Below are positions 1 through 64,000 of a DNA stretch of 64,000 bases, one piece after another. This DNA is from Mycolicibacterium anyangense (lineage in GTDB: Bacteria > Actinomycetota > Actinomycetes > Mycobacteriales > Mycobacteriaceae). A program made the translations under genes and the position numbers. Below the pieces are notes generated by a model that saw only the letters and a program-made list of their open reading frames with translations, did not search any database and was not told where the DNA came from. Position 1 is the stretch's first letter, and every line of letters starts with the position of its first letter. The stretch lies in assembly GCF_010731855.1 (NCBI RefSeq), contig NZ_AP022620.1, forward strand, positions 310,001-374,000, written 5' to 3'.

Positions 1-342
1 GAGCGCCCGTACGTCCTGCTGCTGCCGACCTACGGCAAGGGCCGTGGCGACAGCCCGACCCTCGACGCCAAGGGGTACGTGCCCAAGCAGGTCATCGCGT
101 TCCTGAACAACCCGCACAATCGGTCCCTGATCCGCGGCGTGATCGGGGCCGGCAACACCCAATTCGGTGCCGAGTATTGCTTTGCGGCCACGTTGGTCGC
201 ACACAAGTGCAAGGTGCCGGTGCTACACCGCTTCGAAATGATGGGAACCGCAGAGGACGTGGAAGCCGTCCGTGCGGAACTGGCTGAATTCTGGAAGGAC
301 GAGGACACGTGCCACCAACGGTCACAGCTGCTGAGCCTGTAG
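1..342 (+). CDS. nrdI: NrdI, flavodoxin-like ribonucleotide reductase activator (5' end outside window)
   Basis: The frame is open from base 1 and ends at a TAG at 340-342, so only the C-terminal 113 codons are visible. The sequence carries the conserved NrdI core (LLLPTYGKG near the edge, later FLNNPHNR and GAGNTQFG). NrdI is the FMN protein that delivers the oxidant used to assemble the metal-tyrosyl radical cofactor of class Ib NrdF. It overlaps the next gene, nrdE, by 34 bases, and nrdF lies at 9.2 kb, so the class Ib system is complete in this window apart from the truncated end. A nrdH gene would be expected just upstream but is not visible. Confidence 0.93.
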
Positions 343-2474
343 CCCCGACGCACGCGTTGCCGGGGGAGACTGACTACCACGCGCTCAACGCGATGCTGAA
401 TCTGTACGACAAAGACGGCAAGATTCAGTTCGACAAGGACGTTCTGGCGGCTCGCGAGTACTTCTTGCAGCACGTCAACCAGAACACCGTCTTCTTCCAC
501 AATCAGGACGAGAAGCTCGACTACCTGATCCAGAAGGATTACTACGAGCGCGAGGTGCTCGACCAGTACTCCCGCAATTTCGTCAAGACGCTGCTCGATC
601 GCGCCTACGCCAAGAAGTTCCGGTTCCCCACCTTCCTGGGCGCGTTCAAGTACTACACCTCCTACACGCTGAAGACCTTCGACGGGAAGCGCTACCTCGA
701 GCGCTTCGAAGACCGTGTGGTGATGGTGGCGCTGACGCTGGCCGCCGGTGACACGACCCTGGCCGAGAAGCTGGTCGACGAGATCATCGACGGCCGATTC
801 CAGCCGGCCACCCCGACCTTCCTCAACTCGGGCAAGAAGCAGCGCGGCGAACCGGTGAGTTGCTTCCTGCTGCGCATCGAGGACAACATGGAGTCCATCG
901 GTCGTTCGATCAACTCCGCGCTGCAGCTGTCCAAGCGCGGCGGCGGAGTGGCGTTGCTGCTCACCAACATTCGTGAGCACGGCGCCCCGATCAAGAACAT
1001 CGAGAACCAGAGCTCGGGCGTCATCCCGATCATGAAGCTGCTGGAAGACTCGTTCTCCTACGCCAACCAGCTCGGTGCCCGCCAGGGTGCCGGTGCGGTC
1101 TACCTGCACGCGCATCACCCCGACATCTACCGCTTCCTGGACACCAAGCGGGAGAACGCCGATGAGAAGATCCGCATCAAGACGCTCTCGCTGGGTGTGG
1201 TGATTCCCGACATCACGTTCGAGCTGGCGAAGAAGAACGAGGACATGTACCTGTTCTCGCCGTATGACGTCGAGCGCGTGTATGGCGTTCCGTTCGCCGA
1301 CATCTCGGTCACCGAGAAGTACCACGAGATGGTCGACGACGCCCGGATCCGCAAGACCAAGATCAAGGCCCGCGAGTTCTTCCAGACGCTGGCCGAGCTG
1401 CAGTTCGAATCGGGCTACCCCTACATCATGTTCGAGGACACGGTGAACCGGGCCAACCCGATCGAGGGCAAGATCACCCACAGCAACCTGTGCTCGGAGA
1501 TCCTGCAGGTGTCGACGCCCTCGTTGTTCAACGAGGACCTGTCGTATGCCAAGGTGGGCAAGGACATCTCCTGCAACCTGGGCTCACTGAACATCGCCAA
1601 GGCCATGGATTCGCCGGACTTCGCGCAGACCATCGAGGTGGCCATTCGCGGCCTGACCGCGGTGAGCGACCAGACACACATCTGGTCGGTGCCGTCGATC
1701 GAACAGGGCAACAACGACTCTCATGCCATCGGGCTCGGGCAGATGAACCTGCACGGATACCTTGCGCGGGAACGGATCTTCTACGGATCCGAAGAAGGTA
1801 TCGACTTCACCAACATCTACTTCTACACGGTGCTGTATCACGCGCTGCGGGCGTCGAACAAGATCGCCATCGAGCGCGGCTCAGCGTTCAAGGGCTTCGA
1901 GAAGTCGAAGTACGCCAGTGGTGAGTTCTTCGACAAGTACACCGAGCAGGTGTGGGAGCCGGCCACCGAGAAGGTGCGCCAACTGTTCGCCGACGCCGGG
2001 ATCCGTATCCCCAATCAGGACGACTGGCTGCGGCTGAAGGAGTCGGTGCAGAAGCACGGCATCTACAACCAGAACCTGCAGGCGGTTCCGCCGACGGGCT
2101 CGATCTCCTACATCAACCACTCCACCAGCTCGATCCACCCGGTGGCGTCCAAGGTCGAGATCCGCAAGGAAGGCAAGATCGGCCGCGTCTACTACCCGGC
2201 GCCCTACATGACTAACGACAACCTGGAGTACTACCAGGACGCGTACGAGATCGGCTACGAGAAGATCATCGACACGTATGCCGCGGCCACTCAGCATGTG
2301 GACCAGGGGCTTTCGCTGACCTTGTTCTTCAAGGACACCGCCGACACCCGCGAGGTCAACAAGGCGCAGATCTACGCCTGGCGCAAGGGAATCAAGACGC
2401 TCTACTACATCCGGCTTCGCCAGATGGCGCTGGAGGGGACTGAAGTGGAGGGTTGCGTCAGCTGCATGCTGTAA
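309..2474 (+). CDS. nrdE: Class Ib ribonucleoside-diphosphate reductase large (alpha) subunit
   Basis: A 721-residue protein, close to the usual NrdE length. It reduces ribonucleoside diphosphates to deoxyribonucleotides in the cytoplasm. Visible hallmarks are the active-site cysteine regions ([11 protein letters not shown] and NLCSEI), the radical-transfer tyrosine pair (TLYYIRLRQ) and the C-terminal redox motif GCVSCML, which is re-reduced by NrdH/thioredoxin. It lacks the extra N-terminal ATP-cone of class Ia enzymes, as expected for Ib. The GTG start at 309 lies inside the end of nrdI, indicating coupled translation. A hairpin terminator follows at 2501-2525. The partner NrdF is encoded about 6.8 kb downstream, not adjacent, as in other mycobacteria. 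Confidence 0.97.
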
Positions 2475-2500
2475 GCTGACCTAAGTAAGTCGACGAATAA

Positions 2501-2525
2501 GGCCAGGGATACGCCATCCCTGGCC
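2501..2525 (+). terminator. Hairpin terminator after nrdE
   Basis: A perfect 10-bp inverted repeat (GGCCAGGGAT / ATCCCTGGCC) with a 5-base loop lies 27 bases after the nrdE stop codon. It is followed by a weak T stretch (TCATTCG). It probably ends the nrdIE transcript. The T-tract is poor, as is common in mycobacteria, so the efficiency of termination is uncertain. Confidence 0.65.
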
Positions 2526-2608
2526 TCATTCGTGTGGGACGGGCGCGTGGTGCGTTGACACAGAACTGAGATCGAGAATTCCGCGAATTGTTCGCTCTCA
2601 GTTCTGGT

Positions 2609-3097
2609 TCAACGTTCCGCTTGCTTGCCACAGAGTAGATAACCGAGCGCCCCGGCGAGAATCGCGAACTTGATCGAGGCTGCGACGTGGGCACGGCGCG
2701 CGTTCAACGCGATGTCTCGCCGGTCGAGGACACGGATCAGCGCAACTCCCTCGACCGCATCGCCTGCCACCGCAACGGCGGCCAGGGCTGGTAGCCATGC
2801 TGGGTGACCGCGACGTCGACGGCGACGGTCGATCAGCAGGCCCAACAGAATTCCGTAACTGGTCATGTATCCGAAGTCGAGCCACATGGACTGACGCGCT
2901 GCGCGTTGCCCAGTTTCGCCCCACTGAGCCATGATGGCCTCGGCTTTGGCGGCGGTGCCGGCCAGTTCGAACGGGATGATTCCTGGACCGCCGGTCGCCT
3001 GCATCTGACGATCCAGTCGAAGCATCACCGCCGAGTAGGTCACGTAGCCTACGGTGGCTACCGCGATCCGGTTCCTGCACACAAAGCCCATGGGCAT
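2609..3097 (-). CDS. Small four-helix membrane protein, unknown function
   Basis: A 162-residue protein on the strand opposite to nrdE. Hydropathy by eye suggests four membrane segments: around residues 11-27, 70-88, 100-120 and 140-155. Arg-rich cytoplasmic loops are visible (a run of five Arg after the second segment). No catalytic motif was recognised. Two in-frame ATGs (3097 and 3091) are possible starts. It sits between the nrdE terminator and a divergent dioxygenase gene. The rest of the M. tuberculosis backbone does not place a gene here, so it belongs to the lineage-specific insertion between nrdE and the TetR gene. The membrane location is well supported; the function is not known. 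Confidence 0.7.
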   Translation of the reverse strand: MPMGFVCRNRIAVATVGYVTYSAVMLRLDRQMQATGGPGIIPFELAGTAAKAEAIMAQWGETGQRAARQSMWLDFGYMTSYGILLGLLIDRRRRRRGHPAWLPALAAVAVAGDAVEGVALIRVLDRRDIALNARRAHVAASIKFAILAGALGYLLCGKQAER

Positions 3098-3175
3098 AGC
3101 CGTCAGCCTATCGGCGTAACGGGTGCGTGACGCTGTTTTACCTGGTCAACACACGTTGTCGAGATACTGGCTGAC

Positions 3176-4063
3176 ATGACCGAGTTGACGCATGTTCCGG
3201 CCACCACATCGGCGGCCGACCTCGCCGACCATCTGCGCCGCGACGGTTACGTCATCATCGACAACCTGGTCCCAGAGTCGTTGATGGACAGCATCACTGA
3301 TGAACTATGCCCCTATCTGGATTCCAGCCCGACGGGCTACAACGCGATGATCGGTACCAAGACCCGGCGTACCGGTGCGCTTGTCGCCCGCTCACCGGCA
3401 TGTCGCACGCTGATCCAGAACCCCACCATCCTCGGTGTATGCCAGGACTTCCTGGGGCACGCCAGTACGTTCCAGCTGATGCTGACCCAGGTGATCTCGA
3501 TCGAACCCGGTGAGTCGGACCAGGCATTGCATCGCGACCAAAACGCCTTCGACTTCTATCCCTTTCCCGACGACTACCACGTGCAGTGCAACACGCTGTG
3601 GGCGATGACGGACTACACCGCCGAGATGGGGGCCACCCGGGTGGTGCCGGGCAGCCAGATTGGCGACCAGAAGCCCACCGACTACGCCGACGACGAATGC
3701 CTGCAGGCCGAGATGTCGCGCGGCTCGGTGCTGCTCTACACCGGCAAGATCGTCCACAGCGGCGCCGCAAACCGCAGTCACACGGTGCGCCGCGCGATCA
3801 ACGTCAACTACTGCGTCGGATGGGTGCGTCAGGAGGAGAACCAATTCCTCTCGGTGCCAACGGAAGTCGCTCGCACACTCGACGACGACCTGCTGAAGCT
3901 GATCGGCTATCAGGAGGGCGCGTGGGCTATGGGGTACTTCCGCGACTTCGAGGACCCGCTGCGCGCCATCCGCGGTGACGCCGTCGGCTACGGCTTCGAC
4001 GCGGCCAAGCTCACCGGCAATGCCAGCGCGGCTTACGCAGACCAGATCACGCACAGCCAGTGA
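3176..4063 (+). CDS. Phytanoyl-CoA dioxygenase (PhyH) family Fe(II)/2-oxoglutarate enzyme
   Basis: A 295-residue protein with the PhyH fold signature. The iron ligands are visible as an HxD pair in ALHRDQNAF (His and Asp about residues 120-122) and a distal His in KIVHSGAANRS, followed by the Arg expected to bind 2-oxoglutarate. Enzymes of this family hydroxylate CoA esters, small acids or secondary metabolites. The substrate here cannot be told from sequence. The start ATG at 3176 follows a spacer divergent from the membrane protein gene. The next gene downstream is also a non-heme dioxygenase, though of an unrelated fold, which may point to a shared aromatic or lipid substrate. No CoA-ligase or transporter is adjacent. 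Confidence 0.85.
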   Translation: MTELTHVPATTSAADLADHLRRDGYVIIDNLVPESLMDSITDELCPYLDSSPTGYNAMIGTKTRRTGALVARSPACRTLIQNPTILGVCQDFLGHASTFQLMLTQVISIEPGESDQALHRDQNAFDFYPFPDDYHVQCNTLWAMTDYTAEMGATRVVPGSQIGDQKPTDYADDECLQAEMSRGSVLLYTGKIVHSGAANRSHTVRRAINVNYCVGWVRQEENQFLSVPTEVARTLDDDLLKLIGYQEGAWAMGYFRDFEDPLRAIRGDAVGYGFDAAKLTGNASAAYADQITHSQ

Positions 4064-4113
4064 TCTGCGTGACGTAACTGGCCACTGGTGGCCGACAGCG
4101 GTTAACTGAACGG

Positions 4114-4902
4114 ATGACCGCCGTGATGCCCGCTGCGTTCATCGGCCACGGCAGCCCGATGAACGCCCTGGAGACCAACCGCTACACCCAGGCGTGGCAC
4201 GCGTTCGGGCAGTCGGTACTTGGGTCGCACGGCGCACCGCGAGCCATCCTGGCGATCAGCGCGCACTGGTACATCAACGCCACCGCCGTCACCGCGATGG
4301 CCCGTCCCCGCACCATTCACGACTTCTACGGCTTCCCGCCAGAGCTCTTCGAGATGCAATACCCCGCACCGGGTCTGCCGGAGCTCGCCGACGAGATCGC
4401 CGACGTGGTCCAGCCCACCTGGGTGGGCGCCGACGTCGACAGCTGGGGTATCGACCACGGCACCTGGTCGGTGCTGGCGCACGCCTTCCCGGATCACTCG
4501 GTGCCGGTGGTGCAGCTGTCGATCAATGCCTACAAGTCATTGGACTACCACCTCGAACTCGGTGCCAAGTTGGCGCCGCTGCGCGCACGCGGCGTCCTGA
4601 TCGTCGGTAGCGGAAACGTGGTGCACAATCTCGGTGCGATGCAACCGTCGATGGGGGAGTTGGGTTTCGACTGGGCTCAGCGGTTCGACGACGTCGCTCG
4701 CGCTCAGATCCTCGATGACCCCGCGCAGGCGGCCCGCCTGCAGGGCGACGCCGACTACCGGGCTGCCGCACCCACCCCGGATCACTTCATCCCGCTGCTG
4801 TACTTCGCCGGCCTCGCCGCCGCGCAGGACGACACCGCCACGGTGCTCACTGACGGCTGCGAGTGGGGCTCACTGTCGATGACGTCGTACGCCCTGAGCT
4901 GA
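4114..4902 (+). CDS. DODA-type class III extradiol ring-cleavage dioxygenase
   Basis: A 262-residue protein of the 4,5-DOPA-extradiol-dioxygenase (YgiD-like) family. The metal-binding histidines expected for the family are visible in AFIGHGSP, ISAHWYIN and GNVVHNLG, and a further conserved stretch reads WGIDHGTW. These enzymes bind a single Fe(II) or Zn and open catechol rings, but many bacterial homologues have no proven substrate. It is encoded 50 bases after the PhyH gene on the same strand; a short GGCCAC/GTGGCC hairpin lies in the gap. It is convergent with the gene that ends at 4909. The family assignment is secure; the substrate is open. Confidence 0.88.
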   Translation: MTAVMPAAFIGHGSPMNALETNRYTQAWHAFGQSVLGSHGAPRAILAISAHWYINATAVTAMARPRTIHDFYGFPPELFEMQYPAPGLPELADEIADVVQPTWVGADVDSWGIDHGTWSVLAHAFPDHSVPVVQLSINAYKSLDYHLELGAKLAPLRARGVLIVGSGNVVHNLGAMQPSMGELGFDWAQRFDDVARAQILDDPAQAARLQGDADYRAAAPTPDHFIPLLYFAGLAAAQDDTATVLTDGCEWGSLSMTSYALS

Positions 4903-4908
4903 CGGCAG

Positions 4909-5406
4909 TCAGCCCAGCAGCTCGGACCAGAACGGCACAACCTTCTCAGCTTGTCCGCCCTCGCCCTCGATATAGGCCAAAAGATCTGCGGCGCAGCACT
5001 TTACCTCGGATTGATAGACTGAGAGCACGGGATTGCCGGAGCTGCCATGACCGGAAGGCAGATAGCAGTTCCCGTGTACCGGCACCAGTTGCGGCACCCG
5101 CTCGAGCTGATAGCGCGCGCTGCGCAACGCGTCTTTCATCCGCGCCGGCCGCACACCCCATCCCTCGAACCAGAAATCGCGCCACTCGACGGCGAACAGG
5201 ATTCCCTCGGCCGGCAACTGCAGCCGCTGCTGCAGAGTCCGCCGCGGCGCATTCCGCCAATCGGGCCAGGAGTCCCCGAGCGGCAGGCCAGCTGACAGAA
5301 ACGCCCGATGGTCGTCGGCGAACTCGAAACCGAACTCGGCTTCGATGCCCGTGAACTCGGCGTCGGTGAGTCCCGGGGTCAGCGTCTCGCCGCGGTCACC
5401 GAGCAT
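4909..5406 (-). CDS. SMI1/KNR4 (SUKH)-like protein
   Basis: A 165-residue protein with the SMI1/KNR4 pattern: an N-terminal LTDAEFTGIEAEFGFEF segment, followed by a HRAFLSAGLPLG turn and a central W-rich part (SWPDWRNAP, WRDFWFEGWG). In other bacteria SUKH proteins often act as immunity proteins against toxins, but stand-alone SMI1/KNR4 homologues of unknown role are also common in actinobacteria. No toxin gene is next to it. The ATG at 5406 lies 9 bases after the stop of the flavoprotein gene, so the two are probably co-transcribed. The family call is by motif only. Confidence 0.72.
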   Translation of the reverse strand: MLGDRGETLTPGLTDAEFTGIEAEFGFEFADDHRAFLSAGLPLGDSWPDWRNAPRRTLQQRLQLPAEGILFAVEWRDFWFEGWGVRPARMKDALRSARYQLERVPQLVPVHGNCYLPSGHGSSGNPVLSVYQSEVKCCAADLLAYIEGEGGQAEKVVPFWSELLG

Positions 5407-5415
5407 GTGTGCGGT

Positions 5416-6594
5416 TTAGGTGTGCGACGGGCTCTGCTGCTTCTTGTACAGCGACTTCAACAGGAAATCGCGAAAGGTGTGGTTGTCGAGCAGCTTCAGG
5501 CCCGTCCCGGCGACCTGGGGGTAGCCGGCCAGCTTGTTGAAGAAGCGGCCGCGCTTGTACTCCCGGCCCCAGGCGGCTTCCATCCGCAGCTGGTAGTTGG
5601 TGAAGTCGTCGGGTCCGCCGTTCTCCAGCGCAGCGATCGCGCACTCGCCGGCGGCCAAGCCGGACTCCAGAGCCTTGGAGATGCCCGCGCCGGACACCGG
5701 TTTGCCCGCGCCCAGCGAGTCGCCGGTGAACAGCACTCCCGGACGCCACGGCGGCCACGCGGTGAAGCCCATCGGCAATCGCCAGGCCCGCACGGTCTTG
5801 TTCTTCTTCAACTCCTCGACCGAGGGCAGCTCCCACTCGCGCGGCAGGCTGGCCAGGAAGTCGCCGAAGAAGTGGGTGGCGTTGATCGACTGCCAGTTCT
5901 TGTAGCTGTTGACGTAGCCGAGGCCGATGTTGAACCGGCCGCCACCCATCGGGAAGATCCAGCCGTAGCCGGGCAGCTGGTCCCCCTGGAACAGCAGCTT
6001 GAGGTAGATCTCGAAGCGGTCGGAATCCGGCCGGTTGGCATGCATCTCCGAGCGGATCGCGATCGCGGAGTAGCCGTTGTAGTCCGAGTCGATCTTCAGC
6101 GCGCGCTTGATGGGGGAGTAGGCGCCGTCGGCCGCGATAACCGCGTCGCCGAGGACTTTCTCTCCGCTCTTGAGGACGACACCGACGACGCGGCCCCGCT
6201 CGTCGAATTCCGGCCCGGCGACCTCGGCGCCCTGGCGGACGACGGCGCCCGCGGACTCGGCGTGCTTGAGCAGCAGCGTGTCCAGTTCAGTGCGGCTGGC
6301 GGTGTGCCCGTGATCGGGCATACCGGGGCGCTTGGGGAACGACAGATCCCATTCCGACGGCGAATACACCGTCACGCCGCTGATGCGGTGGAACTGCGAC
6401 ACCTCGTGGGCCAGGCCCATCTTCTGCAGGTAGCTGACGGCGCGGGCGGTCAGGCCGTCGCCGCAGGGTTTGTCTCGGGGAAACTCGGCCTTGTCCAAGA
6501 CCACCACTTTGGCGCCGGTCTGCGCGGCCTGCCACGCAGCGGCAGATCCCGACGGACCGCCGCCGGCAATCACCAGGTCGAATCGCTCGGTCAC
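5416..6594 (-). CDS. Geranylgeranyl-reductase-family FAD oxidoreductase
   Basis: A 392-residue flavoprotein. It starts at a GTG at 6594, chosen because the family begins directly with the dinucleotide-binding strand (TERFDLVIAGGGPSG). The GxGxxG-type FAD motif is at residues 11-16, the DKPCGDGLTARA motif is typical of geranylgeranyl reductases, and a second FAD-binding GD motif reads GDSLGAGKPVSGAG. The family includes mycobacterial MenJ, which saturates one isoprene unit of menaquinone. However, the second GD motif here differs from the usual GDAAG..NPFNGEG, so this looks like a paralogue with another polyprenyl or lipid substrate. It is divergent from the TetR gene. Confidence 0.87.
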   Translation of the reverse strand: MTERFDLVIAGGGPSGSAAAWQAAQTGAKVVVLDKAEFPRDKPCGDGLTARAVSYLQKMGLAHEVSQFHRISGVTVYSPSEWDLSFPKRPGMPDHGHTASRTELDTLLLKHAESAGAVVRQGAEVAGPEFDERGRVVGVVLKSGEKVLGDAVIAADGAYSPIKRALKIDSDYNGYSAIAIRSEMHANRPDSDRFEIYLKLLFQGDQLPGYGWIFPMGGGRFNIGLGYVNSYKNWQSINATHFFGDFLASLPREWELPSVEELKKNKTVRAWRLPMGFTAWPPWRPGVLFTGDSLGAGKPVSGAGISKALESGLAAGECAIAALENGGPDDFTNYQLRMEAAWGREYKRGRFFNKLAGYPQVAGTGLKLLDNHTFRDFLLKSLYKKQQSPSHT

Positions 6595-6720
6595 AACTCC
6601 CCGTCTCACTATTTGGCCCGACTCGTCCGATGCTAGCCGAGACCGGTGAACTGCTCGCGCGGGGAAAGCCCGCCCAATGCGGACGAAATGGTGACCTCGC
6701 AAACAGTCTGTCCTGGTCAG

Positions 6721-6736
6721 CCGATACCTGCGGGTA
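6721..6736. promoter_or_regulatory. Candidate operator before TetR gene (copy 1 of shared motif)
   Basis: The sequence CCGATACCTGCGGGTA lies 11 bases before the TetR start codon, preceded by AG. A near copy (AGCCGATACCGGCGGTAT) sits before the monooxygenase gene at 7499-7514. The core is an inverted repeat (TACC....GGTA). A motif shared by the regulator and its downstream gene suggests autoregulation. This is inferred from the repeat alone. Confidence 0.5.
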
Positions 6737-6747
6737 CAGTGCATGAC

Positions 6748-7485
6748 GTGCGCAGAGTGACACGATCGCGGCCGGGGGGCGATTCGGGCAAGGTCGACGC
6801 GCGCAGCGAACGCTGGCGTGAGCACCGCAAGAAGGTGCGTGCCGAGATCGTCGACGCCTCCTTCCGGGCCATCGACAAGCGCGGCCCCGAGGTCAGCCTG
6901 CGTGAGATCGCCGAGGAAGCCGGCACCGCGAAGCCGAAGATCTACCGGCATTTCAAAGACAAGTCCGATCTGTTCGCCGCGATCGGCGCCCGGCTGCGCG
7001 ACATGCTGTGGGCCGCGATCTTCCCGAACGTCAACTTCGCCACCGATCCGGTCCGTGAGGTGGCGCATCGCAGTGTCGCGGAGTACGTGAACCTGGTCGA
7101 CCAGCATCCCAACGTGCTGCGGTTCATGCTGCAGGGCCGTTTCCCCGAGCAGTCCGAGTCGACGGTGCGGGCGCTGAACGAGGGGCGCGAGATCACCATG
7201 GGCATCGCCGAGATGTTCAACCACGAGCTACGGGAAATGGAGCTCGACCCGGCGGCGCTGCAGTTGGCCGCCGCGGCGACCTTCGGTTCGGCGTCGGCGG
7301 CTACCGATTGGTGGCTGGGCCCGGAGCCGTCGAGTCCTCGCCGTATGCCGTCGGAGGATTTCGTCAATCATCTGACCACGATCATGCTGGGCACCATCAA
7401 CGGCACCGCCGAGCTGTTGGGGATCGAACTCGACCAGAACAGGCCCATCCGCGACGCGGTACCGCGCCGCGCGGCCGTCAGCTGA
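6748..7485 (+). CDS. TetR-family transcriptional regulator (Rv3050c type)
   Basis: A 245-residue regulator. The GTG at 6748 gives a length and N-terminus (VRRVTRSRPGG) like the M. tuberculosis counterpart next to nrdE; longer upstream starts exist (6739, 6646). The helix-turn-helix lies at about residues 35-60, with the typical VSLREIAEEAGTAKPKIYRHF pattern split across the recognition helix. The C-terminal half is a ligand-binding domain of unknown ligand. It lies immediately upstream of the Baeyer-Villiger-like monooxygenase gene, and both are preceded by the same GATACC-type motif. It therefore probably represses itself and the monooxygenase, in the manner of EthR and EthA. Confidence 0.9.
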   Translation: MRRVTRSRPGGDSGKVDARSERWREHRKKVRAEIVDASFRAIDKRGPEVSLREIAEEAGTAKPKIYRHFKDKSDLFAAIGARLRDMLWAAIFPNVNFATDPVREVAHRSVAEYVNLVDQHPNVLRFMLQGRFPEQSESTVRALNEGREITMGIAEMFNHELREMELDPAALQLAAAATFGSASAATDWWLGPEPSSPRRMPSEDFVNHLTTIMLGTINGTAELLGIELDQNRPIRDAVPRRAAVS

Positions 7486-7498
7486 CCCACACCCTTAG

Positions 7499-7514
7499 CC
7501 GATACCGGCGGTAT
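7499..7514. promoter_or_regulatory. Candidate operator before monooxygenase gene (copy 2 of shared motif)
   Basis: CCGATACCGGCGGTAT contains a perfect inverted repeat ATACC-GGC-GGTAT at 7502-7514. It ends 16 bases before the monooxygenase ATG, placing it over the likely promoter or leader. It shares the ten bases AGCCGATACC, and the GCGG that follows, with the site before the TetR gene at 6721. The position suits a repressor site. Confidence 0.55.
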
Positions 7515-7530
7515 TGGGTACTTTGGTGGG

Positions 7531-9081
7531 ATGACCGTCGTCGCCCCGCAGGATTCCGCCGCGTCCACCGCCGCGCCGGTGCACACTCGCGCGCTCGTCA
7601 TCGGTACCGGGTTCTCCGGGTTGGGGATGGGTATCGAACTGCAGCGCCGGGGCGTCGACTTCCTGATCCTGGAGAAGGCCGACGGGATCGGCGGCACCTG
7701 GCGCGACAACACCTACCCGGGGTGCGCGTGTGACATCCCGGCACATCTCTATTCGTTCTCCTTCGAGCCGAAGGCGGACTGGAGCCACATGTGGTCCTTC
7801 CAGCCCGAGATCCTGGCCTATCTGGAAGGCGTCACAGACAAGTACGGACTGCGCCGCTACATCCGTTTCGGCGCCCACGTCGACCGGGCGCATTGGGATG
7901 AGGCCGAGTACCGCTGGCACGTCTTCACGAAGGACGGTCAGGAATATGTCGCACAGTTCCTCATTTCCGGTGCCGGCGCCCTGCACATCCCGTCGATTCC
8001 CGACATCGACGGTCTCGACGAGTTCGGTGGTGCGGCCTTTCACTCCGCGCAGTGGGACCACAGCGTCGACCTGACCGGCAAGCGCGTTGCCGTCGTCGGG
8101 ACCGGCGCCAGCGCCATCCAGATCGTGCCGCAGATCGTCGACCAGGTCGGCCAGCTGCAGCTCTACCAGCGCACTCCGGCGTGGGTACTGCCGCGCAGCA
8201 ACGACGCGATCCCGGCCCGGCTGCGTGCGGCCTTCGCCACGGTGCCCGGAACCCGCGCGGCGCTGCGGACCGGCATCTACTGGTTCCAGGAGGCGCTCGG
8301 TTTTGCGATGACCAAGCGGCCCGAACTACTCACCCTCGGCGAGCTGGCCGGCAAGTGGAACATCCGCCACCAGGTCCGTGATCCGGAGCTGCGCCGCAGG
8401 CTCACTCCGAACTACCGGGTCGGCTGTAAGCGGGTGTTGTTCTCCGACAAGTACTTCCGGGCTATTGACCGGCCCAGGTCCGAGCTGGTGACCGACCGGA
8501 TCGCCCGCATCACCGCGGACGGGATCGTCACCGCCGACGGCGTCGAGCGAGCGGTCGACGTCATCGTGTTCGCCACCGGCTTCCACGTCACCGACTCCTA
8601 CACCTACGTCGACGTCAAGGGGCCCGGCGGCGAGGATCTGGTGGATCGGTGGAACACCGAGGGCGTGCAGGCACACCGCGGCATCGCGGTGGCCGACATG
8701 CCGAACCTGTTCTTCCTGTTGGGACCGAACACCGGGCTGGGGCACAACTCGGTGGTGTTCATGATCGAGTCGCAGATCGGCTATGTCGGGCAGGCGATCG
8801 CCGCTGTCGACAAGGCCGGCGCTCAGGCGCTGGCGCCGACGCGCGCGGCCCAAGATGCGTTCAACGACGAACTGCACCAAGCGCTGGAGCGCTCGGTGTG
8901 GAACACCGGCGGTTGTAGCAGCTGGTACCTCGACGAGCACGGCAAGAACCGCACGCTGTGGAGCGGGATGACGTGGCAGTACTGGCTGGCGACGCGTTCG
9001 CTCAAACGATCGGAATACCGGTTCTCCGGGGTGGGCCGACGGCGGCGGTTCGGGCTACGGCGGCGGGCCGCGGCGAACTGA
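7531..9081 (+). CDS. FAD-dependent Baeyer-Villiger-type monooxygenase (Rv3049c type)
   Basis: A 516-residue cytoplasmic flavoprotein. Residues 25-30 (GTGFSG) form the FAD Rossmann motif, 190-195 (GTGASA) the NADPH motif, and residues 165-176 (FGGAAFHSAQWD) the Baeyer-Villiger fingerprint FxGxxxHxxxW. The final Pro of the classical fingerprint is replaced by Asp, as in several mycobacterial members. A second GTW pair (GIGGTWRDNTYPG) is also typical. It oxygenates ketones or thio-compounds; the M. tuberculosis family includes EthA, which activates ethionamide. The preceding TetR gene and the shared operator motif suggest substrate-inducible expression. The physiological substrate is unknown. 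Confidence 0.92.
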   Translation: MTVVAPQDSAASTAAPVHTRALVIGTGFSGLGMGIELQRRGVDFLILEKADGIGGTWRDNTYPGCACDIPAHLYSFSFEPKADWSHMWSFQPEILAYLEGVTDKYGLRRYIRFGAHVDRAHWDEAEYRWHVFTKDGQEYVAQFLISGAGALHIPSIPDIDGLDEFGGAAFHSAQWDHSVDLTGKRVAVVGTGASAIQIVPQIVDQVGQLQLYQRTPAWVLPRSNDAIPARLRAAFATVPGTRAALRTGIYWFQEALGFAMTKRPELLTLGELAGKWNIRHQVRDPELRRRLTPNYRVGCKRVLFSDKYFRAIDRPRSELVTDRIARITADGIVTADGVERAVDVIVFATGFHVTDSYTYVDVKGPGGEDLVDRWNTEGVQAHRGIAVADMPNLFFLLGPNTGLGHNSVVFMIESQIGYVGQAIAAVDKAGAQALAPTRAAQDAFNDELHQALERSVWNTGGCSSWYLDEHGKNRTLWSGMTWQYWLATRSLKRSEYRFSGVGRRRRFGLRRRAAAN

Positions 9082-9145
9082 GCCACCCCGACACGCCGAG
9101 TGTCGTCGCGGCGGGCTGCCGACCTGTGCGTTCGAGATCGGCGAA

Positions 9146-9161
9146 ACACAACTTGTTGTGC
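9146..9161. promoter_or_regulatory. Candidate NrdR box upstream of nrdF
   Basis: The 16-mer ACACAACTTGTTGTGC is an inverted repeat (CACAA-CTTG-TTGTG). It matches the NrdR-box consensus acaCwAtATaTwGtgt at 12 of 16 positions, including all the strongly conserved ones. It lies 84 bases before the nrdF start. NrdR is the universal repressor of ribonucleotide reductase genes. A second box at the usual spacing of about 31 bases was not found. Confidence 0.55.
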
Positions 9162-9232
9162 TGCCACGTGTTGTCCGACCCCAGGGGTAGTGTTTTGGGC
9201 GTCAGCCGGAAACGGACAAAACATCGTGGTGA

Positions 9233-10219
<987 letters not shown>

Positions 10220-10240
10220 GGTTTCAGTCCGCGGCGGCTG

Positions 10241-11671
10241 TCAATACTTCCAGGCTGACAGCACGTCGATATTGCGCTGACCCGCGGGCCCGAAGATCTT
10301 GAGGTCTGCCTCCGACCTGTAGGGCTGCCAATCATCATCTGGCACACCGGTTTTGATGAACCGGACCCAGCTGCCGTGAATCTCGTCGGCGAGGGATTGC
10401 GGCGCGTCGGGACCAGCGTAGGCGACGAAACCGGGAGCGTGGATGTTGTCGAATGCGAACCCGAGGTCGAGGGTGTGCATCGCGGTCCGGGTGTGGATGC
10501 TCGACGGCCAGGTGAACAGGTACGCATAGCACGTAGTGGCCTGTCCGCGCTGTGCCGCCAGGCTCGGTGCGCAAAACGCTGCGTCGGAGAGGAATTCGAC
10601 GAAGATCTCCTGTTTGGACAGCGTATCGCCATAGGCGTCCACATAGGCCTGGGTCAGTTCTCGGGTGGCCCGAAATGGCGTGAGGGCCAGTGCCAGTGCG
10701 TCGAGCACCCCGTCGGGAGGCGCAAACTCGCCGAACACCCGCCAGAAGTCGGCTTCCCTCTTGTTGTGGCCGATGATCATCGTGACGGGTGCTTGACGCT
10801 CGGACAGCGACGCCACCGGCGACTCCTGCAGGAGATCTCCGTCGATCACCGGCGCGAAGACCGTCAAGATGTTGTGCGGACTCAGCTTTCGCAGCTTGTC
10901 GGCGACTCGGCGGCCTGCCTCGCGCGCCTCGAGGGTGCCGACCGATTTCGCGGTGGGCAGCTTGTGCAACGCGGCAGCGACGAAGTCGGTTGCCTTGGCC
11001 GCATCTGCGCGCTCGAGAGCGATGCCGATTCCGGATTCACAGATCACCCGCTGGAACAGCTTTCCCGCGAATCGCGTCGTCGCCAAGGTGGATACGCTCA
11101 TCGATCCGGCCGACTCACCACCGATGGTCACCTGATTCGGGTCACCGCCAAAGCTGGCGATATTGTCGTGCACCCACTGCAACGCCAGAATCTGATCGTG
11201 GAGCCCGCGGTTGTCGGGGGCATCGGGAAAGTGCGTGAAGCCTTCGATGCCGACCCGGTAGTTGGCGGACACATAGACGATGCCGTCCCGGGCGAACGTC
11301 GAGCCGTCGAAGATGTCTTCCGCGGTGTTGCCCATCGCGAAGGATCCGCCGTAGAACCATACGTACACCGGTAGTTGTGCGTCGTGAGCCACCGGCGCCG
11401 GCGTCCATATGTTGAGGGTCAACCAGTCGTCACCCTCGATCGAGGGATAGGTGAAGGGCTCGGGAAGCTCCATCGACGCGGGCGGTGTCGGTCCGAATCG
11501 CGTGGCGTCGAATTCCCCGCGCAGCGGCGCCACCGCCTGGGGTAGGGCGAAACGCAGCTCACCGATCGGGGGCTGAGCGAACGGGATGCCCAAGAACTGT
11601 GCGATCAGTCCGTGCTGCACGCCGACGAACGTCCCGGCGGCTGACTCGACAACAGGCTTGCTGGGGCTCAC
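10241..11671 (-). CDS. Type-B carboxylesterase/lipase (alpha/beta hydrolase)
   Basis: A 476-residue esterase. The start GTG at 11671 is preferred because a strong ribosome-binding sequence (GGGAGGA) lies 4 bases before it and the family begins close to VVESAAGTFVG. An ATG at 11752 that overlaps the YrbEB stop (ATGA) would add 27 residues. The catalytic serine sits in the GGESAGS nucleophile elbow after FGGDPNQVTI, the oxyanion region reads WFYGGSFAMG, and the His is in MHTLDLGFAF. It hydrolyses carboxylic esters. No signal peptide is seen with the preferred start. Co-transcription with an orphan lipid-transporter permease suggests a lipid or sterol ester substrate; this is inference. Confidence 0.88.
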   Translation of the reverse strand: MSPSKPVVESAAGTFVGVQHGLIAQFLGIPFAQPPIGELRFALPQAVAPLRGEFDATRFGPTPPASMELPEPFTYPSIEGDDWLTLNIWTPAPVAHDAQLPVYVWFYGGSFAMGNTAEDIFDGSTFARDGIVYVSANYRVGIEGFTHFPDAPDNRGLHDQILALQWVHDNIASFGGDPNQVTIGGESAGSMSVSTLATTRFAGKLFQRVICESGIGIALERADAAKATDFVAAALHKLPTAKSVGTLEAREAGRRVADKLRKLSPHNILTVFAPVIDGDLLQESPVASLSERQAPVTMIIGHNKREADFWRVFGEFAPPDGVLDALALALTPFRATRELTQAYVDAYGDTLSKQEIFVEFLSDAAFCAPSLAAQRGQATTCYAYLFTWPSSIHTRTAMHTLDLGFAFDNIHAPGFVAYAGPDAPQSLADEIHGSWVRFIKTGVPDDDWQPYRSEADLKIFGPAGQRNIDVLSAWKY

Positions 11672-11748
11672 GGGATCCTCCCACCGGGGCAGGGCTGGCA
11701 AGTATGCAAAGTCTGGCCCGCGCAGCGGCAATTGGCGATCCGAGAGAC

Positions 11749-12594
11749 TCATCCAGCGAGATTGAAGCCGCCGCCGCGGCCGTAGATCGCCAACGACACC
11801 AGCAGCGTCACCGACACCACCACGACGAGCGAGGTGCGTACCGCGTCGCCGGTGGCGACTCCGACGCCTGAGGGTCCCCCCGAGGCGAAGAAGCCAAAGT
11901 AGGTGTGGATCAACAGGATTGCCAATGCCATCAGGATGGCCTGGGTGAACGACCACAGCAGATCGATCGGGTTGAGGAACGTCGAGAAGTAGTGGTCGTA
12001 GAGGCCCGCCGACTGGCCGAGCAACGCGACTGTGGTGTAGCGGCTGGCCAGAAACGACAGGATGACCGCGACCGAGTACAGCGGTGCGATGGCCGTCATC
12101 CCGGCGGCGATCCTGGTGCTGACCAGAAAGGCGATCGGCCGGATCGCCATTGCCTCGAGGGCGTCGATCTCCTCGCTGACCCGCATCGCACCCAGTTGGG
12201 CGGTGACTCCGGCTCCGAAGGTCGCCGCCAGGCCGATCCCGGCGACCACCGGTGCGGAGATCCGTACGTTGATGAACGCCGCGAGGAAGCCGGTGAGCGC
12301 TTCGATGCCGATGTTGCCCAGCGAGCTATAACCCTGCACGGCCAGCGTGCCGCCGGTGGCCACGGTGAGGAACCCGACCACCACCAGGGTGCCGCCGATC
12401 ATCGCCAGAACACCGGCGCCCATGCTGATCTCGGCGATGAGGCGGATGATCTCGGTGCGGTACCAGCGCACCGCATAAGGGATGCCGCCGATGGCCTTGC
12501 CGTAGAACAGCGCCTGGTCGCCGATGCGGCTCAACACCATCATCGGACGCTCCAGTGCGCGCACGACTCCTGGGAAGACGGCGCGGTAGGTCAC
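11749..12594 (-). CDS. Orphan YrbEB-type MlaE-family ABC transporter permease
   Basis: A 281-residue integral membrane protein of the MlaE/YrbE family, the permease of Mce lipid importers. It resembles the B-type subunit: GYSSLGNIGIEALTGF, TAQLGAMRVSEEIDALEAM (the EExDA coupling motif), QSAGLYDHYF and a C-terminal GGGFNLAG. The start was taken as the GTG at 12594, which gives the usual length of about 280; the frame remains open further upstream. Normally YrbEB is encoded next to YrbEA and six mce genes. Here there is neither, only an esterase gene downstream, and the upstream neighbour faces away. It may pair with a YrbEA encoded elsewhere. Confidence 0.88.
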   Translation of the reverse strand: MTYRAVFPGVVRALERPMMVLSRIGDQALFYGKAIGGIPYAVRWYRTEIIRLIAEISMGAGVLAMIGGTLVVVGFLTVATGGTLAVQGYSSLGNIGIEALTGFLAAFINVRISAPVVAGIGLAATFGAGVTAQLGAMRVSEEIDALEAMAIRPIAFLVSTRIAAGMTAIAPLYSVAVILSFLASRYTTVALLGQSAGLYDHYFSTFLNPIDLLWSFTQAILMALAILLIHTYFGFFASGGPSGVGVATGDAVRTSLVVVVSVTLLVSLAIYGRGGGFNLAG

Positions 12595-12810
12595 GGGTGC
12601 CTGCCCGTGGCGGATCGTCGTCGTCCCACCTAGCTCAAGGTCCTCGCGTGCGGAAACACTCTCTAGGGCCGTTCGGCCCCAGGTGATGCCGCCGAAGTGC
12701 TTCTCCCGTTGAGGACCGGGGTGCCCACACGCGGTGAACGCTCGGTGAATCGCCACCGAACTGTGCGGTTGACGCTGGCGCCCCAACGCCCCGGCGACGA
12801 CACTGTCAGC

Positions 12811-13143
12811 GTGACTTCGCCCTCGCTCGTCCAGAAGGTTCTCAACTGGCTGCGTGCCGGCTACCCCAGCGGTGTGCCCGGGCCGGACCGCGTCCCGCTG
12901 CTGGCCTTGCTCCGTAACAGCCCGCTAAGCGAGGAGCAGGTCAAGGAAGTGGTGCGCGAGATCGCCGCGGCCGAAGCCTCCGCGCCAGCCGGCCACGAGA
13001 TCGACCATGACGAGATCGCGACGTTCATCCAGGATGTGGCCCACCACGACGCCGGCCCGGAGAACATCCAGCGGGTCGCTGCCAAACTGGCGGCCGCCGG
13101 ATGGCCGCTGGCCGGTGTCGAGCTGGGCGATACCGAGAGCTAG
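12811..13143 (+). CDS. DUF3349-family small protein (Rv3046c type)
   Basis: A 110-residue protein from a GTG at 12811; longer upstream starts in frame exist (12697). It has the DUF3349 hallmark RAGYPSGVPGPDRVPLLALL near the N-terminus, split as a helix and loop, then helical segments ending in a second short helical unit. Structures exist for this family in mycobacteria but no biochemical function is established. M. tuberculosis has this gene at the equivalent place between nrdF2 and adhC. Its stop overlaps, by four bases, the stop of the convergent permease gene. Confidence 0.8.
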   Translation: MTSPSLVQKVLNWLRAGYPSGVPGPDRVPLLALLRNSPLSEEQVKEVVREIAAAEASAPAGHEIDHDEIATFIQDVAHHDAGPENIQRVAAKLAAAGWPLAGVELGDTES

Positions 13144-14546
13144 GCCAACGGTCGGGAGGACCGCCACGCCAGTGCGCCGGCGACCAATCCGACGAACGGG
13201 ATCGCGGCCAGGATTGCGCTCAACGTAGCGCTGCCGCCGGTGACCAAGGTGAAGTTCGACAGCACCAGCCACAGGCTCTCCAGCAGCCCGAGCACCGCCA
13301 GTGCCGGTGCCAGGCGCGTGGCCCAGAACGATCCCGTTGCGCGGCCGCGCAGGAAGAACGCGAGCACCGCGATCGACGTGGTGAGCATCAACACCACCAT
13401 GCCCACCGTGGCGACACCGGCCATCGAGCCGAACACACCGACCAGCGGATCGATGCCCAGCACCGCGAGGACCCCGACGATGACGGCGGCGGTGACGGTC
13501 TGCACCACCGAGGAGAAGGCCGGCGACTCGTGGTTGTCGTGGACCCCGGCCAGTCGGGCCGGCAGCAGACCCTTTCCGGCGAGCACGAACTGGTAGCGTG
13601 CGATCACGTTGTGGAATGACAGCACGCAGGCGAACAGACTGGTCAGCAGAAGCACGTTGACGATGTCGCGGCCGATCGTCCCGAGCATGTCGCCGGTGGT
13701 ATCCAGCAGCATATTGCCTTCTCCGGCAAGGGTTTTCTGAGCGACCCCCGCCACCTGATCGGGTCCCAGGGCCACCACGAACGCCCACACCGTGATCGTG
13801 TAGAACGCGCCGATGATGATGACCGCGGCGTAGGTGGCGATCGGGATGGTGCGCTCGGGATCGCGCGCCTCGTCACGGAACACCGCGGTGGCCTCGAATC
13901 CGATGAATCCGGTGAGGGCGAACAGGACGGCGATGCCCAGCGTCCCGTCGGTGAACACGGCGGGATCGAATGAGCTCAAGGTGATGCCTGCCGGGCTGGG
14001 GTGCGACACCATCACCAGGTCCAGAATGACCACGATGCCGATCTCGAGGGCCAGGGCCACACCGAGCACTTTTGCGCTCAGCTCGATGTGCCGGTAGCCC
14101 AGCACCGCGACGATGGCCAGCACGATGAAGGAGTACACCGGCCATGGGATTACCGGTCCGTGGAAGTGCGTGACGGTGTCGTTGATGGCCCAGCCGATAT
14201 AGCCATAGATGCCGATCTGGATCGCGGTGTAGGCGATCAGCGCCACGACTGCGATGCCCTTGCCCATCCGTTCACCGAGACCGACTGTCACATAAGAGAA
14301 GAACGCACCAGCCTCGGGCACGTACGGAGTCATCGTGACGAATCCGACGCTGAAGACCAGGAGCACCAGTGCGGCGATCACGAATCCCATGGGTGCACCG
14401 GCGCCGTTGCCCAGTCCCATCGCCAGGGGCATGTTGCCGCCGATGACGGTCAGTGGGGCGGCCGCCGCGACAACCATGAACACAATGCCGATCGGACCGA
14501 GACGCCCGCTCAGGCGGCGCCCCTCTGTGGTGGTGGATGTGGTCAT
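13140..14546 (-). CDS. APC-family amino acid permease
   Basis: A 468-residue membrane protein with about 12 transmembrane helices. The first helix carries the substrate-binding break GPIGIVFMVVAAAAPLTV, and helix 6 shows ALTGFIGFEATAVFRDEARDPERTIP, a pattern typical of APC amino acid transporters. The start ATG (14546) overlaps the stop of the DmpA-type peptidase gene by four bases, so the two are co-translated. This indicates uptake of an amino acid, amine or beta-amino acid that is produced or consumed by the peptidase. The specific substrate is not evident. Confidence 0.9.
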   Translation of the reverse strand: MTTSTTTEGRRLSGRLGPIGIVFMVVAAAAPLTVIGGNMPLAMGLGNGAGAPMGFVIAALVLLVFSVGFVTMTPYVPEAGAFFSYVTVGLGERMGKGIAVVALIAYTAIQIGIYGYIGWAINDTVTHFHGPVIPWPVYSFIVLAIVAVLGYRHIELSAKVLGVALALEIGIVVILDLVMVSHPSPAGITLSSFDPAVFTDGTLGIAVLFALTGFIGFEATAVFRDEARDPERTIPIATYAAVIIIGAFYTITVWAFVVALGPDQVAGVAQKTLAGEGNMLLDTTGDMLGTIGRDIVNVLLLTSLFACVLSFHNVIARYQFVLAGKGLLPARLAGVHDNHESPAFSSVVQTVTAAVIVGVLAVLGIDPLVGVFGSMAGVATVGMVVLMLTTSIAVLAFFLRGRATGSFWATRLAPALAVLGLLESLWLVLSNFTLVTGGSATLSAILAAIPFVGLVAGALAWRSSRPLA

Positions 14547-15658
14547 GAGACCTCCTGAAATGTTGGGGTAGTGGGGGACATCGCGCGACCAAGCAGGTCA
14601 TGGTCCAGTGCGTGGGCGGTGAAGCCGTTGAGACCGGTCATCGTGGTGGCGGCGACCATCGCATTGACGATCGCCTCCTCGGTCGCCTCGATGGTCAGGT
14701 CGAACAATCGAGTCATCAACTGCGGCGCCACCATTCGCAGCGGGACCTCGGGGCGCGAGGTTGCCGGATCCTCGTCCCACGCGTACGGCGGGATACCCCG
14801 GTTGCCGGTCGAGAACGCCAGCATCAGATCACCGCTGTACTGCTCGCCGCTGCCGCCGAGTCGACTCACCGCCAGCGCCGAACGCTGGGCAACCCGGCGG
14901 CATTGGTGGGGGAGCAGTGGGGCGTCGGTGGCGACGATGACGATGATCGAGCCCGACCCCGGTTCATATCGCGCGGGGAGTTCGGGCAGCGGGATGGCTT
15001 CGGCGTCGATTCGCTCGCCGACCGGGACGCCGTTGATCCGAAGTCGTTCCCGCCGGCCATGGTTCGCCTGTACCAGGACGCCGACGGTGTATCGGCCCGC
15101 GGCGGTGTCGGTGATCCGCGAGGCGGTGCCGATGCCGCCTTTGAAGCCGTGGCAGATCATGCCCGTGCCGCCGCCGACGTTGCCTTCTGCGGGAGGCTCA
15201 CTGCAGGCGCTGTCCAGCGCGGCCCGCACATGTTCGGGACGCACGTGAAAACCGTTGATGTCGTTGAGCAGACCGTCGTAGGTCTCACCGACCACCGGTA
15301 GTGACCAGTAGGCGCCTTCGCCGCGGGCGCGCACCTGGGCCGCCACCAGCTCGTCGCGGACCACGCCGACGCTGTGGGTGTTGGTGAGCCCGATCGCGGA
15401 GGTGAGTTCGCCGGACTCGCGAATCCATTCCAGGCCCGTCAGTTCGCCGCTGCCGTTGAGGCGGTGCGCGCCGGCGAACACCGGCTCCGTCCAGATGCGG
15501 TCATGGGGGATGACGACGGTCACTCCGGTGCGCACGGTGTGGGGGTCATCGGAGGTGATGGTGGTATGGCCCACCTGGACACCGATGACGTCGGTGATGG
15601 CGTTGTGCGGACCGGTGGGATGGTCCCCGATCACGACGCCGAGGTCTCTGGCACGCAT
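14543..15658 (-). CDS. DmpA/BapA-type (P1, S58) aminopeptidase
   Basis: A 371-residue self-processing N-terminal nucleophile-type aminopeptidase. The expected autocleavage point is Gly236/Ser237 in EPGSGSIIVIVATDAPLLP, matching the Gly249/Ser250 site known in DmpA; Ser237 would become the N-terminal nucleophile of the small subunit. The conserved NVGGGTGM and FKGGIGTASR segments are present. Family members release N-terminal D-/L-alanine or beta-amino acids from peptides and amides. The gene heads a two-gene operon with an APC permease and faces a TetR gene across a palindrome, so expression is probably induced by the substrate. Confidence 0.92.
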   Translation of the reverse strand: MRARDLGVVIGDHPTGPHNAITDVIGVQVGHTTITSDDPHTVRTGVTVVIPHDRIWTEPVFAGAHRLNGSGELTGLEWIRESGELTSAIGLTNTHSVGVVRDELVAAQVRARGEGAYWSLPVVGETYDGLLNDINGFHVRPEHVRAALDSACSEPPAEGNVGGGTGMICHGFKGGIGTASRITDTAAGRYTVGVLVQANHGRRERLRINGVPVGERIDAEAIPLPELPARYEPGSGSIIVIVATDAPLLPHQCRRVAQRSALAVSRLGGSGEQYSGDLMLAFSTGNRGIPPYAWDEDPATSRPEVPLRMVAPQLMTRLFDLTIEATEEAIVNAMVAATTMTGLNGFTAHALDHDLLGRAMSPTTPTFQEVS

Positions 15659-15682
15659 TGGTCACACTCGCTTTGCCGATAG

Positions 15683-15705
15683 TTTTTTTCCAGATTGGAA
15701 AAGAA
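15683..15705. promoter_or_regulatory. Palindromic operator between DmpA operon and TetR gene
   Basis: TTTTCCA-GAT-TGGAAAA (15686-15702) is a perfect inverted repeat with 7-base arms, and the symmetry continues to 15683/15705 with one mismatch. It lies 25 bases before the peptidase start and 85 before the likely TetR start. This is the normal place for a TetR repressor to control both divergent units. Confidence 0.7.
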
Positions 15706-15789
15706 CTATGCGCTCGTGTGACGTAGCACGCAAGAGGAAAGGCAAAATAAGGTGAGCCCATCGGCCCGACGACAGGAGTGATGCGCGCA

Positions 15790-16401
15790 ATGGCACGTCC
15801 GAATCGGCAGGCTGAACGGCGTGGCGACATCATGGACGCCGCGATCGGGCTCATCGAACGTCATGACCTGGCCACCCTCAAACTCGCGGATGTCGCCGCC
15901 GAACTGGGCCTGACCACCAATGCGGTGCGGTACTACTTCAAGGACATGGCAGAACTGCTCTCGGAGCTGGCATTGCGCTCCGATGTCCGGTTCTACGACG
16001 ACCGGCTTCGGCTGCGTACCGAGAGCGACGATCCGTGCCGCCAACTCGCCCAGACCATCGCCGCCGGTCTACCCACCGGCCCCGAAGACGCCGAATGGCG
16101 GGCCATCTGGCGAGCCGTGCTGGCGGCCGGATTTGATCTGGACACCCGCCGCGACGTGCAGGGGATCTACCACCGGCAGGTCGGCCTCTACGCCGAACTC
16201 CTCGAGGCGGGCGCCCGAGCCGCTGTGTTTCACCTCAGTGCCCCGGCCCACGACATCGCGATGACGCTGATGTCGATGGAGGACTACTTCGGCTACCGAA
16301 TCGTCGCGCGGGATCCACAACTGAGCCGTACCACCGCATTTCGGCTCATGCGGCAGTACGCCGAGCTTGCCACCGGTGCGTCGATCCCGGATCTGAGCTG
16401 A
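15790..16401 (+). CDS. TetR-family regulator of the DmpA-APC operon
   Basis: A 203-residue regulator. The start ATG at 15790 follows a GGAG sequence at 15775-15778; a GTG at 15778 and an ATG at 15781 are possible but overlap or crowd that site. The N-terminal helix-turn-helix reads LKLADVAAELGLTTNAVRYYF, a canonical TetR recognition unit (residues about 31-52). The C-terminal ligand-binding domain is not assignable. It is divergent from the peptidase-permease operon with a strong palindrome between, so it most likely represses that operon and itself. Confidence 0.88.
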   Translation: MARPNRQAERRGDIMDAAIGLIERHDLATLKLADVAAELGLTTNAVRYYFKDMAELLSELALRSDVRFYDDRLRLRTESDDPCRQLAQTIAAGLPTGPEDAEWRAIWRAVLAAGFDLDTRRDVQGIYHRQVGLYAELLEAGARAAVFHLSAPAHDIAMTLMSMEDYFGYRIVARDPQLSRTTAFRLMRQYAELATGASIPDLS

Positions 16402-16429
16402 ACGTCGGGCGCCGAGGCAGGAGAACTCG

Positions 16430-17482
16430 CTATGCCTCGCGCAGCGATGCCGTGTCGATCACGAACCGGTAGCGCACGTCACTGGCCAACACCCGCTCGT
16501 AGGCTTCGTTGATGTAGTCCGGCTCGATGACCTCGATCTCCGGGGCGACACCGTGCTCGGCGCAGAAGTCGAGCATTTCCTGGGTCTCCGGAATGCCGCC
16601 GATCATCGATCCGGACAGGCTCCGACGCCCGCCGGCCAGCGGGAACACCGGTACCGCCATCGGCTTCTCTGGAATGCCCAGTTCGACCAGCGTGCCGTCG
16701 ACTGCCAGCAGCCCGAGGTACTTGCCCATATCGAGGTTTGCCGACACGGTGTTCAGGATCAGGTCGAAATGGCCGGCGAGCTTCTTGAAAGTAGCCGGAT
16801 CGCTGGTCGCGTAGTAGGCGTCGGCGCCGAGCCGAAGCCCGTCTTCCATCTTCTTCAGCGACTGGCTCAGCACGGTCACTTCGGCGCCCATGGCGTGCGC
16901 GAGCTTCACGCCCATGTGCCCCAGACCGCCGAGGCCGATGACGGCGACCTTCTTGCCGGGCCCGGCGTTCCAGTGCCGCAGCGGCGAGTACAGCGTGATG
17001 CCGGCGCACAGCAGCGGCGCTGCGGCGTCCAGGCCGATGCCCTCCGGGATACGCAGGACGTAATTCTCGTCGACCACGATCTCACCGCTGTAGCCGCCAT
17101 ACGTCGGCTCGCCGTCACGGCCGACGGCGTTGTAGGTACCCACCATTCCGGTGCCGGTGCAGTACTGCTGCAGACCGGCCTTGCAGTTGTCGCACTCCCG
17201 GCAGGAATCGACGAAACAGCCCACGCCCACCCGGTCGCCGACCTTGTACGCGGTGACATCGCTACCCACTTCGGTGACCACGCCGGCGATCTCGTGACCG
17301 GGTACGACCGGGTAATTCGGTTGGCCCCATTCGGCTTTGACGGTATGGATGTCGGAATGGCAGATGCCGGCGAAGTGGATGTCGAAGCGGACGTCGTGCG
17401 GGCCGACATCGCGGCGGGTGACGGTGGTCTTGGTCAGCGGCTCGGTGGCCGATGTCGCTGCATAAGCGGTAACTGTGCTCAT
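16430..17482 (-). CDS. adhC: NADP-dependent zinc alcohol dehydrogenase (AdhC type)
   Basis: A 350-residue cinnamyl-alcohol-dehydrogenase-like enzyme that interconverts alcohols and aldehydes in the cytoplasm. Catalytic zinc ligands are Cys41 (GICHSD), His63 with Glu64 (PGHE) and a later Cys in LLCAGIT. The structural zinc cysteines are 94, 97, 100 and 108. The Rossmann motif GLGGLGHMG is followed by a Ser at the end of the second strand, which favours NADP(H). The ATG at 17482 was chosen over the longer frame (17581) because the family begins at STVTAYA and an AGGACT-like site precedes it. The location next to fecB and ctaD matches M. tuberculosis. Confidence 0.93.
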
Positions 17483-17622
17483 AAGTAGTCCTCGCGTCCT
17501 CTTTGTTTGCGTTTCAGGCAGCACCATCGAGTCGAGCGTCGTGAATGCAGGTGGTGCCGCGACATTGCGACCTTGGTGCACAACGCCGCCGGGGCGCGTC
17601 AGTAATCCCGACGTGACGAGGT

Positions 17623-17898
17623 TTACAAACCGGCCGCGCGAACCCCGCCATTGAACGATAACCGCTGATAGCTGGCTACGCCCGCCAGGGTGTAGGGGTC
17701 GCGGTCGATGATGCTCTGGGCATCTTCGGTGCTGATATCCCCGGTGATCAGGACACCGCCGCTACCGTCCTCTTTACGCCCAGCCAGGAGAAGCCGGCCA
17801 GCTTCCACCTCGTCGTTGAGGAAGGCCAGGTGGGCCGGCCGGGTCTGGTCGACCTCGTCGAGGGGCTTCTCGTACGTGATTGTCAGCACATGGAACAC
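17623..17898 (-). CDS. YciI-like (YCII-related) small protein
   Basis: A 91-residue ferredoxin-fold protein of the YciI family. It begins [12 protein letters not shown] and carries the family pattern [21 protein letters not shown], with the conserved His near residue 23 and Asp near residue 66 ([10 protein letters not shown]). Members are proposed enzymes or stress proteins without a settled general reaction. The ATG at 17898 is the only good start. It is on the same strand as fecB, 93 bases downstream, but a long inverted repeat lies between them and may separate the transcripts. Confidence 0.85.
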
Positions 17899-17918
17899 GA
17901 CACGAACGTTACCTGGGA

Positions 17919-17982
17919 CCGTCGAGTTTCACGTTTGCCGCCCTGTACTCGCACTTTGCCTGCGAAACGTGAAATTCGACGG
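17919..17982. repeat. Long inverted repeat between fecB and the YciI gene
   Basis: Arms of 18 bases (17919-17936 and 17965-17982) pair with a single G-T wobble and enclose a 28-base loop. Each arm carries the CGTCGA and TTTCACGTTT sequence. It could fold in RNA as a terminator-like hairpin for fecB, or be a copy of a dispersed palindromic element. No T-tract follows. Confidence 0.6.
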
Positions 17983-17991
17983 CGGAGCGCC

Positions 17992-19089
17992 TCAGTTGAT
18001 CGGGGCGTTGAGCCACCGCAGGTCGTCGATGATCCCGCGGGCGGCGACCAGGCCCTGCCCGGTCTGCCAGATCTCGTTGTTCACCACGAAGACGCGGTTG
18101 TCCCGGTTGGCCGAGAGCTTGCGCCATGCGGGGCTGTCGAGCACCGCGGGTGCCCTGTCCTTGGCCGCCGGAGAGGTGAAGGACAGGTAGACGATGTCGC
18201 CGTCGGCGGCCGAGAGGTCGGGGGAGCGCTCCAGGTCGGCATCGGTGATCCCGATCTCGACATAGGGCTTGTCGGTAAACCGTTGTGCCGCAGGGCGATC
18301 CACGCCGACATCGGTCAAGACGCTGGCCGCGAAGTTATCGGCACCCCACACCCGCATCGTGGTGTCGGTGAACTGGACGATGGAGGCCTGGAAGTGCGCC
18401 GCGTCATTAGCGGCACCGGCCTGGCGGGCACGGTCGGCGAATCCGGCGAGTAATTCGCCCGTGGCGTCGTTGCGGCCCGTCGCCGCGCCCACGGTGCGCA
18501 GGTTGTCCTGCCACCTGGCTCCGGGAGCGTCGGTGAACACCGTCGGAGCGATGGCCGCCAGTTGTGGGTAGGCCTGCGGGGTCAGCCCCGCCGAGCCCAG
18601 GATGAGGTCCGGTTTGGCCGCGGCGATGGCCGCGAAGTCGGGTGCGGTGCGAGTGCCCGCACCGGGCACGTTGTGGATGACGGTCCCCAGATACGAGGGC
18701 TGACCGGTGGCGCCGTCGGGCAGCGCGGCGGCCACGATCCGCGACTGCAAGCCCAGCGCGCACAGTGCGTCCAGCTCGTCACCGGCGAGCACCACGATCC
18801 GCTGCGGATCGGCCACCACCGCCGTCTCGCCCGCGGCATGCCGCACCGGCGGCGGGGGCGCCGGATCGAGCCGGGCCGGGTCGGGTGCACACGATTCGTC
18901 GGGCCGGCGCTGGTTACCGAGGACACCTGCGCTGGCGATCTTGGTGGTGCTGGTCACCACGCTGCGACTGGCCTGAGGAGACGGGCTCTGCGAGGATCCG
19001 GAACACCCGCTGACGACCGTCATCACGGCGGCGGTGAGCACCGCTGCCGCCGACATCACCACACCCGGGGGAAGACTGCGCAACCGCAC
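17992..19089 (-). CDS. fecB: FecB-type iron-siderophore-binding lipoprotein
   Basis: A 365-residue periplasmic-type binding protein. The N-terminal signal ends in a lipobox (VVSGC), so it is probably lipid-anchored outside the membrane. Downstream, the two-lobed Fe3+-siderophore binding fold is seen (RIVVLAGDELDALCALGL, AAKPDLILGSAGL, DADLERSPDLSAADGDIVYLS). It closely follows the recalled M. tuberculosis FecB, including DDLRWLNAPIN at the C-terminus. The GTG at 19089 was chosen; a TTG at 19116 and an ATG at 19056 are alternatives. M. tuberculosis FecB binds mycobactin-type siderophores and influences the cell wall. It is divergent from ctaD. Confidence 0.9.
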   Translation of the reverse strand: MRLRSLPPGVVMSAAAVLTAAVMTVVSGCSGSSQSPSPQASRSVVTSTTKIASAGVLGNQRRPDESCAPDPARLDPAPPPPVRHAAGETAVVADPQRIVVLAGDELDALCALGLQSRIVAAALPDGATGQPSYLGTVIHNVPGAGTRTAPDFAAIAAAKPDLILGSAGLTPQAYPQLAAIAPTVFTDAPGARWQDNLRTVGAATGRNDATGELLAGFADRARQAGAANDAAHFQASIVQFTDTTMRVWGADNFAASVLTDVGVDRPAAQRFTDKPYVEIGITDADLERSPDLSAADGDIVYLSFTSPAAKDRAPAVLDSPAWRKLSANRDNRVFVVNNEIWQTGQGLVAARGIIDDLRWLNAPIN

Positions 19090-19171
19090 GCCGCCGACCG
19101 TAACACCTGGCCGCAAACCCGCCGCTGAGCTGCGCGCGACGTAGTCATGACGGTATTACGACGCAATGTAG

Positions 19172-21001
<1,830 letters not shown>

Positions 21002-21013
21002 CACGAAAGGTAG

Positions 21014-22334
<1,321 letters not shown>

Positions 22335-22408
22335 AGATCGACCTTTTTGCATGCGGTTACTCGAACGTTCGCTGCGAAGTGTCGGTTTCGGCGGGAGGGC
22401 GCAGCGCC

Positions 22409-23854
22409 CTACACGACCACAGCCGACGGATCAGGGGTAGCCGATCCGGTGACGCTGCGCCACGCTCGGCTCAGCAGCGACACCGCCTCGGTCAGCTGGT
22501 CCTCGGGCAGGGTGAACGGAATCCGGACGAAGCGCTCCAAGGTGCCGTCCACCCCGAATCGCGGACCGGGCGGCAGTTCCACCCCGAGCCGGGATGCCGA
22601 GGCGCACAACGCCGAACTGACCGGCGCGGGCAGCCGCACCCACAGCGACATCCCGCCACCCCCGGGCAGTGGCTGCCACTCCGGTAGGTGTTCGTCGAGC
22701 AGATTGAGCAGGAGGTCGCGACGGCCCCGCAGGATCTCGCGCCGCTCCGGCAGCACGTCCTCGGCGCGTTCGGTGAGAAGGTATGCAGCAGCGAGCTGTT
22801 CGATCACCGAGGTACCCAGGTCGATGGCGGGCCGGATGGCGCGGATGGTCGCCAGGGTGCTCGGCTCGGCACGGATCCAGCCGATACGCAGACCGGCCCA
22901 GAACGACTTCGACAGCGACCCGATCGTGATGATCAGATCGGTCCGCGAGCGCATCGACGCGGCCAGCGGCGGCGGTGTCGGTTCGTCGAGCCAGACATCG
23001 GTCATGGTCTCGTCAACGACGGTGCGGGTACGGGTCTCGGAGATGATGTCCGCCAACCGTTTTCGATCAGCCGCCGACATCGACATGCCCGTCGGGTTGT
23101 GGTTGTCGGGCACCAGGTAGGCCAGCGTCGGGGCGAGTTGGCGAACCGCAGCGTGCAGGGCGTCGAGTTCCCAGCCGTCGCGGGACAGCGCCACCGGCAC
23201 CGGGCGGGCGCCGGCGGTCGAGATCGCAGTCAGCGCACCGTGATACGTAGGCTGTTCGACGAGCACGCGGTCACCGGGCTGGGTGTAGGTGGTCAGGATC
23301 AGCGCAATGGCGTGCTGGGCGCCATTGGTCACCATAATCTGTTCGGGATCGGTCAGAAGGCCTCTGGCGCAATACCGTTCGGCAATCGCCGACCGCAGTG
23401 CCAGCACGCCGCGCAGATCGTGACCGGTCTGTTGCAGATAGCCCGCTGCCTGCTGGGTGGCGGCAGTGAAGGCCTCCTGCACGGCGCTGGCTGGAGCTGC
23501 CAGGGCCGCAACGGCCAGGTTGACCGTCGGTGCCGACTCGGCGGGGATGGCGACCGGAGTGTGTGGCAATGCGATGGTGGCCCGCGCGCCGCGGCGGGCG
23601 TGCAGGTAGCCGGTGTCGCGTAGGTCCGTGTAGGCCGCCGTGATCGTGGTGCGGGATACCCGCAGTGCGTCGGCCAGTGCGCGCTCGCTGGGCAGTCGCG
23701 AGCCGACCGGCAGGCGACCGTCCACGATGAGCATGCGCAGTCCGTCGCCGAGGGCCTGATAACTGGGTCCACTGCGGCTGGACGTACGCCAGTTGCCCAG
23801 TTCCCGGGCCAAGAGGTCCGGATCGAGGGCTCGGGCTGCCATGGAGGTCGTCAT
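22409..23854 (-). CDS. MocR-family (GntR plus aminotransferase) regulator, YczR-like
   Basis: A 481-residue fusion. Residues about 25-90 form a GntR winged helix (YQALGDGLRMLIVDGRLPVGSRLPSERALADAL), and residues about 110-470 form a fold-type I aminotransferase-like domain. The PLP-binding lysine is in TIGSLSKSFWAGLRIGW, and NPTGMSMS and YLVPDNHNPTG are the usual cofactor-region motifs. MocR proteins sense PLP or amino acid adducts. It is divergent from a YczE-type membrane protein operon, the arrangement that defines the YczR subgroup. The start ATG at 23854 was chosen because repeats that look like its own binding sites begin 7 bases upstream. Confidence 0.92.
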   Translation of the reverse strand: MTTSMAARALDPDLLARELGNWRTSSRSGPSYQALGDGLRMLIVDGRLPVGSRLPSERALADALRVSRTTITAAYTDLRDTGYLHARRGARATIALPHTPVAIPAESAPTVNLAVAALAAPASAVQEAFTAATQQAAGYLQQTGHDLRGVLALRSAIAERYCARGLLTDPEQIMVTNGAQHAIALILTTYTQPGDRVLVEQPTYHGALTAISTAGARPVPVALSRDGWELDALHAAVRQLAPTLAYLVPDNHNPTGMSMSAADRKRLADIISETRTRTVVDETMTDVWLDEPTPPPLAASMRSRTDLIITIGSLSKSFWAGLRIGWIRAEPSTLATIRAIRPAIDLGTSVIEQLAAAYLLTERAEDVLPERREILRGRRDLLLNLLDEHLPEWQPLPGGGGMSLWVRLPAPVSSALCASASRLGVELPPGPRFGVDGTLERFVRIPFTLPEDQLTEAVSLLSRAWRSVTGSATPDPSAVVV

Positions 23855-23860
23855 TTGAAG

Positions 23861-23899
23861 GCCAGTATCGGCTAACTGGCTATTGATTGGCAAGCCAGT
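23861..23899. promoter_or_regulatory. Candidate MocR/YczR binding region
   Basis: Three half-sites are present: GCCAGT at 23861-23866, its inverse ACTGGC at 23875-23880, and GCCAGT again at 23894-23899. The two direct copies are exactly 33 bases apart, about three helical turns, and the middle copy is inverted. This mixed direct/inverted layout is typical of MocR operators. It lies between the regulator and the divergent operon and would serve both. Confidence 0.6.
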
Positions 23900-23910
23900 C
23901 CCGCAGAACC

Positions 23911-24087
23911 ATGGTGTACATGAGTACCTGGTTTTCCCGAGTGGCCGAGCGACTGGCGGCCCTCCTCGATCCCTCCGTCGGCCCCTGGAACCCGACATCG
24001 CGGGAGTGGGGTGACGTCGACGCGGACCTTCGCCGCCAGCACGCCGACCTCGACGCCATCCGCGTGCGCTTCAGCGACCACCGATGA
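23911..24087 (+). CDS. Small protein leading the YczE operon, unknown function
   Basis: A 58-residue protein from an ATG at 23911; an ATG at 23920 would give 55 residues. It is rich in charged and tryptophan residues (STWFSRVAERLAALLDPS, PWNPTSREWGD, RRQHADLDAIRVRF) and has no membrane segment. It is predicted to be a mostly helical cytosolic protein. Its TGA overlaps the ATG of the YczE gene (ATGA), which strongly supports its being translated. No family was recognised. It may be a lineage-specific partner of the membrane protein. Confidence 0.65.
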   Translation: MVYMSTWFSRVAERLAALLDPSVGPWNPTSREWGDVDADLRRQHADLDAIRVRFSDHR

Positions 24088-24794
24088 CGGCACTGGCCCG
24101 CGCAAGCGCCCTGCTGATAGGGCTGTGCTGCTACGGGCTGTCGATGGCGATGATGGTCCGCGCCGGCCTGGGCCTGGATCCGTGGGACGTCTTCCACCAG
24201 GGCCTGTCGCTGCATACGCCGATGACGATCGGGATGGCGTCGGCAGTGGTGGGAGTGGTCGTGTTGCTGGCCTGGATTCCGTTGCGCAACCGGCCCGGTA
24301 TCGGGACGGTGGCCAATGTCATCGTCATCGCGGTCACCGTCGACGCCGGTCTGGCGATCTTGTCGGTACCGCAGTCGCTGCCGGGCCGGGTCGGGCTCAT
24401 GGTCGCCGCGGTGGTGCTCAATGCCGTGGCCACCGTGCTCTACGTCGGGGCGGGGCTGGGTCCGGGACCGCGCGACGGCTTGATGACGGGACTTGTTGTG
24501 CGGACCGGGCTTTCGGTTCGGCTGGTGCGCACCGGGATCGAGGCCACCGTACTGTGCCTGGGCTGGCTGCTGGGTGGCAGCGTCGGAGTCGGCACGATCG
24601 TGTACGCGTTCGGCATTGGTCCACTGGTTGCGGTGGTGCTGCGGTTGGTTCCGCCGCGCCTGCTTGCGGTCAGCGGCTGGGCCGCGGTGCACGCGGCCCA
24701 GCGCCGCGCCGGAGCCGGCCGGGTACAGACTGAGGGAGTAAGACTCGCCCATGCCTGCGCAGCGGCCGATCGGAGGGAGAGCACCGCGGGATGA
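24084..24794 (+). CDS. YczE/YitT-like membrane protein
   Basis: A 236-residue protein with five or six transmembrane helices (first at residues about 5-25). It has the family signatures GLGLDPWDVFHQGLS and GAGLGPGPRDGLMTGL, two related loops typical of YczE-family proteins. The last 40 residues are a hydrophilic tail. The role of YczE proteins is not settled; transport or efflux of a small metabolite is often assumed. It is coupled to the upstream small gene and the downstream kinase gene by four-base overlaps and faces its probable regulator, the MocR protein. Confidence 0.85.
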   Translation: MTALARASALLIGLCCYGLSMAMMVRAGLGLDPWDVFHQGLSLHTPMTIGMASAVVGVVVLLAWIPLRNRPGIGTVANVIVIAVTVDAGLAILSVPQSLPGRVGLMVAAVVLNAVATVLYVGAGLGPGPRDGLMTGLVVRTGLSVRLVRTGIEATVLCLGWLLGGSVGVGTIVYAFGIGPLVAVVLRLVPPRLLAVSGWAAVHAAQRRAGAGRVQTEGVRLAHACAAADRRESTAG

Positions 24795-25456
24795 CCAGTG
24801 ACGCGGTCCTGGACCGCCTGGCCGACGATGCGATCGGCATCGCCGGCCCGCCATCGCGGGCGATCCTGGGCATCGCCGGAAGTCCCGGGGCCGGCAAGTC
24901 CACGCTCGTCGAGGAACTCCTGCGCAGGATCGCAGGCCGGCAGGGTCCGGGCTGGGTCGCGCACGTGCCGATGGACGGCTTCCATCTCGCCGACGCGCAA
25001 CTGCGCCGTCTGCGGCGGTTGAACCGCAAGGGTGCTCCGGACACCTTCGACGCCCTGGGATACGCCCATCTACTCGAACGGGTTCGCACCGAGCCCGATT
25101 CGCAGATCTACGCGCCCGGCTTCGATCGGCACCTCGAACAGCCGTTGTCGGCTGCCCTGGTGGTGCCGCCGTCGGCCGAACTGGTGATCACCGAAGGGAA
25201 CTACCTGTTGCTGGACCATCCGCTGTGGTCGCGAGCCAGAGCGACGATGAACCAGGTGTGGCTCGTCACGGCCGACCAGGCGGTGCGAACCAGCCGGCTG
25301 GTGGCGCGCCACGTCGAGTTCGGCAAGAGCCCCCCAGATGCCCGGGACTGGGTCGAGGCCGTCGACGAACGCAACGCGCAGCTGGTGGCGAGCAGCGCCG
25401 CCGTGGCCGACCGGGTGATCGGCAACGGCGCGCACGGCTGGTCGATATCGGCGTGA
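24791..25456 (+). CDS. P-loop nucleoside/small-molecule kinase (uridine kinase/PRK-like)
   Basis: A 221-residue kinase. The Walker A motif GSPGAGKST is at residues 30-38. The DGFHL motif (MDGFHLADAQLRR) and NRKGAPDTFDALGY are typical of the uridine kinase/pantothenate kinase-like subgroup annotated as nucleoside/nucleotide kinases, and ITEGNYLLLD is the Walker-B-like strand. It transfers phosphate from ATP to a small hydroxylated substrate. Because it is translationally coupled to the YczE gene, the substrate may be what that protein transports, that is, trapping by phosphorylation. This link is inference. Confidence 0.85.
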   Translation: MTSDAVLDRLADDAIGIAGPPSRAILGIAGSPGAGKSTLVEELLRRIAGRQGPGWVAHVPMDGFHLADAQLRRLRRLNRKGAPDTFDALGYAHLLERVRTEPDSQIYAPGFDRHLEQPLSAALVVPPSAELVITEGNYLLLDHPLWSRARATMNQVWLVTADQAVRTSRLVARHVEFGKSPPDARDWVEAVDERNAQLVASSAAVADRVIGNGAHGWSISA

Positions 25457-25469
25457 CTACGATGAGCGG

Positions 25470-26324
25470 GTGCCAGTCGACAGGCCAGACGCCGAGGTAG
25501 AAGACACCGATCCCGACCTGCTGATCGACTTCCGGAAGGTCTCGCTGCGCCGCGGCGGGCGCACCCTGGTCGGGCCGGTGACCTGGCAGGTGGAGCTCGA
25601 CGAACGCTGGGTGGTGATCGGACCCAACGGGGCCGGCAAGACCTCGCTGCTGCGTATCGCCGCCGCGATGGAGCACCCGTCGTCCGGCACCGCCTACGTG
25701 CTCGGTGATCGGCTGGGCCGCGTCGACATGTCCGAACTGCGGCAGCGAGTCGGCCTGAGCAGCTCCGCGCTGTCGCAGCGGGTGCCCGACGACGAGGTGG
25801 TCCGCGACCTGGTGGTCTCGGCCGGCTACGCGGTGTTGGGCCGCTGGCGCGAGACCTACGAGGACGTCGACTACGCCCAGGCCGTCGACATGCTGGAAAG
25901 TGTCGGTGCCGAGCATCTGGCCGAGCGGACCTACGGCACGCTGTCCGAGGGCGAACGCAAGCGGGTGCTGATCGCCCGGTCGCTGATGACGGACCCGGAG
26001 CTGCTGCTGCTCGACGAGCCGGCCGCCGGCCTGGATCTGGGCGGGCGCGAGGAACTGGTGGCCCGGCTCGCCGATTTGGCCGCGGATCCGGATTCACCGG
26101 CCATGGTGCTGGTGACTCACCACGTGGAGGAAATCCCGCCCGGCTTCAGCCATTGCCTGATCCTGTCCGAGGGGCAGGTGGTGGCCGCCGGGCTGCTGCA
26201 TGACACGCTGACGGCCGAGAACCTGTCGGCGGCGTTCGGTCAGTCCATCGCCCTGGACACCATCGACGGCCGGTACTTCGCGCGGCGGGTGCGGACCCGC
26301 GCGGCGCACAGGAGGCGAGCATGA
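25470..26324 (+). CDS. ABC transporter ATP-binding protein (Rv3041c type)
   Basis: A 284-residue ATPase with all the motifs of an active nucleotide-binding subunit: Walker A GPNGAGKT (51-58), signature LSEGERKRV, Walker B LLLLDEP and H-loop VTHHVEE. No permease is encoded nearby, so the partner membrane subunit is unknown; it may be a soluble ABC factor. The GTG at 25470 gives the length seen in M. tuberculosis. The stop overlaps the NUDIX gene start (ATGA), placing it in the conserved ABC, NUDIX, EchA17 block. Confidence 0.92.
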   Translation: MPVDRPDAEVEDTDPDLLIDFRKVSLRRGGRTLVGPVTWQVELDERWVVIGPNGAGKTSLLRIAAAMEHPSSGTAYVLGDRLGRVDMSELRQRVGLSSSALSQRVPDDEVVRDLVVSAGYAVLGRWRETYEDVDYAQAVDMLESVGAEHLAERTYGTLSEGERKRVLIARSLMTDPELLLLDEPAAGLDLGGREELVARLADLAADPDSPAMVLVTHHVEEIPPGFSHCLILSEGQVVAAGLLHDTLTAENLSAAFGQSIALDTIDGRYFARRVRTRAAHRRRA

Positions 26325-27142
26325 CCGACAAGCCCGAACCGCTCCCGGTACGTCCGGCGGCGACCGTGATGCTGATCCAGGACACCCCGCAGGGCGGTGT
26401 CGAGGTCTTCCTCATGCGTCGCCACCGCGGGATGGAGTTCGCCGGCGGCGTCATGGTGTTCCCCGGCGGCGGGGTCGACGACCGCGACCGCAACTCCGAT
26501 ATCGACTGGTACGGGCCGAGCCCGGACTGGTGGGCCGGACGGTTCGGCATCGATGAGGGCCTCGCCGAGGCGCTGGTCTGTGCGGCGGCGCGGGAGACCT
26601 TCGAGGAGTCCGGTGTGCTGTTCGCCGGCCCGGCTGATGATCCCGACGGGATCGTCGCCGACGCCTCCGTCTACCACGGGGCCCGGGCGGACCTGGTGGA
26701 CCGCAGCCTGTCGTTCTCCGACTTCCTGCGTTCGGAGAACCTGGTACTGCGCGCCGACTTGCTGCGGCCGTGGGCCAACTGGGTGACCCCGGAGGCGGAG
26801 CGGACCCGTCGCTACGACACCTACTTCTTCGTCGGCGCCCTCCCGCAGGGCCAGCGGGCCGATGGTCACAACACCGAATCCGACCACGCCGCCTGGTCTC
26901 GCCCGGAGGCGGCGATCGAGGACTTCGCCGCAGGGCGTTCGTTCCTGCTGCCCCCGACCTGGACGCAGCTGGACTCGCTGAGTGGCCGCACCGTGGATGA
27001 GGTGCTGGCCCTGGAGCGGCAGATCGTCACAGTTCAGCCGAATCTTGCTATGCACGAGGGTAATTGGGAGATCGAGTTCTTCGACAGCGACCGCTACAAC
27101 GCGGCCCGCAACCGGCGAAGCCCGGTCCGCGGCGGGGAGTGA
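26321..27142 (+). CDS. NUDIX hydrolase (NUDT19-like, split Nudix box)
   Basis: A 273-residue protein. The N-terminal half of the Nudix box (MVFPGGGVDD, residues 45-54) and its second half (ARETFEESG, residues 90-98) are separated by an insertion of about 35 residues. This layout is known from NUDT19/RP2p CoA diphosphatases. Arg91, Glu92, Glu95 and Glu96 supply the metal site. A CoA or acyl-CoA diphosphatase activity fits with the following enoyl-CoA hydratase gene but is not proven. Translation is coupled to the upstream ABC gene by a four-base overlap. Confidence 0.88.
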   Translation: MTDKPEPLPVRPAATVMLIQDTPQGGVEVFLMRRHRGMEFAGGVMVFPGGGVDDRDRNSDIDWYGPSPDWWAGRFGIDEGLAEALVCAAARETFEESGVLFAGPADDPDGIVADASVYHGARADLVDRSLSFSDFLRSENLVLRADLLRPWANWVTPEAERTRRYDTYFFVGALPQGQRADGHNTESDHAAWSRPEAAIEDFAAGRSFLLPPTWTQLDSLSGRTVDEVLALERQIVTVQPNLAMHEGNWEIEFFDSDRYNAARNRRSPVRGGE

Positions 27143-27148
27143 GTAGCG

Positions 27149-27862
27149 GTGCGTGAGTTTGTCAGCATCCACGTCGGTGACCAGTACCCCGGTGTCGGGG
27201 TGCTGCTGCTGGACCGAACCCCGACCAATGCGCTGACCCGGCAGGCCTACCGGGAACTGGCCGCGGCCGCCGCCGAAGTGGGGATGCGTGCCGACATCGC
27301 CACCGTCGTCGTCTACGGCGGCCACCAGGTGTTCTGCACGGGCGACGACGTCCCGGAATTGCGCACCCTCAACCGTGACGAGGCCGTTGCCGCCGACCGG
27401 GTGCGCCGTGCGGCGATCGACGCCGTGGCTGCCATTCCCAAGCCGACCGTGGCGGCTGTCACCGGCTACGCGTTGGGCAGCGGGCTGAGCCTGGCGCTGG
27501 CCGCCGACTGGCGGGTCAGTGGTGACAACGTCAAGTTCGGGGCCACCGAGATCCTGGCCGGATTGGTGCCCGGCGGTGGGGGATGCGAGCGGCTGGCCCG
27601 CGCGGTCGGAGCAGCCCGGGCCAAGGAGTTGGCGTTCAGCGGGCGGTTCGCCGACGCCAAGGAGGCCCTGGCGCTCGGTCTGATCGACGAGATGGTGGCC
27701 CCCGATGACGTCTTCGACGCCGCGGCCGCCTGGGCCGGCCGGTTCGTCGATGCTCCGCCGGCCGCCATCGCGGGCGCCAAAGCACTGATCGACGGTGGAC
27801 TCGATGCTGGTGAGCAGGCACAGCGCTACGGTGAGGTCTTCTCCGCGGGCGCGGGCGGTTAG
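27149..27862 (+). CDS. echA17: Enoyl-CoA hydratase/isomerase family protein
   Basis: A 237-residue crotonase-fold enzyme that probably adds water to 2-enoyl-CoA in beta-oxidation. The oxyanion-hole regions are [11 protein letters not shown] and [13 protein letters not shown]. Both catalytic glutamates of true hydratases are present, in [15 protein letters not shown] and RAKELAFSG. The GTG at 27149 lies 6 bases after the NUDIX stop. The gene order matches M. tuberculosis echA17 (Rv3039c), which supports the symbol. Confidence 0.88.
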
Positions 27863-27872
27863 GCTGCCCTGC

Positions 27873-28850
27873 ATGACGACGACTGACCCGGGGGTCCCCG
27901 CCCCCAATCCGCACGCCACCGCGGAACAGGTCGAGGCCGCGCTCAAGGACAGCAAGCTGGCCCAGATCCTGTATCACGACTGGGAGGCCGAGACCTACGA
28001 CGACAAGTGGTCGATCTCCTACGACAAACGCTGCGTGGACTACGCCCGCGATTTGTTCGACGCCACCGTGCCGCCCGAGGAACTGCGTGAGCTGCCCTAC
28101 GACCGTGCCCTGGAGCTGGGCTGCGGCAGCGGCTTCTTCCTGCTCAACCTGATCCAGGCCGGCGTCGCGCGCCGGGGTTCGGTCACCGATCTGTCCCCGG
28201 GCATGGTCAAGGTGGCTACCCGCAACGGCCAGAACCTGGGCCTGGACATCGACGGCAGGGTCGCCGACGCCGAAGGTATTCCCTACGAGGACAACACTTT
28301 CGACCTCGTGGTCGGGCACGCCGTGCTGCATCACATCCCGGACGTGGAGAAGTCGCTGCGCGAGGTGGTCCGGGTGCTCAAGCCCGGCGGCCGGTTCGTC
28401 TTCGCCGGTGAGCCGACCACCGTCGGCAACACCTACGCCCGATCGCTGTCCACCCTGACCTGGCGGGTCGCCACCAACGTCACCAAGCTGCCCGGCCTGG
28501 GCGACTGGCGCCGGCCGCAGGCCGAGCTCGACGAGTCCTCCCGCGCCGCAGCGTTGGAGGCCGTGGTGGACTTGCACACCTTCGACCCGGCCGACCTCGA
28601 GCGGATGGCGCGCAATGCCGGTGCCCGCGAGGTGTCCACCGCCACCACCGAATTCACCGCCGCGATGCTGGGCTGGCCGCTGCGCACCCTGGAGGCGGCC
28701 GTGCCGCCCGGTCGGTTGGGCTGGGGCTGGGCCAAGTTCGCGTTCAACAGCTGGATCACGTTGAGTTGGGTCGACGACAACCTGTGGCGTCGCGTGGTGC
28801 CCAAGGGCTGGTACTACAACGTGATGATCACCGGGGTCAAACCGTCCTGA
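27873..28850 (+). CDS. Class I SAM-dependent methyltransferase (Rv3038c type)
   Basis: A 325-residue protein. The SAM motif I reads ALELGCGSGFF (residues about 79-89), motif II/post I VTDLSPGMVKVA and motif III DLVVGHAVLHHIPD, a typical Methyltransf_11 core, followed by a long C-terminal part unique to this family (residues 190-325). The ATG at 27873 gives the length of the M. tuberculosis protein; the frame is open further upstream inside echA17. The substrate is unknown. The position in the conserved block before the polymethylated-glucan genes is suggestive only. Confidence 0.9.
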   Translation: MTTTDPGVPAPNPHATAEQVEAALKDSKLAQILYHDWEAETYDDKWSISYDKRCVDYARDLFDATVPPEELRELPYDRALELGCGSGFFLLNLIQAGVARRGSVTDLSPGMVKVATRNGQNLGLDIDGRVADAEGIPYEDNTFDLVVGHAVLHHIPDVEKSLREVVRVLKPGGRFVFAGEPTTVGNTYARSLSTLTWRVATNVTKLPGLGDWRRPQAELDESSRAAALEAVVDLHTFDPADLERMARNAGAREVSTATTEFTAAMLGWPLRTLEAAVPPGRLGWGWAKFAFNSWITLSWVDDNLWRRVVPKGWYYNVMITGVKPS

Positions 28851-30076
28851 CTTTCACGGCCGCCGACGTCGCCTATCTGACCGGCGACGCCGGCCGCGCC
28901 GCGCTGGGCGAGGTCGCGGGTTACCCGCTGACCGATCGGCTCGCCGACGTGGCGGCCATCCGCCGGCGATTCGGCGAGCGCACCACGGTGCTGATCGAAA
29001 CCACGCTGCTGCGCCGCAAGGCCGCCGCCAAGCTCGCCGGGCTCACCGACGTCTCGGAGTGGTTGTTCACCGACGAGGCACTGCAGCAGGCCACCGCGGC
29101 GCCGGTGGCCCGGCATCGTGCCACCCGACTGGCCGGTGCCGACGTGCACGACGCCACCTGCTCGGTCGGCACCGAACTGGCCGCCCTGCGCAACAGTACG
29201 GCGTTCGTGATGGGCAGCGACCTCGACCCGGTCCGGCTGGCCATGGCCCGTAACAACGTTGCCGACGTGCCGGTGTGCCGGGCCGACGCGTTGCGACCGG
29301 TCAGTCGCGACACCGTGGTGTTGATCGACCCCGCCCGGCGTAGCGGGGGACGGCGCCGATTCGACCCACGGGCTTACACCCCGCCGCTCGACGAGGTCCT
29401 CGACGTCTACCGAGACCGGGCGACGGTGATCAAGTGCGCCCCCGGCATCGACTTCGACTCGGTGCGCGGCCTGGGGTTCGACGGGGAGATCGAGGTGACC
29501 TCGGCAGGCGGGTCGGTGCGCGAGGCCTGCCTGTGGTCGGCGCCGCTGGGCACGCCCGGAGTCGGGCGCCGGGCGTCGCTGCTGGACCGCGGCGAGCAGA
29601 TCACCGACGCCGACCCGGACGACTGCCCGGCCGGGCCGCCGGGCCGCTGGATCGTCGACCCGGACGGCGCCGTGGTGCGCGCCGGGCTGGTACGCCACTA
29701 CGGTGCTCGGCACGGGTTGTGGCAACTGGACCCCGACATCGCCTATCTGACCGGTGACGAGCTGCCACCCGGGCTGCGGGGCTTCGAGGTGCTTGACGAG
29801 CTGCCCCTGCGGGAAAAGGTTCTGCGTCAAGCCCTTTCCCGGCACGATTGCGGTCCGCTGGAGATCCTGGTGCGCGGGGTGGATGTGGACCCCGATGCTC
29901 TGCGGCGCAGGCTCAGACCCGCTGGGGCACTGCCGATATCGCTGGTGATCACCCGCATCGGGGCTGGTCCCTCGGAGCGCACCGTGGCCTTCCTGTGCAG
30001 AGCATCGGCCGCCACCGCGGAGCACGGGTACGCTGGCGGCGACGGCGCCGGGGCCGTTCCACAGCGCGAGGAATGA
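28847..30076 (+). CDS. THUMP-like class I SAM methyltransferase (Rv3037c type), non-standard start
   Basis: A protein of about 409 residues. The family-conserved sequence (FTAADVAYLTG) begins right after the upstream stop codon. The only codon there that could initiate is a CTG at 28847-28849, overlapping that stop (CTGA); the nearest standard codons are a TTG at 28766 within the previous gene and a GTG about 34 codons downstream. Motifs seen are DATCSVGTELAAL, SDLDPVRLAMARNN, VLIDPARRSGGRRRF and a C-terminal THUMP-like domain (DPDALRRRLRP). It probably methylates RNA, though this is unproven. In the recalled M. tuberculosis order it borders the MGLP cluster. Confidence 0.85.
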   Translation: MTFTAADVAYLTGDAGRAALGEVAGYPLTDRLADVAAIRRRFGERTTVLIETTLLRRKAAAKLAGLTDVSEWLFTDEALQQATAAPVARHRATRLAGADVHDATCSVGTELAALRNSTAFVMGSDLDPVRLAMARNNVADVPVCRADALRPVSRDTVVLIDPARRSGGRRRFDPRAYTPPLDEVLDVYRDRATVIKCAPGIDFDSVRGLGFDGEIEVTSAGGSVREACLWSAPLGTPGVGRRASLLDRGEQITDADPDDCPAGPPGRWIVDPDGAVVRAGLVRHYGARHGLWQLDPDIAYLTGDELPPGLRGFEVLDELPLREKVLRQALSRHDCGPLEILVRGVDVDPDALRRRLRPAGALPISLVITRIGAGPSERTVAFLCRASAATAEHGYAGGDGAGAVPQREE

Positions 30077-30079
30077 CGC

Positions 30080-30757
30080 ATGCGCATACCGAGTCTGGCC
30101 GCACTGCTGGCCGCCGGAGCACTGCTGGGTACACCCACGATCGCCGTCTCCCAAGCCCAGGCCGACTGCCAGGGGCTCGGCGGAACCGTCGAGGCGGGCA
30201 ACATCTGCCACATCACCGCCGCCACACCGACCTACACGATGGATGTGCGCTTCCCCATCGACTACGCCGATGAACAGTCCGTGCAGGACTATCTGGCGCA
30301 GAGCCGGGACGGTTTCGTCAACGTCGCCCAGCCCGGGTCTCGCAATCTGCCCTACGAGATGGACGTCACCGCACAGTCCTTCAGCTCGGCGCAGACCCAG
30401 AGCGTGGTCCTCAAGCTGTTCCAGGACGTCGGCGGCGCGCACCCCACCACCTGGTACAAGGCGTTCACCTACGACCTCGGCCAGCGCAAGCCCGTCACGT
30501 TCGACACGCTGTTCGCCCCGGGGGCCAAGCCGCTGGCCATCATCTTCCCGATCGTCCAGCGCGAACTGGAGCGGCAGACCGGGCTGACCGGCGTCATCTC
30601 CACCGGTGATGGGATGGACCCGTCGCACTACCAGAATTTCGCCGTCACCGACGACGCGGTGATCTTCTTCTTCGGCCAGGGTGAACTGCTGCCGTCCGAC
30701 GCCGGCGCCACCTCGGCATCAGTTCCGCGAAACGCGTTGCCGCCGTTGGCGCTCTGA
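30080..30757 (+). CDS. Secreted protein, TB22.2/Rv3036c type (DUF3298-like)
   Basis: A 225-residue exported protein. Residues 1-28 are a signal peptide (LAALLAAGALLGTP, cleavage after AQA before DCQG). The mature part has one disulphide-capable Cys pair and a DUF3298/RsiV-like fold with TYDLGQRKPVTFDTLFAPG near residues 130-150. The M. tuberculosis homologue TB22.2 has been described as a cell-wall esterase; no GxSxG motif is evident here, so that activity cannot be confirmed from sequence. The start ATG is 3 bases after the previous stop. It is convergent with the lipoprotein gene. Confidence 0.88.
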   Translation: MRIPSLAALLAAGALLGTPTIAVSQAQADCQGLGGTVEAGNICHITAATPTYTMDVRFPIDYADEQSVQDYLAQSRDGFVNVAQPGSRNLPYEMDVTAQSFSSAQTQSVVLKLFQDVGGAHPTTWYKAFTYDLGQRKPVTFDTLFAPGAKPLAIIFPIVQRELERQTGLTGVISTGDGMDPSHYQNFAVTDDAVIFFFGQGELLPSDAGATSASVPRNALPPLAL

Positions 30758-30759
30758 GC

Positions 30760-32046
30760 TCAGGACGGGTCGAAGCTGTACACCTGGCCGGCGCTGGTGG
30801 CGACCACCACCCGCCGGTCATGACCCACCGAGACGCCGACCGGGTAGCCGTCGGCCTGGGGGAGCGGGTACTGCTTGAGCGGGTGGCCGTCGGCGAGATC
30901 GAACGCCAGCAGAGCCAGGCCTGCCGAGGGATCAGGGACCACGGTGTAAGCCACGTCGGCGCCGGCCTGGCTCGAGGTGGCCAACGGTGCGACGTCGTCG
31001 CGGCGCCACTGCACCTCGGCGCGGTCGCCGGCATCCTTGAGCGCGACCAGGTGGGTGTCCGGGCCGCCGCCGGCGACGATGACCCCACCAGGGCCGAGCG
31101 ACGGCGGCGTCTGTGGCTGGAAGCCAAGGCTCACAGACCATTTCACGGTGCCGTCCGAGGCGTTGAGCGCCCATAGCTCGCGATCGCGACCGGTGACGTA
31201 GACGGTCTTGCCGTCAGCGGATAGCACCGGCGCGGCGATCACCCCGGCGGCCACGGCAGCACTGGTCCACGTCTTGGTGATCAGCGGGGTCTGGCCAGGG
31301 TGGTACTGCAGACCGACCAGAGTCGAGGCCTTGGCGCCCGGCTGCCATACGCCGAGCACGATGGTGTTCGTGGCCGCCGAGAAGGCTGGCGGGGCTGAGA
31401 CCGGACATTGCGGCAGCGCCTGCTGGCAGTCGTCGAGGCCGCGGGTGGAATCGGTGGGGTCGAGGCCTTCGACGAGATCCATCGGGGTGCCGCTGACGTC
31501 GCCGCGGTGGCTGTCGAAGACCAGCACCTGGCCGAGGTGGGTCACCACCAGAAGCTGGCCGCCGCCGAGAAACCTTGTGGTGGTGGGCATTCCGATGACA
31601 TTGGTACGCCAGCGAACCCACTGCGTTGGCGGGTAGGACAGCATCAGGCCGGGCTGTCCGATGTAGAGGTTGTCGAATTGGTCGAACAGGGGGCTGGCGA
31701 AGCCGCCCCCGAGGACCATCCGGGTGCACCAGCGCTGGCGGCCGTCGTTGTCGATTTCCCAGACCATCAGCGAACACCCGCCGGCGGTCTGTCCATTGAC
31801 CGCCAGGTAGCTGCCCGACCCCAGGGCGGCACCCGCGTCGAGTGCACCCTTGACCGAGCGGCTCCAGGTCAGCTTCAGGTCCGGGGTGCCCGCGGTCGGG
31901 GTGTAGCTGGTGTTGGCCGCGTCGGCGTACTGGGCGGCCCAGCCCTGAGCCGAGGTGGCATCCACCCACGAATCAGTGGTGGCGCACCCGGCAACCGTGC
32001 TCACCAACAGCGTCGCCGACGCCGACGCGAGCAATCGCCGCAGCAC
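30760..32046 (-). CDS. PQQ-like beta-propeller lipoprotein (Rv3035 type)
   Basis: A 428-residue exported lipoprotein with a lipobox ending in Cys21 (TVAGC). It is built of repeated propeller blades with the PQQ-type pattern: VYVTGRDRELWALNASDGTVKWS and LALLAFDLADGHPLKQYPL are examples of the W-docking type. It probably acts as an extracytoplasmic scaffold or binding protein and no catalytic residues are visible. Only two bases separate its stop from that of the convergent TB22.2-type gene. M. tuberculosis keeps the same arrangement. Confidence 0.88.
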   Translation of the reverse strand: MLRRLLASASATLLVSTVAGCATTDSWVDATSAQGWAAQYADAANTSYTPTAGTPDLKLTWSRSVKGALDAGAALGSGSYLAVNGQTAGGCSLMVWEIDNDGRQRWCTRMVLGGGFASPLFDQFDNLYIGQPGLMLSYPPTQWVRWRTNVIGMPTTTRFLGGGQLLVVTHLGQVLVFDSHRGDVSGTPMDLVEGLDPTDSTRGLDDCQQALPQCPVSAPPAFSAATNTIVLGVWQPGAKASTLVGLQYHPGQTPLITKTWTSAAVAAGVIAAPVLSADGKTVYVTGRDRELWALNASDGTVKWSVSLGFQPQTPPSLGPGGVIVAGGGPDTHLVALKDAGDRAEVQWRRDDVAPLATSSQAGADVAYTVVPDPSAGLALLAFDLADGHPLKQYPLPQADGYPVGVSVGHDRRVVVATSAGQVYSFDPS

Positions 32047-32125
32047 TCCGGTCCTTCCCCTGGGTCGAAACGTGACAGTACAGGCGAGGGTAACCCGTAC
32101 CCGCCCTCGGTTAGGCTCTCAGGCC

Positions 32126-32863
32126 ATGACGACGATGTGGGGCGCGCCGATCCACAAGCGGTGGGCAGGCTCGCGGCTCAGGGATCCCCGCCAGGCCAAG
32201 TTTCTCACCAAGGCGTCGCTGAAATGGGTGATCGCCAACCGGGCCTACACACCCTGGTACCTGGTGCGGTACTGGCGGCTGCTGAAGTTCAAGCTGCAGA
32301 ACCCGCACATCATCACCCGTGGCATGGTGTTTCTCGGCAAGAACGTCGAGATCCACGCCACCCCGGAGCTCGCCCAGCTCGAGATCGGCCGCTGGGTGCA
32401 CATCGGTGACAAGAACACCATCCGGGCGCACGAAGGTTCGCTGCGGTTCGGCGACAAGGTGGTGCTGGGCCGTGACAACGTCATCAACTGCTACCTCGAT
32501 ATCGAGCTCGGTGACTCCGCTCTGATGGCCGACTGGTGCTACGTCTGCGACTTCGACCACAAGATGGACAACATCGAGATGCCGATCAAGGACCAGGGCA
32601 TCATCAAGAGCCCGGTGCGCATCGGCCCGGACACCTGGATCGCCGCCAAGGTGACGATCCTGCGCGGCACCACGATCGGCCGGGGCTGCGTGCTCGGCGC
32701 GCATGCCGTGGTCAAGGGCGACATCCCGGACTTCTCGATCGCCGTGGGCTCGCCTGCCAAGGTCGTCAAGAACCGCAAACTGGCCTGGGAGACCTCAGCT
32801 GCGCAGCGGGCCGAGCTGGCGGCTGCGCTGGCCGACATCGAACGCAAGAAGGCCAGCCACTAA
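32126..32863 (+). CDS. Left-handed beta-helix (hexapeptide) acyltransferase, Rv3034c type
   Basis: A 245-residue enzyme with hexapeptide repeats from about residue 65 to 210 (ISRGMVFLGKNVEIHA-type turns, SLRFGDKVVLGRDNVI, PVRIGPDTWIAAKVTIL, TTIGRGCVLGAHAVVKGDIP), the fold of acetyl/acyltransferases such as WbbJ. A catalytic His is likely in CDFDHKMDN. It sits beside the glucan-synthesis genes Rv3030-3032, and the M. tuberculosis gene is considered part of the methylglucose lipopolysaccharide region, so acylation of that polysaccharide is the likely role. The ATG at 32126 was chosen; the open frame extends to 31955 without homology. Confidence 0.87.
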   Translation: MTTMWGAPIHKRWAGSRLRDPRQAKFLTKASLKWVIANRAYTPWYLVRYWRLLKFKLQNPHIITRGMVFLGKNVEIHATPELAQLEIGRWVHIGDKNTIRAHEGSLRFGDKVVLGRDNVINCYLDIELGDSALMADWCYVCDFDHKMDNIEMPIKDQGIIKSPVRIGPDTWIAAKVTILRGTTIGRGCVLGAHAVVKGDIPDFSIAVGSPAKVVKNRKLAWETSAAQRAELAAALADIERKKASH

Positions 32864-32906
32864 GCTGGCCGGCTTCGGCGCGTGGCCCGTCTGCTCGGCG
32901 AACAGA

Positions 32907-32948
32907 CGCAAAGTCGCATAGATCGGGCCTCGACCGTGCGATTTTGCG
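32907..32948. repeat. Inverted repeat after the acyltransferase gene
   Basis: 12-base arms CGCAAAGTCGCA (32907-32918) and TGCGATTTTGCG (32937-32948) pair with one G-T wobble around an 18-base loop. Direct copies of TGCTCGGCG flank it on both sides (about 32892 and 32951). It may act as a bidirectional terminator or be a small dispersed repeat. The whole gap 32864-33025 shows no gene. Confidence 0.5.
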
Positions 32949-33025
32949 CCTGCTCGGCGCGCTTGGCCCGATGTGTGGGGTTCACGGCGTAGACCGCGGC
33001 CGGGGTGTCACTCGATACTGCCGAT

Positions 33026-33394
33026 ATGGCCACTGTCGTCCTTGTCGTCGTCGGCGTGTTCTTCCTGGGGATGGGTCTCTACGGTCTGGTTGCGCCGGCC
33101 AGCCTCGTCGCACCGTTCGGCATCACGCTTGACCGCTCGGTGGCGCGCGCCGAGGTACGTGCGGTCTACGGCGGCTTCGGTGTCGCGATCGCGGGCGTGC
33201 TCGGCTACGGGCTGCTGCATCCGCCGCTGCGAACCGGCATCGTGCTCACCGTCGCGCTCGCGTTGGCCGGGATGGCCCTCGGTCGGGTGGTCTCCACGCT
33301 GTGCGGCGACCGAACGTCCTTCTACCCCAACTGGTTCTACTGCCTGGTCGAGATCGTTGCGGCCGCCGCTCTGATGCTGATCGTGTCGCCCTGA
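33026..33394 (+). CDS. Small DUF4345-like membrane protein
   Basis: A 122-residue protein with four predicted membrane helices, at residues about 3-22, 48-65, 70-90 and 100-120. It contains the DUF4345-like segment ARAEVRAVYGGFGVAIA after the first helix. The ATG at 33026 is preferred; a GTG at 33005 is in frame. Function unknown. It occupies the place where M. tuberculosis has Rv3033, but the two do not look related, so this is a lineage-specific replacement. Confidence 0.75.
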   Translation: MATVVLVVVGVFFLGMGLYGLVAPASLVAPFGITLDRSVARAEVRAVYGGFGVAIAGVLGYGLLHPPLRTGIVLTVALALAGMALGRVVSTLCGDRTSFYPNWFYCLVEIVAAAALMLIVSP

Positions 33395-33676
33395 TCTCCT
33401 GGCACCGACGATGACGCGGTCCCAGCCGCTCGTGCTGCAGCTAAGTGGTCGGGATGCTAGTGGTCGTCTCTCCTGCCGAAAAGAGATTGCTGGACAGTGC
33501 TTTTGGAACGTGTTCTTGTGAGTTCGCCCATGCGGGTCTGAACTTGGCAAAGAATGGTAATTGACTGCGAATGCGCTGAACGGTGCCCTTTTTGGATAGT
33601 TCCTCATGCAAAGGTGTGGCTATATGTCGGATTGCCGCAATGGTTGCGGCATTCCGGAGAGAGGTTGGGGAGCTCG
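33395..33676 (+). promoter_or_regulatory. AT-richer leader region of the beta-roll protein gene, with hairpin
   Basis: This 282-base gap holds no gene that I can support and reads as clearly less GC-rich than its surroundings. It contains a perfect hairpin (TGCCGCAA-TGG-TTGCGGCA) at 33633-33651, ending 25 bases before the start codon, and a ribosome-binding GGGGAG at about 33667. A TATATG-like -10 element lies near 33621. The hairpin could control translation; no known riboswitch was recognised. Confidence 0.4.
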
Positions 33677-34858
33677 ATGCAAGGGTTTGGTGGGTGGACG
33701 GCGTCCACGCGTGATCGCGTGATTCGGATCGGATTGTTGGCGCTGGGGGGTGCGGCGTGTGCGACGACATTCGGAACGGCGGCATTGGGTTCGGCGGCGC
33801 CGGCGCGTGCGGACGGGTGTATCGCGTTTGGGAATGTCAACCTGCACAGCGGGTCCTCGACATGTTCCGCGACTGGGATGGGTGCGCTCGCGGTGGCCTT
33901 CGGCTACGACAGTTCGGCCACGGCCAGTGGTCTGTTCAGCGGAGCGTGGGCGATCGGCGTCAACAGCTCTGCGACCGCCGGAGGTGGCTCGGCGGACGAG
34001 GCGATCGCGGTGGGCAATGGCTCTACTGCCACCGCCTACAACGCGACTTCACCGGCCGGCAATCTCGATTGGGCGACGGCGATCGGCGCTGATTCGACCG
34101 CCCAGGCCTACGGTGGTGACTTCAACCGGGCGACCGCCGTCGGCTACTACAACGCTGCGTCCGCCTACGGCGGCACCCACGACATCGCCACGGTCATCGA
34201 AGCCGGATGGGATGGATCGGCAACGGCGACGGGCGGCAACAACAACCGCGCCGTGAACATCCTTTCGCCTGCGGGGTATTACAGCGAGGCTGACGCCGAG
34301 AATGGCAACAACAACCTGGCTCTCCAGTTCCTCACCGGAGGTTACGAACCCTTCACGGAGGCCGACAGCGGCAACTTCAACACCGCCCTGAACTTCTTGA
34401 CCGGCGGTTACTACTCGTATGCGGAGGCCAACCACGGGGACAACAATGTCGCCATCGCCGCACTGGGTGGAGGCGACGAGGCAGGCGCCGATGCTTATAA
34501 CGGTAACGGCAACTGGGCCATCGAGACTGGCGACAGCGAAGCGACTGCGGCAGCCGGAAACTACAACCATGCCTTCGCGCGCGGGAACAACAACTATGCC
34601 TACGCCCAGAACGGTAACCACAATCTCGCGATCGTGGCCGGTACGGACAGCTCCGCCACGGCCAGTGGCGGCGACTACAACCGCGCCTGGGGGCACGGAT
34701 TCAAGAATGTCGTGACCGCCGGCGCAACTGGTGATCAGCCGGTGTCCAGCCACAACTCGGCCGTTGCGGTCGGCAATCTGAACACCGTGACCGCCGGGCC
34801 GGGCGACAACAACCATGTCGGGGTTGTCGGTAACGCCAAGACCGTACACAACCCGTAG
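33677..34858 (+). CDS. Secreted repeat protein with YadA-head-like beta-roll
   Basis: A 393-residue protein from an ATG at 33677, with GGGGAG just upstream. Residues 1-45 are a signal peptide (hydrophobic LLALGGAACATTFG, cleavage ARA/DG). The rest is about 16 imperfect repeats of 18-23 residues following xxAxAxGxxSxAxAxGGxxN, for example WATAIGADSTAQAYGGDFN and RATAVGYYNAASAYGGTHD. This is the pattern of left-handed beta-rolls in YadA/Hia heads. There is no coiled-coil stalk, beta-barrel anchor, LPxTG or membrane tail, and no Cys pair besides two near the N-terminus. It ends in a strong terminator. The role is unknown; surface adhesion or matrix are possibilities. Confidence 0.85.
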   Translation: MQGFGGWTASTRDRVIRIGLLALGGAACATTFGTAALGSAAPARADGCIAFGNVNLHSGSSTCSATGMGALAVAFGYDSSATASGLFSGAWAIGVNSSATAGGGSADEAIAVGNGSTATAYNATSPAGNLDWATAIGADSTAQAYGGDFNRATAVGYYNAASAYGGTHDIATVIEAGWDGSATATGGNNNRAVNILSPAGYYSEADAENGNNNLALQFLTGGYEPFTEADSGNFNTALNFLTGGYYSYAEANHGDNNVAIAALGGGDEAGADAYNGNGNWAIETGDSEATAAAGNYNHAFARGNNNYAYAQNGNHNLAIVAGTDSSATASGGDYNRAWGHGFKNVVTAGATGDQPVSSHNSAVAVGNLNTVTAGPGDNNHVGVVGNAKTVHNP

Positions 34859-34869
34859 CAGCCACCGGA

Positions 34870-34903
34870 GTCCTTCCTACCCGCGATTGCGGGTGGGAAG
34901 GAC
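34870..34903 (+). terminator. Strong hairpin terminator after the beta-roll gene
   Basis: A 15-bp stem (one T-G wobble) with a 4-base GATT loop begins 12 bases after the stop codon. The stem starts GTCCTTCC and ends GGAAGGAC. It is followed by TTCGTTGTCGTGT. Being symmetric, it may also end transcription of the convergent glycosyltransferase operon that stops at 34921. Confidence 0.75.
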
Positions 34904-34920
34904 TTCGTTGTCGTGTCTGG

Positions 34921-36159
34921 TCAGTCCGAACGGCCGGGCAGCGCGTGCTCGACGATCGGCCGGCGCGGCTGCGGGATGCGTTCTCGGCGCTTGGCCGCCA
35001 GATACACCTGAGCGGTCTGGCTGGCCACGGTGTGCCAGTCGAAATCCGAGGTGAGTCGCGCGCGAGCGGCGACGGCACGCTGTTGGGCCGCCTGCGGATC
35101 GTCGAGCACACTGCGCACCGCAGCGGCCAGCGCGGCGACATCGCGCGGCGGGCAGGACATCCCGGTCTGGCCACTGATCACTGCCTCACCCAGACCACCC
35201 GCGGTGGAAGTCACCAGCGGGATGCCGGCCGCGGCCGCCTCCAGCGCGACGATCCCGAACGGCTCGTAGTGACTGGGCAGCACCGCGACGTCGGCGCGGT
35301 GTAGCAGGTGCAGCAGCTGGTCGTGGTCGACGCGACCGACGAACTGAACAGCCTTGAGCACCTTGTGCTTTCGCGCTACCTCTATCAGCCACTCCTGCTG
35401 CGTACCATCGCCGGCCACGGTCAAGGTGGTGCCTGGGTGGGCGCGACGGATGCGCGGCAGCGCTGCGATCGCCTCGTGGACACCCTTCTCGTATTCCAGC
35501 CGCCCGAAGAACAGCAGTTCGGCCGGCCCGTCGTGACGGCGCCGGGGCGCGAACGGCCAACGACTGGAATCGATCCCGTTGCAGATGACGCTGATCTCGG
35601 CCAGGCCTGGCCCGAACAGGTCGGAGATCTCCTCCGACATGGACGCCGAGCAGGCGATCAGTGAGTCCGATTCGCGGACAAACCAGGACTCGATGGCATG
35701 CACCTGGCGGCTGATCTTGCCCGACACCCACCCCGAATGCCGGCCCGCTTCGGTGGCATGCACGGTGGAAACCATGGGTACATCGAAGAATTCGGCCAAG
35801 GCGATGGCGGGATGGGCAACCAACCAGTCATGGGCATGCACCACATCGGGTTGCCAGCCCTTGGCGTGCAGGGTCAGCCCCGCGCGGACCATCGAGTGGC
35901 CCATCGCCAGCGTCCAGGCCATCAGGTCGCGGCCGAAGTCGAATTCGTGCGGATCCTGGGCGGCGGCGATCACGCGCACACCCTCGTGGACTTCGTCGGT
36001 GGTGGGGTGCGTATACGGGTCGGTGCCGGTGGGCCGACGCGAGAGCACCACCACCTCGTGGCCGTCGGCGGCCAGCGCCGTGGCCAGGTGGTGGACGTGC
36101 CGGCCGAGGCCGCCGATCACCACCGGCGGGTACTCCCACGACACCATCAGGATCTTCAT
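34921..36159 (-). CDS. GT4 alpha-1,4-glucosyltransferase (Rv3032 type)
   Basis: A 412-residue glycosyltransferase with the glycogen-synthase-like N-terminus MKILMVSWEYPPVVIGGLG and the retaining GT4 Glu-x7-Glu motif EPFGIVALE near residue 310. M. tuberculosis Rv3032 elongates the glucan backbone of 6-O-methylglucose lipopolysaccharide (MGLP) and contributes to glycogen. The ATG at 36159 overlaps the stop of the GH57 gene (ATGA), so the earlier open frame to 36675 is not used. The gene is the last of a three-gene coupled operon. Confidence 0.95.
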   Translation of the reverse strand: MKILMVSWEYPPVVIGGLGRHVHHLATALAADGHEVVVLSRRPTGTDPYTHPTTDEVHEGVRVIAAAQDPHEFDFGRDLMAWTLAMGHSMVRAGLTLHAKGWQPDVVHAHDWLVAHPAIALAEFFDVPMVSTVHATEAGRHSGWVSGKISRQVHAIESWFVRESDSLIACSASMSEEISDLFGPGLAEISVICNGIDSSRWPFAPRRRHDGPAELLFFGRLEYEKGVHEAIAALPRIRRAHPGTTLTVAGDGTQQEWLIEVARKHKVLKAVQFVGRVDHDQLLHLLHRADVAVLPSHYEPFGIVALEAAAAGIPLVTSTAGGLGEAVISGQTGMSCPPRDVAALAAAVRSVLDDPQAAQQRAVAARARLTSDFDWHTVASQTAQVYLAAKRRERIPQPRRPIVEHALPGRSD

Positions 36160-37721
36160 CGCGGCAGCCGCCTCGCATCCAGTGCGCCGAACAGGCCGTC
36201 GGCCCGGTTCCAGTCCTGTGCCAGCCTTTCGGCAGCGGGACGGCGGCCCCCGGCCAGCGCGTCGGCGATCTCGCGGGTGGCGTGGGCGTGCAGATGGGCG
36301 CGGTAGCGCGCGTAGTCGGCGGCCGAATCCTTGCTGACCATGAACGGCCAGTCGCTGGACACGGTCAGCAGCGTCTCCCGCAGCAGCTGGTCGGCGACGA
36401 AGTCCCGGCTCGGCGCGGTGCCGCTCTGCGCCAGCGCCTTGTCGACGGTCGTCAGTGCGGTGTCGACCACCTCGGCATTGAGCGCCACGAAATCGGCGAC
36501 CTTCTCGCCGGCCCACACCTGCCAGTCCTTGCCCGAACCCCATGAGCTGGGCGGCAATTCGACCGGCGTCCCGACGAAGCCTCCTGCCAGTGCATCGCTG
36601 AGCGTGCCGACGCGCACCCCCGCTTCGGGGAGTGCCCGCATCAGCCGCTCCAACCAGATCGGCCCCTCGTACCACCAGTGCCCGAACAGTTCGGTGTCGA
36701 AGGCGGCCACCACATGTGCGGGACGTCCGATGCGCTCGGACTCGGAGATGAGGCGCTGGCGGACCACGTCCACGAAGTCCGCGACATGGGTGTCGATGGC
36801 CCGGTCGGCCCGCGCCGGATCGTAGGGAGCCTTGTTCTCCGAGGTGACGTTGCGGCCGGTCACCCGGGCGGGCTTGAGGCCGGTGACGTGATCGTAGGTG
36901 TGGAAGTCACGGTAGGCGGCGTGGCCGGGGTAGCCGGACTTCGGCGACCACACCCGGTAGCTGACCTGAAGATCGCGGCCGAAGGCGACGACATTGGACT
37001 CGCCCACGGGCCGGCCCAGCGCAGTGTCGCCGTGCAGCGAGGGCCCGTCGACCATGAAGTGCCCGACGCCGGCGGCGGCGTAGCCGTGTTCCATCCCTGG
37101 GGCATAGGCACATTCGGGTGCCCAGATGCCGGCCGGCGTGTGGGCGAATCGCGCACGGGCATCGGCCAGCCCCTCGCGTAGCGCGAACTCGCGAAGCCGG
37201 GGATTGAGCAGCGGCTGGAACGGGTGGGCCAGCGGGCCGCCAAGCAGTTCGACGGTGCCGGCCTCGATGAGCCCGCGCAGCAGCGGGCTGGCGCCGTGGC
37301 GCCACAGCGTGGTGAAGTCCTCCAGGGCCCGGCCGGCTTCGTCGTATTCGCGAATGCCGAACTGGCGCAAGGCTTCCGGCGTTGTGGCGGTGCCGTCGGC
37401 CGCTCCCGTCGGGGTGTGCAGGTTCGCTGCTTCCAGCGCCCGCAGCTGCCAGTTCGCCAGCCAGCGATGCATCCCGTCGAGGCAATACGGGTCATCGAGT
37501 TGGGCGGTGACCACCGGGGTCATACCCAGCGTCAGCAGTCCGCGACGCCCCTCGGCGGCCAACGTCCGCAGTACCCGCATCAGTGGCAGGTAGGCCGCCG
37601 CCCAGGACTGATACAGCCACTCCTCGCCGACGGGCCAGCGACCATGGTGGGCCAGCCACGGCAGGTGCGTGTGCAGGACGAGCGAGAACTGCCCGGGGAC
37701 GGGCTCCGGTGCAGTCGTCAC
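36156..37721 (-). CDS. GH57 alpha-1,4-glucan branching enzyme (Rv3031 type)
   Basis: A 521-residue GH57 enzyme. The N-terminal HTHLPW motif, the nucleophile Glu in GIWAPECAYAPG and the acid Asp in AAFDTELFGHWWYEG are all visible. It forms alpha-1,6 branches in glucan and in M. tuberculosis belongs to the MGLP biosynthetic cluster. The GTG at 37721 overlaps the upstream stop (GTGA), giving the length expected (526 in M. tuberculosis). Coupled translation with genes on both sides supports function in one pathway. Confidence 0.95.
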   Translation of the reverse strand: MTTAPEPVPGQFSLVLHTHLPWLAHHGRWPVGEEWLYQSWAAAYLPLMRVLRTLAAEGRRGLLTLGMTPVVTAQLDDPYCLDGMHRWLANWQLRALEAANLHTPTGAADGTATTPEALRQFGIREYDEAGRALEDFTTLWRHGASPLLRGLIEAGTVELLGGPLAHPFQPLLNPRLREFALREGLADARARFAHTPAGIWAPECAYAPGMEHGYAAAGVGHFMVDGPSLHGDTALGRPVGESNVVAFGRDLQVSYRVWSPKSGYPGHAAYRDFHTYDHVTGLKPARVTGRNVTSENKAPYDPARADRAIDTHVADFVDVVRQRLISESERIGRPAHVVAAFDTELFGHWWYEGPIWLERLMRALPEAGVRVGTLSDALAGGFVGTPVELPPSSWGSGKDWQVWAGEKVADFVALNAEVVDTALTTVDKALAQSGTAPSRDFVADQLLRETLLTVSSDWPFMVSKDSAADYARYRAHLHAHATREIADALAGGRRPAAERLAQDWNRADGLFGALDARRLPR

Positions 37722-38494
37722 GGGCGCACCGCTATCGCCACCAGATCCAGGCTCTCGTCGATATCCCGATCGGCCTCTTGCGCCAGATCGAAGTCCTCGC
37801 ACTGCACCGCGGCCACGTCGGCCAGCAGATCCGCCGGCCATGGAGCGTCGGCCACCGCACGGTCGATCTGTGCGGCGATGATCGACCCGCCGTGGCGGGC
37901 GTCCATCTCCGCCAGCCGGGGGCCGTGAAAGACCCCGTTCATCGACTGCATCCGGAAACCGCCTTCGGTGAGCAGTTCGGCCAGTTCAGCGGCATTGAGC
38001 TCGCGGGTATGGAACGGGTTGACCGGAGTGTCCAGACCGGGGGAGAAGGTGATCCGGTTCGGCGTGGACATCAACAGCAGTCCGCCGGGGCGCAGCACCC
38101 GTAAGCATTCCGTCACGAACTGTGGCTGATCCCACAAATGCTCGATGACCTGGAAGTTCACCACAACGTCAACCGAAGTGTCCGGAAGCGGCAGGGAGGC
38201 CAGGTTGGCTGCGACCACCTGCACCCGGGGGTAGCGGGCTCGCACATGGGCCACCGTGGCGGCGTCATAGTCCACCGCCACCACCCGGCGGGCCACGTCG
38301 GCGATCAAGTCGGCGCCGTAACCTTCGCCGCAACCTGCTTCGAGGACGTCTTTACCTGCACAAAGGCCACTCAGACGTCGATAGACCACCTCGTGCCGGC
38401 GGAACCAGTAGTTCTCTTCCGCCAGACCCGGGATGGTCCGCTCGCCGGTCAGCGGCAAGCCGCCGTCGCCCGGGTCCGTCACAGATGCGCTCAT
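37718..38494 (-). CDS. SAM-dependent methyltransferase (Rv3030 type)
   Basis: A 258-residue methyltransferase. SAM motif I is DVLEAGCGEGYGADL (residues about 48-62); further motifs read VVAVDYDAATVAHV, VDVVVNFQVIEHLWDQ and CLRVLRPGGLLLMSTPN. It is thought to methylate glucose units of MGLP, as the gene is the first of the three-gene cluster with the glucosyltransferase and branching enzyme; the methyl position cannot be told from sequence. The start ATG is at 38494. It is divergent from etfB across 206 bases that carry two palindromes. Confidence 0.9.
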   Translation of the reverse strand: MSASVTDPGDGGLPLTGERTIPGLAEENYWFRRHEVVYRRLSGLCAGKDVLEAGCGEGYGADLIADVARRVVAVDYDAATVAHVRARYPRVQVVAANLASLPLPDTSVDVVVNFQVIEHLWDQPQFVTECLRVLRPGGLLLMSTPNRITFSPGLDTPVNPFHTRELNAAELAELLTEGGFRMQSMNGVFHGPRLAEMDARHGGSIIAAQIDRAVADAPWPADLLADVAAVQCEDFDLAQEADRDIDESLDLVAIAVRP

Positions 38495-38582
38495 TGCAAG
38501 GCAGGCTAACCCGAACTCGGCGGATCGCGAACCGCTCGGGTACCGATGGGCTGCAAGAACACAAACTTCGCTCAGCTATGGT

Positions 38583-38618
38583 GTTCGTGCGAACCACTCA
38601 AAGTTACCGACGAGTAAC
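38583..38618. promoter_or_regulatory. Tandem palindromes in the Rv3030/etfB divergent region
   Basis: Two inverted repeats lie in tandem: GTTCG-TG-CGAAC at 38583-38594 and GTTAC-CGACGA-GTAAC at 38603-38618. They are in the 206-base space between divergent starts, about 85-115 bases before etfB. The second looks like a TetR/FadR-type operator. No regulator gene is adjacent. The rest of the gap shows an AGGAGG ribosome-binding site before etfB. Confidence 0.5.
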
Positions 38619-38700
38619 ATGGTGTGAGTTGCGGAAGTGACCCAAAGTCTTGCGTCCACTCTCGGCGCAGGACGCCTGCCAGGAGGACGTAGGAAGACTC

Positions 38701-39495
38701 ATGACGAACATCGTGGTCCTGATCAAACAGGTCCCAGACACGTGGTCCGAGCGCAAGCTCTCCGACGGTGACTACACCCTTGACCGTGACGCCGCCGACG
38801 CCGTGCTGGACGAGATCAACGAGCGCGCAGTTGAAGAAGCGCTGCTCATCAAGGAGAAGGAAGGCGACGCCGCCGGCACCGTGACCGTGCTGACCGCCGG
38901 TCCCGAGCGCGCCACCGAGGCCATCCGCAAGGCGCTGTCCATGGGTGCCGACAAGGCCGTACACCTGCTCGATCCGGGCCTGCACGGCTCCGACATGGTC
39001 CAGACCGGCTGGGCCCTGGCCCGCGCGCTGGGCGCCATCGAGGGCACCGAGCTGGTCATCGCCGGAAACGAGGCCACCGACGGCACCGGCGGAGCCGTTC
39101 CGGCCATCATCGCCGAGTACCTGGGCCTGCCCCAGCTGACGCACCTGCGCAAGGTCACCGTCGAGGGCGGCAAGATCACCGGTGAGCGCGAGACTGACGA
39201 GGGTGTGTTCACCGTCGAGGCGTCGCTGCCCGCAGTGATCAGCGTCAACGAGAAGATCAACGAGCCTCGCTTCCCCTCCTTCAAGGGCATCATGGCCGCC
39301 AAGAAGAAGGAAGTGACCACCCTGACGCTGGCCGAGATCGGCGTCGAGGCCGACGAGGTCGGGCTGGCCAACGCCGGTTCGAAGGTCCTGGCCTCCACCC
39401 CGAAGCCGCCGAAGACCGCGGGCGAGAAGATCACCGACGAGGGCGAGGGCGGCAAGAAGATCGCCGAGTACCTCGTGGCGCAAAAGATCATCTAG
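38701..39495 (+). CDS. etfB: Electron transfer flavoprotein beta subunit
   Basis: A 264-residue protein (fixA/Rv3029c in M. tuberculosis). It begins TNIVVLIKQVPDTWSE and contains the EtfB signature VEGGKITGERETDEG and the AMP-binding core (AGNEATDGTGGAVP). With EtfA it moves electrons from acyl-CoA dehydrogenases to the respiratory chain through an ETF-menaquinone oxidoreductase. An AGGAGG site 12 bases upstream fixes the ATG at 38701, although the frame is open to 38650. It is co-transcribed with etfA after 39 bases. Confidence 0.96.
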   Translation: MTNIVVLIKQVPDTWSERKLSDGDYTLDRDAADAVLDEINERAVEEALLIKEKEGDAAGTVTVLTAGPERATEAIRKALSMGADKAVHLLDPGLHGSDMVQTGWALARALGAIEGTELVIAGNEATDGTGGAVPAIIAEYLGLPQLTHLRKVTVEGGKITGERETDEGVFTVEASLPAVISVNEKINEPRFPSFKGIMAAKKKEVTTLTLAEIGVEADEVGLANAGSKVLASTPKPPKTAGEKITDEGEGGKKIAEYLVAQKII

Positions 39496-39534
39496 AACAG
39501 ACCACCTAACGAGAACAAGAGGCGAACAACCGCT

Positions 39535-40491
39535 ATGGCTGAAGTACTGGTGCTCGTCGAGCACTCCGAAGGTGCGGTGAAGAAAGTCACCGCCGAGCTC
39601 ATCACCGCCGCCCGCACCCTGGGCGAGCCGTCCGCTGTCGTGGTCGGTGCTCCCGGCACCGCCGCCCCGCTGGTCGACGACCTGAAGGCCGCCGGCGCGG
39701 CCAAGATCTACGTCGCCGAGTCGGCCGACGCAGAGGGCTACCTGATCACCCCGTTCGTCGACGTGCTGGAGTCGCTGGTGGAGTCGGCCTCGCCGGCCGC
39801 CGTGCTGCTGGCTGCCAACGCCGACGGCAAGGAGATCGCAGGCCGGCTGGCCGCCCGGATCGGTTCGGGTGTGCTGTCCGACGTCGTCGAGGTCAAGGAG
39901 GGTGGCAAGGCCATCCACTCGATCTTCGGTGGCGCCTTCACCGTCGAGGCTCAGGTCAACGCTGAGGTGCCGGTGATCACCGTGCGCCCGGGCGCCGTCG
40001 AGGCTGCGCCTGCCGCAGGTGCCGGCGAGCAGGTCACCGTGGAGGTCCCGGCTCCGGCCGAGAACGCCACCAAGATCACCTCGCGTCAGCCCGCCGTCGC
40101 CGGCGATCGCCCGGAGCTCACCGAGGCCAGTGTGGTGGTTTCCGGCGGCCGTGGCGTCGGCAGCGCCGAAAAGTTCACCGTCGTCGAGGAGCTCGCCGAC
40201 TCGCTGGGCGGTGCCGTGGGCGCCTCCCGTGCGGCCGTCGACTCCGGCTACTACCCGGGCCAGTTCCAGGTGGGCCAGACCGGCAAGACCGTCTCGCCGC
40301 AGCTGTACATCGCGCTGGGCATCTCCGGAGCGATCCAGCACCGGGCCGGGATGCAGACGTCCAAGACGATCGTCGCGGTCAACAAGGACGAAGAGGCGCC
40401 GATCTTCGAGATCGCCGACTACGGCATCGTGGGAGACCTGTTCAACGTCACCCCGCAGCTGACCGAGGCCGTCAAGGCCCGCAAGGGCTGA
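39535..40491 (+). CDS. etfA: Electron transfer flavoprotein alpha subunit
   Basis: A 318-residue protein, the same length as M. tuberculosis FixB (Rv3028c). The N-terminal domain begins [15 protein letters not shown]; the C-terminal FAD domain has the EtfA signature [17 protein letters not shown] and the flavin loop [11 protein letters not shown]. The heterodimer EtfAB feeds electrons from beta-oxidation to menaquinone. A clear hairpin terminator ends the etfBA transcript at 40506-40548. Confidence 0.96.
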
Positions 40492-40505
40492 GCACGCTTC
40501 ACCGG

Positions 40506-40548
40506 AAAGCCCCGGGCACCCACCGTTAGCGGCGGGTCCCGGGGCTTT
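40506..40548 (+). terminator. Rho-independent-type terminator after etfBA
   Basis: An 11-bp perfect stem (AAAGCCCCGGG / CCCGGGGCTTT) lies 14 bases after the etfA stop and is followed by TCTGTTTCTATT. The A-stem-T layout is unusually good for a mycobacterium. Confidence 0.85.
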
Positions 40549-40631
40549 CTGTTTCTATTCGTCATCCAGAGTGCACGAACACGTCACGCACACGTTGGCC
40601 TCCCGCTGAACGCAACGGCGACCGTGCAGGC

Positions 40632-41468
40632 ATGAGCACTGCCTCTGTACTCATAGCCCCCGATCACGCCGAATCCGCCGCCCTGAGCGGCCCCCGCTAC
40701 ACGCTGCTGCTGACCAATGCCCCCGCACTCGTCGAGGAGGCCCAGCGACTGCGCCACCTAGTGTTCAGCACCGAGCCGGGATTCGCCCTGCCGGCCGGCG
40801 GGGACGGGGTGGCCGCCGATCTGGACGCCGACCGCTTCGATGAATTCTGCGATCACCTGCTGGTCCGTGAGGACATCAGCGGCGAGATCGTCGGCTGCTA
40901 CCGCATGCTGCCGCCGCCCGGCGCCATTGCCGCCGGAAGTCTTTACACGGCAACCGAATTCGACGTTTCCGCACTGGACGTACTACGACCCTCGCTGGTG
41001 GAGATGGGGCGTGCGGTGGTGCGCGGTGATCACCGCAACGGTGCAGTGGTGCTGCTGATGTGGGGCGGCATCCTGGCCTACCTCGACCGCAGCGGCTACG
41101 ACTACGTCACCGGGTGCGTCTCGGTGCCCACCCACGGCGACGGGGAACCCGGCAGCCACCTGCGCGGGGTGCGTGACTTCGTCCTGCGCCGCCACGCGGC
41201 CGCCCCGGAACTCACGGTCCGGCCCTACCGGCCGGTGGTGATCGACGGCCGCTCCCTCGACGACATCGACCCACCGAGCCGGCCCACCATCCCGCCGCTC
41301 ATGCGCGGCTACCTGCGGCTGGGCGCCAAAGTCTGCGGCGAACCCGCTCATGACCCGGACTTCGGCGTCGGCGACTTCCCGGCCCTGCTGGACAAACGTC
41401 AGGCCGACACCCGCTACCTGACCCGGCTGCGTTCGGTATCGGCGGCCGCCGAGTTGGGGATGGCCTGA
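40632..41468 (+). CDS. OlsB-like GNAT N-acyltransferase (Rv3027c type)
   Basis: A 278-residue protein of the acyl-homoserine-lactone-synthase/OlsB-like GNAT superfamily. Recognisable are EEAQRLRHLVFSTEPGFALP, DEFCDHLLVRE, EIVGCYRMLPP, and LVEMGRAVVRGDHRNGAVVLLMWGG, the ornithine-acyltransferase pattern. OlsB proteins N-acylate ornithine with a 3-hydroxy fatty acid. Its stop shares a base with the next gene's start (TGATG), and the next gene encodes a PlsC-type O-acyltransferase, so the pair resembles the OlsB/OlsA ornithine lipid route. Substrate assignment remains inference. Confidence 0.85.
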   Translation: MSTASVLIAPDHAESAALSGPRYTLLLTNAPALVEEAQRLRHLVFSTEPGFALPAGGDGVAADLDADRFDEFCDHLLVREDISGEIVGCYRMLPPPGAIAAGSLYTATEFDVSALDVLRPSLVEMGRAVVRGDHRNGAVVLLMWGGILAYLDRSGYDYVTGCVSVPTHGDGEPGSHLRGVRDFVLRRHAAAPELTVRPYRPVVIDGRSLDDIDPPSRPTIPPLMRGYLRLGAKVCGEPAHDPDFGVGDFPALLDKRQADTRYLTRLRSVSAAAELGMA

Positions 41469-42304
41469 TGAGCACCGTCGAACATGCCTGGCTGCCCAGG
41501 GCCAGCTGCGATGACAGCTGCGTGCGGGCCGGCAGCGGGACGCCGGGTGATCCGGTCCTGGCCACCCTGCGGCTGATCAGGCGTGTCGCCGCCGCGCTGT
41601 TGATGCTGCCCGCGTTGCCGCTGCTGGCGGTGCCGCTGCCGGGCCGCTCCCGGGTGCAGCGGCTGTACTGCCGGCTGTTCCTGCGCAGCTTGGGCGTGCG
41701 AATTACGTTGTCCGGCGGTCCCATTCGGAACCTGCGTGGAGTTCTAGTGGTGAGCGGTCACGTGTCGTGGGTGGACATCTTCGTGATCGGCTCGGTGCTG
41801 CCCGGCGCCTTCGTGGCCCGCGCGGACCTGATCGACTGGCCCGCGGTGGGGCTGGCCGCGCGCATCATGAAGATCATCCCGATCGACCGCGCCAGCCTGC
41901 GCCGGCTGCCGCACGTGGTGGCGGTAGTGGCCGAACGGCTGCGGCGCGGTCAGACCGTCGTGGCCTTCCCGGAAGGGACCACCTGGTGTGGGCTGGCCTA
42001 CGGGCCATTCCGTCCGGCGATGTTCCAAGCCGCGGTCGACTCCGGTCGCCCGGTGCAGCCGCTGCGGCTGACCTACCACCACCGCGACGGTCGGCCCTCG
42101 ACCCTGCCGGCGTTCATCGGCGACGACACGCTGTGGCAGTCGCTGAGCCGCACCGCCCGGACCAAGCTCACCGTGGTCGACGTGGACGTCGCCTCACTGG
42201 AGCTGCCCGGCACCTGCCGGCGGGAGCTGGCGGCGCGCTGCGAGGTGGCCGTGCGGGGCCGGATCACACCCCACTTCGAGCACACCCACGCGCTGGTTGG
42301 TTAG
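41468..42304 (+). CDS. PlsC-type lysophospholipid/lyso-ornithine-lipid O-acyltransferase (Rv3026c type)
   Basis: A 278-residue membrane-associated acyltransferase with one hydrophobic segment at residues about 30-50 (AAALLMLPALPLLAVPLPG). The catalytic HxxxxD is in SGHVSWVDIF, and the acceptor-binding FPEGTTW motif follows. It transfers an acyl chain to a lyso-lipid: lysophosphatidate in the classical case, lyso-ornithine lipid if it serves as OlsA for the coupled OlsB-like gene. The first 20 residues include four Trp/Cys/Asp-rich positions and no signal peptide. The pair is conserved in M. tuberculosis. Confidence 0.87.
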   Translation: MSTVEHAWLPRASCDDSCVRAGSGTPGDPVLATLRLIRRVAAALLMLPALPLLAVPLPGRSRVQRLYCRLFLRSLGVRITLSGGPIRNLRGVLVVSGHVSWVDIFVIGSVLPGAFVARADLIDWPAVGLAARIMKIIPIDRASLRRLPHVVAVVAERLRRGQTVVAFPEGTTWCGLAYGPFRPAMFQAAVDSGRPVQPLRLTYHHRDGRPSTLPAFIGDDTLWQSLSRTARTKLTVVDVDVASLELPGTCRRELAARCEVAVRGRITPHFEHTHALVG

Positions 42305-42361
42305 CGCCTGAGCTTCGTCGCGGACAGGTGGGCGCTGGCCTGCGGGTATCCTGGACAGGCC

Positions 42362-43567
42362 ATGAGCCTGACCGCTCCGGTCTACCTCGACCACGCCGCC
42401 ACCACCCCGATGCATCCCGCTGCCATCGAGGCGATGACCGCTGCCCTGGCCACCGTGGGCAACGCCTCCTCGTTGCACACCTCGGGACGAGACGCCCGGC
42501 GCCGGATGGAGGAGTCTCGGGAGAGCCTTGCGGCGCTGCTCGGCGCCCGTCCCTCGGAGATCATCTTCACCGCCGGCGGTACCGAGAGCGACAACCTCGC
42601 CGTCAAGGGCCTCTACTGGGCTCGTCGTGACGCCGACCCGCAGCGCACCCGCATCGTGACCACCGCGGTCGAACACCACGCGGTGCTCGACGCGGTCATC
42701 TGGCTGGCCGAGCACGAGGGCGCCGAGGTCACCTACCTGCCCACCGAAGCCGACGGTTCGGTGACACCGGCCGCGTTGCGTGAGGTGCTCGCCGAGCACG
42801 GGCCCCAGGTGGCCCTGGTCTCGATCATGTGGGCCAACAACGAGGTCGGCACCATCATGCCGATCAGCGAACTGGCCGCCGTGGCGGCCGAGTTCGAAGT
42901 CCCGATGCACTGCGATGCCGTGCAGGCCGTCGGGCAGATCCCGGTGCACTTCGGTGCAGCCGGGCTGTCGGCCATGAGCATCACCGCCCACAAGTTCGGC
43001 GGCCCCACCGGAGTGGGGGCGCTTTTCCTGCGCCGCGACGCCGCCTGTGTGCCGCTGCTGCACGGTGGCGGCCAGGAACGCGACGTCCGTTCGGGCACAC
43101 CCGATGTCGCGGGCGTGGTGGCGATGGCGGCCGCCGCCCGGATCGCCGTCGAGTCATTGGACGTCACCGCCGCGCGGCTGCGTGCCCTGCAGCAGCGACT
43201 GATCAACGGTGTGCTCGACACGATCGACGACACCCAGGTCAACGGTGCGCTGGGTGAGCGCCGGCTGCCCGGCAACACGCACTTCACGTTCCGCGGCTGC
43301 GAGGGTGATTCGTTGTTGATGTTGTTGGACGCCAACGGGATCGAATGTTCCACCGGTTCGGCGTGCACCGCCGGGGTGGCTCAGCCCTCGCACGTGCTGC
43401 TGGCGATGGGCGCCGATGCCGATGTCTCCCGTGGGTCGCTGCGGTTGTCGTTGGGGCACACCAGCACCGAGGCCGACGTCGACGCGGCGCTGCGGGTGCT
43501 GCCCGGCGCCGTCGAGCGGGCCCGGCAGGCCGCGCTGGCCAGTTCGACGCTGGGCGGTCTGCGATGA
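42362..43567 (+). CDS. iscS: Cysteine desulfurase
   Basis: A 401-residue class V aminotransferase-fold enzyme. It takes sulfur from cysteine and passes it on as a persulfide for Fe-S clusters and tRNA thiolation. The PLP lysine is Lys211 (TAHKFGG) and the catalytic cysteine Cys335 lies in [11 protein letters not shown], the loop of the IscS type. Its stop overlaps the mnmA start (ATGA), so the sulfur donor and the tRNA-thiolating enzyme are made together. The last 20 residues are alanine-rich as in mycobacterial homologues (393 in M. tuberculosis). Confidence 0.96.
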
Positions 43568-44646
43568 GGGTGCTGGCCGCGATGAGCGGCGGGGTGGATT
43601 CGTCGGTCGCCGCCGCACGCATGGTCGACGCCGGCCACGAGGTGGTCGGTGTGCACCTCGCGCTGTCCAGCGCGCCTGGTGCACTGCGGACCGGCTCGCG
43701 CGGCTGCTGTTCGCGCGAGGACGCCGGTGACGCCCGTCGGGTGGCCGATGTCCTCGGAATACCTTTCTATGTCTGGGATTTCGCCGACCAGTTCAAGCAG
43801 GATGTGATCGACGATTTCGTCGAGTCCTATGCCCGCGGTGAAACACCGAACCCGTGCGTGCGGTGCAACGAGAAGATCAAGTTCTCTGCGCTGGCGGCCA
43901 GGGCCCTGGCGCTGGGCTTCGATGCGGTGGCCACCGGCCATTACGCGCGGCTCGAACACGGCCGGTTGCGTCGCGCCGTGGACGCCGACAAGGACCAGTC
44001 CTATGTGTTGGCCGTGCTGACCGCCACCCAACTGCGCCACGCCTTGTTCCCGATCGGTGACACCCCCAAGCCGCAGATCCGTGACGAGGCCGCCGAGCGC
44101 GGCCTGCCGGTGGCCCGCAAGGCCGATAGCCACGACATCTGCTTCATCCCGTCCGGGGACACCCGCGCCTTCCTGGGTGCCCGCATCGGCGTGCGCCGCG
44201 GGGCCGTGGTGGATGCCGGCGGCACCGTGCTCGCCGAGCACGATGGCGTGCACGGCTTCACCATCGGTCAGCGCAAGGGTCTCGGTATCGCCGGTCCCGG
44301 TCCGGACGGCGCACCGCGCTATGTCACCGAGATCGACGCCGACACCCAGACCGTGCGGGTCGGCGCGGCCGCCGATCTGCAAACCTGGGCCCTGACCGGC
44401 AAGCAGCCGGTGTTCACCTCCGGTGTGGCACCGCAGGGTCCGGTGGAGTGCGAGGTGCAGGTGCGCGCCCACGGCGGCATCGTGCCCGCGGTGGCCGAAC
44501 TGGTCGGGGAGGATGTGCAGGTGAGGCTGCGGGCTCCGTTGAACGGGGTGGCTGCTGGCCAGACGCTGGTGCTCTACCGGCCCGATCCGGCCGGCGACGA
44601 GGTCATCGGCAGCGCCACGATCGTCAACCGATCGCAATCCTGCTGA
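43564..44646 (+). CDS. mnmA: tRNA 2-thiouridylase MnmA
   Basis: A 360-residue enzyme that adds the 2-thio group to the wobble uridine of Lys, Glu and Gln tRNAs. The N-terminal PP-loop for ATP reads [12 protein letters not shown] (residues 6-17). The catalytic cysteines are Cys98 (NPCVRCN) and Cys193 ([10 protein letters not shown]), and the [11 protein letters not shown] region is also typical. The ATG at 43564 overlaps the iscS stop; the longer open frame upstream (43345) is not used. It is named trmU/mnmA in M. tuberculosis (Rv3024c). Confidence 0.97.
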
Positions 44647-44719
44647 CGACGGTGCCCGCCGTCGGTCCCCCCGGGCCCCGGGTGCCAACCCTGCGTCGGG
44701 TGTCCAATACGGTTGCCCG

Positions 44720-45718
44720 ATGAATGTTTTCGCGGCGGCCACCGGCATCGGTTCCTGGCCCGGTTCGGCGCCGCGGGAAGCCGCCCAGATCGTGGTCGGT
44801 GAGCTGCATAGGCTGCCCCACCTGGTCGAGCTGCCCGCCCGCGGCGTGGGTGCGGACACCATCGGGCGGGCCGGTGCCCTGCTCATCGACATCGCCATCG
44901 ACACCGTGCCGCGTGGATACCGCATCACCGCCCGGCCCGGTGCGGTGGTGCGCCGGGCGACCAGCCTGCTCGACGAGGACATCGACGCGCTGGAGGAGGC
45001 CTGGGAGAAGGCCGGTGGGACAGGCTCGGGACGGCCGGTCAAGGTGCAGGCGCCGGGACCGATCACCCTAGCGGCCGGGCTGGAGTTGCCCAATGGGCAC
45101 CGCGCGATCACGGACGCCGGTGCCGTCCGTGACCTGACGTCCTCCTTGGCCGAAGGCGTAGGTCGACATCGGGCCGAGCTGGCGCGACGGCTAGGTACGA
45201 CCGTCGTGGTGCAGTTCGACGAGCCCATGCTGTCCTCCGCGCTGGCCGGACAGTTGACCGGGGTGACTGTGATGAACCCGGTGCATGCGGTCGATGAAGC
45301 GGTGGCTATCAGCCTGCTCGACGAGTGTGTTGTCGCTGCGGGTACGGATGTGGTGTTGCACAGCTGCGCAGCAGTGCCGTGGAAAGTGCTGCAGCGAAGC
45401 ATGATCCATGCCATCTCGGTGGATGCGAGTACGTTTGCGGAGACCGATCTGGATGGGCTCGGCGAGTTCCTGGACTCGGGCCGGGCGGTGGTGTTCGGCG
45501 TGGTACCGACGAGCACCCCGGCGAGCTGGCCGTCGGCCGAGGAGGTGGCTGAGACCGCGATTCGAATCATTGATCGAGTCGGCTTCTCCCGCAGTTCGGT
45601 ACGCGATCGAGTGGGCATCAGCCCCACCTGCGGGTTAGCCGGCGCGACCTCCTCATGGGCGCGTGCCGCAGTCAGCTTGTGTCAGCGTGGTGCCGATTTC
45701 GTCGCAGGGGCGTCCTGA
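44720..45718 (+). CDS. MetE/UROD-fold methionine-synthase-like protein (Rv3015c type)
   Basis: A 332-residue protein with the fold of cobalamin-independent methionine synthase C-terminal domain. The putative zinc ligands are in LHSCAAVP and SPTCGLAG, the usual His-x-Cys and final Cys positions; the N-terminus GIGSWPG also fits. It is much shorter than true MetE (about 750 residues), so it is not a stand-alone MetE. It may be a methyltransferase for another thiol. It follows mnmA after 73 bases and is present at the same place in M. tuberculosis. The catabolic island begins after it. Confidence 0.85.
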   Translation: MNVFAAATGIGSWPGSAPREAAQIVVGELHRLPHLVELPARGVGADTIGRAGALLIDIAIDTVPRGYRITARPGAVVRRATSLLDEDIDALEEAWEKAGGTGSGRPVKVQAPGPITLAAGLELPNGHRAITDAGAVRDLTSSLAEGVGRHRAELARRLGTTVVVQFDEPMLSSALAGQLTGVTVMNPVHAVDEAVAISLLDECVVAAGTDVVLHSCAAVPWKVLQRSMIHAISVDASTFAETDLDGLGEFLDSGRAVVFGVVPTSTPASWPSAEEVAETAIRIIDRVGFSRSSVRDRVGISPTCGLAGATSSWARAAVSLCQRGADFVAGAS

Positions 45719-45794
45719 GCGGACCACCGGAGTCGAAGGTGCCGGTCTTCGCGGCGCCTCGGACCAGTGGCTGATGAACGGCATCCCGTTGCTC

Positions 45795-48236
45795 TCAAGG
45801 GCTGCCCACGATGCTCTTCAGACGTAGTGTGGCGATGTCCTCATCTGACAAGCCGACTTCCCGGAGCACCGCGTCGGTGTGTTGGCCGATCGTGCATCCG
45901 CCATCGGCTTTGGTCGCGGACCTGGAAAACCGAGCCAACGGTGCAAGTCGGCGGTGATGACCGAAAATGGGACTGTCGGCCTCGACAGCGTAGCCGGCGT
46001 CGAAGTACGTATCGCTCTGCAGTAGCCGCTCCGGAATCGACTGAGCCACTTCGACGCAGCCGACGTCTTGTCCGGTCAGTTCCCGCTCCCATTCCAGTTT
46101 CGGCTTGGTGGCGAAGATGGCGGCTAGCAACTCGGCCAGATCCGCATCGTGTTGACCTCGCAATTCCGCGGTCGCGAAACGTTCATCACCGCCGATGTCC
46201 GCATACTGTGACAGCGCCTTCGCCAGGACGGGCCACTCTTCCGGTTGCGGAGCGGCGAGGAAGACCCAACCGTCGGAGGCCGGGTATGCACGGTAGAGCG
46301 CGTTGAGTCCGGTGAAGTCGTCGTTGACGACAGCTTCGGTTGGGGCGCCGGGGTATGTCGTGTTCAGATTGATCAGAGCTTGTTGGCTGCTGCCGAGCAT
46401 CGTCGCCGCCATGTTCGGGATGGTGATACCCCGTTTCTGCGCATAGATTCCGACGAGCAGAGCGGATGCCACTCCCAAGGCGGCGATACCGTCGGCCTGC
46501 ACCGTCGAGACGGCACCAGCTGCGAAAAGGGTTGCGGCCCGGCGGTGTATGTCCTCGATATCCCTGGGTGGCGCGGCCGCACCCCTGCTGTCGACCTGCG
46601 CCAAGCCGGATGCCGCGCCGATTGATGGTGCATATGCCGCTCGGTGCGCGAACGGGCCTTCTGTCCCATAGCCCGGCGCGTGGAGCACAACGATGTCGGG
46701 TTTGATCTTCCGAAGACTGTCTTCGTCGATCTTCGCGCGTTCGGCGGCACCGCCCCGGAAACACAGCAGCGCGACATCACTCATGGCAACCAGCTTGTAG
46801 ACAACTTCGAGGCCCTCGGGCTGGGTAAAGTCGATCGCGACGCTTTCTTTGCCTTGCAGGACTTTAGCCCCGCCGGCCTCGGGAAAGGCAAGCAGTTGGC
46901 GAATGTGATCACCCTCCAGTGGCTCAACCTTGATCACCCGTGCACCCAGATCGGTCAAGATCGTGGCCCCGTACGGTCCGGCGAACATCGTTCCGAACTC
47001 AAGGATGGTGATGCCAGCGAGTGGGAGCCCAACGGTGGGTGTGCCTGTCGTGTTGCACTCGCGCCGCTTGGGCAGTGGGGTGTCAGAATGTTCGCCGATG
47101 CCCGGGGCGCGACCTGGCTGCCTGAGAGGTTTCGTTCCAGAATGAATGAGCGTTGAAACTTGGCGAACGGGGCCGATTTTCGGGTCATCGACGGTTACGA
47201 CCCGATTCTCGTAGACCGTCTGAGGGTGGTCGAGGGACTCGGCGGGGCTACGAAACAACTCACCGCCGAGATCACGATTGTTGTCGAAGGCTTGCTGCCA
47301 CTCATCGAGACTGCGGCGGCCGACTCTCTCGATCATGATGTCCCACCACTGCGTGCGAAGCTCGGCAGTCGGAAGCATCGGAAATCCCTGCCATTTGGGA
47401 TTCGCAAGTTCTTCGAGAAGGTCGAGCTCCGTGAGCCACGCTTGCATGAGGCGCGGGGAGACTTGGGCGAATTGCAGCCACTTGTTGTCTGAGGTCGGGG
47501 CAGTCAGCAGTGCGTACAGCAGGTAGATCTGTGGACGTCCTTCATCGTCGAAGACAGTGTCCATTGGCAAATACGCGTCAGGATAGCGTTCAACGACTGT
47601 TTCATAGAACCAGTTGTACGGGTCCATGGCACCTATGCCGGTCACCAGATTGGATTCCACCACCTGTCCGACGCCGCTGTTCTCACGTTCGATCAATGCA
47701 GCCAGGATCGCCTGGACTGCAGCTTGCTGGGCGCCCCACGCCGAATAGGGCGCGCTGCAGAATGCCGGCCGCGGCGGTGACAGCAGACCTTGCTTGGATC
47801 GCATTACTCCGATCTTCGCGTCGACGAGGGCAGACCAGCCCTTGTAGTCGCGAAAGGGCCCCGTGGATCCCCAGCCGGTGATCGAGGCTGCCACGAGTTG
47901 CGGGCAGCGTCGGGTGATCTGATCGGAAGTCAGTCCGAGTCGCTCCGCCGCGGCAGGGCGCATCGTTGTGACCAGAACATCGGCAGATTCCAACAGGCTC
48001 CACAAGCGTTCTTGCCCAACATCATTCCGGATGTCCAGAGTTATGCTGCGTTTGTTCCGTAGAAGCGCCGGCCATCCTCGCAGTTGGCGCAGCGGACTTC
48101 CGTCCGGCGGCTCGACAAAGATGACCTCTGCGCCACAATCGGCGAGGAACTGACTTGCCTGAGCCCCGGCCAGCGTTGTCGAAAGATCAATGACGACGAC
48201 CCCGTCAAGTGGTGGAAGGGCTTCAGCGCCGGGCAT
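45795..48236 (-). CDS. Tandem-fused CaiB/BaiF (Frc-type) CoA-transferase
   Basis: An 813-residue protein containing two complete family III CoA-transferase domains: residues about 10-380 (LDGVVVIDLSTTLAGAQASQFLADCGA) and about 405-800 (LAGITILEFGTMFAGPYGATILTDLGA). It moves CoA between acyl-CoA and a free acid. A good AGGAG site sets the ATG at 48236; an upstream open frame to 48311 lacks homology. By eye, the position of the formate-CoA-transferase catalytic Asp is occupied by Ala in domain 2 (AYAPSIGAAS) and by Ser in domain 1 (GWSALVDAKIG, with Asp shifted by four), so the active-site arrangement is unclear. It closes the catabolic island and is convergent with the MetE-like gene. Confidence 0.88.
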   Translation of the reverse strand: MPGAEALPPLDGVVVIDLSTTLAGAQASQFLADCGAEVIFVEPPDGSPLRQLRGWPALLRNKRSITLDIRNDVGQERLWSLLESADVLVTTMRPAAAERLGLTSDQITRRCPQLVAASITGWGSTGPFRDYKGWSALVDAKIGVMRSKQGLLSPPRPAFCSAPYSAWGAQQAAVQAILAALIERENSGVGQVVESNLVTGIGAMDPYNWFYETVVERYPDAYLPMDTVFDDEGRPQIYLLYALLTAPTSDNKWLQFAQVSPRLMQAWLTELDLLEELANPKWQGFPMLPTAELRTQWWDIMIERVGRRSLDEWQQAFDNNRDLGGELFRSPAESLDHPQTVYENRVVTVDDPKIGPVRQVSTLIHSGTKPLRQPGRAPGIGEHSDTPLPKRRECNTTGTPTVGLPLAGITILEFGTMFAGPYGATILTDLGARVIKVEPLEGDHIRQLLAFPEAGGAKVLQGKESVAIDFTQPEGLEVVYKLVAMSDVALLCFRGGAAERAKIDEDSLRKIKPDIVVLHAPGYGTEGPFAHRAAYAPSIGAASGLAQVDSRGAAAPPRDIEDIHRRAATLFAAGAVSTVQADGIAALGVASALLVGIYAQKRGITIPNMAATMLGSSQQALINLNTTYPGAPTEAVVNDDFTGLNALYRAYPASDGWVFLAAPQPEEWPVLAKALSQYADIGGDERFATAELRGQHDADLAELLAAIFATKPKLEWERELTGQDVGCVEVAQSIPERLLQSDTYFDAGYAVEADSPIFGHHRRLAPLARFSRSATKADGGCTIGQHTDAVLREVGLSDEDIATLRLKSIVGSP

Positions 48237-48690
48237 CCGTTGCTCCTGTACGTAGTCTTGGCCGGGGCGATCTGTGCCACAGCTTGGGTTGATGTGTGAT
48301 GAGTGTCGCACTGGGGCGGTCCAGTGTCAATGAAAAATCTTGCCGGTATGAGCAACAGATGCGTTGCAACACAGGCGATTTCGAGACGTAGTCCGGGTCT
48401 GGCCCAAGTGCTGACGTGTCAGGATGTCAACACCCGACTGGTTGCTGTCCACCGGAGATGGGGCCGTGTGACGAAGACTCGTCGACCGAAGAATGCCCCT
48501 GAGGTCGGGTCGAGCTAATGATGTCGGTTGATCGACAGTCTATTTCAGATTCAGACGTGATCGTTCGGCAGTGCGTGAGAAGGATTCAATAGAGGTCAAT
48601 CAGAGGCGAACTCCTGCGGTAGATGTTCTACTTCCATGAAAATATTTGTCGCGCAGCGCCTTTGACTTCTTGCTTGCTGCTCAGAACTGG
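48237..48690. other. Gene-free region upstream of the CoA-transferase
   Basis: This 454-base stretch in the island contains no ORF I can support; a 71-codon frame at 48303-48518 lacks any recognisable signal. It reads less GC-rich than the backbone. It probably holds the CoA-transferase promoter. Two half-sites resembling the island operator (TGAAAA at about 48331 and 48636) are present without the opposing arm. Confidence 0.5.
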
Positions 48691-49710
48691 TCACTTGTCG
48701 TCCAGCAGGGCAATCAACGCCGAAGCGTCGGCGACGCTCCGGAGGAGATCATTGAGATGCGTACAGGTCGATATGCCCGAAAGCTCATGTCGGACTCTGG
48801 TATGCAAATCATCCAGTCGCATACCGACGATGCGGGCAGCGCTCGCCACGGCGCCGGGGCACTCCTGCCAGGGCAAGACACGTGGTGTTGCTCGGGATGA
48901 CAGGACTACACCCGTCAGGCGGTCTACATGTGCTTCGAGTGTGTATTCGTGAATGACCGTCTCTAGATTGTCCGACCTGACGTAGGTGTCACGAAACATG
49001 CTGTCTATAGTCACCTCTCGGCCGCCGCTATCAAGTGTCACGTCTACTCTGCGGCGCCTGCGCATTCCGTGCAGAGGTAGTGCATCCATCGGATGCCAAC
49101 CGATCGGGTCGATGCCGGTAAGGTCGGGCGCCGGCGGCCCGGTGACCACAGCTGCGTCCCCGGCTTCGAACGACGACATCAGGAGCCCGCCGGTCAGGAA
49201 GCCTGCGCACTGGTCGGCCACGGGCAGGTAGCCGGATTGCGTTGGGTGATCTTTGATACGCGCGGCCGAGATGGCGTGTCCAGAGATCAGGATTGCGACC
49301 GGGACGTCATCGAGCAAGGTGTAGCGCAGATCCCGGTGCCGACGCAGCTCCGGAGCTGCCCGGTCGGCGGCGGCCCTGAAGCCACTCATGGCTGGTACGC
49401 CGACCAGGCGTAGCTCTGGAACGTCGGGGGAGACCTCGAGTTGTGTCACCACCCGTGCGGCAGTGTCGATCGTCGCCTCGAGGCTCGCGGTGGTTCGTTC
49501 GGTCGCGGAACCGTCGAGTCTTGTTTCGAGGTCCCGTGCGCGGCCGTGTAGGTAGAGCGGATCGAGTGAACCAGGGGCGCGAACCATGTCGATGGAACTG
49601 GTCCGCCGCAATGATCCCGGCTCCCGTGCCGGCGTCGAGCTGGTGGGGTCGTGGAGACCATGGAGTGGGTGGAGGTCGAAGGCGGGTATGCCTAGTCGGA
49701 CGTCACTCAT
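48691..49710 (-). CDS. DUF2889-family protein
   Basis: A 339-residue protein whose C-terminus has the DUF2889 signature GISTCTHLNDLLRSVADA; the middle part carries the family's DSMFRDTYVR-type segment. DUF2889 proteins are recurrent in actinobacterial catabolic islands but have no established activity. The N-terminal 70 residues are low in structure and Pro/Ser/Thr-rich. It starts 9 bases after the stop of the aldehyde dehydrogenase gene, indicating one transcript. Function is unknown; a Cys-His pair in the signature could bind metal. Confidence 0.75.
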   Translation of the reverse strand: MSDVRLGIPAFDLHPLHGLHDPTSSTPAREPGSLRRTSSIDMVRAPGSLDPLYLHGRARDLETRLDGSATERTTASLEATIDTAARVVTQLEVSPDVPELRLVGVPAMSGFRAAADRAAPELRRHRDLRYTLLDDVPVAILISGHAISAARIKDHPTQSGYLPVADQCAGFLTGGLLMSSFEAGDAAVVTGPPAPDLTGIDPIGWHPMDALPLHGMRRRRRVDVTLDSGGREVTIDSMFRDTYVRSDNLETVIHEYTLEAHVDRLTGVVLSSRATPRVLPWQECPGAVASAARIVGMRLDDLHTRVRHELSGISTCTHLNDLLRSVADASALIALLDDK

Positions 49711-49719
49711 GAGGAGTAC

Positions 49720-51183
49720 TCATGCGATGGCTACTCCTTTGATGCGCAAGAATTCGTCGAGACCCTCGCGGCCGCCCTCCTTGCCCATTCCGCTGATACC
49801 GATTCCGCCGAATGGCCGGTTCACCGCGAGGTTCGCCGCCCCGTTGATCAGAACCTCGCCAGTGTTGAGTGCCTCGGACACACGATGGGCTCGTTTGAGG
49901 TCGTTGGTGAAGATATAGCCCGAGAGGCCGTATTCGGTGTTGTTGGCGATCGCCACAGCCTCTTGCTCGGTGTCGAACGGAATGATCGACAACACCGGAC
50001 CGAACACTTCTTGTTGGGCAAGTTCGCAGAGGGGATCGACGTCGGCGAACACGGTGGGCTCGAGAAAGTACCCGTTGGCGAGCTCGCCTCCGAGCCGTTT
50101 ACCGCCAGCCACCAGTCGTGCGCCGTCTCGCTGCGCCCGTTCAATGATCCCGGTAATACGTTGCAATGCTGCGTAATTCACAACTGGGCCGGATAAGGTA
50201 TCGGCTTGGAGGGGATCTCCGACCTTGACCATCTTGGCCAAGTCGGCCACTCGGGACACTACTTCGTCATAGACCTCGCGCGCGACGATCATCCTGGTGG
50301 GCATTGCGCATCCCTGGCCGCTCATGACTCCGACCGACATGATCGTGCCGAGGCCACATGCCAGATCCAGATCTGCGTCGGCGAAGACGATGTTGGCCGA
50401 CTTGCCGCCCAACTCCATCACCGCCGGTTTGATGTGCTCGGCACACAACGCGAGAATCTTGCGCGCGGTGGCAGGGCCGCCGGTGAACGTCACCTTCTTG
50501 ACCAGCGGATGCGCGACAAGTGCTGCGCCGGCCTCGGCCGATCCGGGAACGACATTGATGACGCCGTCGGGTATGCCTGCCTCGGTGGCCAGTTGGGCAT
50601 ACAGATCGGCGCTGAATGGGGTGAGTTCCGAGGGCTTGATCACCACGGTGTTGCCGGCCGCGAGGGCTGCAGGAACTTTCATCGCCAAGGAGAACAGCGG
50701 CCCGTTCCACGTGATGATCACACCGATCACACCATACGGTTGCTTGAGGGTGTAGCTGAAGTCGCCGTGCGTGCGTAGCGAAGAGGTGACGTCGCCGTTG
50801 ATCTTGTCGGCCCAGCCCGCGTAGTAGCGTGTCCACTCGACCGACATACCGACGAATCCATCGCCCAAGCCGATCGGCGTGCCGTTGTCGAGGGCGGCGA
50901 GCTGCTTGAAGTCTTCGCCGTGCTCGTCGATCAGGTCGGCGAAGCGCATGAGGATACCCCGGCGTTCTGCCGGGCTGGTGCTACGCCAGCTCTCGAATGC
51001 GCGGTGAGCAGCCTGTACCGCTTCATCGACCTCCTCGGGGCCGGCCAGCGGAATCTCGGCATCGGTAGTACCTGTGCACGGGTTGATATGTGCGAACCAG
51101 CCACCTGAGGCGGACGTTCGCTTCTCACCCCCAATTCTTAGCGTCACTTGTCGGTGCTCAGTGTCGAGCGTCGGGTGCGTCAT
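49720..51183 (-). CDS. NAD(P)-dependent aldehyde dehydrogenase
   Basis: A 487-residue enzyme with all the ALDH catalytic residues: Asn160 (TWNGP), Lys183 (VIKPSE), Glu257 (MELGGKS) and Cys292 (SGQGCAMPTR). It oxidises an aldehyde to the acid in the cytoplasm. The ATG at 51183 was chosen since the family starts near here; the frame is open to 51378. In this island it would oxidise the aldehyde released by the neighbouring aldolase-type thiolase pair. The substrate cannot be told from sequence. Confidence 0.95.
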   Translation of the reverse strand: MTHPTLDTEHRQVTLRIGGEKRTSASGGWFAHINPCTGTTDAEIPLAGPEEVDEAVQAAHRAFESWRSTSPAERRGILMRFADLIDEHGEDFKQLAALDNGTPIGLGDGFVGMSVEWTRYYAGWADKINGDVTSSLRTHGDFSYTLKQPYGVIGVIITWNGPLFSLAMKVPAALAAGNTVVIKPSELTPFSADLYAQLATEAGIPDGVINVVPGSAEAGAALVAHPLVKKVTFTGGPATARKILALCAEHIKPAVMELGGKSANIVFADADLDLACGLGTIMSVGVMSGQGCAMPTRMIVAREVYDEVVSRVADLAKMVKVGDPLQADTLSGPVVNYAALQRITGIIERAQRDGARLVAGGKRLGGELANGYFLEPTVFADVDPLCELAQQEVFGPVLSIIPFDTEQEAVAIANNTEYGLSGYIFTNDLKRAHRVSEALNTGEVLINGAANLAVNRPFGGIGISGMGKEGGREGLDEFLRIKGVAIA

Positions 51184-51295
51184 AGTGGTCCTCACGATCC
51201 TGTCAGGTAATGCGCCGCTGGTGCGTGGATGGTGTTCTGGCCCAGGGCCGTTCATGGAAGTGGCCGCAGATGCCGGCGGAGCCGTGTCGGTCCGA

Positions 51296-51508
51296 CTAAC
51301 CGGTACTGCCCTGGGTGTGCAAGCGCGCCAATCGAAGACCCTCGCCAGACGTATCGGTTTCGACGCTCCAGAGGCCACAGGTACACCAGGCGCGAAAGTG
51401 TGAGCCTTCAGGCAGTATCGCTTGGCCGCCGCAGTCTGTGCCTACGCTGGAAATACTGGCAAAGAACTCCAAGGGCTTCTCGTGCAGCGCGTTGTCCTCG
51501 TCCGACAT
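51296..51508 (-). CDS. Small Cys/Trp-containing protein of the island, unknown function
   Basis: A 70-residue acidic protein. The start ATG at 51508 follows an AAGGAG site and lies 6 bases after the stop of the DUF35 gene. It has a CTCGLWSVETDTSGEG segment that looks like half a zinc site or a redox pair, and a further Cys near residue 26. No family was recognised. Tight spacing to the DUF35 gene supports a real gene. A gap of 112 bases separates it from the ALDH gene. Confidence 0.6.
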   Translation of the reverse strand: MSDEDNALHEKPLEFFASISSVGTDCGGQAILPEGSHFRAWCTCGLWSVETDTSGEGLRLARLHTQGSTG

Positions 51509-51514
51509 CGGCAA

Positions 51515-51964
51515 TCACTCCTTTCCAGGGCGGTCAGGATGAAAGACGGGTAGCATCCAGCCGTCATTGGCTGGGCAAAAGTCCACTCGCACAGCCATTC
51601 CGATGGACACCTGGGCTGGCGTGACTCCGATGATGTTGCTCACCAGTCTGGCGCCCGGGGCGTCCGGAAGTTCGAGCACCGCGGGCACCAGTGTCACTTC
51701 CGGCATCCCTGGCATGCCGTACACGACAGCAAAGCTGTAAACCGTTGCCGCACCGCTGAGTTCGATCCAGTTCACCGACTTTGACTGGCAGGTAGGGCAG
51801 AACGGTGTGGGCGGGAGCCGGAAGGTGCCGCACTCGGAGCACTGTGGCGCCACCAGCCGACGTTCCCTGGCTGCCTGCCAGAAGGGCTCGGTGTTCTTGT
51901 CGACGACGATGCGCAGATAGTCGGTCGGCATGGTCGTCGCCAGCGTCTCCTGCTGGGCGTTCAT
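51515..51964 (-). CDS. DUF35 / OB-fold zinc-ribbon acyl-CoA-associated protein
   Basis: A 149-residue protein with an N-terminal rubredoxin-like zinc ribbon (CSECGTFRLPPTPFCPTC, residues about 42-59) and a C-terminal OB-fold. Such proteins act as partners of thiolase-like enzymes; in steroid degradation the DUF35 part of ChsH2 supports the aldolase Ltp2. The ATG at 51964 overlaps the thiolase stop (ATGA), so the two are made together in equal amounts. It is therefore most probably the obligate partner of the adjacent thiolase. Confidence 0.9.
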   Translation of the reverse strand: MNAQQETLATTMPTDYLRIVVDKNTEPFWQAARERRLVAPQCSECGTFRLPPTPFCPTCQSKSVNWIELSGAATVYSFAVVYGMPGMPEVTLVPAVLELPDAPGARLVSNIIGVTPAQVSIGMAVRVDFCPANDGWMLPVFHPDRPGKE

Positions 51965-53160
51965 GCTGCGCGTCCCAGGATCAGGCCACTGACCGGCAGA
52001 CTGGCCGGACCGCCGGTGATCAGCGCGAGTTCTGCGCCGGGCACCTGATTGATTGCACTGCCGCGCATCTGCTCAACGCCCTCCATGATGTGAGTCATGC
52101 CGACGACGTAACCCTCGGAGAGCTGGCCACCGTGCGTGTTGACCGGAATCGAGCCCCCGTCGTAACGGATCGCGCCGCTCTCGACGAATGGGCCGCCTTC
52201 GCCCTTCCTGCAGAATCCGTAGTCCTCCAGTTGCATGACGACCATCGGAGTGAAGTGGTCGTACAGGAGAGCGACGTCGATATCGTCGGGTGTGATGTCG
52301 GCCTGTCGGTAAAGTCGGTCGGCAATGGGTTTGTTGCCAGAGGATGCGAAGTACTCGTCAGGCATGCCCATCCACGCGAATGCGCGGCCCCAATCCCGAA
52401 CGCCGCCATGGGCAGCCGCCACGATGGGAACCGGCCGCTGTCTGAGGTCCCGGGCACGCTCGATGCTTGTGGTGATCACCGCGACCGCGCCGTCCGTCTC
52501 CTGGCAGAAGTCGTACAGGCACAGGGGGTCCGCGATCATCCGCGCGCCGAAATACTCCTCGGCGGTCAGCGGCTTCCGGTGAAGGGCCTTGGGCCGGTTG
52601 ATGGCGTTGGCGCGTGTCGAGATTGCGACCTCGGCGAAGGCCTCGCGTCGGGTGCCGTAGAGATGCATGTGGCGCCGGGCCAGCACTGACATCAGGTGGC
52701 CGGGGCCCGATAGCCCCGACGGCTGCAGGAACGAGTTGATCGGGTCTGGGGTCATGGCCGAAAACACCGAGCCGAGACGCTGTTTGGACTGCTGCAACGC
52801 CATGACCGTCACAACCACGTCGGCATCGCCGGCGACGATTGCCGCCCGTGCGAGGCCGATTGCTCCAGCCGAACCTCCTCCTCCCGACGTCAGCGATGCG
52901 GTGAACCGAATCTCCGGGATACCGAGCGTTTCGACGAAGTCGGCGGTATCCATCTTCTCGGTATAGCCGGCACTTGCGCCCGAATAGTAGGCGAAACCGT
53001 CCACGTCCCGGACAGTCAAGCCAGCATCTTCGCAAGCGGCCAGAATGGCGTCACCCGCGAGTTCGGTGGTGGTCCTCGGCAGCGATTCGCCGCGTTTGAA
53101 GTACGGTGTCGCGCCGATGCCGACGATGGCGCAGTCGCGAAGACCCTTCGAAGTGGACAC
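51961..53160 (-). CDS. Thiolase-fold lipid-transfer-like protein (Ltp2-type aldolase candidate)
   Basis: A 399-residue thiolase-fold protein of the SCPx/acetyl-CoA acetyltransferase family. The place of the nucleophilic Cys (normally CASG) is TSGGGGSAG here, so a classical thiolytic reaction is unlikely. The conserved NTHGGQLSEG motif of the other lobe is kept. This layout, with a coupled DUF35 gene, matches Ltp2-like enzymes that split beta-hydroxyacyl-CoA by retro-aldol reaction into an aldehyde or ketone and a shorter acyl-CoA. The start is a GTG at 53160; the amidohydrolase stop lies 3 bases upstream. Confidence 0.88.
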   Translation of the reverse strand: MSTSKGLRDCAIVGIGATPYFKRGESLPRTTTELAGDAILAACEDAGLTVRDVDGFAYYSGASAGYTEKMDTADFVETLGIPEIRFTASLTSGGGGSAGAIGLARAAIVAGDADVVVTVMALQQSKQRLGSVFSAMTPDPINSFLQPSGLSGPGHLMSVLARRHMHLYGTRREAFAEVAISTRANAINRPKALHRKPLTAEEYFGARMIADPLCLYDFCQETDGAVAVITTSIERARDLRQRPVPIVAAAHGGVRDWGRAFAWMGMPDEYFASSGNKPIADRLYRQADITPDDIDVALLYDHFTPMVVMQLEDYGFCRKGEGGPFVESGAIRYDGGSIPVNTHGGQLSEGYVVGMTHIMEGVEQMRGSAINQVPGAELALITGGPASLPVSGLILGRAA

Positions 53161-53163
53161 TCG

Positions 53164-54303
53164 TCAGGCGCTCTCAGCACCCACGGGCGGCACGTGCGGG
53201 AACAGTTCGAAGAACGCCCCCTGGGTGATACGTAGTCGGGTCTCGTCGCTCACCCCGGCGAACAGTGAGGTCAACGTCTCCTGGGTGTGGCCGAAAGTGC
53301 CCTCCATATGCGGATAATCGCTGCCGAACATGACGTTGCGATAGCCCATGTAGTCGTATGCCTGCACAGCGGTCTCGTCATGCTGGAACGATGCATACAC
53401 CTGACTGAACAGGATTTCCTTCGGACTCCGCTTCAGTTTGGGGCGTACCGTCATGTGGTGCTGCCGGTATCCCTCCAGGAGGCGGTCGCCAAGGAACGGT
53501 ACCCAGGTTGCGCCGCCTTCCGAGATCAATACCTTGAGGTCGGGGTGACGGTCCAACGCTCCGGAGGCGACGAGCTTCATGGTGGCCCGTTGGCCGGAGA
53601 ACGTCGTCTCCGCGTAGTTCATGATCGCCGCGCCAGGCCCGCGGTATACCAGCCCAGCGCCGCCGGTCGCACTGTTGGAGGCCGTCACGTCCACGGGGTC
53701 GGTGCCGATATGGAAGGCGAGCACCATGCCGGCCTCCTCAGCGGCCGCCCACAGCGGCTCCCAATCATCGCGGTGCCAGTCCGGCGCGCTGGGATGAGGC
53801 GAAGTGGGGAGGAATACCGCCTTGAATCCCTTGTCTGCTGCCCACTGCAGCTCCTCGACCGCGTGGTCGACAACCAGAGTGGAGACTTGTGCCGTGACGA
53901 CGTAGCGCGGTGAAACCGAGGCGATCTCGTCAAGCGCCCACTCGTTGCTGACCCGCAGACAGGCTTTGAGCAGCTCCGGCGTGCGGAACGACGATGCCCA
54001 CATACCCAGCGACGGAAAGATGACCTCTCCCCAGATTCCTTCCTGGTCGAGATCGCCAAGACGGACCGTGGCATCGCGGTGGCCTTTGGCTTGCATGCTC
54101 ATCTCGACGAACGCCACCAATGCCGACGAGGGCAACTTGCGCCGAAAGATCTGACCGTCGACGTAAACGGTTTCGTACTCCCCGTCGGGGTCCTTCTCCG
54201 AGCGGGGGCACAGATCGGCGAGTTTCTTGGGCAAGCGTGACTGCCACAGATCATCTGGTTCCAAGAAGTGGGAGTCGCCAGAGTTCGCCCAGATCTTCGA
54301 CAT
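53164..54303 (-). CDS. Amidohydrolase-family (PF04909) metal-dependent hydrolase/decarboxylase
   Basis: A 379-residue TIM-barrel enzyme of the ACMSD/amidohydrolase-2 group. Expected metal-site residues are in SGDSHFLEP (Asp10, His12, Glu15), VLAFHIGTD, and the late Asp in VMFGSDYPHMEGTF. Members decarboxylate or hydrolyse aromatic acids and related compounds. It heads the island's main operon and has a CTGAAAA..TTTTCAG palindrome starting 25 bases before its ATG. Its reaction in this pathway is not established; decarboxylation of an aromatic acid produced by the ALDH is one possibility. Confidence 0.9.
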   Translation of the reverse strand: MSKIWANSGDSHFLEPDDLWQSRLPKKLADLCPRSEKDPDGEYETVYVDGQIFRRKLPSSALVAFVEMSMQAKGHRDATVRLGDLDQEGIWGEVIFPSLGMWASSFRTPELLKACLRVSNEWALDEIASVSPRYVVTAQVSTLVVDHAVEELQWAADKGFKAVFLPTSPHPSAPDWHRDDWEPLWAAAEEAGMVLAFHIGTDPVDVTASNSATGGAGLVYRGPGAAIMNYAETTFSGQRATMKLVASGALDRHPDLKVLISEGGATWVPFLGDRLLEGYRQHHMTVRPKLKRSPKEILFSQVYASFQHDETAVQAYDYMGYRNVMFGSDYPHMEGTFGHTQETLTSLFAGVSDETRLRITQGAFFELFPHVPPVGAESA

Positions 54304-54328
54304 AAAGCCTCCATGGTGAGCTTCGACA

Positions 54329-54347
54329 CTGAAAAAGCAATTTTCAG
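54329..54347. promoter_or_regulatory. Island operator 1 (CTGAAAA-N5-TTTTCAG)
   Basis: A perfect 7-base-arm inverted repeat with a 5-base centre lies just upstream of the amidohydrolase start. A second repeat with the same TGAAAA..TTTTCA arms sits next to the divergent TetR gene (54427-54443). The pairing suggests repression of the operon by that TetR protein. Confidence 0.7.
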
Positions 54348-54426
54348 CAACACTAGAGTCGTCGACATCAGGATGTCAATGAAGTCAGCGCCATTCGTGG
54401 GGTTATCCCGCATCGTTCTGTCAAGT

Positions 54427-54443
54427 TGAAAAGAGTCTTTTCA
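54427..54443. promoter_or_regulatory. Island operator 2 (TGAAAAGA-N-TCTTTTCA)
   Basis: A perfect 8-base-arm palindrome with a single central base. It lies 82 bases before the chosen TetR start, or 16 before the upstream GTG at 54460. It shares arms with operator 1 about 98 bases away, centre to centre. Confidence 0.7.
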
Positions 54444-54525
54444 GTGGCGGACCGCTAGGGTGGCTGGCGGGTTGGGCTACGATTGCCCGACGATCTCGAC
54501 GCGTCAGGATGCCGGTGTAGGAGCT

Positions 54526-55191
54526 GTGGTTTCGAACAGAGCAGTTGAACGTTCCTCGGAGCGCCAGCACATCATCGATGCCGCGTATCGCTGTCTGGAC
54601 CGCAACTCCGGGCTCTCGGCGTCCATCAGTGAAATCCTTGAAGAGACTGGTCTGGGGACACGCGCGTTCTATCGCAACTTCAGCACCAAGCACGAGCTGT
54701 TCCTGGAGATGTTTCGGCGCGACCGTGAAGCGGTCCTGGTGGAACTGCGCGGAGCTGCTGCCCGGGCCGATACTCCGGTAGACGAACTTCGGGCGTGGAT
54801 GGCCCACTTGTTCGAGATAGTGTCGGATCCGCGTCGACGCAAGCGCGTGGCGACCTTCTATTCAGAAGAGATGCGGCGCACCCCGGGGTATTTCCGGGAG
54901 CTCGAGCTATTCGTCAAGGCTGAGGAGTCGGCTTTGGCGGCCATCCTGCACCGGGGCAAAGCGGAGGGGGTCTTCCTGGCCTGCAGCCCGGAACTGGACG
55001 CACGCTCCATCCGTGCAGCGCTTGAAGCTGCGGTTGTCAACCGCTTTCAGCGTCAGGGTGCTACCGATGCATCTGTCGAGTTCGACCTGCTGGTGGGGTT
55101 TGTTCTGCGGGGCATTGGTGCTGTCGGAGCTGTCATCGGCCCGGCAGTAGTCTCTGGCCAGAACTCCGCTCGCCACGTTGATCACGACTAA
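54526..55191 (+). CDS. TetR-family regulator of the catabolic island
   Basis: A 221-residue regulator from a GTG at 54526 (another GTG at 54460 would add 22 residues). The helix-turn-helix is in ASISEILEETGLGTRAFYRNF at about residues 31-51, followed by a long ligand domain (residues 80-210). It is divergent from the amidohydrolase-led operon, with two related palindromes between, so it very likely represses the island and itself until an intermediate (often an acyl-CoA) binds. It ends the island: the next gene is ligA. Confidence 0.88.
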   Translation: MVSNRAVERSSERQHIIDAAYRCLDRNSGLSASISEILEETGLGTRAFYRNFSTKHELFLEMFRRDREAVLVELRGAAARADTPVDELRAWMAHLFEIVSDPRRRKRVATFYSEEMRRTPGYFRELELFVKAEESALAAILHRGKAEGVFLACSPELDARSIRAALEAAVVNRFQRQGATDASVEFDLLVGFVLRGIGAVGAVIGPAVVSGQNSARHVDHD

Positions 55192-55343
55192 GCCGATAGC
55201 CGTCGAGTCCGTCCGTCAGTCGCGAAGTCGACCGTCTCATCTGGTGGATTTCGCGCCGCAGTCGAGCCCGCGGGAACGTCGTCATCGAGCCTCATCCGGT
55301 GTCGCCACCGGCAGGTCGAGGCGTTGTCGGCGCGGTCCACTAG

Positions 55344-57464
<2,121 letters not shown>

Positions 57465-57465
57465 C

Positions 57466-58131
57466 TCAGCGCACGATGCTGGCCACGATGCCGGCCAGAT
57501 AACCCAGCCGGGCCACCTCCGACGGCCGGAACAGTGGGCCGCCCGGGCGCCCCAGGACGACAGCCAGAGTCGGTTCGCCCAGCGGTGCGGCGGCCAGTGT
57601 GGTGTCCATATCGCGCCACACCTGCGGCACCCAGTCCGCGCTGCCGTCCAGTGCCTCGGCCTGGGTCATCGGTAGCCACGGCGCGCTGTGCGCCTGGGTT
57701 TCCGGGGATCCGGGGCTGCCGACCACTCGCTGCAGCCCCGACTCGGTGGACCGGACCACCGTGCACCAGCCCACCCGCAGTACCCGGGGCGCCTCATCGG
57801 CCAGCACCTGCAGTTTTGCGTCGCGGCCGTCGGCGGCGGCGATGTGATCGATGAGTTCCAGTTCGCGGTGCGCCTCGAGCAGCCCGGTGTGCGGACGGAT
57901 GGTGTCCACCCGAACACCCTCGAGGCGCTCGGCGGCGGTGATCACCATGTCCGGCATCGTGCCGGGCGGCAGTTCGACCACCAGGTCGTCGATGGCATAG
58001 CCGGTGACGCGCTCGACGACGTCCAACGACAGGATGTCGGCGCCGACCGACCCCAGCGCAACCGCGAGCGACCCGAGGCTGCCGGGGCGGTCCTCAAGCT
58101 GAACCCGCAAGAGATAGGAAGGCACGCGCAC
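57466..58131 (-). CDS. ACT-domain protein (Rv3013 type)
   Basis: A 221-residue protein with an N-terminal ACT domain ([25 protein letters not shown], residues 3-70) and a C-terminal part without motifs I recognise (residues 90-221). ACT domains bind amino acids and regulate partner enzymes or transcription; no enzyme domain is attached here. The start GTG is at 58131. It is convergent with ligA (1 base between the stops) and divergent from gatC. M. tuberculosis has the same gene at the same place; its function is unknown. Confidence 0.87.
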
Positions 58132-58235
58132 ACCTTTTCACAGTCATCCGATCGCGGCACTCCGGCTTTGCCGCTCCGGCGTCTGCCGCACCTGCGGTCC
58201 GGGCGGGTCGGTACGGCCAACTAGGCTGGTCCACC

Positions 58236-58535
58236 GTGTCCCAGATCTCCCGTGACGAGGTAGCCCGGCTGGCGAAGCTGGCCCGGCTGGCCTTGACCGA
58301 CCACGAAGTCGACAATTTCGCCGGCCAACTCGACGCCATCCTGGGGTATGTCAGCCAGATCCAGGCCGTCGACGTCACCGACGTCTCGCCGACCGGTAAC
58401 CCGCTGAAGTCGGTCAACGTGACCCGCCCCGATGTGGTCGAGGCCTGCCTGACCCAGGACGAAGCCCTGGCCGAGGCGCCGGCTGCCGCCGAGGGCCGAT
58501 TCGCCGTGCCGCAGATCCTGGGAGAGGCAGAGTAG
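58236..58535 (+). CDS. gatC: Asp/Glu-tRNA(Asn/Gln) amidotransferase subunit C
   Basis: A 99-residue protein that wraps GatA and GatB together in the GatCAB complex. The pattern [21 protein letters not shown] is typical. The GTG at 58236 gives the normal length. Its stop shares a base with the gatA start (TAGTG). GatCAB converts misacylated Glu-tRNA(Gln) and Asp-tRNA(Asn) to the correct amides, essential in actinobacteria without GlnRS. Confidence 0.96.
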
Positions 58536-60019
58536 TGAGCGACGTGATCCGGCTCGACGCCGCCACCCTGGGCGAGAAGATCGCCGCCAAGGAACTGTCC
58601 TCGGTCGAGGTGACCCAGGCCTGCCTGGACCAGATCGCCGCCACCGACCAGCGCTTCAACGCGTTCCTGCACGTCGCCGCCGACCAGGCGTTGACCACTG
58701 CGGCCCGCATCGACGCGGCGGTGGCCGCGGGGGAGAAGCTGCCCTCGCCGCTGGCCGGTGTGCCGCTGGCGCTCAAGGACGTGTTCACCACCACCGACAT
58801 GCCGACCACGTGCGGCTCGAAAATCCTCGAGGGCTGGGTGTCGCCGTACGACGCGACCGTCACCGCCCGGGTGCGTGCGGCCGGTATCCCGATCCTCGGC
58901 AAGACCAATATGGACGAGTTCGCGATGGGTAGCTCCACCGAGAACTCCGCCTACGGCCCCACCCGCAACCCGTGGGACGTCGAACGTGTGCCCGGCGGCT
59001 CCGGCGGCGGTAGTGCCGCCGCGCTGGCCGCTTACCAGGCGCCGCTGGCACTGGGCTCGGACACCGGCGGCTCGATCCGCCAGCCGGCGGCGTTGACCGC
59101 GACCGTCGGCGTCAAACCCACCTACGGCACCGTGTCGCGGTACGGGCTGGTGGCGTGTGCGTCGTCCCTGGACCAGGGCGGCCCGTGCGCCCGCACCGTC
59201 TTGGACACCGCTCTGCTGCACGCCGTGATCGCCGGCCACGACCCGCGGGATTCGACCTCGGTGGAGGCCCAGGTTCCCGACGTCGTCGGCGCGGCCCGGG
59301 CCGGTGCCGCCGGCGACCTGTCCGGTGTCAGGATTGGTGTCGTCAAGCAGCTGCGCAGTGGCGAGGGCTACCAGCCGGGCGTGCTCGCCTCGTTCAACGC
59401 CGCCGTCGAGCAGTTGGCCGCCCTGGGGGCGGAGATCACCGAGGTTGACTGTCCGCATCTGGACTACTCGTTGTCCGCCTACTACCTGATCTTGCCGTCG
59501 GAGGTGTCCAGCAACCTGGCCCGCTTCGACGCGATGCGCTACGGGTTGCGCGTCGGTGACGACGGCACCCACAGCGCCGAAGAGGTGATGGCACTGACCC
59601 GGGCCGCGGGATTCGGTCCAGAAGTCAAGCGCCGCATCATGATTGGCACCTATGCGCTGTCTGCCGGTTATTACGACGCCTACTACAACCAGGCGCAGAA
59701 GGTTCGCACCCTGATCGCCAACGATCTGGACAACGCCTACCGAAAGGTCGACGTGCTGGTGTCGCCGGCTACTCCGACAACGGCGTTCCGGCTCGGTGAG
59801 AAGGTCGACGATCCGCTGGCGATGTACCTGTTCGACCTATGCACGCTGCCGCTGAACCTGGCCGGGCACTGCGGAATGTCGGTCCCGTCGGGCCTGTCGC
59901 CGGACGACAACCTGCCGGTCGGGCTGCAGATCATGGCTCCGGCGCTGGCCGATGACCGGCTCTACCGGGTGGGTGCGGCCTACGAGGCCGCTCGCGGGGT
60001 TATGCCGTCGGCGCTGTAG
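58535..60019 (+). CDS. gatA: Asp/Glu-tRNA amidotransferase subunit A
   Basis: A 494-residue amidase that releases ammonia from glutamine for the GatB reaction. The Ser-cisSer-Lys triad is visible: Lys81 (ALKDVF), Ser156 (PGGSGGGS) and Ser180 ([10 protein letters not shown]). The GTG at 58535 overlaps the gatC stop. The mycobacterial protein is of the same size. pfkA follows after 41 bases, and gatB is separated from this pair by pfkA and the GGDEF gene. Confidence 0.97.
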
Positions 60020-60060
60020 ATGCGCTGCCTCAGAACGCGCCAACGGGCAAGATAGGGCGC

Positions 60061-61092
60061 ATGCGTATCGGAGTTCTCACCGGCGGCGGTGACTGTCCCG
60101 GGCTCAATGCCGTCATCCGCGCGGTTGTGCGGACTTGCGATGCCCGCTACGGCTCGTCGGTGGTCGGGTTCCTCGACGGCTGGCGTGGCCTGCTGGAAGA
60201 CCGGCGCATCCAGTTGCACAACGATGACCGCAACAACCGGCTGCTGGCCAAGGGCGGCACCATGCTGGGCACTGCGCGCACCAATCCCGACAAGCTGCGC
60301 GCCGGGCTCGACGACATCAAGCAGACCTTGGAGGACAACGGGATCGACGTGCTGATCCCGATCGGCGGCGAGGGCACGCTGACCGCCGCGCATTGGCTCT
60401 CCGAGGAAGGTGTGCCCGTCGTCGGGGTGCCCAAGACCATCGACAACGACATCGACTGCACCGACGTCACCTTCGGGCATGACACCGCGCTGCAGATCGC
60501 CACCGACGCCATCGACCGGCTGCACAGCACCGCCGAGTCGCACCAGCGCGTGATGCTCGTCGAGGTGATGGGCCGCCACGCCGGCTGGATCGCGCTGAAC
60601 GCCGGGCTGGCCTCCGGGGCGCACATGACGCTGATCCCCGAGCAACCCTTCGACGTCGAAGAGGTGTGCCGGCTGGTCAAGAAGCGCTTCCAGCGCGGTG
60701 AGTCCAGCTTCATCATCGTGGTGGCCGAGGGCGCCAAGCCCGCCGAGGGATCGATGGCGCTGCGCTCGGGTGGGGTCGACGAGTTCGGCCACGAACGGTT
60801 CACCGGGGTGGCCCAGCAGCTGGCCATCGAGGTGGAGAAGCGGATCAAGAAGGAAGTGCGGGTCACCGTCCTGGGGCACGTGCAGCGCGGCGGCACGCCG
60901 ACCGCCTATGACCGGGTGCTGGCCACCCGGTTCGGGGTCAACGCCGCCGACGCCGCCCATGCCGGCGAGTACGGGATGATGGTGTCGCTGCAGGGCAATG
61001 ACATCGGCCGGGTTCCGTTGGCCGACGCGGTCCGCCAGCTCAAGCTGGTGCCGCAGACCCGCTACGACGACGCGGCCGCCTTCTTCGGCTGA
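60061..61092 (+). CDS. pfkA: 6-phosphofructokinase
   Basis: A 343-residue group III PFK that phosphorylates fructose 6-phosphate. Near the N-terminus is [14 protein letters not shown]. The position that discriminates ATP from pyrophosphate use reads IGGEGTL (Gly after Glu, as in ATP-dependent enzymes), while VPKTIDND carries Lys where classical ATP-PFKs have Gly, typical of this mixed clade and of the ATP-dependent M. tuberculosis PfkA. The start ATG is at 60061. It lies inside the gat gene block as in other mycobacteria. Confidence 0.95.
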
Positions 61093-61130
61093 CGTTCTGT
61101 GGCTGAGCCTCGGGGAGGAGGCCCTTGGCA

Positions 61131-62366
61131 ATGGGTGCGTCGATCCTGCCGCCGTTCGCCGCCGAGCTGATCGTCGATGCCGGTGGCGTGATCCTCGAGT
61201 GCGATGCCGCGGCCGGGGCGGTCCTCGGCACGGCGGACTCGACGCCGCTTGTCGGACGGGCCGTGGAGACGGTGCTCCCGTCGGAGCTGGCTGCGCCGGT
61301 ACGGGCCCACCTCGACGCGGGCGGTCCGCACGGTGCGGTGTTCGACGCCGCCGGTCGCCGGTTCATCGTGCGGCCCACACCACGGCCGGACCGTTTCGCG
61401 ATCGAGGTCGAAGACGTCGCCGCCAGGACGGCGGCCTGGCGGCGCCTGCATCTGACCCAGACCACCATCGACCGGATGACCGACATGATCATCTGGCTCG
61501 ACCCAGACGGGCGCTATGTGTTCGTCAACCCGGGCGCCACCGCGCTGCTCGGCTACTCCGCGGAGGAACTGTCCACACTGCGGGTGGTCGACGTCGATCC
61601 GATGTTCGACGAGCAGCGCTGGCGGGAACATTGGCAGGACATCGTCGAGCGGAAGTCATTCACCATCGAGACGGTCAACACCACCAAGTCCGGTGAGCGG
61701 GTACCCATCGAGGTGACGGTCAACTACGTCGAACACCAAGGTGCACAGTACAACTGCTCGATCGTGCGCGATATCTCCGAGCGAAAGCGATTCGAAGCCC
61801 AGCTGCTGGAGCTGAACCAGAAGATCACGCGGCTCTCGAACACCGACGAGCTCACCGGCATCGCCAACCGCCGCCGTGCCAACGCCGCCTTGGCTGAGCG
61901 GATCACCGCGCACATCGTCTCCGGCGATCCGCTGTCAGTGATCATGATCGACGTCGACCACTTCAAGGCGTTCAACGACCATTACGGGCACGCCGCTGGC
62001 GACGACTGTCTGTGCCGGGTCGCCCACGCGGTGGACGGGGTCGTCACCGAGGTCGGCGGTCTGGCCGCCCGCTATGGCGGCGAGGAGTTCCTGTGCCTGC
62101 TGCCGGCCGCCGATGAGGCGGCGGCGCATGCGGTCGCCGTGCGCATCCAGCAGTCGGTGGCCGACCTGGCCATCCCGCACGCGGCGTCGGGTTCGCCCGG
62201 TGTGGTGACGCTCAGCATCGGCGTGCTGACCGTCCGGGACCACTTCGACGCGGCATCCATCCTGGCCACGGTCGACGAGTACCTCTACCGGGCCAAGCGG
62301 CAGGGGCGTAACCGCATCGTCGGCGGCGAGGACCGGCCGATGAGACAGCGTCACGCCCGCCCCTAA
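61131..62366 (+). CDS. Cytosolic PAS-GGDEF diguanylate cyclase
   Basis: A 411-residue protein. The ATG at 61131 follows a strong GGAGGAGG site with a 9-base spacer. Domains in order: an N-terminal PAS-like region (about 5-85), a second PAS (about 100-230, with the C-terminal [13 protein letters not shown]) and a GGDEF domain (about 245-400) with an intact GGEEF active-site loop after AARY and the [10 protein letters not shown] helix. It makes cyclic di-GMP from two GTP. No RxxD inhibitory site precedes the loop and there are no membrane segments. No EAL domain is fused. The corresponding position in M. tuberculosis has no gene. Confidence 0.9.
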
Positions 62367-62376
62367 GATTGACCCC

Positions 62377-63891
62377 ATGACCGTCGCCAGTGCCGTTGAT
62401 CTGCTCGACTACGACGACGTCGTGGCCCGGTTCGACCCGGTCCTCGGCCTCGAGGTGCACGTCGAGCTGTCGACCGCGACCAAGATGTTCTGCGCCTGCT
62501 CGACGAGGTTCGGCGCCGAGCCCAACACCCAGGTGTGCCCGGTATGCCTGGGCCTGCCCGGAGCGCTGCCGGTGCTCAACGGCTCTGCCGTCGAGTCGGC
62601 CATTCGGATCGGGCTGGCGCTGAACTGCCGCATCGCCTCGTGGTGCCGGTTTGCCCGGAAGAACTACTTCTACCCGGATCAGCCGAAGAACTACCAGATC
62701 TCCCAGTACGACGAGCCGATCGCCTTCGACGGCTACCTCGACGTGCCGCTGGACGACGGCACCACCTTCCGGGTCGACATCGAACGTGCCCACATGGAAG
62801 AGGACACCGGCAAGCTCACCCACGTCGGCAGCGACACCGGCCGTATCCACGGCGCGACCACCTCGCTGCTGGATGTCAACCGCGCCGGAGTGCCGCTGAT
62901 CGAGATCGTCACCAAGCCGATCGAGGGTGCCGGGGAGCGTGCACCGGAGGTGGCGCGTGCCTACGTGACCGCACTGCGGGACCTGCTGCGGGCACTGGAC
63001 GTCTCTGACGTGCGGATGGACCAGGGCTCGCTGCGCTGCGACGCCAACGTCTCGCTGCGGCCGATCGGCCAGGTGGAGTTCGGCACCCGCACCGAGACCA
63101 AGAACGTCAACTCGCTCAAGAGCGTCGAGGTGGCCGTCCGTTACGAGATGCGCCGCCAGGCCGCGATCCTCGCCGACGGCGGCAAGATCCATCAGGAGAC
63201 CCGGCACTTCCACGAGGACGGTTACACCTCGCCCGGCCGCGACAAGGAGACCGCCGAGGACTACCGGTACTTCCCGGAGCCCGACCTCGAACCGGTGGCC
63301 CCCGCCGAGGAGCTCGTCGAGCGGCTGCGCACCACCATTCCAGAGCTTCCGTGGTTGTCGCGCAAGCGAATTCAGCAGGAGTGGGGGATCTCCGACGAGG
63401 TCATGCGTGACCTGGTGAACGCCGGTGCGGTGGACCTGGTCGCCGCGACCGTCAGCCACGGGGCGTCCAGCGAGTCGGCCCGGGCATGGTGGGGCAACTT
63501 CCTGGTGCAGAAGGCCAATGAAGTGGGGGTGGAGCTCGATGCCCTCGGGATCACCCCGGCCCAGGTGGCCGCGGTGGTGGCCCTGGTCGACGAGGGCAAG
63601 CTGTCGAACAAGCTGGCCCGTCAGGTTGTCGAAGGGGTGCTGGCCGGCGAGGGGGAACCCGAGCAGGTGATGGCCGCCCGCGGCCTGGCGCTGGTGCGTG
63701 ACGACTCGCTGATCCAGGCCGCTGTCGACGAGGCGCTGGCGGCCAATCCCGATGTCGCCGAGAAGATCCGCGGCGGCAAGGTGCAGGCGGCAGGCGCGAT
63801 CGTCGGCGCGGTCATGAAGGCCACCAAGGGCCAGGCCGATGCCGCGCGGGTGCGCGAACTGGTCATGGCCGCTTGCGGCCAGGCGGTTTAG
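62377..63891 (+). CDS. gatB: Asp/Glu-tRNA amidotransferase subunit B
   Basis: A 504-residue protein that binds and activates the misacylated tRNA in the GatCAB complex. The N-terminal motif [10 protein letters not shown], the zinc ligands (MFCACSTRF and CPVCLGLPG) and the conserved [17 protein letters not shown] are visible. A C-terminal tRNA-binding YqeY-like domain follows from about residue 360. The ATG at 62377 follows the GGDEF gene by 10 bases. Its stop overlaps the stop of the gene on the other strand. Confidence 0.97.
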
Positions 63892-64000
63892 GCGCTCAGC
63901 CGACCGGAGCTGATCCACCAGCGTTCGTGCAGGCGCCGACAGCGGGCCGCCGACAGTGGATCGGGCCAGTCATAGCGGTCGAGTACCTCGGCGGCGCCGG
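63888..64000 (-). CDS. 3' end of an unidentified gene, cut by window edge
   Basis: The frame is open on the minus strand from the window edge to a TAA at 63888-63890, giving a C-terminus of about 36 residues. It reads like coding sequence ([16 protein letters not shown], then [10 protein letters not shown]). It would end 4 bases inside gatB, like other convergent pairs here. Too little is visible to name it. Confidence 0.4.

Follow-up and report, generated by a model that had tools for sequence, protein, structure and literature searches.

What is a secreted-looking protein, made almost wholly of repeats like those of trimeric autotransporter heads, doing in a mycobacterium? Little is known of how mycobacteria construct protein fibres and adhesive layers beyond their unusual outer membrane. 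The question is raised by an open reading frame at 33677-34858 (+) of the window, the 64,000-nucleotide stretch of Mycolicibacterium anyangense DNA analysed here. A sequence-only reading had seen in it a secreted YadA-head-like protein of about 16 repeats without an anchor, encoded by an independent unit between a low-GC leader and a strong terminator.

The open reading frame is genuine and encodes 393 residues; we refer to the product as the roll protein, after the fold proposed below. A mechanical list of frames starts it upstream, at 33554, but we favour 33677: the signal peptide begins at that point, in agreement with the paralogues, and a GGGGAG closely precedes it. GC content by codon position is 0.589, 0.574 and 0.777, compared with 0.591, 0.433 and 0.911 in the neighbouring acyltransferase gene. 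We attribute the high value at the second position to Ala/Gly content (the mature part, residues 46-393, is 19.3% Ala, 15.8% Gly and 12.1% Asn); the lower one at the third is mildly odd. No tandem array was found in the gene at the DNA level. The protein divides into four parts:

33677..33811 (+): signal peptide, residues 1-45, from inspection and alignment with paralogue N termini; putative cleavage after ARA
33812..33886 (+): N-terminal cap (N-cap) with Cys48 and Cys63 (Cys-x14-Cys), a putative disulfide staple; both Cys present in all 19 N-cap segments compared
33887..34753 (+): predicted beta-roll body of 19-22-residue coils, NxA[IT]AxGxx[SN]xAxAxxGxx, from periodicity and a unit model
34754..34855 (+): C-terminal cap (C-cap), residues 360-393, with TVTAGPG; kept in the paralogue group and partly in all four other rows of alignment A1

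The only Cys besides the cap pair is residue 28, in the signal peptide. By inspection the protein lacks a lipobox, any LPXTG-like motif, a membrane tail and a barrel, and its last 40 residues have a charge of 0. Searches against Pfam (to E=10, with strict hmmscan filters that may hide weak matches), NCBIfam, PHROG and PDB sequences gave zero matches; in profile searches of solved structures, alignment A1 gave one chance match (E=0.95) and alignment A3 none. Pfam to E=10 likewise gave no match to a coiled-coil stalk or a C-terminal YadA anchor, and the frame ends at the C-cap. There is no room for an anchor further 3', because the stop and a hairpin are followed by a convergent glycosyltransferase gene ending at 34921. 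The absence of stalk and anchor proposed earlier is thus upheld.

The repeats are well supported. Self-identity peaks at lags 44, 19 and 22 (z 5.8, 5.3 and 3.8), and aligning one half of the protein with the other scores 154, where 500 shuffles gave 63.5 +/- 10.1 and a maximum of 100. Strand-like motifs of the form [AVIF]x[AVIFT]x[GN] number 28; in 1000 shuffles the mean is 11.2 +/- 2.7 and the count never exceeds 21. With its signal peptide (by inspection) and a periodicity in self-alignment far above shuffles, the frame is therefore what it had been taken for, a repeat-only protein of secreted type.

A 19-column unit model, built on 132 sites from 13 window-like proteins, has the consensus N1 x A3 [IT]4 A5 x G7 x x [SN]10 x A12 x A14 x x G17 x x, with T or S frequent at positions 11 and 13. 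Neighbouring sites less than 32 residues apart are spaced by 19 in 56 of 91 pairs. Position 1 is Asn in 75% of the 132 units, in line with the Asn ladder suggested from the letters alone. Twelve coils of the roll protein fit the model, and those at residues 194-278 are atypical against the consensus. At 19-22 residues per coil its 348 residues would hold about 16-18 coils, an estimate and not an exact count; the earlier figure of about 16 is plausible by length, therefore, while the model fits 12. In the 12 aligned coils the Kyte-Doolittle mean is +1.17 at positions 2, 4 and 6 and -0.92 at positions 11 and 13 (p=0.006), the outward side of each strand being assumed; position 2 taken alone is polar (-0.76).

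We looked for relatives at increasing depth. With the roll protein as query, phmmer, which scored the 8000 best candidates, gave three weak relatives at E<=0.001, one of them with a PE domain. A scan of named genome contigs confirmed no relative with the roll protein as query and one, in Mycobacterium sp. M26, with alignment A2. Profile searches gave at least 23 relatives with alignment A1 and at least 21 with alignment A5, among the best ~8000 scored. A five-member profile matches in 109 of 396 genus genomes, and a 19-segment N-cap profile in 139 of 396 (122 of the 361 of good quality), so the roll protein does not stand alone; at this sensitivity the Cys-capped family is absent from most of the sampled genus genomes. 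Copy numbers are minima, counted among the best 4 to 12 candidates scored per genome. Eight of 396 genomes in a phylum sample match the N-cap profile, three of them (G492, G577 and G735) outside the genus, with values of 5.6e-8, 1.9e-7 and 1.0e-4; the frame of the third match contains a stop. Two phylum genomes outside the genus carry Cys-capped rolls, at L131:1390-2325 (+) and L132:1072-1941 (+).

The M. anyangense genome itself has at least five copies, namely the window gene and genes at C1:3712299, 1810003, 2419498 and 5041970, the last three as N-cap profile matches; the profile matches the roll gene at 1.6e-21, the gene being one of its own 19 rows. The paralogue at C1:3712299 is 43% identical to the roll protein. 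With the roll protein as query, 10 of 356 genus genomes, its own included, match at E<=1e-8, and none of the ten contributes an obvious orthologue; outside M. anyangense the best match, at 54% identity over 118 residues, is the orthologue of the C1:3712299 paralogue in G307. We conclude that the roll gene is a diverged paralogue within a large mycobacterial family, and that within the sampled genus genomes it is lineage-specific. The family is unnamed, as no Pfam or NCBIfam model matches the roll above cut-off in the scanned proteins. Among the titles and the beginnings of abstracts listed in a search of openly available journal papers, none describes it. DUF6764 (PF20550) was considered as a name, L131, from outside the genus, scoring 26.2 bits, just short of its cut-off of 27. 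We rejected it: our genome has no match at E<=0.1, 60 genus genomes have none above cut-off, and none of the 11 listed sub-cut-off genus matches falls at a listed family position.

Family anatomy was compared in 68 non-identical frames that have both start and stop codons and match the N-cap at E<=1e-5, leaving out exact duplicates and frames cut by the locus; many are mutual orthologues, and some starts lie too far upstream. Within lags of 10 to 30, the highest peak falls at 18-20 residues in 55 of the 68, though some of these and some of the other members have only low peaks (z about 2-3); for the roll protein it falls at 19 (z 5.9). Exactly two Cys occur from the N-cap match onward in 55 of the 68. 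Of 64 segments found by pattern, 58 have a Cys spacing of 11, four of 14 and two of 12. Another 17 proteins did not fit the pattern; the roll protein is one of them, owing to the wording of the pattern or the choice of start. The roll protein has the family's signal peptide, Cys-x(11-14)-Cys, A.A.G repeats and C-cap. It differs at the C terminus: the last 40 residues carry a net charge of +4 or more in 56 of the 68 members, a tail that the roll protein lacks. These tails are rich in Lys, Arg, Ser and Ala (L029 and L032 are examples), and could bind anionic wall polymers.

Most members have the roll behind a signal-peptide-like N terminus. In three genes (P0001, L016 and L145) a PE domain precedes it, and the P0001 roll as query finds matches in 21 of 198 genus genomes. 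A PPE domain precedes it in three others, of which L174 was named by domain scan (PF00823, E=1.4e-57) and L175 and L176 by an N-terminal sequence nearly the same as that of L174. These are long PPE-type proteins with a roll-related C-terminal part:

L174:227-5047 (-): PPE-type protein, 1607 residues, roll of period 24
L176:5515-11208 (-): PPE-type protein, 1897 residues, the longest PPE form observed, roll of period 24
L175:1473-5712 (+): PPE-type protein, running off its contig

Compared as profiles, the Cys-type cap and the Cys-free caps that occur in PE, PPE and some Sec forms match (98.6%, E=1e-15), an alignment owed in part to the repeats that both profiles contain. In the PE- and PPE-fused rolls scanned, Pfam names the PE (PF00934) or PPE (PF00823) domain and leaves the roll unnamed. 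The likeness to PE and PPE proteins is thus limited to the few family members with a related roll behind such a domain; the roll protein has a signal peptide instead, and Pfam finds neither domain in it. The picture that emerges, and that the first reading did not contain, is of a large family in mycobacteria, marked by a cap whose Cys pair is conserved; most of the complete relatives compared have a candidate attachment element (a basic tail or, in a few, a PE or PPE domain), and the roll protein has none.

The neighbours of the roll gene, in window coordinates, are:

30760-32046 (-): PQQ-type gene
32123-32863 (+): hexapeptide acyltransferase
33005..33394 (+): DUF4345 gene (PF14248, E=1.4e-20), sharing the slot with the roll gene
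33633..33651 (+): 8-bp hairpin stem in the low-GC leader, read from the sequence
34866..34907 (+): 19-bp hairpin 3' of the roll gene stop, a probable terminator between convergent genes, from fold statistics
34921-36159 (-): GT4 glycosyltransferase, convergent to the roll gene

Past the glycosyltransferase lie a GH57 branching-enzyme-like gene and a methyltransferase. These surroundings, which we match by presumption to the names Rv3030-Rv3035, fit the methylglucose lipopolysaccharide (MGLP) region. The leader does have a low GC content (0.553, against 0.664 for the window) and the 8-bp stem, but as a whole (33440-33690) its folding is unremarkable (z -1.16; 26 of 200 shuffles equalled it in stability). 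A consensus scan listed no promoter and one terminator-like site, at 33573-33586 in the leader, with 1.2 expected by chance. The 3' hairpin is very stable (-44.4 kcal/mol over 76 nt, z -6.77, 0 of 200 shuffles as stable); as a strong terminator it is less complete, lacking a T tract and a place among the scan's terminator sites. Rfam gave a single chance-level match in 33000-35300.

The acyltransferase gene is present in all 60 genomes examined, and we compared what follows it, over at most 1.5 kb, at 29 loci other than our own (one with 346 bases only). Neither the DUF4345 gene nor the roll gene follows it at any of the 29, consistent with an insertion in the MGLP region, with the qualification that at 14 the glycosyltransferase lies outside the stretch and the slot's content cannot be judged. 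At the other 15 the glycosyltransferase is visible, 11 to 1178 bases from the acyltransferase match. A secreted DUF1942-type frame, which we take to be MPT63-type, fills the slot at five loci (L097, L098, L099, L101 and L102; at L097:2341-2823 (+), PF09167 E=3.6e-46). All five are among the seven closest relatives (L097-L103, acyltransferase 94.6-95.4% identical); of the remaining two, L100 has another secreted-looking frame and L103 a 38-base gap. From these contents we conclude that the slot is variable and takes differing exported-protein genes. The relatives' DUF4345 copies sit elsewhere in their genomes. As tblastn of phage and plasmid collections gave no match at E<=1e-5, a phage or plasmid origin of the gene was rejected.

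Is the roll, then, a YadA head? YadA_head (PF05658) scores at best 16.2 bits in the roll gene, where its cut-off is 25. Searched to E=10 in the whole 5.7-Mb genome, the model gives six matches: two in the roll gene, two in the paralogue, one in a third family gene (C1:1810123) and one elsewhere. A PF05658 match at window 43897-43947 belongs to an unrelated frame, presumably a tRNA thiouridylase. Five family-rich genomes (G307, G318, G264, G336 and G159) gave 36 matches, at least 23 of them in family genes as judged by comparing coordinates by eye with the family listings, and five genomes without a family match (G001, G002, G006, G010 and G011) gave 6. Family genes hold at least 28 of 42 matches in the six family genomes and at least 28 of 48 in all eleven, a concentration to which Ala/Gly-rich composition may contribute. 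The best match of the ten further genomes (0.034, in G159) lies outside the listed family genes. No match in the eleven genomes passes the cut-off, which matches in a control genome do pass under the same search. Ala/Gly-rich repeats can match one another by composition.

The likeness extends to layout: two short strands per coil, a fixed Asn, Gly turns, a small or aliphatic core and an exported repeat domain. Trimeric autotransporter heads are left-handed parallel beta-rolls. By the head description in PMC9543794, the layers of BpaC are 14 residues long, with Gly invariant at position 8 and an Asn chain at position 3, and one head has mostly 15-residue layers. Compared with the BpaC layer so described, the roll unit is longer in both strands and one turn, giving 19; it does have, by sequence, a fixed Asn position able to stack. 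The roll protein also has a Cys-pair cap and an actinobacterial host, and is without stalk or anchor. We judge the family's likeness to YadA heads weak but specific, and on sequence grounds call it YadA-head-like and not a member, because every match stays below the cut-off and a coil takes 19 residues (to 22 in the roll protein), not 14. The signature claimed in the sequence-only reading survives in that reduced form.

These comparisons bear on what else the protein could be. That it is a true, divergent YadA_head without stalk and barrel, arrived for example by Gram-negative transfer, draws on the concentration of PF05658 matches in the family and the comparable N...G and S/N.A.A strands; we consider it distinctly unlikely, given the sub-cut-off scores beside a control that exceeds it, the coil length, a Cys cap without counterpart in the passages on such heads consulted (PMC9543794), and a wide paralogue family in one genus, which fits poorly with recent transfer. 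A low-complexity Ala/Gly/Asn protein with no defined fold would account for the composition and the atypical middle coils, yet is unlikely when register, caps and Cys pair are all kept across divergent relatives.

Two other solenoids deserve mention. Flat, Ala-packed solenoids include ice-binding proteins, and the T or S common at positions 11 and 13 could form the outward T-x-T arrays of an ice- or mineral-binding surface; S/T occupies both positions in only 5 of the 12 aligned coils, however, with D, E, Q, Y, F or A in the rest, and such a function is very improbable. The lag-9 peak (z 3.5), a motif spacing of 9-10 residues and the acidic residues in some turns recall a calcium-binding RTX roll, in which each coil likewise comprises about two half-repeats, nine or ten residues long. 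The RTX nonapeptide has a calcium-binding turn with Asp, which the roll consensus lacks, and Pfam to E=10 gives no RTX match (its filters may hide weak ones), so that this origin for the two half-repeats seems extremely improbable.

We therefore favour a Cys-capped mycobacterial roll, and regard its family membership, secretion and beta-roll fold class as probable. The fold and the self-association are inferred from the sequence. The protein would leave the cell by Sec export, and Cys48 and Cys63 would form a disulfide closing the top of a narrow, two-sheet beta-solenoid, Ala-packed at positions 3, 5, 12 and 14 and lined by an Asn/Ser ladder at positions 1 and 10. With hydrophobic residues at outer positions 4 and 6 of strand 1 and polar ones at outer positions 11 and 13 of strand 2, the solenoid probably self-associates through one face; association would resemble that of trimeric autotransporter heads and leave the polar face exposed. 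Because it has no basic tail and no PE or PPE domain, the roll protein is probably released, or loosely held around the mycomembrane by self-association. There it might act as a soluble adhesin or matrix component, a role that we put forward tentatively.

We suggest, with similar reserve, that mycobacteria may own a counterpart of trimeric autotransporter heads: a 19-24-residue beta-roll with a disulfide or Cys-free cap behind Sec, PE or PPE leaders, giving soluble, tail-tethered and type-VII-exported fibres of up to ~1900 residues on or around the mycomembrane. Many PE and PPE proteins have C-terminal parts of open function. With the roll module recurring behind all three leaders, the roll protein offers a small, soluble member in which the family's fold, oligomer state and binding can be tested.

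Family genes also occur in tandem, four in L142 and two each in L138, L139 and L143. Two Sec-type rolls without the cap Cys pair, at L178:1229-3718 (+) and L179:2738-4978 (-), are 829 and 746 residues long and have a very regular period of 19 (z 20 and 16).
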